NCBI GenBank assembly: GCA_019192545.1
Contig: JAHCMI010000029.1
Coordinates: forward strand, 29,199-93,198
DNA: 64,000 bases
DNA from: Rivularia sp. MS3
GTDB lineage: Bacteria; Cyanobacteriota; Cyanobacteriia; Cyanobacteriales; Nostocaceae
Direction of reading: 5' to 3'
Part shown: in pieces, positions 1-64,000 of the stretch
Layout of the letters: each line of letters begins with the position of its first letter
How positions within the stretch are numbered: position 1 is the first letter of the stretch
Notes under the pieces: model-generated
Database searches by the model: none
The model's input: the letters and a program-made list of their open reading frames with translations, nothing else
Told to the model about the DNA's origin: nothing
Translations under genes and position numbers: made by a program

Positions 1-1563
1 GCAATTTTTTTTGTTTTGAGTTTAATTGGCATTATCAATCATGAAATGTGGCGCGATGAAACTCAAGCATGGTTAATCGCCAGAGATTCTTCTACTTTAA
101 TTGATTTATATGAAAATTTAAAATATGAAGGACATCAAGGATTATGGCATTTATGTTTGTTTGTGATTGCTAAATTTACTCACAATCCTTTTGCAATGCA
201 GTTTTTTCACATACTGATTGCTACTGCTTCCGTGTTTCTAATTGTTAAGTATTCACCTTTTAATCTTGTACAAAAAACTTTTTTGAGTTTTAGCTATTTT
301 ACATTTTTTGAATACAATCTAATTAGCAGAAACTATAATTTAGGCTTATTCTTAGTTCTACTGTTTTGCTACTTATTTACTCGTAAGAATATAAACTACA
401 TTGCGATTTCTTTAACGTTAGCATTATTAGCAAATACAAATGTTTATTCTTTACTAATTTGTATGTGCTTAACTGCTACTTTAGCAATTGATTTAATCCA
501 AAAACATTTCAGACAAAAAATTCCATTAAATCGCCGACAAAAAAAATGTTTACAAATAAGCTTTTTTATCGTCATTTTAGGTATATCCTTCTCAATTTTT
601 CAGTTAATTCCAGTTGCTATACTAGATACCGTACAAGACATCAATAAAAATATAAGTCAAAGTACAACTCAAAGTGCAACTCAAGATGCAGCCCAAGATA
701 CAGTCGCACCCAAACTAAATTTAATAGTAATTATTATCAAGCGGTTAAGTTATGCTCTCAGGACTGTTTTTAATAGCTATGTCCCTATTCCTAATTTGCT
801 AGACTATAATTTCTGGGATTATAATATTATGTCTAACTCCAGATTTACGATAGTCTTATCATCATTATTTTCTTTAGTTATACTATGTTTCTCAATATTT
901 ATATTCATTGAAACACCACAAGTATTATTATTATATTTATCAGGTACGTTTTCCATAATTCTGTTTACATGGTTAAAATGGCAAGGCAGTTTAAGGCATC
1001 ACGGTAATTTATTCATTGTTTTTATCGCTTGTTTATGGATAAGTAAATTATCCGATAAATCTGATATTATCTCGAAACATTTTCGACGAACGACTAAATT
1101 TTTGCAGAAATATCAGAAAAAGTTTATTATAACTATTTTACTTATTCAAATGCTATCTGGTTTCTATGCTTATAGCATGGATTTGATTCACCCCTTTTCT
1201 AAAAGTCAAGCAGCAGCAAATTTTATTCAAAAGCAAAACCTCAGCGATAAATTTATTCTTGCAGATAGAGATACAATCGTTTCGCCTATTTCTGCTTATT
1301 TAGATAAAAAAATATTTTATATCGCATATGATAAACTAGGAAGCTTCTTTTTCAACCCTAAGTCCAAGTTTATTCAAAACCAATCAGAGCTAATTCAGAA
1401 AGTAGAAAATTTAGTTGCAAATAACTCTAGAGAAAATCTTTTGATATTAGGCTATCCTCTTTACATTCAATCTCAAAACTTAAAAATTAGTTTAATCGGT
1501 CAATTTACTAATAGCATTGTTGCTGAAGAAAGCTACTATATATATTCAATCGAAAATCCTTAA
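1..1563 (+). CDS. Multi-pass membrane protein, glycosyltransferase/mannosyltransferase-like, 5' truncated by window edge
   Basis: Frame is open to base 1 (AIFFVLSLIGIINHEMWRDETQAW...). HEMWRDETQAW motif followed by many hydrophobic segments, typical of GT-C-like membrane proteins. Confidence 0.6.
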   Translation, partial: AIFFVLSLIGIINHEMWRDETQAWLIARDSSTLIDLYENLKYEGHQGLWHLCLFVIAKFTHNPFAMQFFHILIATASVFLIVKYSPFNLVQKTFLSFSYFTFFEYNLISRNYNLGLFLVLLFCYLFTRKNINYIAISLTLALLANTNVYSLLICMCLTATLAIDLIQKHFRQKIPLNRRQKKCLQISFFIVILGISFSIFQLIPVAILDTVQDINKNISQSTTQSATQDAAQDTVAPKLNLIVIIIKRLSYALRTVFNSYVPIPNLLDYNFWDYNIMSNSRFTIVLSSLFSLVILCFSIFIFIETPQVLLLYLSGTFSIILFTWLKWQGSLRHHGNLFIVFIACLWISKLSDKSDIISKHFRRTTKFLQKYQKKFIITILLIQMLSGFYAYSMDLIHPFSKSQAAANFIQKQNLSDKFILADRDTIVSPISAYLDKKIFYIAYDKLGSFFFNPKSKFIQNQSELIQKVENLVANNSRENLLILGYPLYIQSQNLKISLIGQFTNSIVAEESYYIYSIENP

Positions 1564-1828
1564 TAGACAATATCTAATCATAAATATTTGATAGTTAATA
1601 ATTTTATCGGCAACCATACTGTATAAGTTATATCGTAGTTTTTTGCTGATTCAGGGATATTAAGTAGACATCTCCGAAAAACTTGTCAGTTTCAATTTAC
1701 ACTCAGAATCAATCTCTACTCTCTACTTGTTTCCTATCCCTCGAAAGATAAGTAGAGTTTTTGAACATGTCTTCGGAAAATGAAGGAATAGACTGTAGTT
1801 GTTTTACAGCAGAATTAGTAACGTAATT

Positions 1829-1899
1829 ATCAACTCGATAGTTAAATATGACTAAATATAACTAAATATGACTAAATACCATATTCACATCGAGTTGAT
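1829..1899. repeat. 10-bp tandem repeat (AAATATGACT-like) flanked by perfect 11-bp inverted repeat ATCAACTCGAT/ATCGAGTTGAT
   Basis: Read directly: arms 1829-1839 and 1889-1899; tandem units 1844-1878. Confidence 0.8.
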
Positions 1900-2061
1900 T
1901 CGTGAGAATTAAACCTTGTCCGCAGAACTACACCCATGCAATTTGCGACAACGGTGCATGTTCCTTGCTCTCTATTCTTAGTACTGCAAGATAAAAATTT
2001 AGTAAATGAAAAAAACATTACTATTAATATAGTAAGTAAAAATAATGCCAATATAGCTAAA

Positions 2062-2466
2062 ATGCCTGCTGTGGATTCACAAACTCAAAAGAAATTTGCC
2101 TATACTGATTTCACCCAAAAACGAGCTATCCGAGCCTTAAGATGTTCGCCTTTTAAATTAAGCTTGTTTCAACAAATGCTTTCTGAGCGTGTAGCCATGA
2201 GTGAAATTTCTGGGTCAAATGGTCTCAGAAATAACTATACAAAAAATTCTTTATCCGAATTAGCCGCTGACAACGCTTTGTTATGGTTAATTGAAGTTGG
2301 TTTACTGCGGCGTGAAGTCGATGGACAAGGAATTACAGATAGTTTTCGCTTAACTCCTTTAGGTCGTCAACTCGTAGAAAATGCATCACCCCAATCTTGG
2401 GATGCTCCAACAATTGGCGATCGCCTGCTGAATGCATTAATACGTATATTTAGATTGCCTTTTTAA
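2062..2466 (+). CDS. Conserved cyanobacterial hypothetical protein (resembles Npun_F0494 family)
   Basis: ORF 1936-2466; start at internal ATG 2062 (MPAVDSQTQKKF...) is more likely. Winged-helix-like C-terminal segment. Confidence 0.6.
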   Translation: MPAVDSQTQKKFAYTDFTQKRAIRALRCSPFKLSLFQQMLSERVAMSEISGSNGLRNNYTKNSLSELAADNALLWLIEVGLLRREVDGQGITDSFRLTPLGRQLVENASPQSWDAPTIGDRLLNALIRIFRLPF

Positions 2467-2699
2467 ATTAATTAGGTAAGTAAAAGTTAGGAGTTAGCTT
2501 GAGAAGGGAACAATAAGTACTGAAGCCTCTACTCCCTTTATGAAGTGTATACAAGCTTAAATATAAATTCGTCTTCATTTTGAATGGGATTTTATGGCTA
2601 AGACTAAGTGGGACTAACCACATAGTCGTTAATGCCGTTTTTCCCTGGCTTCATACTTTAACGATTGGAAGTCCGATAAAGAAAAAATAATAGCTAACT

Positions 2700-4178
2700 A
2701 TGAAATCAATTATGGTAGTGGGTACAACATCCCACGCAGGGAAATCACTTTTATGCGCTGCAATATGTCGTATATTATCACGACGTGGTTGGCGAGTGGC
2801 TCCCTTTAAAGGTCAAAATATGGCAAACAATGCTTATGTTACAGCCAATGGAGGAGAAATTGGTTATGCACAAGCGGTACAAGCTTGGGCTGCTGGAGTA
2901 GTTCCTTGGATCGAAATGAACCCAGTTTTACTCAAGCCCCAGGGAGATATGACTTCCCAAGTAATTATCAAAGGTAAAGCTGTCGGAAAAGTCAGCGCTA
3001 CCGATTATTACGAGCAATATTTTGATTTGGGATGGAGAGCCATTGAGGAATCCCTACATAATCTAGGAACAGAATTTGATTTACTAGTTTGCGAAGGAGC
3101 CGGAAGTCCAGCGGAAATAAATCTTAAGCACCGCGATTTAACTAATATGCGAGTTGCCAAGCATTTAAACGCTATGACTCTATTAGTAGTTGACATCGAA
3201 CGAGGTGGAGCATTTGCTCACGTTGTCGGTACTTTGGAATTATTGGAGCCAGAAGAAAGAGCTTTAATCAAAGGTATTGTAATTAATAAGTTCCGGGGGC
3301 AGCGTTCGATATTAGAACCAGGAATTAAATGGCTCGAAGAAAAGACGGGCATTCCAGTAATAGGAGTTATCCCTTATTTAGAGCAAGTATTCCCTGCGGA
3401 AGACTCGCTGGATTTATTGGAAAGAAAACCTCGTAAATTTAACGGCGAACTAAATATTTCGGTGGTTAAGTTACCAAGAATCGCCAATTTTACCGATTTT
3501 GACCCATTAGAATCAGAACCCAGCGTCGGCGTAAAATACCTGAGTCCAAAACACGAGTTAGGACATCCAGATGCAGTAATTCTTCCGGGAACTAAAACTA
3601 CTATACCCGACTTATTAATGCTGCAAAGAACGGGAATGGCCGAACAAATTCAAAATTATGCCGCAGCCGGTGGTACCGTACTCGGAATCTGTGGTGGTTT
3701 TCAAATTTTGGGACAGATGATAGCCGATCCAGAAGGGATAGAAGGACAAGCCGGTAGATTTGGGGGCTTGGGATTACTACCTGTAAAAAGCGTAATTACC
3801 GGGCAAAAAATCGCCAGACAGCGTCAAGTTACTTCTAATTTTCCTCAAACTGGCTTGCCGGTTCATGGGTTTGAAATTCACCAAGGACGCTCGCGAATTG
3901 AAACTCAAGGCCCTGCCGCTCAAGGTTTTGAGCCTTTATTTGACGATATTAATTTAGGTTTAGTAGATAAGTGTCAATCAGTATGGGGTACTTATCTTCA
4001 TGGTATGTTTGATAATGGACCTTGGCGACGCGCTTGGCTAAATCGCTTGCGGCAGCAGCGCGGTTTGAAATCTCTACCTACTGGGGTTCCTAACTACCGC
4101 GAGCAAAGGGAAAAATTATTAGATTCTTTGGCAGTAAATGTAGAACGCTATTTGGATTTAAGCGTTTTGTTATCGTAG
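2700..4178 (+). CDS. cobQ: Cobyric acid synthase
   Basis: MKSIMVVGTTSHAGKSLLCAAICRILSRRGWRVAPFKGQNMANN N-terminus; glutamine amidotransferase GICGGFQILG motif; full-length. Confidence 0.96.
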   Translation: MKSIMVVGTTSHAGKSLLCAAICRILSRRGWRVAPFKGQNMANNAYVTANGGEIGYAQAVQAWAAGVVPWIEMNPVLLKPQGDMTSQVIIKGKAVGKVSATDYYEQYFDLGWRAIEESLHNLGTEFDLLVCEGAGSPAEINLKHRDLTNMRVAKHLNAMTLLVVDIERGGAFAHVVGTLELLEPEERALIKGIVINKFRGQRSILEPGIKWLEEKTGIPVIGVIPYLEQVFPAEDSLDLLERKPRKFNGELNISVVKLPRIANFTDFDPLESEPSVGVKYLSPKHELGHPDAVILPGTKTTIPDLLMLQRTGMAEQIQNYAAAGGTVLGICGGFQILGQMIADPEGIEGQAGRFGGLGLLPVKSVITGQKIARQRQVTSNFPQTGLPVHGFEIHQGRSRIETQGPAAQGFEPLFDDINLGLVDKCQSVWGTYLHGMFDNGPWRRAWLNRLRQQRGLKSLPTGVPNYREQREKLLDSLAVNVERYLDLSVLLS

Positions 4179-4257
4179 TTAATGGTTAGTAGTTAGTTGT
4201 TAGTCGATTGAAGCTAACTACTAACTACTTCTGTCATAGTTTTATTAATCTCTGAAC

Positions 4258-4497
4258 ATGAGCGTTAAAGTCCACTTTTTGCCGGATGATGTTACGGTTG
4301 ATGCCCAAGCCGGAGAACCTTTACTTGATGTCGCTGATAGAGCAGGGGTATTGATTCCTACGGGTTGTTTAATGGGTTCTTGTCATGCTTGTACCGTTGA
4401 GGTTAAAGATGGAGATATTATCCGCGCTTGCATTAGTTCTGTACCAGCAGGTAAAGAAGAATTAACAATTAATATATTTAGCGACCCTACCTGGTAA
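4258..4497 (+). CDS. 2Fe-2S ferredoxin-type protein
   Basis: GCLMGSCHACTVEVKDG Cys cluster, 79 aa. Confidence 0.9.
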   Translation: MSVKVHFLPDDVTVDAQAGEPLLDVADRAGVLIPTGCLMGSCHACTVEVKDGDIIRACISSVPAGKEELTINIFSDPTW

Positions 4498-4526
4498 AAG
4501 TTAAAAGATAGTTTGCTAATTTTTAG

Positions 4527-4976
4527 CTATTCAAGCGGACTAATTCCAGTTTGAGCGTATTCTTTGAACCTTTGCAAATTTTCTTGCAATGTGGTTTCTA
4601 CAACCCGTCCGAGAAATAAATTATCCATGATTTTGCCAATAATACCCGGTATTGCATAACCAACGGTTAGTTTGACAATACTACTATTATGGCGGTCGTA
4701 AAATCTAATCGCACCCCTGTTAGGTAAACCATCAACTGATTCCCATTGGATGATCTGATTGGGAATCACTTTCACAATCCGCGATCGCCAACTAAAATTA
4801 AAGCCGCCGGTATCTAATTTCCACAGCGATAATTCCGGATTATCTTCAAGAATCTTGACTGAATCAATCCATTTCATCCAGCGAGGCATCTGTTCTAAAT
4901 CCGACCACATACCCCATACTCTATCTATAGGAGCTTCTACCTCGACTTGTACGGTATGCTCCAACCAGTTAGCCAT
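4527..4976 (-). CDS. SRPBCC (polyketide cyclase/dehydrase-like) family protein
   Basis: MANWLEHTVQVEVEAPIDRVWGMWSDLEQMPRWMKWI START-like N-terminus; lies upstream of zds on the same strand. Confidence 0.85.
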   Translation of the reverse strand: MANWLEHTVQVEVEAPIDRVWGMWSDLEQMPRWMKWIDSVKILEDNPELSLWKLDTGGFNFSWRSRIVKVIPNQIIQWESVDGLPNRGAIRFYDRHNSSIVKLTVGYAIPGIIGKIMDNLFLGRVVETTLQENLQRFKEYAQTGISPLE

Positions 4977-5037
4977 TCCTTATTAATATCCTAATTTTTG
5001 ATTTGGAACTCTTGAAGGCATCAATCGATAATTTTTT

Positions 5038-5068
5038 AAGAAACATTTAAGAAACATTTAAGAAACAA
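5038..5068. repeat. 11-bp direct repeat (AAGAAACATTT, about 3 copies) overlapping the zds stop codon
   Basis: Read directly: aagaaacattt aagaaacattt aagaaacaa. Confidence 0.8.
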
Positions 5069-6518
5069 GTGCGCTGCGATTGGTTTTTATATTTTCCAAA
5101 ACAACCTTAGCCGCACGTCTTCCTGAAATAGTAGCTCCTTCCATACTATCGATATAATCTTGCTGAGTATAACTACCCGCCAGAAAGAAATTTTCTATAG
5201 GGGTTTTTTGTGGCGGACGATAAACATCCATTCCCGGCGCTTCTCGATACAATGATTGAGCTAACTTTACGACACTGTACCAAGTCATGTTTAATTCTCG
5301 GGATGAAGGAAATAACTTGTGTACTTGAGCCAAGACATGTTTGGCTATCTCTTCATTACTTTTCTTAATAAAAGGGTCTCCCGGCGTTAGTACCAGTTGC
5401 ATTAAAGAGCCACTTCCTTGCCGATAATAATCAGATGGGCTGGTTAAAGCTAAATCGGCAAAGCAAGAAAAGTCAGCATCAGGAGTATAGAGTAAATTAT
5501 CTATTCCCGCAGCTTGTTCGAGTTGTTTGCGTTTTTGAGCATCCTGCATTTCTGTAACCCAACCATCAAAGCGCAATTGCACTGTGGCAACGGGTACTGC
5601 ATCCAATTTATAAATGTTGTCGAATTCTGACCATTTACGCCATTCTGAAGGAATTAAACGAGTAATTCCAGGTACGTCACAAGCACCAATGTAAGCATCA
5701 GCAGTTATATGTTCTTCTGTATCGCCATTTGCAATTACTAATCCATCAACTTGAGTTACACCTGCTTGTTCGCTAAAATTTATTTTTCGTACTTGGCGGC
5801 GAGTATGAATTTTTGTTCCCCTCTGTTGTAGATAATTCACAATTGGTTTGTGCAAATACTCTTGAGGGGAACCTTCGAGCATCCGTAACTTTGAAGCTTC
5901 AGTTCTGGCTGCAAACAACTGAAATATTGTCAACATGCAACGGGCTGACATATTTTCGCAGTCTATAAATCCTAAAGCATAAGCGATAGGATTCCACATC
6001 CGCTCGATACTTCCATTGTTACCACCATGACTGCGGAACCAATCTGCAAAGCTAACTTTATCCAAGTCACGGATAGTTCTCATAGCACCTTCAAAATCAA
6101 CTAAGCCTCTTACAACCGGGCTTGTTCCTAATGCCAGAGAATTTTGCAGCTTATCCCCAAATGACAATTGAGAAGTGGTAAAAAAAGCTTTTAATCCATT
6201 AAAGGGAGCGCCAGTAAGGAAGCGAAAATCTAAAGCGCCGGTTCGCCCACCTTCATTTATGAAGTTATGGATATGTTCCTTCGGACGTAAGTGTTCAAAT
6301 GCACCCACTTTTTTCATCAAATCAAACAATTGATAGTAGCACCCAAAAAAGACATGCAATCCCATTTCCAGGTGATTGCCATCACTATCAATCCAACTAC
6401 CTACTTTCCCACCGATAAATGGGCGAGACTCGAAAATTTGGATTTCACAACCGGCATCTGCTAAATCTACAGCACATGATAAACCGGCTAGTCCCGCACC
6501 TACGATTGCAACTCGCAT
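5058..6518 (-). CDS. zds: 9,9'-di-cis-zeta-carotene desaturase
   Basis: [42 protein letters not shown] dinucleotide-binding motif; C-terminal [27 protein letters not shown]; 486 aa. Confidence 0.95.
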
Positions 6519-6679
6519 TCCGTTTTTTTTGATTGAGCATCTTTAAACGATTGTAACTGAGTTGGTGTCAGAATTTGCCATGCAAAAAATAATAATGTAG
6601 AACATACAGATTGAAAGCTCTACATTTGAATAATTTTCAACCGTTTAGCAAAAGTGAAATTTGCTTTTACCTATGAGTT

Positions 6680-6850
6680 TTACCCTGCTACATCTTTACT
6701 TTCTCCCGATATAGACAAACCTCGGATTAATTCTCGAATTACATCTGTAGCAGGTCTGCCAGTTTGCTGGCAATATTTTTCCAGTTTTTCCGCTTCTTGT
6801 GCTGCGAGATTGACTGTTATACGTTTTACAGCCCATTTCTTATTGGTCAT
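6680..6850 (-). CDS. Small ribbon-helix-helix (CopG-like) protein, 56 aa
   Basis: Absent from ORF track (<60 aa). Reverse complement gives MTNKKWAVKRITVNLAAQEAEKLEKYCQQTGRPATDVIRELIRGLSISGESKDVAG*. Confidence 0.75.
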   Translation of the reverse strand: MTNKKWAVKRITVNLAAQEAEKLEKYCQQTGRPATDVIRELIRGLSISGESKDVAG

Positions 6851-7158
6851 TGTGTAGTGTTATCTGCTGTATATTGACATCATGAAAGGAATCAAAATAA
6901 ATAATGAGAGCGATAATCCTATCAAAGTTGCTAGAAGTAAACAATATTTGTATCAACACAAAAAGTAAAGTTTAGTTTCCTCACAATATAAGTGAAAGCA
7001 ACGCTTGGGTCGATATCATTATTTATCAACATTTATCAACTAAGGAATGTTAGTTCACTTGAAGGTAGATTGATTGCCCACGGGAGATAAACTCAAAATT
7101 TTATCGTGCAACCAGGTGATAGAAATAAATTTTATAAATTTATTAGAGAGATTTACTG

Positions 7159-8340
7159 TTAAGCAAATAACGGTTTATAAGTTTTTCTCTCTTCATAAGC
7201 ATTTAATTCTATCTCACATGTATTTTCGCTAAATACTTCCGGAGAAAACATATGCCAAAGCACCTGAAAATATGGCATCAAAGTATTAGCTTGTTCGGTA
7301 TTGAGGCGTTCGCTAATTTCCTGTCCTAATAGATGCAGCATCTGACGAATTATTTCCCAACTTACTTTTAAAGTTGGATAAAGCATCACACATAAAGGAA
7401 ATAATTCATGTGTAATTGCAGCTATATTTCCTTCGAGAACGCATACCCACAAGTACACCTGAAACATTTCCACATCACGGATACTAGAAATAATAACTTT
7501 TTGATTATTTAAGTTGCCAGAATAAGAGCGATAACCTGGATATAACTCAATTACTTTTCGAGTAATTCTCTTGGCGATATGAGTACTAACTGGTAATAGA
7601 TTTCTTACGGCACTTACAGCTAAGGAATCGGAATCCAGTTTTGCCGCTGCCGTGTAAGCACGTTGCAACGGCATATATAAACAATCGTCAATTACTTTGA
7701 AGTAAGTACTAAGTATGCTTTGTTCAATGCCAGAAAGTAACTGTAAAAGCATTTGACCGGTGTAATGAAACTGCATACTTACAAAGCCAATTACTCTAGG
7801 ATCTTTTTGCGTGTATTTTTGTCTTAAGTCTCCAAGGGAAGAACTAATCGCCTTTGTTAATTGATAGGGAGCAAGCTGTTCGACATATGTTGGCTCTTCA
7901 GGAGAAGATAATGATTCATCTTTAGCTGCTAATTCAATTAACATAGATGGTTCCCGTGGTGCTGCTTGCATATAAACATCTAAGGATTTTTCATAGATTG
8001 TGAAAGAATCTCTTGTAATTTCCCACGGGTCGATTAATTCTGCTTTGATACGATGCCTTTTGGGCTGTTTAGTCAGCAGTTTCTCAGTTTTTTTCCAAGC
8101 TTGCAAACTAATATTTCGCATGGATGCTTTAAGCTTTTGCGCTGTTATTTCTCGCCGAGCTTGAGACGTTACCACCTGAAAATTTTGCTCCTCAGCAGGA
8201 TTACTACCGCCAAAATCAATAGAATCAACGTCAAGATTTCGCAAATATTTTCTTGCCCATTGCACTCCTAAAGATTCAATACTGGCATTTTTTATTTGCT
8301 TTTTATAAAAGCTGGAATTATTCCCTAAGTATTCGTACAT
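7159..8340 (-). CDS. Hypothetical protein, 393 aa
   Basis: Long intact ORF with coding-like composition; no family recognised. Confidence 0.7.
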   Translation of the reverse strand: MYEYLGNNSSFYKKQIKNASIESLGVQWARKYLRNLDVDSIDFGGSNPAEEQNFQVVTSQARREITAQKLKASMRNISLQAWKKTEKLLTKQPKRHRIKAELIDPWEITRDSFTIYEKSLDVYMQAAPREPSMLIELAAKDESLSSPEEPTYVEQLAPYQLTKAISSSLGDLRQKYTQKDPRVIGFVSMQFHYTGQMLLQLLSGIEQSILSTYFKVIDDCLYMPLQRAYTAAAKLDSDSLAVSAVRNLLPVSTHIAKRITRKVIELYPGYRSYSGNLNNQKVIISSIRDVEMFQVYLWVCVLEGNIAAITHELFPLCVMLYPTLKVSWEIIRQMLHLLGQEISERLNTEQANTLMPYFQVLWHMFSPEVFSENTCEIELNAYEERKTYKPLFA

Positions 8341-8718
8341 ATGAATAAAAATTTATAAACATATTTTCTATAAAACTATCAAGCTACTGATTTCTCGATT
8401 GTATATCTATTTTTTTTAAATAAATTTTCTCTTCACTTAATCTTTATTGAATATCAATTTTATTTGATGTTTTTTATCTTTATGAAGGCATTATATGGGT
8501 TCTGTAAAAACTTTATTTGAAATAAATAAGGAAAAAATACAATCATATTTTACGTATAATTAGCATACATTTATTTATAAATATCAACTTTAAAGATATA
8601 GTATATTTTGAGACTACTTAATCTATAAAAGCATAAAATGATTCTCAAAATTACATAAATATAACTAAAAGACCTCTTCCTATATTTAGAAAGAGGCTAA
8701 TACTTTATTTAAATTTTT

Positions 8719-8880
8719 CCAAGACTTACGCAAGCAGAAAATTTTATTGCGACGGTCGTCGCTACCTTTAGGAAACATTCACTTCTAAGGAAAAACCAAA
8801 AAATAAATTGTCCCGCCGTCGGTGTTGCTCTACCGAACGATACCGACGGCATGACAATTTATTACTTGCAAGTCCCTAAG
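8719..8880. repeat. Intergenic palindromic/MITE-like element with 22-nt inverted arms (20/22 match)
   Basis: AATAAATTGTCCCGCCGTCGGT (8802-8823) pairs with ACCGACGGCATGACAATTTATT (8842-8863); inner palindrome GCGACGGTCGTCGC just upstream. Outer boundaries approximate. Confidence 0.7.
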
Positions 8881-9233
8881 CTATATTCTCCTCAGCGTTT
8901 GGCGGAGATTACCATGTCCTGACTAATAGGAGCATCCAAATGGCGGCGAAAAGCTTTTTATAGTAGGTGATTAATTGAACTGCAATATATTGATAGCAAT
9001 ATTTAAAGTACAAACTTATTTTTACAATTTAGACTTATTCTTGCAATTTAAGTGACAAGAAAATCAGTAATTACTTCAATTTAAATATATTACTTTATAC
9101 GAAATATTAATTGTAAAATAACATCCCAATTTAGATTAGATGTCAAAAATATCTGTATAAAAATATTCATCATAAATCAAAACAAATATTTTCATAGCGT
9201 TGAATTTAAATTAAAGCCTAAAACAATTATTTA

Positions 9234-10868
9234 TTATTGAGGCATTAATTGAAGAGTCCCAACACCCAATTCCTTTGGTGATAAATACCGTGCTTCAAAT
9301 AAAGCCATCATGTCTCGTAGCTGGGGATTTCCACGAGAAGCTCCAGTTAATCCTCTAGCAATAATTAAACCGCAATATCCCTTAGTGTTTTTGCAGCGTT
9401 GATTCCACTTTTGCCTAGCTTCTAAATGATCTGGATCGTCATTTTCAAATTCACCGAAAAGGAATAATTCTTGATTTCGCGTTTGCAGTAATCCTAAATC
9501 GTAATATGTGCCATCGAAGGGGTTTGTACCGGGATTAAAACAAATTCCACTCAGCCCGCCATCCTTTTGAATAGATTCAATAATAATTTTCGCTTTTGGG
9601 CGAGAGGTTTGAACCAAAATAACTGGTAAACCTTCACCTACTTGTGCGACTTCTCCAACCTTATGATATTTAGATTTTTCTTGTAAATATTCCAACATTT
9701 CCCAAGAAATCATCCCCAAGCTTAGGAATGACTCTTGTGGTATTAAATCATCTCTTAGGGAAAGACTAGCGTAAGTTGGATTTAAAGCTGTCACTTCGTC
9801 GTCGTCAAAATTCGACATTGCTTCTAATTCCGAAGCTAACTGCGTTTGAGTGGTTACAGTAACTGATAGCGATTTAGTCGTTGATTTTAGAGAAGATGGT
9901 AAAGATATACGATAACGATGACTTAAAGGCGGAAACAAGCCATTGCTTAAATGCACGCGACGATCGCGAATAAAACGATACAAAGCTTCTAAAGCTATTA
10001 ACGAAACTTTAGCTTCTTCTTCGTACAAGATAGAACGTACTCCTTCAAGGGGATGAATATTACCGAAAGTCGGATTGATTTCCGATAGGGGATAATCTGC
10101 TAAATCGGTAAATATATCTTCTTGTGCGTCTGTTTGTGAAGCGCGCTCAAAAGTTAAAAACAAGCAATCTTGCTTGAGAAAAGCTTCTTCTAAATATTCT
10201 TGCGAAGAATCTTCTTTTAAAACAGTAGCCCGGAAGTATCTCAAAGAATCTTCGGAACGATAAAGTAAAATTCCGTACTCCATACCTAACATACCCATTA
10301 CTGAAGCATATAGAGTACCAATGTCCCATTTATTAATTTCTATTGATAGAATCTGCTGTTCTTCTAAAAATTCCCAAGGTGCTAATTCCCAAATAGCAAA
10401 AGCTTTATTTCGTAATAAATTTGCGTATTGCGGAGGTAAATCTGGAATTTGATTATCAATTACTTCGGAAAACCCGCGAAACAATTCATCAATTATCGGT
10501 AATTCGGGTATTCGATCTATAACAATATCTATATCTTGCAATACTCCGCGCAAATAAAATTGAATTTCTCGATCTTGGACTACAATTTTCTGCGGGCGGG
10601 CGGGTTTTGCTGGGCTGTGGGGGCTTTCTATTGCTCGCATTAAAGTACGAACGACTGCTTCTGGTCCCACTTGAGGATTAACAACATCCATTCCTCGTAC
10701 AATTCCTTCGGAAGCATCAACCCAAAGAATGCATTCGCTTTGGGATTGTGAATCTTCCTCACCCGTCGTTGGTGATGATGAAAACGGACGGCGATCGCCT
10801 TCCCATACAGAAGGAATTTGAGGTAATTTCTTCAAACGACGAATGGTAGAGCGACTTAAACTTGTCAT
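9234..10868 (-). CDS. Conserved cyanobacterial hypothetical protein (possibly DUF6930-containing)
   Basis: 544-aa ORF; recurring SIEINKWDIGTLYASV-like text; domain assignment from memory only. Confidence 0.6.
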   Translation of the reverse strand: MTSLSRSTIRRLKKLPQIPSVWEGDRRPFSSSPTTGEEDSQSQSECILWVDASEGIVRGMDVVNPQVGPEAVVRTLMRAIESPHSPAKPARPQKIVVQDREIQFYLRGVLQDIDIVIDRIPELPIIDELFRGFSEVIDNQIPDLPPQYANLLRNKAFAIWELAPWEFLEEQQILSIEINKWDIGTLYASVMGMLGMEYGILLYRSEDSLRYFRATVLKEDSSQEYLEEAFLKQDCLFLTFERASQTDAQEDIFTDLADYPLSEINPTFGNIHPLEGVRSILYEEEAKVSLIALEALYRFIRDRRVHLSNGLFPPLSHRYRISLPSSLKSTTKSLSVTVTTQTQLASELEAMSNFDDDEVTALNPTYASLSLRDDLIPQESFLSLGMISWEMLEYLQEKSKYHKVGEVAQVGEGLPVILVQTSRPKAKIIIESIQKDGGLSGICFNPGTNPFDGTYYDLGLLQTRNQELFLFGEFENDDPDHLEARQKWNQRCKNTKGYCGLIIARGLTGASRGNPQLRDMMALFEARYLSPKELGVGTLQLMPQ

Positions 10869-11420
10869 AGAGTATATTTGTAACTTTTAGCATTCTGTGA
10901 AATTTTGATTTCCAGGAGAAAGAAAATTTGATAAAAATTTATCATTATTTTTGTTCCTGTATTAAAGAGCGGCGTTACGTTGCCGTTTGAGAAAAGCCTA
11001 ATTCCAAAAATATTTATATACAGCATGTCGAGTTTTTCAATTTTAAAATAAAAACCTGCTGTGATGGTGCTATTGGCTTAAATCCTTGATTTCGATTCAT
11101 TAGCGATATTCCCTTCGGATAAAACTAGCTCTAAGTGGATAAATAATGTATCAGATACTAAACAAGTTGACGCAAAAAAACGTTATGTAGAGAAATATAG
11201 GAAAGAATAAAACTGGCGGATAATCTAAGTGCGAACAAGCATTTTTGATCGCAATTGAGAAAAACGAGAGCTGCATTAATATCGCTAAAATAAGTAAAGG
11301 AACAATAACTGCTGTGGTGAACCAATATAGAACTACTATTATCTTTTAGTTCTGTCTCAGAATTAATCGCTACAGCTTTCTTGACGATGGTTAAACCATA
11401 TTATTGGAGATATTAAACAG

Positions 11421-11777
11421 ATGACACAAGCAACTGAGTCTCAGAAGCAAGGCATTTTATTGAGCGAAGCCGCATTGCGACAAGTCAAATTATTACAGGA
11501 AAAACAAGGGAAAGAACTTTGCTTAAGGGTAGGAGTACGCCAAGGCGGCTGTTCTGGAATGTCTTACATGATGGATTTTGAAGACCCCAGTAAGATCGGC
11601 GATAATGATGATACCTTTGATTACGATGGTTTCAAAATTGTTTGCGACCGTAAAAGTTTATTATATCTTTATGGTTTAATGCTTGATTATAGCGATTCGC
11701 TGATTGGTGGAGGTTTTCAGTTTACTAATCCTAATGCGAGTACCACCTGCGGTTGCGGTAAATCATTTGGTGTTTAA
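11421..11777 (+). CDS. Iron-sulfur cluster assembly accessory protein (IscA/SufA-like)
   Basis: [18 protein letters not shown] ... [16 protein letters not shown]: conserved A-type carrier Cys residues. Confidence 0.95.
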
Positions 11778-11788
11778 AGTAAATTGTT

Positions 11789-11840
11789 AAAGTCCTTTGT
11801 GTTTTTTCCTAAATAGTTATTTAATTACAAAGGACTTTTG
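11789..11840 (+). terminator. Perfect 12-bp inverted repeat terminator-like hairpin after the iscA-like gene
   Basis: AAAGTCCTTTGT (11789-11800) / ACAAAGGACTTT (11827-11838). Confidence 0.6.
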
Positions 11841-11866
11841 AGAAGACGAATAATAGTTGTTTTACT

Positions 11867-12286
11867 ATGACTCAAACAGTTGAATCACTATTTGATGAAG
11901 CTCTAGAACGTTATAAAGCTGGAACAGAAGCAGCCGAATTGGTTCCTGTTTTCAAAGAAATTTGCGATCGCGCTCCTCAAAATAGCGCAGCATGGACTTG
12001 TTTGTCTTGGTTGTATATGCTTGATAGCAAACCAAAGCTAGCCTCTAAGGCAGCACAGAAAGCTGTAAAACTAAATCCCCAAGATCCACAAGCAAGGGTT
12101 AACTTGGCAACAGCGATGTTAGAAACAGGGCAAAAAGGTTTGCGAGATCATGTGGAGGTTGCTTCGCAGTTAATGATGGTTAATGACGAATGGCAAGAGG
12201 AGATTAAGAATAGCATTGAAGACGGTTTGAGCAGAAAGCCAGACTGGAAAAGTTTGGCAAAAGTAAAAAGCTGGCTATTCAGTTAA
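11867..12286 (+). CDS. TPR-repeat protein
   Basis: APQNSAAWTCLSWLYMLDSKPKLASKAAQKAVKLNPQDPQARVNLATAML TPR-like helices. Confidence 0.8.
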   Translation: MTQTVESLFDEALERYKAGTEAAELVPVFKEICDRAPQNSAAWTCLSWLYMLDSKPKLASKAAQKAVKLNPQDPQARVNLATAMLETGQKGLRDHVEVASQLMMVNDEWQEEIKNSIEDGLSRKPDWKSLAKVKSWLFS

Positions 12287-12486
12287 TTGAAATTAAAAAA
12301 ATTAAGTCATATCAAATTCATCTGTGGTAATCAATCCACAGATTTTTCCCTATTAGCCATTCAATTTCTGAGAAAGAAGTCAACTCTGTTGAGTTTTCTG
12401 TCATCCCCCAATACGAGAGAAGTGGCGTTCCATCTGTGTTCCCCTGCGGTTTGAAGACGCGCAGTATCCCACAATAGGAGTTCCAA

Positions 12487-12732
12487 ATGAAAGATAAATT
12501 ATTGAATCTACTTAATACAGTTTTAGTCGCTGACGTTTTTCTGGTCTTAATTAGCTTTGGCTGGTTTGTCATCGCAGTCATTGGACGCAGTACGGGAATA
12601 CCTTTAGGTTTAGATTTATGGTATGGATTATGGGAACCTTTATTTACCCCAGCGATAGGTATATTAATGGCTGGGGCAATTTTAAGCGGTATTATTAGTT
12701 GGGTTTCTCGTAAGCTAGAAGTTCGCCAGTGA
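12487..12732 (+). CDS. Small membrane protein (81 aa, two predicted TM segments)
   Basis: Hydrophobic blocks VLVADVFLVLISFGWFVIAVIG and LFTPAIGILMAGAILSGIISWV. Confidence 0.75.
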   Translation: MKDKLLNLLNTVLVADVFLVLISFGWFVIAVIGRSTGIPLGLDLWYGLWEPLFTPAIGILMAGAILSGIISWVSRKLEVRQ

Positions 12733-12756
12733 TTCTGTATCGTTAATTAATTATCC

Positions 12757-13677
12757 TTATTTAAGGATGTCTTCTAAGGCAGGCTTCAAATCAGAATACT
12801 TGTATGTAAAACCACTGTTTAAAGTACGTTGGGGTAAAACTTTTTGACCTTCTAAAACAACTACAGCCCCATCTCCTAACATTGCTTCAATTGCAAAGGC
12901 TGGAACCGGCAGCCAAGAAGGACGATTCATTACTTCACCCATAGCTGTAGATAATTCTGCCATACGCACTGGATGGGGAGCAGTAGCATTAAAAACTCCT
13001 GACATTTCTGATGTGGTTATAGCCCGCAATATTAAATTAACAATATCGTCTATATGAATCCATGAAAACCATTGTTCGCCGCTACCAATAGGTCCTCCTG
13101 CAAATAGTTTGAATGGGGTAATCATTTTACCAAGGGCACCACCCATCCCCAACACAATTCCAAATCTTAAGATTACCAATCTCACACCGCTATCCGTAAC
13201 TTTTTGGGCTTCTGCCTCCCAATCTTGGCAAACCTGAGCCAGAAAATCGCTACCGGAAGGACTATTTTCATCAAAAGTGGCGTTGCCACTGGTGCCGTAA
13301 TAGCCAACCGCAGAAGCATTAACTAATACTTTTGGTTTTGTTGCACTCTGGGCAATGGCTTCAACAATTTTCTGTGTGGTTAGCTTGCGGCTATTTAGAA
13401 TTGATTGTTTGCGTTCGCTCGTCCACCGCCCTTCGCTGATAGGCGTTCCCGCAAGATTGACTACAGCTTCACAATTTGCTATTTCATTTTGCCAGCTACC
13501 TGAAGCAGTGGGTGTGTAAGCAATAATTTCTACATTAGGATAAGCGTTACTCGGGAAAACCTTTCGAGCATTTTCGGTATTGCGGGTTAAAACTATTATG
13601 TTCATACCCTCAGCCAGCAGTCTTTCTACCAAACGACTACCGACGAATCCTGTTGCTCCAGTAATTGCGACTTTCAT
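12757..13677 (-). CDS. TIGR01777-type NAD-dependent epimerase/SDR family protein
   Basis: MKVAITGATGFVGSRLVERLLAEG; WTSERKQSILNSR; SAVGYYG motif. Start moved to the MKVAITG Met. Confidence 0.92.
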   Translation of the reverse strand: MKVAITGATGFVGSRLVERLLAEGMNIIVLTRNTENARKVFPSNAYPNVEIIAYTPTASGSWQNEIANCEAVVNLAGTPISEGRWTSERKQSILNSRKLTTQKIVEAIAQSATKPKVLVNASAVGYYGTSGNATFDENSPSGSDFLAQVCQDWEAEAQKVTDSGVRLVILRFGIVLGMGGALGKMITPFKLFAGGPIGSGEQWFSWIHIDDIVNLILRAITTSEMSGVFNATAPHPVRMAELSTAMGEVMNRPSWLPVPAFAIEAMLGDGAVVVLEGQKVLPQRTLNSGFTYKYSDLKPALEDILK

Positions 13678-13963
13678 CTTTTTTTTCCTGCACCAAACCA
13701 TCATTTTACTTGGTTTGATAACTCGAAACTATATATTGCAAAAAAGCATAACGCTTACATGCAGTCGGACTTGCAGTTTTGTACAATTACAAGAAGAAAA
13801 AATATGCTTCGTCCATTTTAGAGCAGGATAGAAGTAATCAACCGATATCGAGCATTATTCCGAAAAAAATAACTGTTTTCTTGATTAATGAATTCTAATT
13901 TCTTGGATTTTATGTAGTTAGATATTATAGGATGTACGGAGTGTTATAAGGCGTGGGGCTAAT

Positions 13964-14311
13964 ATGGCTCGCTATACCTGTTCATATATTGTTTCTCTTC
14001 CCATAAATCACCTGCAACCGCTACTCATAGAACTTTTGCAAGAATGTAACCTAGATGTGCAATACTATACGTCAGATTACATTTTGGCCCGAGAGATACC
14101 TGGTAGCGTACCTTTTTCTAAATTTGTCACCATAGAGGTATTGATTGATAAAAGTACGGCAACTGAAACCGAAACCAAAATGAGCCTAGTGTTTAAAAAT
14201 GAGGAACTACCACTCCAAGTTGATAATCACTGCCGACAAGTGTTTGAGTTTATCAAGCAAGTAATTGAAGATTGCCGTCACTGGCATCTAACCGAAACTC
14301 TTGCCGGATAG
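13964..14311 (+). CDS. Hypothetical protein, 115 aa
   Basis: Intact ORF, MARYTCSYIVSLPINHLQPLLIELLQECNLDVQYYTSDY... Confidence 0.6.
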   Translation: MARYTCSYIVSLPINHLQPLLIELLQECNLDVQYYTSDYILAREIPGSVPFSKFVTIEVLIDKSTATETETKMSLVFKNEELPLQVDNHCRQVFEFIKQVIEDCRHWHLTETLAG

Positions 14312-14560
14312 TTAGTTTTGCTGCTTTTGAAGGCATTAGTTGCGGCTGGATACAAAAGCTCGTTCACCGCAACAAATCGCCATCATCTCGATAACCTCAA
14401 AATAATTCTAGAAATAGTCGAAAATATTTTGATAGATTAATTTTGGCGAGTAGTTAATTTGAGCTTATATTTGTCAAAATTAACGGATTACTGAAGACGG
14501 AGGGGAATAGAGACCTAGCAATGCCTTGTAATTTCCCCCATCCAACCATATTCCAAACAG

Positions 14561-15073
14561 CTAATCTTCTTCTGTATCTTCAGTCATACTAGGATTAATT
14601 AAGGTAATATCATATTCGCTAGCATCTGTCTGCCCAGTTTGGGTAGCATCTCTTTGGAGTAGGTAATATATGGCACGTACCTGCGGACCGAATACGACCT
14701 CATCTTCATTTTTAAGGTCATGGGCAGGTATTTTACTACGCCCGTTAATCATCAAACCATTGGAACTAGGTTTGCCTTTGACATCGCCATCTACAATGCG
14801 GTAATAAAATCGCTTATCATCATCATTGTCTTTGGGTAATTTAACTAATGTTGCATGACGACGCGAGACAAACTGCGATACTAGATGAATATCACATTCA
14901 CGGTCTCTACCAATAGAATAGAGGGAGTTTTCTAAAGTAAATTCTTTACGTCCCTGGTCGTCTTCTATAATCAAGATATGAGTTTCATTCGATTGTACTG
15001 CCATAGACTTATCGTTGCTACAATCGGTTGAACTGTCAGCAATCAAGATTCGTTTGGTATAATTTGTTCCCAT
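14561..15073 (-). CDS. FHA domain protein
   Basis: YSIGRDRECDIHLVSQFVSRRHATLVKL ... SSNGLMINGRSKIPAHDLKNEDEVVFGP. Confidence 0.92.
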   Translation of the reverse strand: MGTNYTKRILIADSSTDCSNDKSMAVQSNETHILIIEDDQGRKEFTLENSLYSIGRDRECDIHLVSQFVSRRHATLVKLPKDNDDDKRFYYRIVDGDVKGKPSSNGLMINGRSKIPAHDLKNEDEVVFGPQVRAIYYLLQRDATQTGQTDASEYDITLINPSMTEDTEED

Positions 15074-15295
15074 TGTCGAACCATTACTCAGTGGTCAAAA
15101 GCTGTTATCTTTACAGTTAATTTTGATTACAAGAGTAGAACCGTAATGTTTTACTCTATAAGATTTATGCAGCTTGAGGTAGCGTTTCTTAGCATGTATA
15201 TGTGAGAAACCTAACACAATTCTACTGACCTAGTTTAACTTGAGATGAGCCAAACGAATATTTTTGCTTACCAATAATACCTCTAAAGGAGGATT

Positions 15296-17713
15296 TTAGG
15301 AATCGGAGGCAAATCTTCTTAAAAGAAGGGAGTTTGTAACTACGCTAACGGAACTAAAAGCCATCAAAGCAGCGGCTCCTCCGGGATTCAGAATAAAACC
15401 GAGGCTCGGTAATAAGACACCAGCAGCTAAAGGAATCCCTACTATATTGTAGGCGAATGCCCAGAATAAATTTTGACGGATTTTATTGAATGTGGCGCGA
15501 CTAAGTTCAATAGCTTCGACTACATCTATTAATCGATCTCGCATCAGTACAATTTCTGCTGCTTCCATTGCCACATCCGTTCCAGAATGCAGAGAAATAC
15601 CAACATCTGCTTGCGATAAAGCTGGTGCATCGTTGATCCCGTCTCCTACCATTGCTACAAGGGATTGAGAATGAGAATTTTGTAACGATTGAATAACTGC
15701 TGCTTTTTTGGCTGGAGGAATACCTGCTATAGCATCCTTAGTATCCAATCCTAATTTTTCTGCTGTAGCTAAAGCTGCTTCTTGAGTATCGCCACTAAGC
15801 AACATAACTCGTAAGCCCAAAGAATGAAGTTTTTCTACAGTTGATAAAGCGTCTTCTCGTATAGTATCTTGAACGGCAATCAATCCAAGAATTTCGCTTT
15901 CATTCGCTACTCCAACTACAGTTTTCCCTGATTGAGCTAAAGCGGTAAGCTGTTTTTGAATGGTTTGATTGATACGAATATTATTTAAATTCAACCATTC
16001 CCAACTACCTAAAAATATTCGAGTCCCTTCCACTACAGCCGATACACCAAATCCTGGCTCAGTATGAAAATCAGTGGCTGCTTGAATAGGTAATTTTCGT
16101 TCTGCTGCCGAGTCTAAAATTGCTTTTGCTAAGGGATGTTGGCTACCGCTTTCTACTGCTGCTGCTAGCTGAATTAAAGAATTTACCGTGGCTTTATCCG
16201 ATATGGTAATACAGTCGGTGACACTAGGACTACCAGTAGTTAAAGTTCCAGTTTTATCAAAAACTATTGTTTTTAACTGATGTACCTTTTCTAAAACATC
16301 TCCACCTTTGATTAATAAACCTCTTTCAGCACCAATTGCTGTTCCGACTAAAATTGCGGTGGGAGTCGCTAAGCCCAAAGCACAAGGGCAAGCTACAACC
16401 ATTACGGCGATCGCTAGTTTCAAACTAATTAAAATCGGCGAATAATAGGTTGAAGTTTCCTGTATTGGATAACCACTAAAGTGCTGGGAATGTGGTGAAG
16501 CAAACAGCACGGTTGATGTAACCGTATCGTGCCAAATATTGGTGCCAACAAAATACCAAAATAGAAATGTTAATAAAGCAGTAGTTAATACGCCGTAGGT
16601 AAAGTAACCAGCGACAGTATCGGCTAATTTTTGAACTGGTGCTTTACGAACTTGCGCTGCTTCTACCAAACCAACAATTTGCGCTACTGTTGTATCGTTT
16701 CCAGTGCGGGTTGCTTGAATAGTTACTGTTCCTGACTGGTTAATAGTTCCCGCACTTAAACTATCCCCTACTTTTTTGGCAACTGCTGCCGATTCTCCGG
16801 TGAGCATGGATTCGTCAACAGATGTTTTCCCTTCGATGACTTCACCATCAACGGGAATTTTGTCTCCTGGAAGTACTTGCAACCATTCGCCAATATGGAC
16901 TTGCTCGGCTGGTATTTCTATGATTTCGGCTTTTTGAGTATTATTGTCGCTATTAGGTTTGGCTATTAATCGGGCGATACTTGGTTTGAGGGATAATAAT
17001 TCTTGGAAGGCAGCAGAAGCGCGATTCCTGGCTCGTTTTTCTAAAGTACGTCCCAACAGAATAAAACCCAATATCATCACGGGTTCATCGAAAAAACATT
17101 CCCAACCTAATTGAGGAAATAATAAAGCAACTACGCTAGCAATATATGCACTCAAAGTTCCTAGAGCAACTAAAGTGTTCATATTAGGCGCATTTCGACG
17201 CAAGCCCAACCAACCATCTATCAAAATGGGACGACCTGGTATGATTATTGCGACTGTAGCTAATCCAAAATGAAACCAGATATTTTGCAAGGGCGGCAGC
17301 ATTAAACCACCAATATGCCCTAAATGTCCAATTCCAGAAAATAACAGCAACAATACAGCAATTATTAGTTGCCTTTGGGCAGATTGCATTTCTCGCCGCT
17401 TTTTCTCTTCAGCTTCCTTTAAAGCTTGAGCGCTATCTGTCACTCCAGGGGCTTTCCGGGGTTTACTGGGAAATCCTGCTGTAGTTAATTCCTTGGCTAA
17501 GGCATCAATGTCTAGATCAAATTTTTCTGCGTCTACTACTGCTACCCCAGTTGCTAAATTGACGCAGGCTTTATCAACTCCTGGAAATTGAGTTAATTGT
17601 TTTTCTACTGCTCTGACACAGCCAGCACATTTCATTCCCTCTACATCAAGGGTAATTTTGTTTTTAGCGAGTAGTGGACTTTCAGCTTTGTTTTTTTTTG
17701 GTACCAGTTGCAT
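15296..17713 (-). CDS. Copper-translocating P1B-type ATPase
   Basis: N-terminal HMA GMKCAGCVRAVE; CPC in VVACPCALGLATP; DKTGTLT; HPLAKA; GDGINDAPAL. Confidence 0.95.
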   Translation of the reverse strand: MQLVPKKNKAESPLLAKNKITLDVEGMKCAGCVRAVEKQLTQFPGVDKACVNLATGVAVVDAEKFDLDIDALAKELTTAGFPSKPRKAPGVTDSAQALKEAEEKKRREMQSAQRQLIIAVLLLLFSGIGHLGHIGGLMLPPLQNIWFHFGLATVAIIIPGRPILIDGWLGLRRNAPNMNTLVALGTLSAYIASVVALLFPQLGWECFFDEPVMILGFILLGRTLEKRARNRASAAFQELLSLKPSIARLIAKPNSDNNTQKAEIIEIPAEQVHIGEWLQVLPGDKIPVDGEVIEGKTSVDESMLTGESAAVAKKVGDSLSAGTINQSGTVTIQATRTGNDTTVAQIVGLVEAAQVRKAPVQKLADTVAGYFTYGVLTTALLTFLFWYFVGTNIWHDTVTSTVLFASPHSQHFSGYPIQETSTYYSPILISLKLAIAVMVVACPCALGLATPTAILVGTAIGAERGLLIKGGDVLEKVHQLKTIVFDKTGTLTTGSPSVTDCITISDKATVNSLIQLAAAVESGSQHPLAKAILDSAAERKLPIQAATDFHTEPGFGVSAVVEGTRIFLGSWEWLNLNNIRINQTIQKQLTALAQSGKTVVGVANESEILGLIAVQDTIREDALSTVEKLHSLGLRVMLLSGDTQEAALATAEKLGLDTKDAIAGIPPAKKAAVIQSLQNSHSQSLVAMVGDGINDAPALSQADVGISLHSGTDVAMEAAEIVLMRDRLIDVVEAIELSRATFNKIRQNLFWAFAYNIVGIPLAAGVLLPSLGFILNPGGAAALMAFSSVSVVTNSLLLRRFASDS

Positions 17714-17855
17714 GAAAAATGTTCGGACTTGCTAGAAATATAAAAATGCTGCCGCTCTTCGACATAGCATTATGAAGGTTCCTACTTCGAGGGTAAGCTA
17801 AATCCGGACTTATGACAGAATGTCTGAGGTATGAATTTTTGTAAAAACTAGATAT

Positions 17856-18041
17856 TTAGCTAAATTCTTTGTGCTTATTCCAACGCAGATAAATAAAGTA
17901 GATGAGGATACTTATCTGTATTGGAAGCATAGCAGCTTGACTTTTCAAAAATGGATTTATAGACAAGCTAGACATTGCCAAAAAGTAACCCATGCCAAAG
18001 CAGCTAAGCATTATTAATGTCAGATGTTTACGTTTTAACAT
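17856..18041 (-). CDS. Small hydrophobic protein (61 aa), uncertain
   Basis: Two hydrophobic stretches; short ORF only. Confidence 0.35.
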   Translation of the reverse strand: MLKRKHLTLIMLSCFGMGYFLAMSSLSINPFLKSQAAMLPIQISILIYFIYLRWNKHKEFS

Positions 18042-18396
18042 TAGTTCGCCGGAGATTATTTATTGTGTTTTTTATTTAATTTGATAAATCTAGAATCTGA
18101 GATATTATCGGTAGATATATTTAGACTTTAACAGCAAAATTCCGGTAAAAAGTATATATTTACTGCCGGTTGATATTTCGCAATAAAAATTTAGTTGAAT
18201 TAGAAAATAACTCAGAAATCCTAGCTGCATACATTTATTTCTATACAGATTATAGTTATACGACAGCTAGGAACAAATTTGAGACTTGGTTTGCAATTCC
18301 CACCAAAAAACAAACAGAGCTAATATTACAATCGCGATCATTACGCACGCGAAATATTAAATAAAATAAAAGATTTGCTACTATTTGAATGTTTGC

Positions 18397-18672
18397 TTAA
18401 AACCAGCCTTGTCTATTCATAAAGTAAGTACCAACAAAATCGTCATGACTTTTATTTAGATAAATCATCCCTTCAATTAAACCTACTAGCTGCATAATCA
18501 AAAAACTCAAACCGTAGGTAAAATAACCCCCCACCAAAGAAATGATTAAGGTAATTAAGCCTTCTGATGCATACCCAAGAACAAATTTATGAATACCTAA
18601 TGCTCCAAAAATAATCCCGCAGAAACCTGCCATTAGTTGTTTAGTCGCATGGGAGGGAGTAATTTTTGCCAT
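18397..18672 (-). CDS. TM2 domain-containing protein
   Basis: MAKITPSHATKQLMAGFCGIIFGALGIHKFVLGYASEGLITLIISLVGG; AAGGAG RBS-like sequence upstream of Met at 18672. Confidence 0.85.
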   Translation of the reverse strand: MAKITPSHATKQLMAGFCGIIFGALGIHKFVLGYASEGLITLIISLVGGYFTYGLSFLIMQLVGLIEGMIYLNKSHDDFVGTYFMNRQGWF

Positions 18673-19403
18673 ATTGCTGCTCCTTAAGAATAAAAATATC
18701 AAATTAACTAGCTTATTTTTGTTAGCAGCAATATTCAATAATATACTACCGCTAACTAGTGAAATTACTGTTTTTGAGAGTAAATAAACCCCTTTGAAGC
18801 CGAGCCTAAAAAAGGTTTGGCTTTATTCTGAGTAAAGATACTCTTATTCTTCTGTATATATTTATTTCAGCAAATTGTATATTGCTGGATTCTGTTATTT
18901 CGTAACAGAGAATCTCTGAATGATAATTAATCGCAATAAGCGTCATTCAAGGACGATGCAATATTCAGTTGTACAAGTCCTTACGCAAAATTCCGGACTA
19001 ATTCAGTGCGCTACAATCACTTAGGTACCATTAGAATACGGCTTTTACAGTCCATAATCGCAAGTAAAATGGTTCTGTAAAAGCAGAACTAAGTATATTG
19101 TGCATTATCGCTCTGAAATTTTATTATATTTATGTAGAAAACGCCCCGTGATAGTTTTAATCATAAAATAATTTAAAACACTCTGCATCCCTACAAAGGT
19201 TGAAATCAATCAACAAATAACTATAGACTCACTTAAATGCTTTGTTATATATCTAACATATATATTTAAGCTTACTATTATTTTGAGCATCTATGCTCAT
19301 AAATGAAGAATTATCTACACTCACTATAGTGAATACTAATTGAAAAATTGTTACACATAATTAATGCAGATTATTTTTATTCTGACAACAGTACATCAAA
19401 GTG

Positions 19404-20981
19404 TCAATTAGTACTACTACCTAAGAGAAATAAGCTTAAAAGAGTGCCGCTATTCCACAAACTATGTAGAAGCATAGGAGCCAGAAGATTGCGCGATCGC
19501 GAATAAACTACGCCGAGGACGATCCCCAGTACTGTAAGAGGTATAACTTCTGATAAACTCAAATGAACTGCGGCAAACACAAAACTAGAAATAAGTATCG
19601 ATCCCCATACAGGAAAGTATCGGGTAAGAGAAGGGAGCAAAAATCCACGAAATAAAAATTCTTCAAATAATGGTGCAGCGATCGCGGCGGTAGAGAAAAA
19701 TATTAATAAAGCGACATTATCCTGACTTTCCAAGACTATTTGTAAAAGGGGATTGCTACCACCTTGCCCCTGCCAAAGCTGTTGATTTATCAAAGAAACA
19801 ATAATGAAAATAGGTATTACGGCACAATAGCCACCAATTCCCCACAGCAGCCAGCCATCGTACAACCGGAAGCAAAACCAATCTTGTGGAAGAGGAAAAA
19901 ATTGTTTGATTGAGAAGTAAAGAACAGATAGCGAACCAAAAGCTACAAGTAAATAGCTAACTAAAACGTATAATGCTTGAATTCTGATGTCTGGGGCTGG
20001 GCGAGGAATGGGAAGAAGCTGTAATACGAGGGGTACAATTAATTGTCCCATTAAGAAAAAGCCCACCACAAACACCTGTAAAATTGTTTCACCATCCCAA
20101 GGTGTTTTCCAAGGAGTATCAGAATTTTGCCCTAATAACGATTGTTGTCTTTTGATTATCCACTGTCCGAAAGTGAAAATCAGCAATATTACACCAATAA
20201 AGCCCCCTAATGCCGGAAGAATGGCTATACCAGTCAACTTTAGGAGGGCGCTTTCTGCTGCTTTTTGCTCAATTGCTTTAAGATTATTTAAATATTCTGA
20301 ATTTTGTTGAATTTGGTATATTTTTTCTAAAGCGCTATAGCGGAACCAACCTTTTAAATTATCTTGGATTAATAATTCTGCTCCTTGTGAAAGCCTAGGA
20401 GATTCTTTCCATATTTGAATTAACGTTTGACTTGTTTGGCGAAGCTGAGGATTTATACTTAAATTTTCTTGTAATTTTTGCCAAGTCATAATAGCGGCAC
20501 TGCTGTTACCTTGACGTGCTTGCAAAATTCCTATCCGTAAATCTAATTTGGCAAGTGATTCTTGTAATTGATTAGAAGTTTGCTGTAATTTTCTTTGCTC
20601 CACCAGGGAAGAAACATTGATAGTAGGAGATATTTCCGATTCCGATTGCGGTGAGGTAATGCTATCAGTTGATTGCGAGCGTAATTTAGCTAATTGATTT
20701 TGAGCTTTTTCTAAATTGGTTTCGGTTGAGGTACGTGCTTCTTGATATTGTTTGAGTGCGCCTTCCAAAGGTTTTACACCCAATATGGCTTCTTTGAGGT
20801 TTTGCAAATTTTCCTCTTCATCAGAGGGTTGCCATTGTGTGGCTAACAATACGATATTAGTTTGGTATAATTCCAACTCGCTTTGGAATTGAGGCTCTTT
20901 CAAACTCCCAAGTAGAGACGAGCCAGAAAATAAAATTGCTACCAAGGTAAGAAAAAATAAAACAATCCGTTTAAGCGTCAT
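19404..20981 (-). CDS. CPBP/CAAX-type intramembrane metalloprotease
   Basis: APLFEEFLFRGFLLPSL (EExxxR), SFVFAAVHLS, LLHSLWN motifs; long N-terminal coiled region. Confidence 0.92.
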   Translation of the reverse strand: MTLKRIVLFFLTLVAILFSGSSLLGSLKEPQFQSELELYQTNIVLLATQWQPSDEEENLQNLKEAILGVKPLEGALKQYQEARTSTETNLEKAQNQLAKLRSQSTDSITSPQSESEISPTINVSSLVEQRKLQQTSNQLQESLAKLDLRIGILQARQGNSSAAIMTWQKLQENLSINPQLRQTSQTLIQIWKESPRLSQGAELLIQDNLKGWFRYSALEKIYQIQQNSEYLNNLKAIEQKAAESALLKLTGIAILPALGGFIGVILLIFTFGQWIIKRQQSLLGQNSDTPWKTPWDGETILQVFVVGFFLMGQLIVPLVLQLLPIPRPAPDIRIQALYVLVSYLLVAFGSLSVLYFSIKQFFPLPQDWFCFRLYDGWLLWGIGGYCAVIPIFIIVSLINQQLWQGQGGSNPLLQIVLESQDNVALLIFFSTAAIAAPLFEEFLFRGFLLPSLTRYFPVWGSILISSFVFAAVHLSLSEVIPLTVLGIVLGVVYSRSRNLLAPMLLHSLWNSGTLLSLFLLGSSTN

Positions 20982-21141
20982 CTATATCCTCTCAGTTCAC
21001 AAGCTTCTTCTGGGAATTATCGCAATAAAACGTCTGTCTCGAACATATTTACCCCAAAAGCATAGGATATTTTAATTTTGAGATGGTTTTATTTAAGCCT
21101 ACCTACTTAGAATAAATATTATACAGTTTGCGATTTCTTAT

Positions 21142-21795
21142 CTATCCTAAATATAAGAACATAGCATTTTGAGCATCAGCTACATTTTGGTAGTAGTTGA
21201 GAAGCTGTTTGTAAACATCGTAGATATTGTCGAATCCGCTTTCTAAACCTTTGAGCTTGAATCGCTGCTGAAAATGAGTTTGAGAAAACTTTGATAGGGC
21301 TTGACTTACTTGTTTTACTTCCTCAACTGTAAGATATCTTAATAATCCATAATCCGTTTCATAATCTATAGTCTTACCTCCTAAAATGGCATTGATAGCA
21401 GGTAGTTTATCTTGCTTATTTTTACCTGTGAGAAATGGTAAGGGAGTTGGATCGTTAATTCCAGTTAAAATGAAGTGGATATTCTTCCATTGTTTGCCGA
21501 TATCGAACTCTACATTTTTACCTTCTGCTAGCATTGCAGGAATGTCTGACTTCAGCTTTGCAAACTCTTGTGGCTGCTCGAATTTCAATTTTTCTAAGGT
21601 TTGCGGTACGTAGTTAGTAGCTTCGTCAAACCATTTAGCATCTTCTGGATCGTTTAAATCGAGATTGAAATCTTGCCAAAAAGGTGAATCGGGTAAATAC
21701 TGAGCATCATCAAATAATTCAAAGAAATCGGGATATTTTTGAAATTTGTTTAATAAAGAAGGAGAAACTTGCTTAAAATATGCTTCTATTCCCAT
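21142..21795 (-). CDS. YfbM/DUF1877-like protein
   Basis: MGIEAYFKQVSPSLLNKF ... WKNIHFILTG ... ILGGKTIDYETDYGLLRYLTVEEVKQVSQAL. Confidence 0.7.
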   Translation of the reverse strand: MGIEAYFKQVSPSLLNKFQKYPDFFELFDDAQYLPDSPFWQDFNLDLNDPEDAKWFDEATNYVPQTLEKLKFEQPQEFAKLKSDIPAMLAEGKNVEFDIGKQWKNIHFILTGINDPTPLPFLTGKNKQDKLPAINAILGGKTIDYETDYGLLRYLTVEEVKQVSQALSKFSQTHFQQRFKLKGLESGFDNIYDVYKQLLNYYQNVADAQNAMFLYLG

Positions 21796-22069
21796 TATCA
21801 ATTATCCTACTTTGTTTTTCACCCAATTCCGAAATGACTTAAGCAAAGCTATTTCGCCAATAGTTTTACTTTTCTGAATAAATTCGCCTGTATCTTTTAT
21901 AGCAACTAGATGATAATTTCTAAAGTAGAACCGTCGTCTGCAAATTGAGAACCTCTATCTTCACCTGTTTATTTAAGCAAAGTTTCAAAAGTTTCCCAAC
22001 TAATGGTATGCAGTACGGTTCGCGGTTCTGAGAGAGTATAAGTTGCAACCATTGTTCCTCTTCAATAGC

Positions 22070-22672
22070 TTATGACTTAAAAAGGATATAACACAATATT
22101 CCAAATATTTTGCTTACGTTATTAATATAGTATTCCTTGAGGTCAATTTCGACTCTATTTTCAATAAGTTTTAAAAACTTCCAGTTAGTTCCAGTGGTAA
22201 CGGTTCCATAAATTATAGGAATATTATTACCTTCTTTTTCGTTAAAAATTTTGGCTGCAATCATTTCCGCTACGCATTGCCCCAAACCTCCGTTAATATT
22301 TTCTTTTTTAGCTTCTACAATCGTAATTATCGGAGCATTTAAAATTAATAATTCTGGAGAGTTGCTAATGATAAAGTCACAATTTCCATTCAAGCCTTGA
22401 CTTGAGTCCACTGTAAAATCAATTCCAGAAAACAAACTGATTTGATTTTGTAAAAATTTTCTGACAGCTATCAAAATAGGCGAAATAATCATTTCGGAAC
22501 GCGATTTTTCCGTATTACTTGCTAGGGCTAATGGAACATTTTCCTCAAGAGTATCCGCAAGTAATGATGGGATTTCGATTTCTGGTATGGATGCAAATAT
22601 ATCTATTTTGTCAGAAATAGTTAAATTAAAAGATTTTGTAACTTTGGATAAGGTAAAGTCGCTATATGACAC
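22070..22672 (-). CDS. Hypothetical protein, possible PD-(D/E)XK nuclease-like fold
   Basis: [49 protein letters not shown] resembles D...ExK-type core. Confidence 0.6.
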
Positions 22673-22872
22673 GCTAATAAACCCTGCAATATATTCAGAA
22701 CTAACTCTTATATTATTTTGCTTTTTTTGATTATTTTTTTAGGAAAATTAAAACTGAATAACTAAAAGACTCATCTAAAATAATCTCAAGTCAGACATTT
22801 TTAGACAAGTCACTTTAATTATAAAATATCTTTTTCAGCAATTATTCAAATTGGTAACTCAGTACCATCGAA

Positions 22873-24135
22873 TTAACTAACCATACTGCTAAAGAAATCC
22901 AAAGTGTCTATCAAAGCTTGAATAAAAATATCGATTTCTTCGCGAGTATTATAAAAAGATAAACTGGCTCGGGCAGTACCGGGAGCATCTAAAATACGAT
23001 GTAATGGTTGAGTACAATGATGTCCAGAACGAATTGCTACACCTTCGTTGTCTAATAAAGTGGATAAGTCATTCGGATGAACTTCTCCTGTGGTAAAAGA
23101 AGCTAATGCGGCTCTACCATAACCATTTATATTAGGTTTAGGACCGTAGATTTTCAGTTCTGGTATTTTTTCTAATTGCTTAAATAAATAACCAGTTAAT
23201 TCTGATTCGTAAGCATAAATTTTATCCATACCAATGTTACTAAGGTAGTCTACTGCCGCACCTAAAGCTATTGCTTCAGCTATTGCAGGAGTACCAGCCT
23301 CAAACTTAGCTGGCAACTCAGCATAAGTAGAATATTCTAAAAATACATCGGCAATCATTTCTCCTCCACCCATAAATGGCGGCATTGCTTGGAGGTTTGC
23401 TAATTTTCCATACAAGAAACCGATACCGGTGGGAGCGCACATTTTATGCCCTGAGGCTACCAGCCAATCGCAGTCAATTTCCTGCACGTCAACAGGCATG
23501 TGCGGCACGCTTTGACAGGCATCAATTAATACTTTTGCACCTTTTTTATGAGCTAATTGGCAAATTTCTGTTACCGGATTAATACAACCTAAAGTATTAG
23601 AAACATGAACTACCGATACTAATTTTGTTTTATCGCTAAGTAATTTTTGAAACTGCTCTAAATCAAAAGTTTCTTCTGATGTTAGTTCAACATATTTTAA
23701 TACTGCGCCAGTTTTTTGAGCGATCAACTGCCAAGGTATGATATTGCTGTGGTGTTCCATCACCGAAAGAATAATTTCATCTTCAGGCTGTAAATTATTC
23801 ATTCCCCAGCTATAAGCAACCAAATTTATGGCTTCGGTGGCGTTACGAGTAAACACTATTTCTTGACGAGATGAAGCATTAACAAATTGAGTCACTTTAT
23901 CTCTTGCTGCTTCATATGCATCGGTAGCTTTAGCACTCAGAGAATGCGCGCCGCGATGTACGTTAGCGTTATAGTGTTCGTAATAGTTACGGATTTTATC
24001 AAGTACAAATAAAGGTTTTTGAGAAGTTGCAGCGTTATCTAAATAAATTAGAGGTTTGCCGTTAATTTCCTGATGTAATATTGGAAAGTCTTGGCGAACT
24101 CTATCTGCAAGGGTTTTTTCTTGAGTAAAAGTCAT
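22873..24135 (-). CDS. sufS: SufS-type cysteine desulfurase
   Basis: [31 protein letters not shown] Lys; [11 protein letters not shown] catalytic Cys; last gene of suf cluster. Confidence 0.96.
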
Positions 24136-24263
24136 ACGATTATAGATTTTGACAAAGATGTTCTTGATTTGGATTAAAAATTATTTTTTTTCCTAAGTAT
24201 ATTATTCTAATCCCGTTATCCCGCTTCTAGATTACCTATTTATAGGCTTAACTATTAAATTTG

Positions 24264-24329
24264 AGAAACCAGGTTTATCTTGCTAAAGTATTAAAGACAA
24301 TCTGACTTTATTGATAAAACCCGGTTTCT
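24264..24329. repeat. Inverted repeat AGAAACCAGGTTTATC...GATAAAACCCGGTTTCT between sufD and sufS
   Basis: Arms read directly; shares AAACCCGGTTTCT core with 51849 and 56186 hairpins. Confidence 0.75.
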
Positions 24330-24350
24330 ATAATTCCTAACTCCTAACTT

Positions 24351-25703
24351 TTAGTAAAATTCGTTTACTGTTTTAGTTAGGTTTTTACGTAAGGAAGAAA
24401 CGGGGATGCGATTAATTATCTCTGCTGCAAAAGCATTAATTAATAAGTGGCGAGCGCTGTTTTCATTAATGCCCCGACTTTGTAAATAGAAAATTTCATC
24501 ATCTTCTAATTGACTAACCGTAGCACCGTGAGCGCATTTTACATTATCTGCGGTAATTTCTAATTGCGGTTTGGTATCTACTCTCGCTTGAGGAGATAGT
24601 AATAAGTTTCGATTTAATTGGGATGCGTCTGTTAATTGGGCGGGTTTGGGAACGAATATCTTACCGTTGAATACCCCATGTGCTTTATCAGCTATGATGT
24701 TTTTTTGCAGTTGCTTGCTGTTACTGTAAGGATAATTTAAAGCAAGCGCGCTGTGAGTATCCGATAATTGATTGCCTGAGATTATCGTCAAACCGTTAAG
24801 CGTCGTTTCAGTTTGCTCCCCAGTTTGAAAGATTTCTAAATTATGTCGCGATAATTTTCCGCCCAAATTTATGGCGTTACAGGTATACCGACTGTTGCCT
24901 GCTTGAGTGACTGCTGTTTTGCCAATATGAAACGCTTCTAAGCCATCGCGCTCAACTCTGGTATGATTCACACCTGCATTTTCATCAACCCATATTTCTG
25001 TAACAGCGTTATTTAGATAAACTGCTTTTTCCTGCTTCTTTTCTATATCTCCAAAGTGAATAAATTCTTCTACTAAAGTAACTTCGGAACCTGTTTTTGC
25101 TACTACCAAACAGCGCGGTTGAGAAATTATTTTATCTCCAGCACTAATAAATACTAAGTGTATCGGCGTTTCTACCACTACATTTCTAGATAGCCAAATC
25201 AATGCTAAATCGTTGATTCCGGCTGTATTTAAAGCCGTAAATACTTCTTGATTTCCTTGTGCCTGCCCTAAATACTCTTTGACAAAATCCCCATCTAAAT
25301 CAGGTAAACTCGCAAGATTGCTAACTACAACCCCATCTGGTAAATTAGCGATCGCCGATAATTCCGATTTAAATATACCGTTAACGAATACCAAACGGGT
25401 TTCGCTAATAGCTGTAAAGGGGGTATTATCTAGAGATAAAAAATTTCTCGTTTCTAGATTAAAATCGACTTTAAGTAAAGCGGATAAATCTGTAAACCGC
25501 CATTCTTCATTTTTTTTATTCGGTAAGGAAGAATTACGCACTTGAGAAGCAGCGCTATCTTTTAACTCTCGCAACCACCCTTTAGTTTCATCGGCGCTAA
25601 CTTTATCTAACAACTCATTTAAATAAGCATCTCCAGACAGCTTCTTTGATAAATTTGCTTCCGTAGTAGTAGACATTTGATTTGGAGTTACTTCTATATT
25701 CAT
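24351..25703 (-). CDS. sufD: Fe-S cluster assembly protein SufD
   Basis: NKKNEEWRFTDLSALL ... CAHGATVSQLEDDEIFYLQSRGINENSARHLLINAFA. Confidence 0.96.
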   Translation of the reverse strand: MNIEVTPNQMSTTTEANLSKKLSGDAYLNELLDKVSADETKGWLRELKDSAASQVRNSSLPNKKNEEWRFTDLSALLKVDFNLETRNFLSLDNTPFTAISETRLVFVNGIFKSELSAIANLPDGVVVSNLASLPDLDGDFVKEYLGQAQGNQEVFTALNTAGINDLALIWLSRNVVVETPIHLVFISAGDKIISQPRCLVVAKTGSEVTLVEEFIHFGDIEKKQEKAVYLNNAVTEIWVDENAGVNHTRVERDGLEAFHIGKTAVTQAGNSRYTCNAINLGGKLSRHNLEIFQTGEQTETTLNGLTIISGNQLSDTHSALALNYPYSNSKQLQKNIIADKAHGVFNGKIFVPKPAQLTDASQLNRNLLLSPQARVDTKPQLEITADNVKCAHGATVSQLEDDEIFYLQSRGINENSARHLLINAFAAEIINRIPVSSLRKNLTKTVNEFY

Positions 25704-26491
25704 TACACTCCAACCTCAACACCTGCTTCTTCTAAAATCCAGTCGTAACCTCGAGATTCCAACTCTAAGGCTAAATCTTTGCCACCAGATTTTATAATTT
25801 TGCCTTTTGCCATCACGTGAACGTAATCGGGAACAATATAATTAAGCAATCGTTGGTAGTGAGTAATCATAATTGTGGCATTTTCCGGGCTAGTTAATTG
25901 ATTTACCCCACTTGCCACGATTTTTAAAGCATCAATATCCAAACCGGAATCGGTTTCATCTAAAATTGCCAAATCTGGTTCTAAAAGCGCCATTTGCAAA
26001 ATTTCATTGCGCTTTTTCTCCCCACCAGAAAACCCTTCATTTAAACTACGACTCAGAAAAGCAGAATCCATTTTTACAACTTCCAACTTTTCTTCTACCA
26101 CATCATCGAAATCAAAAGCATCGATTTCTTCTAAACCCTGAGCTTTGCGCCGAGAATTGTAAGCTACCCGCAAAAAATCTAAATTGCTAACACCCGGTAT
26201 TTCTAAAGGATATTGAAATGCTAAAAATACACCATTTCTAGCACGCTCTTCTGGCTCCATTTGCAAAAGGTTTTCTTGTTGAAAAAACACTTCACCACCA
26301 GTCACTTCGTAACTAGGATGTCCCGCTAAAACCTTAGAAAATGTACTTTTCCCAGAACCGTTTGGCCCCATAATTGCGTGTATTTCACCCGCACGCACCT
26401 CAAGATTTACACCTTTGAGGATTTGATTTCCATCAACATTTGCCGTCAAATCTTTGACTGACAGCACTACTTTGCTATTTTCGTTAATCAT
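25703..26491 (-). CDS. sufC: Fe-S cluster assembly ATPase SufC
   Basis: [47 protein letters not shown] overlap with sufD start. Confidence 0.97.
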
Positions 26492-26845
26492 TTTTAGCTA
26501 CTTTCTATTTCTAAAAAATTGTAGTAGCGCTTTAGCGGGTTAATTATCGGATTTTAGAATTTTCTAGATAAACTATCGTAAGTTAATCATTCAGTTTAGT
26601 TAGAGAAAATTTCAGTCAAGCTCTAAACAAAAATTCAACGCTTCAACCCTTGTTTGATTTTGGATGAAATTTCTATTGAAATTAAAATTCAAAATCCAAA
26701 ATCTAGTTTGAAAAGTTTTGGGGAAGAAAATCTACACTCCTAACGCCAGTTCCTACAATGGAGAAAACCACCGCAATCAACTGGCTCAACTTTTCGCAAA
26801 ATCCAAAATCTTAATTAATAGCGCTAAAGCGCAACTACAAATAAA

Positions 26846-28282
26846 TTAACCGACACTTCCTTCTAACTTTAAACTCAATAATTTATCAGCTTCCACAGCA
26901 AACTCCATCGGTAGCTGATTAAACACATCCTTACAAAAACCGCTTATCATCATCGCGATCGCATCTTCTGTAGAAATACCGCGTTGAGAAAAGTAAAATA
27001 ATTGATCTTCCCCAATCTTGGAAGTAGAGGCTTCGTGTTCTACTTTTCCAGAATTATTCTGTACTTGAATATAAGGAAAAGTATTCGCATGAGCGTTATC
27101 CCCAATTAACATTGAGTCGCATTGAGAATAATTTCGCGCACCATCAGCTTTCTTGTTAACTTTTACTAAACCCCGATAGCTATTGCTGGATTTACCCGCT
27201 GAAATTCCTTTAGAAATAATTGTAGAACGAGTATTCTTACCTACATGAACCATTTTGGTTCCGGTGTCGGCTTGCTGCATATTATTAGTCAGCGCTACCG
27301 AATAAAATTCACCTACAGAATTATCCCCTACTAAAACGCAACTGGGATATTTCCAAGTAATTGCCGAACCAGTTTCTACCTGAGTCCAAGATATTTTAGA
27401 ATTCTTTCCCTTACACAAACCACGTTTAGTGACAAAGTTGTAAATACCGCCTTTACCATTTTCATCTCCGGCGTACCAATTTTGTACGGTAGAATATTTA
27501 ATTTCGGCATTATCCAACGTCACAAGTTCCACAACTGCCGCATGTAGCTGGTTGCTATCGTACATCGGAGCCGTACAACCTTCGAGGTAAGAAACGTAAC
27601 TATCTTCTTCGGCAACAATTAAAGTACGTTCAAATTGCCCGGTATCGCCATTATTAATCCGAAAATAAGTAGATAGTTCCATCGGGCATTTTACGCCTTT
27701 GGGAATAAATACGAAAGAACCATCGCTAAAAACAGCAGAATTCAAGGCTGCAAAATAATTGTCGGCAACCGGAACTACACTTCCAAGATACTTTTGGACT
27801 AATTCTGGGTGTTCCTGCAAAGCTTCAGAAATTGAGCAAAAAATAACTCCCTCTTCTGCCAACTTTTCTTTAAAAGTAGTTGCTACCGATACACTATCAA
27901 AAATAGCGTCTACAGCAACGTTCGCTAAACGTTTCTGTTCCGATAGTGGAATACCCAACTTCTCAAAGGTTTCCAACAAAGTTGGATCTACTTCATCTAA
28001 ACTTTTCTTCTTAGCACTTTGCTTGGGTGCAGAATAATAAATGATATTTTGGTAATCAATTGCAGGATAACCAACGCTAGCCCAATCTGGTTCGGTCATC
28101 TTTTGCCATTGACGGTAAGCTTTGAGGCGAAACTCCAGCATAAATTCCGGCTCGTTTTTCTTGGCACTAATTAAACGAATCACATCCTCGTTTAGTCCCC
28201 GAGGTATGCTATCCGTTTCGATGTCGGTAACGAAACCGTACTTGTAAGGCTGGTTGACTAAGGTTTTTACGGTGGCACTCAT
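26846..28282 (-). CDS. sufB: Fe-S cluster assembly protein SufB
   Basis: [43 protein letters not shown]; 478 aa. Confidence 0.97.
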
Positions 28283-28361
28283 CGCTATATTCTCGCTTCG
28301 TTCGCTTAGCTTTTTCTCTCTTTAAGGATGGGAGACGGGCTTGATTGCTTATTCCCATATT

Positions 28362-28380
28362 GCGTGACTGTTAGTCACGC
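28362..28380. promoter_or_regulatory. Perfect 8-bp inverted repeat GCGTGACT-GTT-AGTCACGC in sufB-sufR intergenic region
   Basis: Read directly. Confidence 0.6.
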
Positions 28381-28405
28381 GACTGTTACAATAATGATGA
28401 AGACT

Positions 28406-28427
28406 AAAACAACAGCCAAGTTGTTTT
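28406..28427. promoter_or_regulatory. Putative SufR operator 1, AAAACAAC-N6-GTTGTTTT
   Basis: Exact CAAC-N6-GTTG (28410-28423), extended to 8-bp perfect arms, in divergent sufB/sufR intergenic region. Confidence 0.85.
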
Positions 28428-28454
28428 AATGTATCTTCATTTTACGCTAGATTA

Positions 28455-28470
28455 ACAACAATGATGTTGT
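28455..28470. promoter_or_regulatory. Putative SufR operator 2, ACAAC-N6-GTTGT
   Basis: Exact CAAC-N6-GTTG (28456-28469), 46 bp from operator 1. Confidence 0.8.
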
Positions 28471-28506
28471 CAAAGTGAAATTTTCTTTAATATTTTTAGG
28501 ACGACG

Positions 28507-29172
28507 ATGGAAACTAGCCACCAGTCCTCAACCAAACAAGATATATTGAAATATCTGCTTAAAGAGGTGCATGCTACTGCTTTGCAGCTTGCAGAAGCCT
28601 TAAAAGTGAGTCCTCAAGCGATTCGCCGTCATTTAAAGGATTTAGAGGGTGAAGAGTTAATAGTTTATTCCTCCGAACAGACGGGAATGGGTCGTCCGCA
28701 ACATATTTATCAATTGAGCGGTAAAGGCAAAGAACGCTTGCGTCGAGAAGTTGGGGATAGTTATAGCAAATTTACTGTTTCTTTACTTGACACTTTAACA
28801 GAAACAGTAGGAAGAGACCAAGTAAGTTCGATTTTACAGAAACAATGGGAGCGTAAAGCCCAAGAATATCGGCAACATTTAGGAAAAGGTTCCTTACATA
28901 CCAGAGTGGCGACTTTAGTGGAACTCAGGAAAGCCGAAGGTTTCATGGCTGAGTACCATTCTGTAGAAACTTCAGGCTCGCAAACAAAAGACAAATTTAT
29001 TTTTCTAGAACATAATTGTGCAATTTCCAACGTTGTAGAATCATTTCCTAGCGTCTGCGGACATGAGTTAGAAATGTTTGCTGCTGTTTTACCCGATTGT
29101 ACGGTAGAACGTACTCATTGGATTATCAATGGCGAACATAGGTGTGGGTATTTAATAGAAGCTAGTAAATAG
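28507..29172 (+). CDS. sufR: SufR, Fe-S cluster-binding transcriptional repressor of suf
   Basis: DeoR-like wHTH TALQLAEALKVSPQAIRRHLKDLEGEELI; C-terminal Cys-rich LEHNCAISNVVESFPSVCGHELEMFAAVLPDC...RCGYLI; divergent from sufBCDS. Confidence 0.95.
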   Translation: METSHQSSTKQDILKYLLKEVHATALQLAEALKVSPQAIRRHLKDLEGEELIVYSSEQTGMGRPQHIYQLSGKGKERLRREVGDSYSKFTVSLLDTLTETVGRDQVSSILQKQWERKAQEYRQHLGKGSLHTRVATLVELRKAEGFMAEYHSVETSGSQTKDKFIFLEHNCAISNVVESFPSVCGHELEMFAAVLPDCTVERTHWIINGEHRCGYLIEASK

Positions 29173-29240
29173 TTAGTAGTTAGCAGTTAGCAATTACTAA
29201 CTACCAATTACCATTATTAATAAAAATATAAATCTAGGCT

Positions 29241-29498
29241 ATGGAATTTCAACAGCAACCAACAACACAATTTTTATCTTCCGAAGAATCAGCAAAGGTT
29301 GATGCTGCTTTACTTTCCTCTCCAGAAAAGTTTTTGACTCGATTGACAATTTCTTCATTGAGAGTGTTGCAGCAGATAGCAAAGGAAAACAATATTGCTA
29401 TTGAAGAATTAACTGCGCCGCAAATCATCGCTTGGTTTGAGAAGGATGGCAAAATTAGAAGAGATGAAGGAGTAGAAGCGGCTTTTTTAAAGTGGTAG
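29241..29498 (+). CDS. Conserved hypothetical protein, 85 aa
   Basis: Intact ORF directly downstream of sufR with coding-like composition. Confidence 0.65.
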   Translation: MEFQQQPTTQFLSSEESAKVDAALLSSPEKFLTRLTISSLRVLQQIAKENNIAIEELTAPQIIAWFEKDGKIRRDEGVEAAFLKW

Positions 29499-29649
29499 CT
29501 TTTGCAGAAATAAAATTATCTTAACGGGTAATTAATAAGATTAAAATTTGATATTCTACTTAATGTAATTTTTCTGTTTTAGTCGTGCCCATAACCTAAT
29601 TTATCTAATTAATCAAGTACTATTCTAATAATCATCTAATAATCATTTT

Positions 29650-30582
29650 TCAGGAGCCTTTGAAAACTCTGGGATTAATACCGGAATCTTGATTGTCGTA
29701 AAAAGGTTTAATAAGCTCTTTCAATGGTTGGAATGGCAAACTTATGCTGTAATTTAATTCTTGCAGGGCATCAGCTATAAATTTCGCATTTTTTGCTAAG
29801 CCCCATTTATCTTGAAAATGATGTATGCTTTTACATTTCCAAACATAATTCCAGATTAATAAATAGTAAGGAATATCTGATAATCTTAATTCTGTAGTTT
29901 TGAGATAATTAACAATGCTTTCTGGCTCCAAATAAATAGTCCCACCTGCCGCAAACACCGATAAAGAAAAATCAATATCTTGAGCAAAATTCATTAAACT
30001 TTCATCAAAATTACCTATTTGAGAGAAAATAGCTGTACGTACTAAAACACAACCCAAATCTACTATCTGTGTTGGATGGCGCTTTAACAAAGGCTGCACT
30101 TGCTCGAAAGACTTCTTGATAAATAACCTTCTATCAAATAAATCTAAGCTTCCATCTTTATATTGAAACTCTAAAGTACCTCCAGCCGAGTGAACTCTAG
30201 GCTTTTCTGATGTTAGCTGAAGACAAACAGGGCTAACAACTGAAGCATTAGTTTCTTGGCTGCAATGCATTAATTTATTTAACCAGCCAGCAGTTACTAA
30301 AACATCATTATTGAGAAAAACAACGTATTCGGTATCTACATATTTCAAAGCAATGTTACGTGCTTGATTTGAAGATACATATTTATCTGTACGTATTAAA
30401 CGAAATCCTTTTTCCTGGGATTTTGTCTCAATATACTGCCTAACCTTTTTTGGAGAATAACCATCTATATAAATTAATTTAAAAGGAATATTTGTGTACT
30501 TGTAAATACTTTCTAATGATTCTTCGGTGTATTGAAAGCATTCGTGGGGCACGACTACAAGAGTTACTTTTGGGTATGACAT
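29650..30582 (-). CDS. Glycosyltransferase family 2 protein
   Basis: VTLVVVPHECFQYTEESLESIYKYTNIPFKLIYIDGYS; EYVVFLNNDVLVTAGWL; FDESLMNFAQDIDFSL. Confidence 0.88.
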   Translation of the reverse strand: MSYPKVTLVVVPHECFQYTEESLESIYKYTNIPFKLIYIDGYSPKKVRQYIETKSQEKGFRLIRTDKYVSSNQARNIALKYVDTEYVVFLNNDVLVTAGWLNKLMHCSQETNASVVSPVCLQLTSEKPRVHSAGGTLEFQYKDGSLDLFDRRLFIKKSFEQVQPLLKRHPTQIVDLGCVLVRTAIFSQIGNFDESLMNFAQDIDFSLSVFAAGGTIYLEPESIVNYLKTTELRLSDIPYYLLIWNYVWKCKSIHHFQDKWGLAKNAKFIADALQELNYSISLPFQPLKELIKPFYDNQDSGINPRVFKGS

Positions 30583-31311
30583 AAATTTTTATCAACTAAT
30601 ATCGAAGAACTTGTTTATTTAATCAACGATATCCTTTATTTCGGAAAAAAGTATAAATTTTAGATGCTTACTTAGATAAAAAGCGATTAGCTCTACTTAA
30701 AATCACTGTAATGATTGAGTAAAAATACTGGTTAACCTGCTTTTATCTTCAGTTTAGTCATAGTCAATAATATTTAATTATAAAAATTTTAATTAAATAT
30801 TTATGACCTTAATATGTTCCTGTCTGTATTTTCTTGAGTATTTAAATCTAACCTAATACTCAGTATTCATTTTCAAGAATAATTTTAGATAATAAATTAG
30901 GAGCAACCAATTAATAGATCGCTCCTAATTTAGGATAAATATTGTTGAATTCACACGTTAATTAATCTGAACGATTTCAAAACTTTCTCGATTGAGAAAT
31001 AGTCAGTACTAGACCAGATATCGTTTAATATTAAAAAAATACATATGAATTACCTTAATACATTGCATTGCAAAACCAGTGATATCTTTTGATTTTCAAT
31101 GACTCTACTGCATTATGCTTTGCTAAAGTACTTCAGTGAAGTGGTGTGACAGAATTGACTGCGGTGAAGCAGTTTATCTTGGTGTTACGATTTAAACTTA
31201 AGACTTTTTACCAACGTTACTTTCATAAAATATAGAATAAATTTCGTTGGAACGAGCGAACCATATTTACCAATACTGTATTACCATTGCCAAAGTGTGA
31301 GGCGACCATTA

Positions 31312-31599
31312 TTAGCCCCAACTTCCACCACCACCGGAGCGTCTGTTACCTCGGTCTTCTCGCGGTCTTGCTTTATTAACCTTCATTACGCGACCCATCC
31401 ATTCAGCACCATCTAAAGCCTGAATAGCTGAGCTTTCTTCGTCTTCTGATTGCATTTCGACAAAACCGAAACCTCTCGATCTGCCAGTTTCCCTGTCAGT
31501 GGGTAACTGAACCCGCTTTACGCTGCCATACTCGGCAAAAACCTTACTAAGGTCTTCTTGAGTAACATCGTATGATAAATTTCCAACGTAGATAGACAT
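31312..31599 (-). CDS. RRM-type RNA-binding protein (cyanobacterial Rbp family)
   Basis: MSIYVGNLSYDVTQEDL (RNP2), RGFGFVEM (RNP1), Gly-rich tail RRSGGGGSWG; start moved to MSIYVGN. Confidence 0.95.
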   Translation of the reverse strand: MSIYVGNLSYDVTQEDLSKVFAEYGSVKRVQLPTDRETGRSRGFGFVEMQSEDEESSAIQALDGAEWMGRVMKVNKARPREDRGNRRSGGGGSWG

Positions 31600-32150
31600 G
31601 AGACTCTCCAGAATCCAACCGTGCAGAGGGGACATCCGGAAAGCTGCTTGCGACTTTTACTTAATAACAAGAACACAATTACCGAACGTACTTCTCCTGG
31701 ATTATCCTACCACAACTTTTTTGCTCTCTTTACTTATTATCTATAGGGAAAATACAAAATTGCTGCTATTAGCTATCCGAAGGTCAGATAAGTATCAGTT
31801 TTTACTATCATTTTGATAGTTTAATTAAATTAATTATTTGTCAAGAGACTGCTGAATTTGATCGATATTAAAATCAACCCCTGGCGATATGCACAAATCA
31901 AATAGCTAAATTGCTTTGACTTGGTACTCGATGTTATTGCTTACTTGTTATCGGCTTAACTTGTAGGAATTACACTTTCCTATTTCGATAAATTTAAATT
32001 GAGGTTTTAAGCGCATAATTGCTAGTTACTTGAGAGCAATCTTTGGATATTTCAATTTATAAGTAAGGTTATATAAATAACAATAAACCGAAAAAAATTT
32101 TAACTGTAACTGCTACTGCTATTGCAAAAATTACCATCTAAGTTAAAAAT

Positions 32151-32465
32151 TTAGTCGGCAACATAGCGCCATCCCTCTGGTTCATATTCGCGCTGAATTC
32201 TCACCATCCAATCGCCTTGAGGTACATTGATGCAACCGTGTTCTTCGTGAACTAGTAAAGCATTCCCAGAAAAAACACGTAGGTGTAAGCTGCTATCCTC
32301 TGTATATAATTGTGCAATCCCATCCGATATACGATGTTTGTGTCCGGTAACTTCTCCTTCAGCTAAAACAAGGTGATGAAGGACTTCGTGGCGGTCATCT
32401 GGTTTTTTGCCTTCAGTTGGCTTTACGGGAAGTAAAATTACATCGCCTTGACGAATCGGTTTCAT
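32151..32465 (-). CDS. Conserved hypothetical protein, 104 aa
   Basis: MKPIRQGDVILLPVKP...LAEGEVTGHKHRI...LLVHEEHGCINVPQGDWMVRIQREYEP: motif set of a widespread small family. Confidence 0.75.
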   Translation of the reverse strand: MKPIRQGDVILLPVKPTEGKKPDDRHEVLHHLVLAEGEVTGHKHRISDGIAQLYTEDSSLHLRVFSGNALLVHEEHGCINVPQGDWMVRIQREYEPEGWRYVAD

Positions 32466-32956
32466 CAGTTTTCCTCGCGATCGCAGTTAAATAATTTGTT
32501 TGAAATATGGTACTTATTTAAATTCAATTTTGGCACAATTCTCAATATTGGCAAAAAAAACAAAAAATGAAAAACAAGTAAGCCAACTGATTAAAATTCC
32601 CGAATTATCTTAACTGGTAAGCATTTGATTGGTTATCTGAGGTTGATTTTAACAACTTTAAACAGCAATAAATAAAAATGGTAGTCGCCAATTACGTCCA
32701 ATATAAGTTAAAGATTGAAATAACTGCCTTTCTCAATCGCCCGATTCCCACTATCTTATCTTTGAGAGGTATTTAAACTGCCTTTAAAGAAGTGTCCGGG
32801 GATTGAAACCCCGATAAAAAAGGGTTTTAAATAAAGCTGGGCATTTTATATAACAGTTATTGTCTTGCTCGGCAGTGAAATTTTATCTTGACATTAACAA
32901 TCGATTGTACCACTTTGACTTTTTAGCCCAGCAGCTATATTTTTCTTGAAATTTCC

Positions 32957-35644
32957 ATGTCAACTCTCGTTATTGTCGAATCTCCGACCAAAGCTAAAAC
33001 TATTCGTAACTACTTACCATCAGATTACCGGGTAGAAGCTTCGATGGGTCATGTACGTGACTTGCCACAGTCTGCTAGTGAAATTCCCGCCGCTGTCAAA
33101 GGAGAAGAATGGGCGAAGTTGGGAGTAAACGTAGAATCAAATTTTGAACCGTTGTACGTAGTTCCCAAAACTAAGAAACAGGTTGTCAGCCAGTTGAAAC
33201 AAGCGCTTAAAGAAGCATCAGAACTGATTTTGGCAACTGACGAAGACCGCGAAGGTGAAAGTATCAGCTGGCATTTATACCAACTGTTAAAACCTAAAGT
33301 TCCTACAAAACGGATGGTGTTTCATGAAATTACTTCTGAAGCAATAAAAAAAGCCCTGAAAAATACCCGTACAGTTGACGAACAGTTGGTTCGCGCTCAA
33401 GAAACGCGACGAATTTTAGACCGACTCGTAGGCTATACCCTTTCACCTTTGCTGTGGAAAAAAATTGCCTGGGGTTTGTCTGCTGGAAGAGTACAGTCTG
33501 TAGCGGTGCGATTGTTAGTGCAGCGGGAAAGGGAACGTCGTGCTTTTAATCAAGGTTCTTACTGGGATTTAAAAGCGGTTTTGAGTCAGAGTGCAAATAA
33601 AGGAAGTAAAGAACAATCTTTTAATTCCGTATTAGTTAGTTTGGCAGGAACCAAGCTCGCAACAGGTAGTGATTTCGATCCAGCAACCGGACAAATTGCC
33701 GCAGGTCGTAAAGTTGTACTACTCAACCAACAAGAAGCCGAAGCTCTTAAAGCACGGATAACCGATAAAACTTGGAAAGTTACCAATCTTGAAGAACGTC
33801 CGGTAACGCGCAAACCAGCACCTCCGTTTACGACTTCAACCTTGCAGCAGGAATCTAACCGTAAGCTACGTTTATCAGCCCGCGATACGATGCGAGTTGC
33901 TCAAAACCTTTACGAACAAGGCTACATTACCTACATGCGTACCGACTCGGTACATTTGTCGGAACAAGCAGTAACAGCAGCCAGAGAATGCGTGCAAAAA
34001 CTTTACGGTAAAGAATTTTTGTCCCCCCAGGCGCGAAAATACACGACGAAATCTAAAAGCGCTCAAGAAGCCCACGAAGCTATTCGTCCGGCCGGTAGCA
34101 GTTTCCGCACTCCTCAAGAAACAGGTTTAAGCGGAAGAGAACTGCAATTATACGATTTAATCTGGAAGCGCACTGTTGCCTGTCAAATGGCAGATGCAAA
34201 ACAAACTCAAATCACCATGCATTTACTAGTGGAAGATGCGGGTTTTCGTTCTTCAGGTAAGCGAATTGATTTTCCAGGTTTTTTACGTGCTTATGTAGAA
34301 GGTTCTGACGATCCCGAAGCTGCACTTGAAGACAAAGAAGTGATTTTACCTAACTTAAAAGTTGGCGATAATCCCAATTGCAAAGAACTGCAAACTGTAG
34401 GTCATGAAACTCAGCCTCCAGCCCGATTTACAGAAGCAACTTTAGTGAAAACCTTAGAAAGTGAAGGGATTGGTCGTCCTAGTACCTATGCCAGCATTAT
34501 CGGTACTATCGTTGATAAAGGTTATGCCCAATTAACTAATAATGCTTTAATCCCCACATTCACAGCCTTCGCCGTGACTAAATTGCTAGAAACTCACTTC
34601 TCCGAAATTGTTGACCCCAGTTTCACTTCCAAAATGGAGCAAACCCTCGATGATATTTCCACTGGAGAAGCTGAATGGTTACCTTACTTAGAAAAATTCT
34701 ATTTAGGAGAAAAAGGTCTCGATACCTTAGTTAAGGAGCGAGAAAGCCAAATTGATATAAATACATCTAGAACCGTTGACTTAAACATTCCAGATGTGAC
34801 AATCCGCATCGGTAAATTTGGCGCTTATTTAGAAGCTGAAAATGGTGAAGAAGTTGTTACAGCTTCGATTCCCCGAGATTTAACTCCGGCCGACCTCGAT
34901 CCGCAAAAAGTAGAAAAAATACTCAAGCAGAAAACCGAAGGTCCCGACCAAGTCGGAATTCATCCAGAAACCGCTCAGCCGATTTTCATGCTGATTGGTC
35001 CTTACGGCCCTTACGTACAATTAGGTGAAAAGTCCGAAGAAAATCCCAAACCCAAACAAGCTTCCTTACCTAAAAATGTCAAGCCAGAAGACGTAACTGT
35101 GGAAATGGCTGTTGGTCTTTTATCTTTGCCCAGAAAATTAGGAGAACATCCAGAGACTGGTGCTAGTATCCAAGCTAACTTAGGTCGTTTTGGACCTTAC
35201 GTAGTTCATAATGCTAAAGAGGGAAAAGATTACCGTTCGTTGAAAGCTGGTGATGATGTACTTACGGTTACCTTAGAAAGAGCATTAGAATTATTGGCTC
35301 AGCCTAAAAAAGGACGGGGTAGCAGAAGTAATGCTAAAAAGCCATTGCGTGAATTAGGTTCTCACCCAGACAATGAAGAACCGGTAAACGTCTATGAAGG
35401 ACCTTATGGAGTTTACATCAAGCATGGTAAAACCAATGTCGGCATTCCAGAAGGTGAAACTGTAGAAAGCATTACTCTAGAGAAAGCATTGGAATTATTG
35501 GCGAACAAAGCACCAAAGGGCAAATCTACTCGCAAAACAACCAAGGCAAAAACTTCAAGTACTAAAAAATCTTCTGGTAGTAAATCTAAAGCTAAGAGCA
35601 AAACTTCTACTGCTAAATCAAAGAAGAAAACAGAAACAAGCTGA
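32957..35644 (+). CDS. topA: DNA topoisomerase I
   Basis: [33 protein letters not shown] active-site Tyr; C-terminal repeats and Lys/Ser-rich tail. Confidence 0.97.
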
Positions 35645-35673
35645 TAAGTACCGACTGGAAGCATACTACACTC

Positions 35674-35705
35674 ATAGTCCGGATACTTTCATTCTTCCGG
35701 ACTAT
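35674..35705. terminator. Perfect 10-bp inverted repeat ATAGTCCGGA/TCCGGACTAT downstream of topA
   Basis: Read directly; weak U-tract, so terminator function uncertain. Confidence 0.4.
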
Positions 35706-35957
35706 TCATTGATCGACTACTGGTTGATTATTGCCAAAGTAAAATACTTCTTAAGAACAGCAATGTCAACCTACCCGTGGCGAATGTGATAACCTAAAAT
35801 AATAAAGGGAGAAATCGCAGTTATCGGTAATGACTTGCTCCCCATAAAAGGTGAGTTAGGTTTGACCCATTTATCAACCAGCGGTGCTGTTTTTTATTTA
35901 TTTTCTCCGTAGTCGATAGTTGACGATCGAGTTATTATCTCAGGAGCGTTCAGTTAA

Positions 35958-36098
35958 ATGGATTATATCGAAAAGGTGCTCGAAAAGCTTAAGGAATTAG
36001 CACGCGAGCTGATTGATGCCCTTTTAGGGCCAGAAGCTGAGCCAGAAGCTGAATTAATTCCTATTCCCGTAGATGGGCGTTCTCGCCGTGGTAGATAG
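35958..36098 (+). CDS. Small 46-aa protein overlapping the aroQ start
   Basis: Absent from ORF track: [46 protein letters not shown]. Confidence 0.65.
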
Positions 36099-36567
36099 TT
36101 GGGATGCTAAGGAAGGAGCCGAACCTTCTTTAAGCATTTTAGTACTGCACGGACCGAATCTGAATTTACTGGGACAGCGAGAACCAGAAATTTATGGTTC
36201 CCTAAAATTGAATGATATCAATCGTCTGTTAGTAGAAGAAGGTCGTTCTCTATCAGTCAAAGTATCTGCCGTGCAGTCTAATCATGAAGGCATCTTAATA
36301 GATGCTATTCATGACGCATTTTTCAATTACCAAGGCATTATTATCAATGCCGGAGCTTATACTCATACGAGCGTAGCATTACGAGATGCTCTCAAGAGCG
36401 TAAATTTACCTACGGTAGAAGTACATTTGAGCAATATATATCGTAGAGAAGATTTTAGACATCATTCATATATCGCACCAGTAGCGATTGGTCAAATTAG
36501 CGGCTTTGGCGCGAAAAGCTATCTTTTAGGATTGCAAGCTTTAGTGTATCACCTCAAAAAATCTTGA
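36073..36567 (+). CDS. aroQ: Type II 3-dehydroquinate dehydratase
   Basis: [72 protein letters not shown]. Confidence 0.96.
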
Positions 36568-36746
36568 GTTATACAATAAGAGATAATTTATTTAATTAAT
36601 TTACAGCTAATAGTATTGGTTTTTTGTGGAGGTTATCTCTCCAAAGGTAGAATTTACCAAAAAAAAATTATCTTATCCAGAATTCCTATTAGTGCAATTG
36701 GTAGCTATAACATTATGGGATATCTATATCGGTTTTAATTAACTGT

Positions 36747-37655
36747 ATGCGCTATTCACTTACAAATAGAATTCGGGGTACTTTTATAGGAGGTATAATC
36801 GGGCAAAATTTAGGTACTGTAGGGCTTGCAGAACCATTTGACTGTGACTTAGCTCTAAGAGGTATGCAAAGCTTGATTGCACGAGGTGGCTTTGATTTGG
36901 AAGAATGGAATCGTCTTGAACCCTCGCTCTCTAATAAAGAAATTGCAGCAGATTTGATGTTGCTGTCCTTGGTTTGGGCGACTCTACCAATAGCATTGTT
37001 TTTTCATGAAAATCATTCTAGTTTGCGAAAAAATTTACTATTAACTATCACAAATCATGCCGATCCCTTGCTTAGAGATGGAATATTGACAGTATGTTAC
37101 CTAATAGCTCAATCTTTAAACGATAAAATCAACACCGATACATTACTCTCAGAAATTACTTCATTCATCGGTGAAACTAAAACTGGGATACCAAAATTAC
37201 TTCAACAAGTCAATAATATAATAATTACAAATGCTGGATATTCTGAATTACAAAATTGCTTAAATAAAGAAAATAATGCAAGTAATGCCATTGCTATAGC
37301 TTTTTATTGCTTTGTAACTACTAAAGAAGATTTTCGCCTTACCTGTTTGCGTGCGGTTGAAAACCCACAATATTCTAGGCTTTGTGGTGCTATCGCTGGT
37401 ATAATTTCCGGCTCTCATAACAGCATGACTGGTATACCTGTAACTTGGCACTTAGGGTTAGATGAGGCAAAATTAGCACAATGGGGATTAACTAGCTTTT
37501 CTCAAGTGGTAAAATTAGCTGATGCATTTGTATCCGTATGGTCGGGGGCATATGAGGTTCTACCACAATTTTTGGAATTACAGGAGGTTGATAAATCTAA
37601 TTTAATTCCCCCTTTGGAGGCGATTGCAGCCCCGCATATTATTCGTTTACGTTAA
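36747..37655 (+). CDS. Degenerate ADP-ribosylglycohydrolase (DraG)-fold-like protein
   Basis: RIRGTFIGGIIGQNLGT and CLRAVENPQYSRLCGAIAGIISGSHNSMTGIPVTW resemble DraG N- and C-terminal motifs without the expected Asp pairs. Confidence 0.6.
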   Translation: MRYSLTNRIRGTFIGGIIGQNLGTVGLAEPFDCDLALRGMQSLIARGGFDLEEWNRLEPSLSNKEIAADLMLLSLVWATLPIALFFHENHSSLRKNLLLTITNHADPLLRDGILTVCYLIAQSLNDKINTDTLLSEITSFIGETKTGIPKLLQQVNNIIITNAGYSELQNCLNKENNASNAIAIAFYCFVTTKEDFRLTCLRAVENPQYSRLCGAIAGIISGSHNSMTGIPVTWHLGLDEAKLAQWGLTSFSQVVKLADAFVSVWSGAYEVLPQFLELQEVDKSNLIPPLEAIAAPHIIRLR

Positions 37656-37870
37656 CTGTATTTATTATCGGTCTACTCTGCGCTCACTCCCTGTAAGTTT
37701 ACAGAATTAAGATAGTAGTCGCTTTTTTGCTAAAAACTATACTTAGTACTGAGTAAACCCAGGATTTTCACTAATGGTAAGTAACTATGATGGCAGCTTT
37801 GAAGCTTAAAACTTCTGTTCCGAATTGTCTGGAATTCAACCATTCTTATAGGCAACTGCGGTCATAGGCA

Positions 37871-40417
37871 ATGAAAACGCAACCATTTTTTAAGTCCTTG
37901 ACTCAAGTAAAAACGACCTGGGGTCGAAGATACAAAGCATTACGTCGCTTGTATGTATCTAAAACAGGCGAGACAAATCGATATCAAAAACCTTTCTGCT
38001 CCAGTCCAATGGTAAAGTCGGCTAAAGGTAAATGTGGTATTTACGCAACTTGTTGGGGATTGATTCCTCAGCATTCTTCCGTTATGTTTGCGATCGCTTT
38101 AATTACCATTACAGGAGTAATGGGGCACAAATTATACAGTCAGCCCCAGTTGCAAGAAGGAGCTACTGCTCGCGAAACAATTGTTGCCCCCTATACTGCG
38201 ACTGTAGAAGATAAACAAAAAACCGAATTACTTCGCGAATCTGCTAGAGACAATTCTCGGCAATGGTTAATGGTAGATAAGCAAATTAACGAAACAGTTG
38301 AGCAGAATTTAGAACAATTGCTGCGGCAAGGAAATGAAATTCGCAAAACTGCTGGTGATTTCCCATTTTATGACACCGACATATTACATACTTCTACACA
38401 AGCTTATGTACGTTCGATTTCCGAAAAAGAATGGGAACAATTAAAGATTTCTTTGGAAAATCCCAGTCAAAATATTGCTAGAAGTCAAAAACCATTACCT
38501 GTTGTGGTAGCTAATACCACTGATACTTCTGCTGTCGATACTCAGACTATTGATACAATCACTCAAAACCCTGATTTCAAGCAGGCATTAAATCAATTAC
38601 GGCTATATCGCGATCGAACTTCAACCGCCAACCTGCGATCGCTGATCGAAAAGATCGAACAGAAAAGAGAATCTTATGCTCTAGCAAAAGAAAAACTTGC
38701 AGAACTGAATTTCTCAGAGTTAGCCGGAAAAGTATATGACGATACCAGCATACTTAATTTCAGCGATGAAGAATGGTCAAGAATTCAAATGGGTATAGCC
38801 CAAAGCGCTCAACTAATTCTTGCTCAAGGTATTCATCCTGGATTACCTACTGAGAATTTAAAATATGTAATCAATTTACATCTACAGAAATCAGAATCGT
38901 TGGTACCTAAAGATACTAGAGTTTGGGCAAATAAGTTGTTGGCAAGCGTTTTAGAACCAAACTTAAAAAAGGATAAGCAGCAAACAGAATTACAAGCTTC
39001 CGAAGAAGCGGCTAAAATCAAGCCTGTAATGATAACGGTAGAAAAAGGCGAGCTAATCGTTAGAAAAGGGCAAAATATCACAGAATGGAATTTAGCAGTA
39101 TTAGAAAACTATCATTTAATTCGCCGGGAAATTAATTGGCTGGGTTTAACTTACTTAGGCAGTGCCGTTGCAGCAGCTATAGGTATTTATGCTCTAGTAG
39201 AAAAACGTTTAAGAAATCGATTGCGCCAAAGTGACAGATTATTAGTATTACTCCTGACTTTATCTTGTCCATCTTTGCTGGTTTTAGGTGTACCTTTTAC
39301 TACTTGGAGTGCAGTAGGTTTACTTTTAGGCAGTTTTTACGGCCCGACTTTAGGGATGACTGTTATCGGGTTGCTGGTAACATTACTCTTACCCATGAGT
39401 TTAGAGGTAGGCAAAACAGCAATTATAGCTGGTGCTGCTGGAGGGATACTCGGCACTTGTATGGCACAACGGCTGCGTTCTCGCGAAGAATTAGCTGTAT
39501 TAGGATTTGGAATTTCTTTAACAGAAGGCGGTACTTACTTATTATTAAAAGTATTATTAGGCACTGCATTCACTTCAACTTCCTATTTAGTATTTCAGGA
39601 AGCAGGACTCTTGGCACTGTCGGGCTTGGGTTGGAGCATTGTTGCTTTGGGATTAAGTCCCTACTTAGAAAAACTGTTCGATTTGGTAACTCCTATCAGA
39701 TTAGCAGAACTGGCTTCTCCGAATCGTCCGTTGCTCAAGCGTTTGGCTACAGAAGCTCCCGGTACATTTCAGCATACATTGTTTGTTGCTACTCTTGCTG
39801 AAGCCGCGGCCAAAGAACTTAAATGTAATGTTGAATTGGTAAGAGCGGGAACGTTATACCATGATGTCGGGAAAATGCACGATCCAATGGGATTCATTGA
39901 AAATCAAATGGGGGGTCCCAATAAACATGAAACTGAAATTAACGATCCCTGGATAAGCGCCGATATTATCAAGAAGCATGTGAGCGCTGGATTGGCTATG
40001 GCGAGAAAGCATAGTTTACCTACTGCGATACAGGCATTCATCCCAGAACATCAAGGCACAATGCAAATTGCCTATTTCTATCACCAAGCCCAGGAATTGG
40101 CGAAGGAAAATCCCACATTACAGATTAAAGAAGAAGACTTCCGTTATGAAGGACCAACCCCTCAATCACGGGAAACTGCAATTGTGATGTTAGCTGATTC
40201 TTGTGAGGCCGCACTACGTTCTCTTAGAGATGCAACACCAGAAAAAGCCTTGAATATGGTTAATAATATTCTACGGGCTAGATGGAAAGATAATCAACTC
40301 TTGGATTCGGGCTTAACACGTCAAGAAATGTCAAAAATAGCTGAAATATTCGTTACAGTTTGGCAACAATTCCATCACAAGCGAATTGCTTATCCTAAGT
40401 TAAAAGCTAGGAATTAA
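37871..40417 (+). CDS. PgpH-like 7TM receptor with HD (HDIG) phosphodiesterase domain
   Basis: 7TM block after extracellular region; GTFQHTLFVATLAEAAAKEL ... GTLYHDVGKMHDP ... HVSAGLAMARKHSLP...IPEHQGT HD motifs. Confidence 0.93.
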   Translation: MKTQPFFKSLTQVKTTWGRRYKALRRLYVSKTGETNRYQKPFCSSPMVKSAKGKCGIYATCWGLIPQHSSVMFAIALITITGVMGHKLYSQPQLQEGATARETIVAPYTATVEDKQKTELLRESARDNSRQWLMVDKQINETVEQNLEQLLRQGNEIRKTAGDFPFYDTDILHTSTQAYVRSISEKEWEQLKISLENPSQNIARSQKPLPVVVANTTDTSAVDTQTIDTITQNPDFKQALNQLRLYRDRTSTANLRSLIEKIEQKRESYALAKEKLAELNFSELAGKVYDDTSILNFSDEEWSRIQMGIAQSAQLILAQGIHPGLPTENLKYVINLHLQKSESLVPKDTRVWANKLLASVLEPNLKKDKQQTELQASEEAAKIKPVMITVEKGELIVRKGQNITEWNLAVLENYHLIRREINWLGLTYLGSAVAAAIGIYALVEKRLRNRLRQSDRLLVLLLTLSCPSLLVLGVPFTTWSAVGLLLGSFYGPTLGMTVIGLLVTLLLPMSLEVGKTAIIAGAAGGILGTCMAQRLRSREELAVLGFGISLTEGGTYLLLKVLLGTAFTSTSYLVFQEAGLLALSGLGWSIVALGLSPYLEKLFDLVTPIRLAELASPNRPLLKRLATEAPGTFQHTLFVATLAEAAAKELKCNVELVRAGTLYHDVGKMHDPMGFIENQMGGPNKHETEINDPWISADIIKKHVSAGLAMARKHSLPTAIQAFIPEHQGTMQIAYFYHQAQELAKENPTLQIKEEDFRYEGPTPQSRETAIVMLADSCEAALRSLRDATPEKALNMVNNILRARWKDNQLLDSGLTRQEMSKIAEIFVTVWQQFHHKRIAYPKLKARN

Positions 40418-40426
40418 TCAGGAATC

Positions 40427-40448
40427 AGGCAAAAAAAATGCCTTTTTC
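40427..40448 (+). terminator. Rho-independent-like terminator
   Basis: AGGCA-AAAAAAA-TGCCTTTTT after the HD gene. Confidence 0.55.
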
Positions 40449-40548
40449 CTTTTTGTAGGCATAGACAATCCAATTTATCTTCGTATTAAAATAAATCCGG
40501 GGATTGGGGAAGCAAATAATTAAAATTGCGATCTTAACTGTTGACGAG

Positions 40549-41148
40549 TTACCAAAACATTGATTCAGTAAGTTCCGAGCCACCCGCTTTCATTCCCAAC
40601 CAAGAGTGAAGGGTTGCGAAGGAAATTACTAATGGTACTGAGGAAAAGTGAACAATCCGTAATGCTTGCCAACTACCAAATAAGCTCACTATCCAAGAAA
40701 ATTGAGCCGGTTTGTACATTCCTATCCCAGAAAATAAAGCTAGTAGCAAAATAGGAATAATACTTGTGTATACAATACGATGCCAAGCGTAAACCAAACG
40801 TTTAGAATTATTAGTCTTACGGAGCGCTTGCAAATCTTTACTACTGGCAAAACGGTGCAGCCACCTACGACTAATCAAAACGTAAATTCCATAGCACAAA
40901 AGATTCAGCGAAAACAGCCACATTGCTGCAAAATGCCAGTGTCTACCTCCTGCCAGCCAGCCCCCTAATGTAAATATAGGTGGAATATGTAAAGATGAGC
41001 GTCCACCGAAAACTGGGTTGGCGTTATAAATTTGCAATCCGCTAGTAAGCATGACGAACAAACTTATAATATTAGTCCAGTGAAAAACCTTGGCTGCTAC
41101 AGATTGAGTCGGAAACTTCCTTTTTGAAGTATCAGAAGTGGAAGTCAT
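40549..41148 (-). CDS. Cytochrome b561-like / thiosulfate reductase cytochrome b-like membrane protein
   Basis: VAAKVFHWTNIISLFVMLTSGLQIY; HWHFAAMWLFSLNLLCYGIYVL; LVYAWHRIVYTSIIPILLLALFSGIGMY; HSWLGM His pattern. Confidence 0.85.
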   Translation of the reverse strand: MTSTSDTSKRKFPTQSVAAKVFHWTNIISLFVMLTSGLQIYNANPVFGGRSSLHIPPIFTLGGWLAGGRHWHFAAMWLFSLNLLCYGIYVLISRRWLHRFASSKDLQALRKTNNSKRLVYAWHRIVYTSIIPILLLALFSGIGMYKPAQFSWIVSLFGSWQALRIVHFSSVPLVISFATLHSWLGMKAGGSELTESMFW

Positions 41149-41750
41149 ATAAGGAATGAGTTTAGACGAGCAAATTAAACCGGAATTGAATTAATAGTAT
41201 CAGATGGTGTAACTATTGATAAGTTTGCAAAAAAAAACAGGTTAAATACCCAAGATGGAAAAAACATTTGTAGATGTACTTTCTCTGAGTTAAATACTAG
41301 CTTGCTGCTAATTTATTACACAACTTACTTTGTATAATAACAAACTCCTATATAGAGAATAGCTTTCTTGGAATTTCTATAAAGAGTTAGTAAAATAAAT
41401 CAATTTTCTCGCTCAGATGTTGCCCGTTTAACTTAGATATCGGACACGGGCAACTGAACAATCCGCAATTGTTACAGCAGGGGGTTCTCCCCTGCGGGAG
41501 TCTCTATGAATAGGCTAGTTTTAGGGAACGCAAAGCCACAAGAGTGATTGCGGAAAACGATATTCCTAACTAAATTCACTGTAGCGCCTCGCTCTCCCCA
41601 GTAAAATCATTGAGAATTTATTCTTACACCATCGCCACTCACATCAACTGATAACCAACAAATTTGGTTGATAAACAAATTGACCTATATTAGCAAAAGT
41701 TTAAACTAAGTTATTGTTGCTTTTAAGAGCAGTTATTAACCAAGCGGTTA

Positions 41751-42002
41751 TTAACCCTTCTTTTGCTGCATAAACTGCATTTCGTTAGCTTGAAAAGAGC
41801 GAATATCTACTGTTTTATTAGCAGTATCTTTTGTATCTTTAGTCTCTACTAAATAATTCTCTTTAAGTAGTCGTATGTAAGTACGATAAGGTATATAATC
41901 TACAGGATCGTACCCATGAAAACGCAGTATTAAAACACAAGCCCACGAATATTTTCGAGCTAAAATTGCTTTAATCACTTCTTCAACTTGTTTCTTATCC
42001 AT
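41751..42002 (-). CDS. HetP-family protein (heterocyst commitment family)
   Basis: VEEVIKAILARKYSWACVLILRFHGYDPVDYIPYRTYIRLLKEN matches the HetP core (KYSWACVL.LRF.GY.P..YIPYRTY.RL.K.N). Confidence 0.88.
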   Translation of the reverse strand: MDKKQVEEVIKAILARKYSWACVLILRFHGYDPVDYIPYRTYIRLLKENYLVETKDTKDTANKTVDIRSFQANEMQFMQQKKG

Positions 42003-43048
42003 TGTCTTCGATTTTGCTCACAGTTAATAAAAGATGCTTTATTAAGTCAGAGGGAACACTAAAAAAAATTCTTTCTACTATAAAGTCTATATTTGTATTG
42101 CGATATCAATTCATCATTTTCCACAATCTTTATACAAAATTCATAATTTTTTTACTGTTTTATATTGGAGAAAGTAATAATCAAGAAATTAAAACATTAT
42201 TTTAATTTGATTTTCATTTTATACAAATACTATACTTAAATTAAATAGTTAGAGATAGGGTAGCAATCAAAGTTATTATAACTATTTACAAATTTCAAAC
42301 TGAGACGAAAAATAAGATTATTTTCAATTTATACTGCGTTTTTTGTAAAATCACTGAGCGTATGTGATAAATGATGATAAGTTAATTCGATACTTGTTTT
42401 ATTTAAATACTTAGAGTTTAAGAGTATGTTAATTTTTGATAGTCTTCAAGCAAATTTTTATAGATTGACGACTTCTTAAATAAGATAAACATGTAATTTC
42501 ATCGATTTCTTAGTTGAGTATTTCCTTAAGACAAATAGCATCTGCTCTTAATTATTTATAAATTACAATATAGGAATTGATGTCAGGGGGCTTGACCCCT
42601 AATAATATTAAGTTTTTTTTGTTTCTCTAGTTGCTCAGTTATTGCTACTTATTAATTTGAAACTTATTTTAATTAAATAGCTAAGGGTAAATTTGTTATT
42701 ATTTTAATAATGTAACATGTATTTTCACGCAGTTGCAATCTCTGTATCGGCAATTGAAAATGATTTGAAACAATATTCATGATAATGCCTGTACTTCAAA
42801 AACCGAATTTATACTTAAGAAATAATTTTTACATATCCTCAGTATTAAAGTATGTCTAATTACTTCTATAACAGTAGATTCTACAACTATAAGTTTTTGC
42901 TTTTAACATCAAATTATATTGTGATGTCGGAATATTTTTTTCAAGGTCGATAATAATTTAAGTACCTGCGATTGAAAAATAGATAATAGCGTATATCTAA
43001 TAATCCTATGGCTGTAAATGAATTAATTATATTGATAGAATATTTTGT

Positions 43049-43458
43049 TTCAGGCAGCTTAAATTGCTTGCAAAAATAAATACTCGTTATGTAGGAGAAA
43101 GATTTGCCGGATTTACGTCTGTAAAGGAGACGTTAGCATGTAATATCGCACGCAATACTAGAGAAACTACAGAGGATTTGACAACTAGTAGTCAATGTCT
43201 AGTAGTCCACCAAGCCAACTTTGCCCGGTAATTGTTTTTGCTACTTACTACTTACTACTTCTTTCTTTCACCCAGCAATGTTGGCTTGTTCGAGTACTAG
43301 GTATATGTGGTTTGCCGTCTGAACTAATTACGGTTAGCTTAGGAGTTGGCAATATGTTAGCTAATGCGAAAGTCGAATCAACAAGTTTAATTAATCTTGC
43401 CGAGCAAGCGCTTTATCAAGTGAAGGGAAAGGGGCGCAATCGAGTGGTATTAAGGTAG
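43049..43458 (+). pseudogene. Relic of a GGDEF (diguanylate cyclase) domain gene, interrupted by a MITE-like element
   Basis: Upstream frame: TRYVGERFAGFTSVKETLACNIARNTRETTEDL (cf. RYGGEEF); downstream frame: ELITVSLGVGNMLANAKVESTSLINLAEQALYQVKGKGRNRVVL. Confidence 0.8.
43199..43300. mobile_element. MITE-like element (~102 bp) inside the GGDEF relic
   Basis: Terminal inverted repeats CTAGTAGTCCACCAAGCCAACTTTGC (43199-43224) vs reverse complement of 43275-43300, CTAGTACTCGAACAAGCCAACATTGC: 22/26 identical by eye. Confidence 0.8.
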
Positions 43459-44236
43459 AAAAATTTATAACTATGTTATTGCGTTAACGTAGCGTGTCCG
43501 ATAGAACATAGGGAACGAAGTTAAGCTAAGCATTAAGCGTTCACCCCTTGGTGCGGCTAATCGTAAGCACTTTGGGAGTTTTACATTCCGTTACATAGTT
43601 TGGTTTATTCTAGCTTACCTACTCAAGCAGTTTGATGTTTGATAAGTGAGTTAATCTATTTGTTCTTTATTTCTGATTATCTATTTTTATTCATATGACA
43701 AAAATGTTAATCTATAAAATATTTAAAATCTGAAAGTCCTGATTGCTTAGTTTACGCTTTATTACTGAATTAATATCGTCCAAACAATTTATTTTAATCT
43801 GTATCTCCGTATAAAACCTGTTTCCGCTATATTTATAACTTGTTATATTTAGTTTCAAACGAAAAGGGTTAGTGAATATTTAGGTAATCTCTGCATCTAC
43901 CTAAAAAAATGATAAAGCATTTACCGTAGAAAAATAATATCGGGTTTTTAATTAAATGCAATATAGGTAAATCTGATTTTTCTTCTGTCTGAGGTAGTAT
44001 TGCCAAAGTTTGTTAGAGACGAGAAGAAGATTTACTACAGTGTATTGTAATTAAGTGAAAAACATCATGAATGCGGCTTTATTGCCATACTTAAGCCGGA
44101 AACTGAAAGCTGTAATTGCGGCATTTGTGTGATTTCCACAGATAAGCATCTTTTTTATTTCAGGGAATTTTTTAAATAATTTGGCAATAGTTTGTAAACC
44201 AAAAAACCTTCCCAACTTAATAATTTCTAATTAAAT

Positions 44237-45211
44237 ATGAGATTAAAGATAAAGCCGTGGAAGTGTAGTCAACTTCTGCTGTCATTATTACTTCCTGGAA
44301 TTATCGTCTTGGAAGCTATGCCCGTTACTGCTGATGAGATTAATAATACAGCAGTGTTTGGGGGTGATAATATCGGTTCTTTTAACACTAATAATACAAC
44401 TTTTAGAGCGGGAGAAGCAGATTTACAAATTACTAAAACTGCTAATAAAAGTGCTGCCGAGCCTGGAGATACAGTAATTTATCGGGTTGTAATTCGCAAT
44501 ACTGGTGCAGTATCGGCTAGTAACTTAACTCTTAACGATACCCTTCCTTTAGGTTTGAGGTTAGCCGAAAAATCAGTACAAGGTTCTTTGACTGATGGAA
44601 GTACGACATCCGAGGTTGAAGTCTCAACTACTCCAGCCCAAAATCGCACTGTTGCAATTAATTATGCCGGTAGCATTCCACCTCAAGGAACTTTGAGTGT
44701 GGTTTATGCTGTAACGGTTACACCCGATGGGATGAGAGGCAGTGGAAGAAATTTAGCTGTGGCTACTACTGAAACTCTCACAAGTAATACTGCGAGCCAT
44801 TTATTAAGAATTCGTCCAGGTATTCTTTCTGATTGTGCGACTTTGATTGGACGTGTTTTTGTTGATAAAAATTTTGATGGCGAGCAGCAACGAGGAGAGC
44901 CAGGAGTACCAAATGCGGTAATTTTCATGGATGACGGCAACCGTATTATTACTGATGCTAATGGAATGTATTCGGTTGCTAATGTAATTTCAGGTAATCG
45001 GACTGCAACTTTGGATTACACTAGTTTGCCAGGTTATATTCAAGCTCCTAATCTTTACAAAATCAAAAATAATAGTCAATCTCGCTTGGTACGTTTAGCA
45101 CCTGGAAGTATGGCGAGAATAAATTTTGCTGTGACTCCAGCTTTTGGGGAGGGAAAAGTTGGTGCGAAGAAAAGATTTGCACCAAAGTCTTCAAAGGGGG
45201 GACGTTTGTAA
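44237..45211 (+). CDS. Secreted DUF11-domain protein with SdrD B-like domain
   Basis: Signal peptide; ADLQITKTANKSAAEPGDTVIYRVVIRNTGAVSASNLTLNDTLPLGLRL (DUF11); IGRVFVDKNFDGEQQRGEPGVPNAVIFMDDGNRIITDANGMYSVANV (SdrD B-like). Confidence 0.88.
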   Translation: MRLKIKPWKCSQLLLSLLLPGIIVLEAMPVTADEINNTAVFGGDNIGSFNTNNTTFRAGEADLQITKTANKSAAEPGDTVIYRVVIRNTGAVSASNLTLNDTLPLGLRLAEKSVQGSLTDGSTTSEVEVSTTPAQNRTVAINYAGSIPPQGTLSVVYAVTVTPDGMRGSGRNLAVATTETLTSNTASHLLRIRPGILSDCATLIGRVFVDKNFDGEQQRGEPGVPNAVIFMDDGNRIITDANGMYSVANVISGNRTATLDYTSLPGYIQAPNLYKIKNNSQSRLVRLAPGSMARINFAVTPAFGEGKVGAKKRFAPKSSKGGRL

Positions 45212-45212
45212 A

Positions 45213-48200
45213 ATGAAAAATTTTAGTTTAAACAAAAGACATTTTATATTTACTGCTTGTAGCGCGATGATAGTATTACCTACAATTAGCGTCTCGGCAC
45301 AAAGTATAGTTATTAATAATAAAGCAGCAAATGATTCTGATTTACCGCAATTAAATTTAGTAGAGAATGATAAAAACATATTATTTTCATCACCCGAAAG
45401 TCAAGCTGAAAAAACAAGTTTAGAAAAAATCATTATTCAGGATTTTTCTGTTGTAAAAGAAGACGTTCCAGCTATTGCAATAAATAATATATCTGATAGC
45501 GGTAATAAACCAAGCGATATCAAATTAAAAGAAAAAAAGCAACAAAAACAAAACTCTTCGGCTCCCTTATCTGTTAATAATCAAGTTAGTATCATCACTC
45601 CGCAAGCTGGTATTACCAACAAAGCAACTACTAATATATCAATTCAGCATCACCCTAGCGCCGACATTAATATAGAAATAAATGGAAAGCCTATAGATAA
45701 AAGTCTTAGTAGTTACGTTCATAAAGATGAATCGCAGGAGCTTAATACTACAATTTGGTACAAAGTTCCTTTATCTAAGGGAGAAAACACGATTACCGCT
45801 AAAGCTCAAGGTGGTAATGCTGTTAGCGTTACAGTTATTTTTCAAGAACAAAAAACTAAAATTTCTATCAATGCAGTTGGGGAATCTAGAATTCCTGCCG
45901 ACGGACGTTCCAGTATAGATTTTCGAGGCAATATTACTGATGAAAACGGTGAATTAATCAAGAAAGATGCCATAGTTACTTTGGATAGTAGCGCCGGTAA
46001 ATTCATTGGTGCAGATTACAAACCTGATGCACCTGGCTTTCAGGTTTTGGCTAGAAACGGTGAGTTTAGTGCTAGTTTGCAGGCGGGCAATCAAGCTCAA
46101 GGTGTTAAAGTTCGCGCTGTCTTGGAAAGTTCGGCACGAAGAACATCTACACGCCAACTTTCCGCTAATATTTATGGTAAAAAATTTGATTCAGAAGCCG
46201 TTAGCTATGTCGAATTTGTAACTAATCTACGCCCTTCCTTAGCAACAGGGGTTGTAAATCTCAGAATTGGAGCAGGTGGTACTGACTATTATGGTAGTTT
46301 CCGGGACTTTCTTAATCCCGAAGAAATCGATAAAGATACTGTTGTAGATTTAGATGCAGCCGTTTTTGCTACTGGTAAAGTTGGAGAATGGCTATTTACC
46401 GGGGCATATAATAGCGATCGCCCTTTGAATCAAGATTGTAATGGTGACAATCGTCTTTTCGGTGGAGTGCAATCTTGTGAAAAACAATATCCCGTGTATG
46501 GGGATGATTCCACGGTTACGAATACTGCTCCTTCTATAGATAGCGTTTATGCTCGCATCGAACGTACTCCCGATATTACAGGAGCGGAAGCAGATTATTT
46601 CATGTGGGGTGATTACAATACCCAAGAATTTGCCAGACAATCTCAACTTTATTCTGCCACAACCAGACAACTGCACGGTTTTAAAGGAAATTTTAATTTA
46701 GGTAATTTACAGGTTACGGGATTATTTGCCAATAATATCGAGGGTTTTCAACGAGATACTATTACCCCCGATGGAACTAGCGGTTATTATTTCGTTTCTC
46801 GTAGGTTTGTAATTCCCGGTAGTGAAAGTATTTTCATCGAAACTGAAGAAATAAATCGCCCCGGTACGGTAGTTAGACGCAAAGCTTTATATCGCGGTGC
46901 GGATTATGAAATAGATTACGACAGGGGAACAATTTTATTCCGTCGTCCGATTTTTGCTACCGAATTAAATCCTTTACAGGCAACTTTAGTAAATCGAATT
47001 GTAGTTACCTATCAAAATGAAGCCGGTGAGGATAGCCAACTTTATGGCGGTAGGCTGCAATATAACTTGAGGAATGGAAAGGCAAATTTAGATAAAACCG
47101 CATTTTTAGGAGGTAGTTATTTAAAAGAAGAACAAGGATCGCAAGACTTTGAACTTTACGGAATTGATTTTTATGCTCCCCTCGCATCCGGTTTTATTCT
47201 GGGTGAATATGCGCGATCGCAGCACAATACGCTCAACTTTGGGGATGTCAGTGGTTCTGCTTACCGAATAGAGGCAAATGCGAACATTGGTAGTGGTTTT
47301 AAATCAAAAGCTTATTACCGTTCTGTCACAGAAAATTTTGCTAATAATGCTACCTGGAGTTTTGCTCCCGGACAAACTCGTTACGGTGCCGATATTGCCG
47401 CTAAGATTGGTAACTTAACTAGTTTTGTGCTTGGTTATGACCATGAAGAAAATTTTGGTATTGCCCCCGCAGAACGAACCCAATTATTCGATTTATTCAA
47501 TCCCCAACCTCTACCGACACCGGGAAGTCAAGTTGATAACTCGCTGACTACAGTTAGAGCCGGAATTCAGCAACAAATCGGCGAATCTGATGTGAAATTT
47601 GAATACGTCAATCGTTCCCGCGAAGATAGAGTTAACAACGTATTTGAAGGAACCGCCAGTCAATTAGTATCCAGCCTCAACGTACCTTTAACAGAATCTG
47701 TAAATTTTCGCGCTCGAAACGAATTAAATCTCGAAGATAGCGATCCTCTTTATCCCAACCGGACAACCCTAGGTTTAGATTGGAGACTTTATCCCGGCGT
47801 GACAATGCGGTTAGCCCATCAATTTTTTGATGGTGGCTTATTAAGAGGTAATAACATCACCAGCTTAGATACCCTCGTCGAACACAAATTTACTCAAGAT
47901 ACCAGCATCAGCGGACGCTACTCGATTCTCTCAGGTATCGACGGTATGAACGACCAAGGTTCGATAGGATTAAATCAGCGGATTCGTGTCGCACCTGGAT
48001 TAAGAATAGATTTAGGTTACGAAAGAGTATTAAACGATATTTTCGGCAGCACCGCCGCAGGCGTGAGATTTGCTCAACCCTATGCTGTGGGACAAAGTGC
48101 TTCTTCTTTAGGTTTATTCGAGGGAAGTACATACAGTGTAGGCATGTCATATACAGATAATCCCAACTTCAACGCCAACGCTCGCTTTGAATATCGCGAT

Positions 48201-48908
48201 GGCAACCAGGGAAACAACACAGTAATTACCGCAGCCGCAGCCGGTAAAATTTCAAGCGCATTAACCGCAGCAGTAAGGTACAAACAAGCTGGTGGAGCCA
48301 ACCAGCTATTAGATGGATTAGCAGATACAGCAAATCTTCGCGTCGGTTTAGCATATCGCGATCCTAAGAGCGATAAATTTAACGCTTTACTCAAATACGA
48401 ATATCGTCAAAATCCTTCCACAACACCCGATACCTTATTATTCGGTAGCGGCAACGGTTCTATCGATCATCTTTTCTCAGCAGAAGCAATCTACGCACCA
48501 AATTGGAGATGGGAATTCTATGGAAAATATGCTTTCCGTAATAGTAATAGTTACTTAGCCAATAATTTTACCAGCAACAGCAGCTTAAACCTGGCTCAAC
48601 TAAGAGCTAATTATCAATTAGGCTACCGTACCGATTTAGCCATAGAAGGACGTTGGATTGGTCAACTTACTCAAGATTACAGCGAATTTGGCGTAGCTGT
48701 AGAAGCTGGATATTATCTCACACCCGATTTTCGAGTTGGTGTCGGTTATGCCTTTGGTAGTGCAGATGACCGTGATTTTACAGGTTATCGTTCTGCCGGT
48801 GGTCCCTATCTTAACGTCAGCTTCAAAGTAAACGAACTCTTCGGCGGTTTCGGCAGACAGAAAGTAGCACCACCACAGCAGCAAGAATCTTTAAAAGGTC
48901 AAAGGTAA
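45213..48908 (+). CDS. Large outer-membrane protein: signal peptide, Ig/invasin-like region and predicted C-terminal beta-barrel
   Basis: MKNFSLNKRHFIFTACSAMIVLPTISVSAQ signal peptide; start 45213 lies 1 bp after upstream stop; Ig-like segments 45590-46180; then alternating aromatic/amphipathic strands ending in SFKVNELFGGFGR. Confidence 0.8.
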   Translation: MKNFSLNKRHFIFTACSAMIVLPTISVSAQSIVINNKAANDSDLPQLNLVENDKNILFSSPESQAEKTSLEKIIIQDFSVVKEDVPAIAINNISDSGNKPSDIKLKEKKQQKQNSSAPLSVNNQVSIITPQAGITNKATTNISIQHHPSADINIEINGKPIDKSLSSYVHKDESQELNTTIWYKVPLSKGENTITAKAQGGNAVSVTVIFQEQKTKISINAVGESRIPADGRSSIDFRGNITDENGELIKKDAIVTLDSSAGKFIGADYKPDAPGFQVLARNGEFSASLQAGNQAQGVKVRAVLESSARRTSTRQLSANIYGKKFDSEAVSYVEFVTNLRPSLATGVVNLRIGAGGTDYYGSFRDFLNPEEIDKDTVVDLDAAVFATGKVGEWLFTGAYNSDRPLNQDCNGDNRLFGGVQSCEKQYPVYGDDSTVTNTAPSIDSVYARIERTPDITGAEADYFMWGDYNTQEFARQSQLYSATTRQLHGFKGNFNLGNLQVTGLFANNIEGFQRDTITPDGTSGYYFVSRRFVIPGSESIFIETEEINRPGTVVRRKALYRGADYEIDYDRGTILFRRPIFATELNPLQATLVNRIVVTYQNEAGEDSQLYGGRLQYNLRNGKANLDKTAFLGGSYLKEEQGSQDFELYGIDFYAPLASGFILGEYARSQHNTLNFGDVSGSAYRIEANANIGSGFKSKAYYRSVTENFANNATWSFAPGQTRYGADIAAKIGNLTSFVLGYDHEENFGIAPAERTQLFDLFNPQPLPTPGSQVDNSLTTVRAGIQQQIGESDVKFEYVNRSREDRVNNVFEGTASQLVSSLNVPLTESVNFRARNELNLEDSDPLYPNRTTLGLDWRLYPGVTMRLAHQFFDGGLLRGNNITSLDTLVEHKFTQDTSISGRYSILSGIDGMNDQGSIGLNQRIRVAPGLRIDLGYERVLNDIFGSTAAGVRFAQPYAVGQSASSLGLFEGSTYSVGMSYTDNPNFNANARFEYRDGNQGNNTVITAAAAGKISSALTAAVRYKQAGGANQLLDGLADTANLRVGLAYRDPKSDKFNALLKYEYRQNPSTTPDTLLFGSGNGSIDHLFSAEAIYAPNWRWEFYGKYAFRNSNSYLANNFTSNSSLNLAQLRANYQLGYRTDLAIEGRWIGQLTQDYSEFGVAVEAGYYLTPDFRVGVGYAFGSADDRDFTGYRSAGGPYLNVSFKVNELFGGFGRQKVAPPQQQESLKGQR

Positions 48909-49027
48909 GAGGTTAAAGGTCAAAGGTGAAGAGTAAGGAATTAATCATCGATAGTTATTAGCTATATTTTACCTCTTCCCCAATTATCCATTACCAATGC
49001 CCTATGCCCAATTCCCAACTTTCAATT

Positions 49028-51643
49028 ATGAAATCATTTAAATCTAATCTTATCCGTAGCTTAACTTTATTAATGACAACCTGTAGCTATCAAGGTTTGC
49101 TGTTAATAGGTGAAGCAAACTTTTCTCATGTTGCAGCCCAAACCACACCGCTATTATGTGCTGCTCCCGGTACAGACGGAGCCGGAATTAATTTAACTGG
49201 CGTTATTAATACTTATTATCCCGGTACGGGTAATGTAAATGCAGGTGCAACTTCAATTCCTGTAGGAACTCCTACTGGTGCAACAACACCAATTCAAGCT
49301 GGTGATTTGCTCTTAGTTATCCAAATGCAGGGAGCCGATATTGATTCGAGTAATACCGATGCTTATGGAGATGGTGTACCTGGTGGTTCAACTCCTCTTA
49401 AATCCTTTGTAGCTCCACCAGCAACTGGTGCTAGCGGCAATCTCAATACTAATTTTACCGCCGGAAATTATGAATACGTTGTTGCTAGCTCAGCAGCGAC
49501 TGGTGGTTCGGTAACAATTCAAGGAGCAAATGGAGGAGGATTAATTAATTCTTATAGCAATGCTCCCTTCAGTACTCAAGGACAAAGAACTTATCAAGTT
49601 ATTCGCGTACCGCAATACACTAATGCCACTATTACTTCAGGGCTGAGTGCAAGTCCTTGGAATGGTTCAACTGGAGGTGTTCTAGTTTATGATGTTGCGG
49701 AAAATTTAAATTTATCTAGTGCCACCATAGATATTAGCGGCAGAGGTTTCCGTGGTGGTGGTGGACGACGGCTTACAGGAGCAGACAGGAATATAGCTCC
49801 TGATTTACTGGAAACCGACTTCAGAAGTTTATCACAATTTCAAGTTAATGAACCTCCACTCGAAGGTACTAACGGTTCTAAAGGTGAAGGTATTGCCGGT
49901 ACGCCAAGATTTATGTTTAATTCTACGAATAATAGTCTGGAAAACTCTGGAGTTGAAGGTTATCCCAACGGTGCATCAGGCCGTGGCGCTCCTGGAAACG
50001 CTGGAGGCGGAGGTACAGACGGCGATCCTCTCGGAGATTTTAAATTCCCTAATGGTGAAAACACCGGTGGTGGTGGTGGTGGAAACGGTGGTGCCGGTGG
50101 TTTAGGTGGCAGAAGTTTTAGCTCGGAAGAGTATATTGGTGGTTTTGGTGGTGCAGCCTTTCCTTCTAACAGCGATCGCCTGGTATTAGGAGGAGGTGGT
50201 GGTGCAGGAACAACTAACGACGACAGAAGCGACCTTCCCAATGGTTTATCAAGTAGTGGTGCTGCGGGTGGCGGTATCGCATTGATTCGTACTGGTAGTG
50301 TCAGCGGTAGCGGTGTTATCAATGCCAATGGTAGTAGCGCTCTAGATGCCAGAACTGATGGTGGTGGTGGCGGTGGTGCTGGTGGTAGTGTAGTGGTATC
50401 CGCTATCAATAATAACCTTACAGGTCTTACAGTTACCGCTAACGGTGGTAGTGGTGGTAACGCATTAGCCAACGATCCTCATGGGCCTGGTGGTGGTGGT
50501 GGTGGTGGAGTTATCTTCACTAGCCCCGGCGCAAATGTTAGTGCTGCTGGTGGTGCATCTGGTCAGACAAGCGATCCTTTAGAACCTTTTGGAGCAACTG
50601 CTGGCTCTAGCGGTACTACTTCTAATATCACTAATATTAATGGCGCTAGTTCCGGTGCACAATGTTTGCTACCACAACTAACTATTACTAAAACTACTTC
50701 TACACCAGGCCCAATTATCAAACCCGGACAAGCTACCTATACTATTACAGTTGCCAACGGTGCCAACTTAACCGCAGCAACCAATGTTAATATTTCCGAT
50801 CCTTTGCCAAGCGGTTTTACTTTTGATGCTTCCACGAATCCTACAGTTACTTTAAACGGAGGCGCAACTCGCACTAACGACAGCAATCCATCGGACGGTG
50901 AAAATGTCCTAAATTTCGGTAGTTTTAATATTCCTGGCGGCGGAAGTGTTGCGATAACATTCACAGCTAACATTGATGAAAATGCCCCTAATGGTGTTTA
51001 TAATAACCCAGCTACCGCTACTTATACAGATGCCACCAATACGACAAAAAGTGTAAGCTACGACCCGGCAAACCCCGATGAAGACGTACAGGTAGGAAGC
51101 GATGTACCTACAGATCCAGAACGTTTACGGGGGTTAAAAAGAATTACTAATGTATTTAGAAACGGGCTTCCTATCAGCGGAATTGATTTTGATTCCTTTA
51201 TTGATAATCCCAATGACCCCATTGATAATTTGCCCGGTTGGTTTCAGCTTTCACCAGTAGGAGTATTCGATGTTAGTCCGCAATTACCCTTACAAAGTGG
51301 TGATGAAGTTGAATACACGATGTATTTCCTTGCTGATGGAAATCGACCTGTTGAAAATGTGAGATTTTGCGATCCGATTCCTCAAGGAACTACTTTTGTT
51401 ACCGATAGTTTTGGTTCCGGTAGCGGTATTTCTGTTAATTTATCAAATACGGTAACGGCAAATACTAATGATAGTGATGGTGACAACGGTAGCTTTTTTG
51501 CCCCAGGCACTCAACTTCCCGCCGATAATTTCTGTCCCAATCAAGATAATCCCACGGGTGCAGTGATTGGTAATCTCGGTACAATCAACCATACTTTAGG
51601 TACTAATTTTGGTTTTATTCGGTTTCGGGTGAAGGTTGATTAG
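49028..51643 (+). CDS. Secreted Gly-rich repeat protein with C-terminal DUF11 domains
   Basis: MKSFKSNLIRSLTLLMTTCSYQG signal; multiple GGGGGG blocks; QLTITKTTSTPGPIIKPGQATYTITVANGANLTAATNVNISDPLPSGF DUF11. Confidence 0.85.
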   Translation: MKSFKSNLIRSLTLLMTTCSYQGLLLIGEANFSHVAAQTTPLLCAAPGTDGAGINLTGVINTYYPGTGNVNAGATSIPVGTPTGATTPIQAGDLLLVIQMQGADIDSSNTDAYGDGVPGGSTPLKSFVAPPATGASGNLNTNFTAGNYEYVVASSAATGGSVTIQGANGGGLINSYSNAPFSTQGQRTYQVIRVPQYTNATITSGLSASPWNGSTGGVLVYDVAENLNLSSATIDISGRGFRGGGGRRLTGADRNIAPDLLETDFRSLSQFQVNEPPLEGTNGSKGEGIAGTPRFMFNSTNNSLENSGVEGYPNGASGRGAPGNAGGGGTDGDPLGDFKFPNGENTGGGGGGNGGAGGLGGRSFSSEEYIGGFGGAAFPSNSDRLVLGGGGGAGTTNDDRSDLPNGLSSSGAAGGGIALIRTGSVSGSGVINANGSSALDARTDGGGGGGAGGSVVVSAINNNLTGLTVTANGGSGGNALANDPHGPGGGGGGGVIFTSPGANVSAAGGASGQTSDPLEPFGATAGSSGTTSNITNINGASSGAQCLLPQLTITKTTSTPGPIIKPGQATYTITVANGANLTAATNVNISDPLPSGFTFDASTNPTVTLNGGATRTNDSNPSDGENVLNFGSFNIPGGGSVAITFTANIDENAPNGVYNNPATATYTDATNTTKSVSYDPANPDEDVQVGSDVPTDPERLRGLKRITNVFRNGLPISGIDFDSFIDNPNDPIDNLPGWFQLSPVGVFDVSPQLPLQSGDEVEYTMYFLADGNRPVENVRFCDPIPQGTTFVTDSFGSGSGISVNLSNTVTANTNDSDGDNGSFFAPGTQLPADNFCPNQDNPTGAVIGNLGTINHTLGTNFGFIRFRVKVD

Positions 51644-51654
51644 TAGTTAAGAAA

Positions 51655-51730
51655 TATAGCAGTTCTCAGTTGAGTGCAATACAGTCTGAACCTCACCCCT
51701 TCCCCTCTCCTTGTTAAGGAGAGGGGTGTC
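51655..51730. repeat. Dispersed cyanobacterial repeat containing perfect hairpin CCCCTCTCCTT-GTT-AAGGAGAGGGG
   Basis: Begins TATAGCAGTTCTCAGTTGAGTGCAAT; hairpin 51702-51726; related to 56889 and 57329 copies. Confidence 0.75.
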
Positions 51731-51806
51731 AAGAAGTCAATCTAATTATTTTGATCAATTTTGGGAAAAATAAATTTGTTCGTTTAGTATCTCCGAACAA
51801 ATTACC

Positions 51807-53510
51807 GTGCAATTTTTTTTTAAAGCTCTCAAAGTATTGATAAAAATAAAGAAACCCGGTTATTTGAAAAAACCGGATTTTTCAACATCTCGAATTTTAA
51901 AAGACTATATAAAATTACTATATCTATTTTTACTGATTTTTCCATTAACTGCTTGTCAGCAATCAAAATCAGATAACCAAATAAAACCACTTCCACAAGA
52001 TTCATCAATACAAGTTTATTTTAATCATTCTCAAACTTCTGAATATCGAGAACCTTACCGCGAAAAAATTCGTAAGGGAGATGATTTAGAACAAATAATT
52101 ATTGATGCAATTTCTCAAGCTAACTCCACAATTGACGTTGCTGTACAAGAATTACGTTTACCTTTAGTTGCTCAAGCATTAGTTAAAAAACAGCAAGCGG
52201 GAATCAAGGTAAGAGTAATTCTAGAAAATAACTATAGTCGTGCTTGGAGTGATTTTACGCAACAGGAATTAACTAAGTTAAGCAAACGCGAAATAGATAA
52301 ATATCAAGACTTTGTCAAATTTGCAGATACTAATGAAGATGGTAAACTATCTCAAGAAGAAATTAATCAAAGAGATGCTTTAAAAATAATCCAAAATGCC
52401 AAAATATCTTTAATAGATGATACCGCCGACGGTTCAAAAGGTAGCGGTTTAATGCATCATAAATTTATTGTTGTAGATAACCGGTTTGTAATTGTAACTT
52501 CGGCGAATTTTACTCTATCCGGTATTCATGGCGATTATGATAATTATGATAGTTTGGGCAACGTTAATAATTTAATTAAAATCGATAGCGTTGAATTAGC
52601 CGATATTTTTACAGAAGAATTTAACATCATGTGGGGTGATGGAGTCGGGGGTAAATTTGATAGTAAATTCGGTTTACAAAAACCTACAAGAGATTTTCAG
52701 CAAGTTTCTTTTGGTAATAATAAGGTTACGGTACATTTTTCTCCTACTTCTCCTACAAAACTTTGGATTGACAGCAGCAATGGATTAATCGGGGAAACAT
52801 TAAAATCAGCAGCTAATTCTATTGATTCGGCATTATTTGTATTTTCAGCCCAGCGTTTGAGCAATATTCTCGAAACACGTTATCAACAAAACGTGAAAAT
52901 TAGAACTTTGTTAGAACCAGATTTCGCTTATCGTTTTTACAGCGAAGGTTTGGATATGATGGGTATTGCTTTGAGCAATAAATGTAAATATGAGCTAAAT
53001 AATCAACCTTGGCAAAATCCAGTTAGCACTACAGGAGTACCTTTATTAACCAGCGGTGATTTATTACATCACAAATATGCTGTTGTTGATAAAAAAATCG
53101 TAATTACAGGTTCTCATAATTGGACGGAAGCAGCAAATAAGGCAAACGACGAAGCGGTTTTGGTAATTGAAAGTCCCAAAGTCGCCGCTCATTATGCGAG
53201 GGAGTTTGAAAGACTTTATAGTAATGCTGAATTTGGTATTCCCCGAAGGATTGAAAAGAAGGTTAAGCAGCAAGAAGAGGAATGTGGAGAAATTAGAGTT
53301 CCATCGACATTTGTTGACAAAGGAATTGTTGATATTAATACAGCTACCGTTGAGGAATTGGTAACGCTTCCTGGGGTGGGGAAGAAGTTAGCGCAACGGA
53401 TTGTTATAGCGCGTCGGGAGAAGCGGTTTGATTCTTTGCAGGATTTGGAGAGAGTTAAGGGGATTGGGAAGAAGATGCGAGTGAAGTTGGAGGGGAGGGT
53501 GAGTTTTTAA
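51807..53510 (+). CDS. Phospholipase D-superfamily nuclease-like lipoprotein with EF-hand-like insert and C-terminal helix-hairpin-helix
   Basis: Lipobox LTAC; MHHKFIVVDNRFVIVTSANFT and LLHHKYAVVDKKIVITGSHNWT (two HKD); DTNEDGKLSQEE (EF-hand-like); VDINTATVEELVTLPGVGKKLAQRIV (ComEA-like HhH). Start may be TTG 51862. Confidence 0.9.
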   Translation: MQFFFKALKVLIKIKKPGYLKKPDFSTSRILKDYIKLLYLFLLIFPLTACQQSKSDNQIKPLPQDSSIQVYFNHSQTSEYREPYREKIRKGDDLEQIIIDAISQANSTIDVAVQELRLPLVAQALVKKQQAGIKVRVILENNYSRAWSDFTQQELTKLSKREIDKYQDFVKFADTNEDGKLSQEEINQRDALKIIQNAKISLIDDTADGSKGSGLMHHKFIVVDNRFVIVTSANFTLSGIHGDYDNYDSLGNVNNLIKIDSVELADIFTEEFNIMWGDGVGGKFDSKFGLQKPTRDFQQVSFGNNKVTVHFSPTSPTKLWIDSSNGLIGETLKSAANSIDSALFVFSAQRLSNILETRYQQNVKIRTLLEPDFAYRFYSEGLDMMGIALSNKCKYELNNQPWQNPVSTTGVPLLTSGDLLHHKYAVVDKKIVITGSHNWTEAANKANDEAVLVIESPKVAAHYAREFERLYSNAEFGIPRRIEKKVKQQEEECGEIRVPSTFVDKGIVDINTATVEELVTLPGVGKKLAQRIVIARREKRFDSLQDLERVKGIGKKMRVKLEGRVSF

Positions 53511-53553
53511 ACGCAGAGGAGCGCGGAGGGAAGCGCAAAGGTACGCGGAGGTT
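53510..53553. repeat. Dispersed repeat (AAACGCAGAGGA...GCGCAAAGGTACGC-GAG), inverse copy at 60684-60735
   Basis: Near-identical text on opposite strands at the two loci. Confidence 0.75.
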
Positions 53554-53565
53554 TATTTAGAATTT

Positions 53566-53817
53566 GTAGGTTGGTTTAGACGCATAAAAATATTGAATTT
53601 TAACCAATTGATTAGGATTGCGTCGTAACCCAACACCAGTATTTTGATTTTAAATCCAATTACTCAACGTATATTTTTAAATGAAGCGAGTTGTTTCCTT
53701 GGGTGTTTAATATTAATTTTGATTTGAATTATTTCATTATTTCGTTGAGTTTTTCAGGTTATGTTGGGTTATGCTCTCTGGGCACGCTTCGCTAACGTTC
53801 CTCAACCCAACCTACGA
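53566..53817. repeat. MITE-like intergenic region bounded by GTAGGTTGG...CCAACCTAC inverted ends
   Basis: tttGTAGGTTGGttt near 53566; caacCCAACCTACgaac near 53813; internal TAACCCAACA and TGTTGGGTTA copies. Confidence 0.55.
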
Positions 53818-54133
53818 ACTATCAGACTTCCAGCCAATTTTCTAAGTTTTTCTTCGGTTGCTAATTCAGCACTCTTCACCCATTTAGGATCTATTTTCTG
53901 CTTACCTAGTTGTTTAGAGAGAATTTCAATCTAAATTTGCTGGTGATTAATTAAACTAAGTATCTAGGTAATAAAAATAATTGTTGAGAAAAGGCAGGAG
54001 GCAGAGGTAAATAGGGTTTGAGCTTCATTTATGCTTATTTACAATCAAATATCAAAATCCTTAGTGAATGGCACAACATAGGCACAACTAATTACACTTA
54101 AAGTACTCCCTTACTTCTTGCTTCACTATAAAA

Positions 54134-55324
54134 ATGACCGAACAAAAATCTCGAATCTGCATTCTTGGTGGTGGCTTTGGTGGGCTTTACACTGCTTTAC
54201 GTTTAGTTAAACTGAATTGGGAAGAGTCCCAAAAACCGGAGATTGTGCTGGTTGACAAAAATGACCGCTTTTTGTTTTCCCCCCTTCTTTACGAGTTGCT
54301 GACTGGGGAAATGCAAAGTTGGGAAATAGCCCCAACCTATCAAGAGCTTCTGCAAAATACTGGTATACGCTTTTATCAAGCAACGGTGTCTGGAATTGAT
54401 ACCGAAGGAAAACGAGTAGAGTTACTAAATGGGCCAGAAATTCCCTACGATCGTTTAGTATTAGCTATGGGTGGAGAAACACCTTTGGATATGGTACCGG
54501 GTGCAACATCTTATGCTCATCCTTTCCGCACCCTTGATGATGCTTACGCTTTAGAAGAACAATTGCGGATACTCGAAGAATCCGATAAAGATAAAATTAG
54601 AATTGCAATTGTTGGTGGTGGCTATAGCGGTGTTGAATTAGCCTGCAAGTTATCTGACAGACTTGGGGAAAGAGGACGTTTTCGATTAGTGGAAATGGCT
54701 GATGGTATTCTCCGCAATTCTCCAGAGTTCAATCGTGAAGCTGCGAAAAAAGCTTTGGATGAGCGCGGCGTTTGGGTTGATTTGGAAACAAAGGTAGAAT
54801 CTATTGCTGCCGATAGTATTTCTTTGGAATACAAAGGTGTTGTGGATGAAATTCCCGTAGATTTGGTAATTTGGACTGTAGGTACCCGAGTTACTCCTTT
54901 AATTGAGCAACTTCCTGTTAAACACAACAAACAAGGAAAAATTACGACTACATCGACTTTACAGGTAGTAGATAATCCCCATATCTTCGCTTTAGGAGAC
55001 TTAGCAGAAACTTTTGATGCAGAAGGGAAACAAATACCGACAACCGCACAAGCTGCTTTTCAACAAGCCGATTATGTCGGTTGGAATATTTGGGCTAGTC
55101 TAACAAATCGTCCTTTACTTCCCTTCCGCTATCAACATCTAGGTGAATTTATGTCATTAGGAGTTGATAATGCCACGCTCACCGGCTTGGGTTTAAAAAT
55201 GGAAGGAACATTCGGATTTGTTGCCCGTCGTCTTGCTTATCTTTACCGTCTACCAACTTTAGAACATAAATTAAAAGTTGGTTTTAATTGGTTAACTCGT
55301 CCTATTATAGAGTCACTTTCTTAA
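54134..55324 (+). CDS. Type II NADH dehydrogenase (NDH-2)-like NAD(P)/FAD oxidoreductase
   Basis: RICILGGGFGGLYTALRLVKL; IAIVGGGYSGVELACKL; HIFALGDLAE. Confidence 0.92.
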   Translation: MTEQKSRICILGGGFGGLYTALRLVKLNWEESQKPEIVLVDKNDRFLFSPLLYELLTGEMQSWEIAPTYQELLQNTGIRFYQATVSGIDTEGKRVELLNGPEIPYDRLVLAMGGETPLDMVPGATSYAHPFRTLDDAYALEEQLRILEESDKDKIRIAIVGGGYSGVELACKLSDRLGERGRFRLVEMADGILRNSPEFNREAAKKALDERGVWVDLETKVESIAADSISLEYKGVVDEIPVDLVIWTVGTRVTPLIEQLPVKHNKQGKITTTSTLQVVDNPHIFALGDLAETFDAEGKQIPTTAQAAFQQADYVGWNIWASLTNRPLLPFRYQHLGEFMSLGVDNATLTGLGLKMEGTFGFVARRLAYLYRLPTLEHKLKVGFNWLTRPIIESLS

Positions 55325-55485
55325 AGTCAGGGGATAGGGAGACAAGGAGATAACGGGATGAGGGGATAAGGGGAGATGGAAAAAATAAATTAATTCTTAG
55401 CTACCAATTCCTAACTCCGTTCCTCCTAACTCCTAACTATTTAATCTACAATCTCAAATTTAAAATCCAAAATTATCACAGGTGG

Positions 55486-56133
55486 ATGAAACAGCCGAAA
55501 GTAATTTTTTTAGATGCCGTTGGAACACTCTTCGGTGTTAAAGGTAGTGTTGGCGATGTTTACAGTCAAATTGCACAAGAATTTGACGTAGAAGTATCAC
55601 CGGCAACTTTGAATCAAACCTTTTTTCAAAGTTTTAAAGCTTCACCACCCCCAGTTTTTCCTCAAGTACAATCACAAGATATCCCGCAACGCGAGTTTGC
55701 ATGGTGGCATCGCATAACTCAAACCACTTTCGAGCAAGCTGGTGTTTTACATAAATTTGATGACTTTTCGGCTTTCTTTAGCGAAGTCTATATCCACTTT
55801 GGCACGGGAGATCCTTGGTTTGTTTATCCCGATGTCCTCAAAGCTTTAAATAATTGGCAAAATAAAGGAATCGAATTAGGAATATTATCCAATTTCGATT
55901 CCCGAATTTATTCAGTTTTACAAGCTTTAGAGCTAAGGGATTACTTCGGCTCGATAACTATTTCAACTCAATCTGGTACTGCTAAACCCAACCAAAAAAT
56001 ATTTGCGATCGCGTTGGAAAAACACAACTGTTTACCAGAAGCTGCATGGCACGTTGGCGATAGTATCAAGGAAGATTACGAAGGAGCCAAAGCTGCTGGG
56101 ATTAGAGGTATTTGGTTAAATCGGAATCAGTGA
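55486..56133 (+). CDS. HAD-IA family hydrolase
   Basis: VIFLDAVGTLFGVKG; GILSNFDSRI; KPNQKIFAIAL; HVGDSIKEDYEGAKAAGI. Confidence 0.92.
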   Translation: MKQPKVIFLDAVGTLFGVKGSVGDVYSQIAQEFDVEVSPATLNQTFFQSFKASPPPVFPQVQSQDIPQREFAWWHRITQTTFEQAGVLHKFDDFSAFFSEVYIHFGTGDPWFVYPDVLKALNNWQNKGIELGILSNFDSRIYSVLQALELRDYFGSITISTQSGTAKPNQKIFAIALEKHNCLPEAAWHVGDSIKEDYEGAKAAGIRGIWLNRNQ

Positions 56134-56185
56134 ACAGCGAACAGTGAACGGTAAATAGTTATAAGTTAATAATAATCTTTAGCAT

Positions 56186-56217
56186 AAAACCCGGTTTCAT
56201 CAAAAAGCCGGGTTTTT
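56186..56217. terminator. Terminator-like hairpin between convergent genes
   Basis: AAAACCCGG...CCGGGTTTTT. Confidence 0.65.
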
Positions 56218-56230
56218 AAATTCTTAACTA

Positions 56231-56638
56231 TTAACTACATAGCTGATTGACTTCGTCTTGCAATATACGAATCAGATTTTCATCCCCTTTTTGCTTGGCA
56301 ACTTCTAAACGACGCTTTACGTCACGAAGTAAATTTTGTTGATGAGTTGTACTTAAGCGATCTTTACTTACTTGATTCCTAAATGATATTTTCTCACTGT
56401 TACCGAAGATAAAGTTTAACTTTTTACGCTTTTTTAATTCTTCTACCTTTTTCCGATTCCCGGAATAATAACTAGCGCCACGATACTTTAGTTCAACTGC
56501 ATTATCAGTTACGGGAGTGTATTGAGAATAATGACACTTCCACTCTGCACCCCGATATTTCCCGCAAACTCCGGCGGTAGTTACTTCAACCGTCACGGGA
56601 GCGTGTTCGTATTTAATTCCGCGATAAATAAGTTTCAT
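56231..56638 (-). CDS. DUF4278-like protein with YRG repeats
   Basis: MKLIYRGIKYEHAP, GKYRGAEWKCHYS, LKYRGASYYSG repeats. Confidence 0.85.
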   Translation of the reverse strand: MKLIYRGIKYEHAPVTVEVTTAGVCGKYRGAEWKCHYSQYTPVTDNAVELKYRGASYYSGNRKKVEELKKRKKLNFIFGNSEKISFRNQVSKDRLSTTHQQNLLRDVKRRLEVAKQKGDENLIRILQDEVNQLCS

Positions 56639-57045
56639 AATATTCCTTGCCTCTTTGTATATCTAAGGTAAAAGCGAGGCGCGTTCCTTCGGCTCTATAT
56701 CCTACTTCCGTCTTTATAAGCTATTTAACTATCTAGTTATTGTTAGTTGCGAACAAAGATGAACGTTTAATTACATTTCTGTAACTACTGTAACACTTTT
56801 TCCGTAAAGTCATGGTAGTTTAACAAAGTTTTATCTTTTCTTTATATCTTTAAGGTAAATAGTAGGGTGTATCACTTAATTGGTTAGGTATAGCGGTTTT
56901 TAGTTAAATGCAATTCACATTTTGCGCCATTGGTAATAAAAGTAGGTGAAGCCAATTTTCATTTTCAGACTGAACTGAATGATATTGATTTAGAGAAAAA
57001 GGGAAAGCTAAAAGAAAGCTCTTAGTTGTTTGAATACGTTATATT

Positions 57046-57930
57046 ATGCTTTCTGACTATTATGTTCGTGATGCAAAGAAGGAAGATATTAATCATATTA
57101 CTAAACTGCATTTACGAAACAAAACAAGAGATTACTTTTTGCCATTCGGTTTAAACTTTAAATGGTCATATAGTTGTACTAAATTACTATTTATTATTCT
57201 TGTTTTTAATTTAATATTGAATTATGAATCAAATAAATTAATAGTTTTCAATTCATCACTAGATTTATCGATAAACATTATTTTTTTTAATGTATTTTCA
57301 TGTGGAATGCTGAAATTTCCATCTTTTATATAGCGTTCCTACAGCAACTGAGGTACAGCTTTACTTCACCCCCAACCCCTCTCCTTATTAAGGAGAGGGG
57401 AGATAGGTTTTGAGTTATACCGAGTGGAGACTGGGAAACGCTATATTTGAGCGTTATAAATATTTTGGATTACAAAATTATTCACAGTTTATATTGCTTG
57501 AAAATGATAATAAAATAATCGGCTATGCAAAGTTTGTTAAAAATCGCGAATATTTTGCACTGAATCACCTATACCTTCCTAATAGGTTAAAAGAAGAATT
57601 AATTGCTTTGTTTATTCGACACATTATTAATAATAGGAATGGGCGCAACTGGCATGTTTTTCTCGTAGGATGCTGTGACACTTTGACTAATTCTGAACGT
57701 AGTAATAACATGCAGGCTGTGTCACGCACCAACCGGCATTGTGACAATTGCGGCCATTCCTGAATAAATCAGTACAGCCTATATATGTAGCATGTACAAA
57801 AAAAAGAAGCAAAGTTATATATTTAGTATTGGTTTTAAGCATATAGGAATACAAAAACTACCAGAAAATCTCAGATTTCGTGGTTGGCTAAATCAACTAT
57901 TTGGAGGACAAAATTTAGCTTATATAAATA
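57046..57930 (+). pseudogene. Disrupted GNAT-like acetyltransferase gene (three ORF fragments)
   Basis: YYVRDAKKEDINHITKLHL (57046-), FERYKYFGLQNYSQFILLENDNKIIGYAKFVKNREYFALNHLYLPN (57446-), YIFSIGFKHIGIQKLPENLRFRGWLN (57792-). End approximate. Confidence 0.7.
57329..57446. mobile_element. MITE-like insertion with ATATAGCGTT(T)CC terminal inverted repeats
   Basis: Left ATATAGCGTTCC (57328-57339), right GGGAAACGCTATAT (57433-57446); internal hairpin CCCCTCTCCTT-ATT-AAGGAGAGGGG (57376-57400). Confidence 0.8.
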
Positions 57931-57932
57931 AA

Positions 57933-59165
57933 TCAAACCTGCAAAACCTTAATTTCTTCCCCAGCAGTAACCGACTTCTTCCCAATCTCCAAAACAGCTA
58001 AAGCATTAGTCTGAGCTAAATTAATCAAATTTCCAGAGCTTTTACTACCACTAGCAGCATTAAATTGATAAACCCCGTCAACCAAATCCAACTTTCCCCA
58101 AATATAAGTTTCCCGTTTACCGTTGGAATTTAAATCATCGCGAGTTTGGGCTTTGATAAATCTAGGCTGCCAACCTTCCATAATGCTGGAACATTTTTTG
58201 ATAACTGGCTGTACAAAACGCCAATAACTCACCAAAGCTGAAACTGGATTCCCCGGTAAACCAAAATATATCGGAGCATTCGGAATGTTGAAAGTTGCTA
58301 CCGTCAGAGGTTTACCGGGTTTCATTGCCACGGCTCTGACTTTAATCTCCCCACCGAGAGATTCGAGAATTTTTTCAACATAATCGTAGTCTCCTACAGA
58401 CACACCACCGGAAGAAAGTACTATATCAGCTTTAGCGATCGCTTCTTCAATGGCTTCTTTGAGTGCCTCGGGTTCATCTTTGATAATTCCCAACATCAAA
58501 GGCTCACCGCCGCACTGTTTAACTAAAGAAAATAAAGCGTACTGATTTGAATCTACAATTTGCCCAGACTGTAAAGTTTGTTCGGGGGTTATCAATTCAT
58601 CACCAGTAGATAAAATAGCTACACGGGGACGACGAAAAACATTTAACTTTGTACATTGAGCGGCAGCTAAAACGGCTATTTCCGTAGCATTAAGCTGAAT
58701 TCCTGCTGATAATAATTTCGTTCCCGCTTGGTAATAAGCAGCACGATGTCTGACAAATTCTTGAGATTCCGGTGCTTTAAGAATAAATACTTTATCGTCT
58801 TCGCGACGGGTATTTTCTTGCATGACTACTGTATCGGCACCTTTGGGCATTACCGCACCCGTAAAAATTCGCGCAGCTTGTCCCGATTGAATGTTAGATT
58901 GAGGTTGATAGCCTGCGGGAATATCCTCAACAAGTTTTAAAACCGCTGGCTTTTCCTCACTTGCTTCTCGAACATCTTGATAAATTACAGCATAACCATC
59001 CATAGCTGAGTTATCCCAGTGAGGAAAATCGAGTTTACTGGTAACTGCTGAAGCTAAAACTCTTCCGGTAGCTGTTAATAAATCGACGGTTTCTATATCT
59101 GTTTGATTATTTAAAGGTTTAACCAAATTAAAGATAATATTTTCTGCTTCGTTTACTGATAACAT
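57933..59165 (-). CDS. moeA: Molybdopterin molybdotransferase
   Basis: HWDNSAMDGYAV; IFTGAVMPKGADTVVMQE; VLSSGGVSVGDYDYV; FGLPGNPVSALVSYWRFV. Confidence 0.95.
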   Translation of the reverse strand: MLSVNEAENIIFNLVKPLNNQTDIETVDLLTATGRVLASAVTSKLDFPHWDNSAMDGYAVIYQDVREASEEKPAVLKLVEDIPAGYQPQSNIQSGQAARIFTGAVMPKGADTVVMQENTRREDDKVFILKAPESQEFVRHRAAYYQAGTKLLSAGIQLNATEIAVLAAAQCTKLNVFRRPRVAILSTGDELITPEQTLQSGQIVDSNQYALFSLVKQCGGEPLMLGIIKDEPEALKEAIEEAIAKADIVLSSGGVSVGDYDYVEKILESLGGEIKVRAVAMKPGKPLTVATFNIPNAPIYFGLPGNPVSALVSYWRFVQPVIKKCSSIMEGWQPRFIKAQTRDDLNSNGKRETYIWGKLDLVDGVYQFNAASGSKSSGNLINLAQTNALAVLEIGKKSVTAGEEIKVLQV

Positions 59166-59486
59166 TGCGAATTCATCCTGTAACAGTTTGATTTAATTTA
59201 ACAATTTATATGTAGGTAAAAATATACAGCACATTTTTTATCGGATATATTTTGACGGGCAATCATGCCTAGTATACGAGAGTTTGATGATATAAACTTT
59301 TAGCTTATATATATACAAATTACTGTAAGTTATTTTATTTGCGTCAAGTAGCGTCAAAGATGAATTAAATTATTATATAAATGCTGTAAACCCTACTGAT
59401 ACAGCAAAATTTAAGGGTAAACACCCAAGCATATACCGATAAAACTTAAGTAAAAAGAGCATATAACATCAATCGGTATTTGTAAT

Positions 59487-59978
59487 ATGAAAAGTAAAGG
59501 GTTAGCGTATATTTTATGGTTTTTATGTGCTTTTAGTATATTTGGCGCTCAACGTTTTTATTGTAAAAGATATATCAGCGGCTTTATCTATCTATTCACT
59601 TTTGGTTTTTTCGGAATAGGACAATTTATCGATTTATTTACCATCCCTAATATGGTGGATGAAGAAAACTTAAAATACCAGGCACTATACGGTTATCAAA
59701 ATATAAATATTAACGGCAATCCTCAAGTTACCATAAATGTTGACGGTAGGAAAAGTCATACATACAAAACTGCTAATAACAAAAAAGTCTCGGATACGAT
59801 AAAAATATTGCAAGCAGCTAAGAATAATAGAGGAATGATAAATCTTTCAGATTGTGTGCTGGCAACTGGTAAAGAAACTGCACGGGTAAAGCAGACTCTC
59901 GATCAAATGTGTAAAGATGGTTTGATAGAAATTACTAATCTTCCCGATTCAGGAGCTATAGTCTATAAATTGCTTTAA
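59487..59978 (+). CDS. TM2-like membrane protein with C-terminal winged-helix-like domain
   Basis: LCAFSIFGAQRFYCKRYISGFIYLFTFGFFGIGQFIDLFTIPNMV; C-terminal IKILQAAKNNRGMINLSDCVLATGKETARVKQTLDQMCKDGLIEI. Confidence 0.8.
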   Translation: MKSKGLAYILWFLCAFSIFGAQRFYCKRYISGFIYLFTFGFFGIGQFIDLFTIPNMVDEENLKYQALYGYQNININGNPQVTINVDGRKSHTYKTANNKKVSDTIKILQAAKNNRGMINLSDCVLATGKETARVKQTLDQMCKDGLIEITNLPDSGAIVYKLL

Positions 59979-60030
59979 TTATAAATTGCTTTAAATTCAA
60001 CCTGTAACTCCGATAAGATATTTTCAGACA

Positions 60031-60426
60031 TCATATATATTTAATTACATTTTGCTCAAGATATTGAGCAATTTCTTTTTTATCAAAGCTTCCGTCAGCA
60101 ACTTTTAAAACTAGAATATAAGTTTCTTGATTATCCGTATTTAAAATATAGCCATTTATCCTCAAAAAAGTATCCATTACCGCAAAAGCAGTCCGTTTAT
60201 TACCGTCAATAAAAGGATGATTATTGGCAATATGGTATAGATAAGCAGCAGCTTGTTCGTAAATTGTTGCGTGTAAATACTTTCCGGAAAATGTTGCTTG
60301 TGGTTGAGCTAAAGCTGACTCTAATAAACCTTCATCTCTTACACCAGAAGTGCCGCCAAAGCTTGCAACTTGATCTAAGTGAATTTCAATTGCTTCGGAT
60401 AGCGAAATAAATTTATGAATCTGCAA
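60031..60426 (-). CDS. Doc/Fic-family toxin (death-on-curing type)
   Basis: GGTSGVRDEGLLESALAQPQATF; NNHPFIDGNKRTAFAVMDTFL (Fic/Doc motif). Confidence 0.9.
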   Translation of the reverse strand: MQIHKFISLSEAIEIHLDQVASFGGTSGVRDEGLLESALAQPQATFSGKYLHATIYEQAAAYLYHIANNHPFIDGNKRTAFAVMDTFLRINGYILNTDNQETYILVLKVADGSFDKKEIAQYLEQNVIKYI

Positions 60427-60604
60427 GACGACGGTACACCTCTTCTCTTTCTCGTTTTGATTCTAAATAAGCTTTCCAGACTTCGCTGTCATGAGAATTC
60501 TGTTGATATTTTTCTCTAAAAATACGTACAACTTCTAACAATTCGCTTAATTGTGATTCTGGTATTTGCTCTAATTCTTGAATAATTTGTTCTTTAATAG
60601 TCAT
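60413..60604 (-). CDS. Cognate antitoxin-like small protein
   Basis: 63 aa, overlaps toxin start by 14 nt; MTIKEQIIQELEQIPESQLSELLEVVRIFREKYQ resembles DUF2281-type antitoxins. Confidence 0.8.
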   Translation of the reverse strand: MTIKEQIIQELEQIPESQLSELLEVVRIFREKYQQNSHDSEVWKAYLESKREREEVYRRLADS

Positions 60605-60683
60605 TTTTCTACCTGAAATTATATTCTCATTTTACAATTTGAACCTTTTACCTTTACAGAAAAATATTAAATATATTACTCAA

Positions 60684-60735
60684 AAAACTCTGCGTACCTT
60701 TGCGCTTACCTCATTCTTCCTCTGCGTTTAAAATG
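60684..60735. repeat. Inverse copy of the 53510 dispersed repeat
   Basis: CTCTGCGTACCTTTGCGCTTACCTC...CCTCTGCGTTT. Confidence 0.75.
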
Positions 60736-60789
60736 CAATTTCGATGCCAACAGATAGCTAGTAGATGCAGTTAAAACCTAACTAAATCG

Positions 60790-61848
60790 CTAAGCCATTT
60801 GCTTATTTTGATACTTCTTTAAATCGCCGGGTGCAAACACACCTTCTTCCGTAATAATGGCTGCAATTAATTCTGCTGGGGTGACATCAAAAGAAGGATT
60901 ATAATAATCAATACCTTCTGGAGCAATAATAGTTTCTCCTACTTGATAAATTTCCTTTGGATTGCGTTCCTCAATCGGAATTTCACTGCCATCAGCCAAA
61001 GAAAAATCAACTGTAGATAAAGGTGCAGCAACAAAGAAAGGTACGTTATGAGCTTTAGCCACTAGCGCCAAACTATAAGTACCAATTTTATTAGCAGCAT
61101 CACCATTTGCAGCAATTCTGTCAGCACCAACAACAACAGCATCAATCATATTCTGTTTCATGCAGTGTGCAGCCATGCTATCAGTGATTAAAGTTACCGG
61201 AATACCTTCTTGCACGCATTCCCAAGTAGTTAATTTAGCACCTTGTAATCTAGGGCGGGTTTCGTCAGCAAAAACTTTTTCTAAACGTCCTTCACGAAAA
61301 GCCGAACGCACTATACCCAAAGCGGTACCATAACCCGCAGTTGCTAAAGCACCAGCATTACAGTGAGTAAGTAAAGTTAATTTTTCTGGTGTTTCTGGTA
61401 ATGCTTTTAAGCCATTGTCGCCAATTTTATGACAAGTTTGTAAATCTTCAGCGTTAATAGTTTTAGCAGTTTCTAAAAGAGTTTTTCTGATTTCTTCGAC
61501 AGTACCAATTGATTCGTAAGCTGTTTTTAGCATACGTGAAATTGCCCAAAACAAATTGACTGCTGTAGGTCGAGTTTCGCGCAACATTTGAGCCACTTGC
61601 TCCAAAGCTTTTAAGAACTTATGGCGATCGCTTGTTTCAATTTCCCGCGCTCCCAGATACATGCCGTATGCAGCAGCAACACCAATTGCAGGGGCACCGC
61701 GAACAATCATTGTTTTAATTGCCTGTGCCATATCTTCACTGCGGTGAATTTCTACATAAGAATACTCATAGGGTAAACGAGTTTGGTCAATCAAAGAAAC
61801 GAAGTTGTTACGCCAAATTACAGGGTATACGGGATTGTTTTGCAACAT
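60790..61848 (-). CDS. mtnA: S-methyl-5-thioribose-1-phosphate isomerase
   Basis: [61 protein letters not shown]. Confidence 0.95.
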
Positions 61849-61929
61849 ATCTTGTTAATTAATGAATTTAATTACCTTGTGATGGGAAGGGGAAGAAGGA
61901 GAGAGGGAGAGAGTGAGGGAGGGAATTTT

Positions 61930-61969
61930 TAACTCTTAACTCCTAACTCCTAACTCCTAACTCCTAACT
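61930..61969. repeat. STRR-like heptanucleotide tandem repeat (TAACTCC)n
   Basis: taactct taactcc taactcc taactcc taactcc taacta. Confidence 0.85.
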
Positions 61970-62004
61970 ATTCCCAATCCCCAATCACTTGCAACTAATT
62001 GTAA

Positions 62005-63915
62005 TTAAACTACAGCAGATGGTTGATTGCTGAAGAAAGTCTTTAAAATTCTTTGGGCAATTTGAGGACTAGTTAAACCTAATTCGGCTTTGCTTTCGTC
62101 AGGTTTAGCATGATCCACCAAAATATCCGGTACGCCAAAACGCTTAATTGGTACCAAAATATCAGCATCAAGTAAAGCTTCTGCAACAGCCGAACCAAAA
62201 CCACCCATGACGCAACCTTCTTCTACGGTTACTACTCGTCCTATTCTCTTGGCTAAGGGCAACATCAGTTCCGTATCCAAAGGTTTGCAGAAACGAGCAT
62301 TAATGACAGTGGCTTCGATACCGTGTTCGCTGAGAATTTCGGCTGCTTGCAACGTCGAATTAACCATAGAGCCGTAGCCTATCATTAATACGTCATCTCC
62401 GTTACGAAGAATTTCGCCTTTGCCAATTTCTAAAGGCTCCCAACCTTCTTCCATTAAAGGCACACCATAACCGTTACCGCGAGGGAAACGCATGGCAATT
62501 GGTCCTTTGGTATAGTTAACTCCGGTTACTGTCATTCGCTGTAATTCGGCTTCATCTTTGGGTGCCATCATCACAATGTTAGGAATGCAGCGCATGTAAG
62601 CAATATCGTACATTCCCTGGTGAGTAGGGCCATCATTACCTACGATTCCGGCTCTATCTAAACAGAAGAAAACGGGTAAATTTTGGATGCAAACATCGTG
62701 AACAATTTGGTCGTAACCGCGTTGTAAAAATGTTGAATAGATATCGGCAACCGGACGCATTCCTTGAGTTGCCAATCCAGCAGCTAAAGTAACAGCATGT
62801 TGCTCGGCAATTCCGACATCTATATATTGATCGGGTAATTTGGCTTGCAGCTTATCCAAACAAGTACCCGTAGCCATTGCAGCGGTAATACCAATTATTT
62901 TCGGGTTTTGCTCGGCAAGTTTGACTAAAGTATGAGCAAAAACTTTCGAGTACTTTGGTGGCTTTGGTTTGCTCGAAGGGATCGCCTTACCAGTTGTTAA
63001 ATTAAATGGGCTTTGGGCGTGATAGCCTACTTTATCTTTTTCAGCGATATCATAGCCCTTGCCCTTGGTAGTGGCAACATGAACTAAAACCGGCCCCGGA
63101 ATTTTATGAGCTTGCTTGAAAGTCGCAATCAAATCTTCCAAATTATGACCGTCAATAGGCCCCATATAGGTAAAACCGAGTTCTTCAAACACCGCCCCCA
63201 CCTTGGGAACCGCTAACCGCTTCATTCCTTCTTTGATGCGTTCGAGTTCCGGTGGTATCGAATCTCCTCCCACAAAGGGAAGTTGCTTTACCTGTTCCTC
63301 AAAATTATCCTTGATGAACTGCATCGGTGGAGACAACCGCATTTTATTTAAATAGCGGGGAATAGCACCAACGTTAGGAGATATTGACATTTCGTTGTCA
63401 TTGAGGACAACTAATAAATTCGTATTGGGTAAATGTCCGGCATGGTTGATAGCTTCCAAAGCCATACCACCAGTTAATGCGCCATCGCCGATAATAGCAG
63501 CAACTTTAAAATTTTCACCCTTTCGATCTCGGGCGATCGCCATTCCCAGCCCCGCCGAAATGCTCGTAGAAGCATGTCCGGCACCGAAATGGTCAAATTT
63601 ATTTTCGCAGCGCTTCAGATATCCTGCAACTCCATCCTTCTGTCGTAAGGTGTGGAAATGATTATAGCGTCCAGTAATCAATTTATGAGGATATGCTTGG
63701 TGCCCCACATCCCAAATAACTTTATCTCTATCTAAATCCAGGGTTTGGTAAAGCCCCAATGTTAACTCTACAACACCCAACCCAGGTCCAAGGTGTCCGC
63801 CGGTAGCTGCAACCGTTTGTAAATGCTTGTCTCGAATTTGACGGGCAATCTGCTCTAGTTGCCGAATCGATAACCCGTGCAACTGATTTGGATGAGTAAT
63901 TTCACTCAGGTGCAT
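62005..63915 (-). CDS. dxs: 1-deoxy-D-xylulose-5-phosphate synthase
   Basis: [63 protein letters not shown]. Confidence 0.97.
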
Positions 63916-64000
63916 ATTTACTGGGTTTTCCTCTCTACAATTATTTGTATATTGATTGTCCCACGGGAATGGGAAAATGGGGGGAATTTAGGGTGGGGAG

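Follow-up and report, generated by a model that had tools for sequence, protein, structure and literature searches.

Insertion sequences of the IS630 family target TA dinucleotides, and duplication of the TA is their signature. The MITE Nezha of Anabaena and Nostoc falls in a size class similar to that of the element considered here; for Nezha, PMC10969869 cites Zhou and colleagues (2008). MITEs inside broken genes are already well documented in cyanobacteria (PMC3542288); Anabaena sp. 90 has 147 MITEs, ranging from 77 to 541 bp, of which 15 lie inside disrupted genes (PMC3542288).

The window analysed here is a stretch of 64,000 nucleotides from Rivularia sp. MS3. The initial annotation proposed that two of its open reading frames, 57046-57333 and 57410-57763, are parts of one GNAT-like gene split by a MITE. 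This proposal is supported by further copies of the element in the genome, by duplication of a TA, and by uninterrupted homologues of the gene. We consider it very likely that a non-autonomous MITE of IS630/Tc1-mariner type, mobilised by an IS630-family transposase, broke the gene at a TA, and that the gene carries at least two further lesions. The features are listed in Table 1.

Table 1. Features of the disrupted GNAT-like gene, in coordinates of the window.
Feature	Position	Strand	Basis
GNAT-like pseudogene, N-terminal part	57046..57330	+	95 codons; uninterrupted homologues in G258 and G090
Left TA target duplication, MITE 1	57329..57330		Sequence; TA duplicated at sister copy L003, single in the empty site of G006
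MITE 1, IS630-type	57331..57443	+	113 bp, TAGCGTTCC...GGAAACGCTA; genome copies at 97%, 97% and 89%; ends in common with a congener IS630 element
Internal hairpin CCCCTCTCCTTA/TAAGGAGAGGGG	57376..57400		Dispersed in the genome also without MITE ends
Right TA target duplication, MITE 1	57444..57445		As for the left TA
GNAT-like pseudogene, middle part, between the MITEs	57446..57633	+	Same homologues cross the junction without a gap
Left AATAA target duplication, MITE 2	57629..57633		Sequence
MITE 2, different family	57634..57762	+	129 bp, TAGGAATGGGCGC...GCGGCCATTCCTG; about 40 genome matches; 8 of 10 examined copies with perfect 5-bp duplications
Right AATAA target duplication, MITE 2	57763..57767		Sequence
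GNAT-like pseudogene, C-terminal part	57768..57938	+	One or more frame changes near 57796-57821; motif IGFKHIGIQKLPENLRFRGWLNQLFGGQNL in another frame; G006 remnant 63% identical

MITE 1 begins with TAGCG and finishes with CGCTA. Including the flanking TA, its end motifs read TATAGCGTT... at 57329 and ...AACGCTATA at 57445, which bears out the inverted ends first described for it, and the stop codon of ORF 57046-57333 (TAG, 57331-57333) does consist of the first bases of its left end. The 115 bp originally taken as the element (57331-57445) comprise the element and one TA, the element proper being 113 bp. It is short, without coding capacity, and has TATAGCGTT.CC inverted ends, as is usual for a MITE. 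The internal hairpin is indeed perfect, with arms of 12 nt (CCCCTCTCCTTA, 57376-57387; TAAGGAGAGGGG, 57389-57400) and not the 11 bp previously given, and the strand folds with z = -4.8 relative to dinucleotide shuffles. At the window site itself, the flanking TAs are all that is visible of a target duplication.

A DNA search of the strain's own genome (9.2 Mb, a draft of 174 contigs) with MITE 1 gave 102 matches. The copies on contigs C164 and C47 are full length and 97% identical, the copy on C148 is 89% identical, and that on C98 (L005/L006) is interrupted by a further insertion; many of the remaining matches are divergent or contain the hairpin core only. The flanks of the different copies are unrelated, as expected for a dispersed MITE. 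The search for further copies that had been suggested was therefore successful, and the presence in the same genome of full-length copies at 97% identity with unrelated flanks means that the observation is more than chance. Exact matches to one end of MITE 1 were found only in Calothrix records, namely an uncultured Calothrix MAG and Calothrix parasitica NIES-267, which on this evidence puts the strain in or close to Calothrix.

The target site is best seen at one of these other loci, L003, which reads ...AGAATACCCATT-TA-[element]-TA-AAGCTATAAATAATG. In the congener G006 the element is absent and a single TA is present, ...AGAATACCCATT-TA-CAGCTATAACTAACG. This locus provides both a target duplication and an empty site, and because the empty site keeps one TA, it is direct evidence for TA-targeted insertion; TA is also the target dinucleotide of IS630-derived MITEs. 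The empty sites of L002 and L004 are less clean: G006 also lacks the element at L004, but the right-hand TA there is now CA. The suggestion of a recent insertion at a TA is thus upheld as regards the target, while the recency is plausible, since two copies are 97% identical and the TA is intact on either side, although no date can be attached to it.

Several repeats were noted alongside these copies. The hairpin CCCCTCTCCTTATTAAGGAGAGGGG (L018, approximately 1501-1543, and many other loci) is widespread as a dispersed repeat in its own right, lacking the MITE ends. At L005 (approximately 1566-1701) and L010 (approximately 1547 to the contig end), another element (TACTG...CAGTA) has inserted at the very tip of the MITE hairpin; at L005 it is flanked on both sides by TCCTTATTAAGGA, a pattern that would fit preferential insertion into the hairpin with duplication of 13 bp. 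At 56888-56930 of the window, a short distance upstream of the pseudogene, TATAGCGGTTTTTAGTTAAATGCAATTCACA is similar to one of the two ends of a related family of repeats (L014, TATAGCGGTTTTC..., may be compared).

When position 57330 is joined to 57446, the sequence ...MLKFPSFIFERYKYFGLQNYSQF... is in frame and the protein reads ...KFPSFI|FERYKYFGLQ...; the element-free form of the window site would read TTTTATATTTGAG. For an order-wide search, the rejoined protein was taken without either MITE and carried across the last frame change; G258 (E = 2.9e-21) and G090 (E = 1.3e-19) each gave an uninterrupted homologue. The alignments cover positions 4-208 at approximately 30% identity and run ungapped through the MITE 1 junction. 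A homologue search with the rejoined protein had been proposed as a check, and the result agrees with the proposal, in that each homologue is a single protein spanning the junction. A peptide-pattern scan of genome contigs with the rejoined protein found no relative. The rejoined window protein scores 12.4 bits against Pfam GNAT, for which the curated cut-off is 20.7, and the description 'GNAT-like' therefore rests on the homologues; the aligned G258 homologue is well above several GNAT cut-offs.

ORF 57410-57763 starts with a TTG inside MITE 1, and its last 42 or so codons lie inside a second repeat, 57634-57762, so that it is not a natural unit. It could be supposed that the two open reading frames are real, separate genes and that the 113 bp form nothing more than a hairpin between genes, for instance a terminator, since there is a hairpin in the middle of the element. 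However, the element occurs in dispersed copies with TA duplications, the start codon of the second frame lies within it, and the homologues are single uninterrupted proteins. We regard this reading as extremely improbable, and it was rejected on the basis of the homologues together with the TA duplication at L003 and its empty site in G006.

The second repeat is MITE 2, which has AGGAATGGCCGC-type inverted ends. Its perfect 5-bp duplications were seen in 8 of 10 copies, compared to 2 of 90 unpaired combinations of flanks. With MITE 2 also left out, the frame runs on to ...IRHIINKSVQPIYVACTKK. The conserved C-terminus IGFKHIGIQKLPENLRFRGWLNQLFGGQNL lies beyond this in another frame, from which it follows that there is at least one indel near 57796-57821. 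The earlier claim that excision restores the frame is consequently correct for the MITE 1 junction, where removal of 115 bp is sufficient, but not for the whole gene, in which a second MITE and at least one frameshift would remain. Excision of MITE 1 mends a single lesion out of three or more. The idea, implicit in the initial annotation, of one recent hit that excision would undo has to be abandoned, given a MITE of a second family and at least one frameshift in the same gene.

An orthologous empty site for the window insertion was sought in seven congeners by means of synteny with moeA. Five of these had a moeA match and were read, and none of the five has such a site. In the closest congener, G006 (MoeA 93% identical), only the last 54 or so codons of the gene, 63% identical, are found between moeA and the 56231 ORF, and in G001, G002, G005 and G007 there is no piece of the gene in this interval. 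The G006 interval has a stack of nested repeats (L150, approximately 1670-2200) where most of the gene would be. As judged from these sequences, the GNAT-like gene is decaying or lost in the clade, and for this reason the recency of the insertion and the order of the lesions cannot be stated firmly.

It is also necessary to consider whether the gene had lost its function before MITE 1 arrived, owing to MITE 2, to a frameshift or to its no longer being needed, in which case MITE 1 contributed nothing to its inactivation. We give this slightly less than an even chance. The gene has at least two other lesions and is a remnant or missing in the five congeners, as this reading would have it; on the other hand, neither its N-terminal nor its middle part contains a further stop or frameshift, which implies either selection until fairly recently or a young decay, and nothing fixes the order of the lesions.

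A candidate source for MITE 1 was found in the congener G005, which has three identical IS630-family elements of approximately 1.03 kb (L125, L131 and L136) with ends TATAGCGTTTCCTGGTCTAGTGAAGTACA / TATAGCGTTTCTCAATCTAGTGAAGTACA. They encode, in two frames, an HTH_Tnp_IS630 protein and a DDE_3 protein, the second of which is an IS630 family transposase according to NCBIfam, above the cut-off. A DNA search with this element picked out MITE ends in three congeners, matching at 27 of 29 bases; other MITEs of the MITE 1 family have ends nearly identical to those of the insertion sequence. The window copy has in common with it the first 12 bases at the right end and a TGARGTACAG motif near the left end, so that the shared ends expected of an IS630-derived MITE are clear for the family and weaker for the window copy itself. 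Because the three G005 elements have the same ends, MITE 1 is best read as IS630-derived, and it was probably moved by an IS630-family transposase; mobilisation in trans by the G005 element is inferred. A literature text search with the inverted-repeat sequence gave nothing relevant.

The transposase need not have been that of the G005 element, and could instead have been, for example, a diverged or lost one of the strain's own genome. A DNA search of that genome (draft, 174 contigs) found no copy of the G005 insertion sequence, and its two DDE_3 transposases, which were checked as a source, do not have TAGCG ends. Against this, the TA duplication has the character of IS630, within the genus, MITEs belonging to the family agree with the G005 element at as many as 27 of 29 end bases, and a lost close relative of that element would still be an IS630. 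We consider a different transposase unlikely, while allowing it some weight.

The preferred explanation, an IS630-type insertion, can be set out as follows. A transposase encoded by an IS630-family element whose ends are TATAGCGTTTC... would have recognised the inverted ends of MITE 1, which inserted at a TA dinucleotide inside a gene coding for an acetyltransferase that is GNAT-like and contains a hydrophobic insert. The insertion would have duplicated the TA and brought an immediate stop codon. What is left of the gene is a pseudogene, in which two or more further lesions are present, namely a MITE of a second family and one or more frameshifts. It is also conceivable, although we would not bet on it and hold it rather doubtful, that MITE 1 is composite: an IS630-type shell would have captured the very abundant and otherwise independent hairpin CCCCTCTCCTTA/TAAGGAGAGGGG and would spread it into TA sites, while a third element inserts in its turn into the hairpin (L005, L010).

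The analysis defines a well-bounded MITE family for a cyanobacterial genus, which it links to one particular IS630 element found in a congener, and presents one gene seen decaying under two unrelated MITE families. For annotation, the open reading frames at 57046 and 57410 should be replaced by one pseudogene and two MITEs. Decay of a gene through mobile DNA is clearly seen here but is nothing out of the ordinary, and general understanding is unchanged. In its TA duplication, its lack of coding sequence, its many copies and the inverted ends that it has in common with a congener insertion sequence, MITE 1 resembles the IS630 (IS630/Tc1-mariner) insertion sequences and the MITEs derived from them. 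It differs from these MITEs in that its autonomous partner is found in a congener and not in its own genome, and in that its core is a hairpin repeat which also occurs alone. The MITEs of Anabaena sp. 90 (PMC3542288), compared here by description rather than by sequence, represent the same phenomenon in a filamentous cyanobacterium; they have no matching insertion sequence in their own genome.
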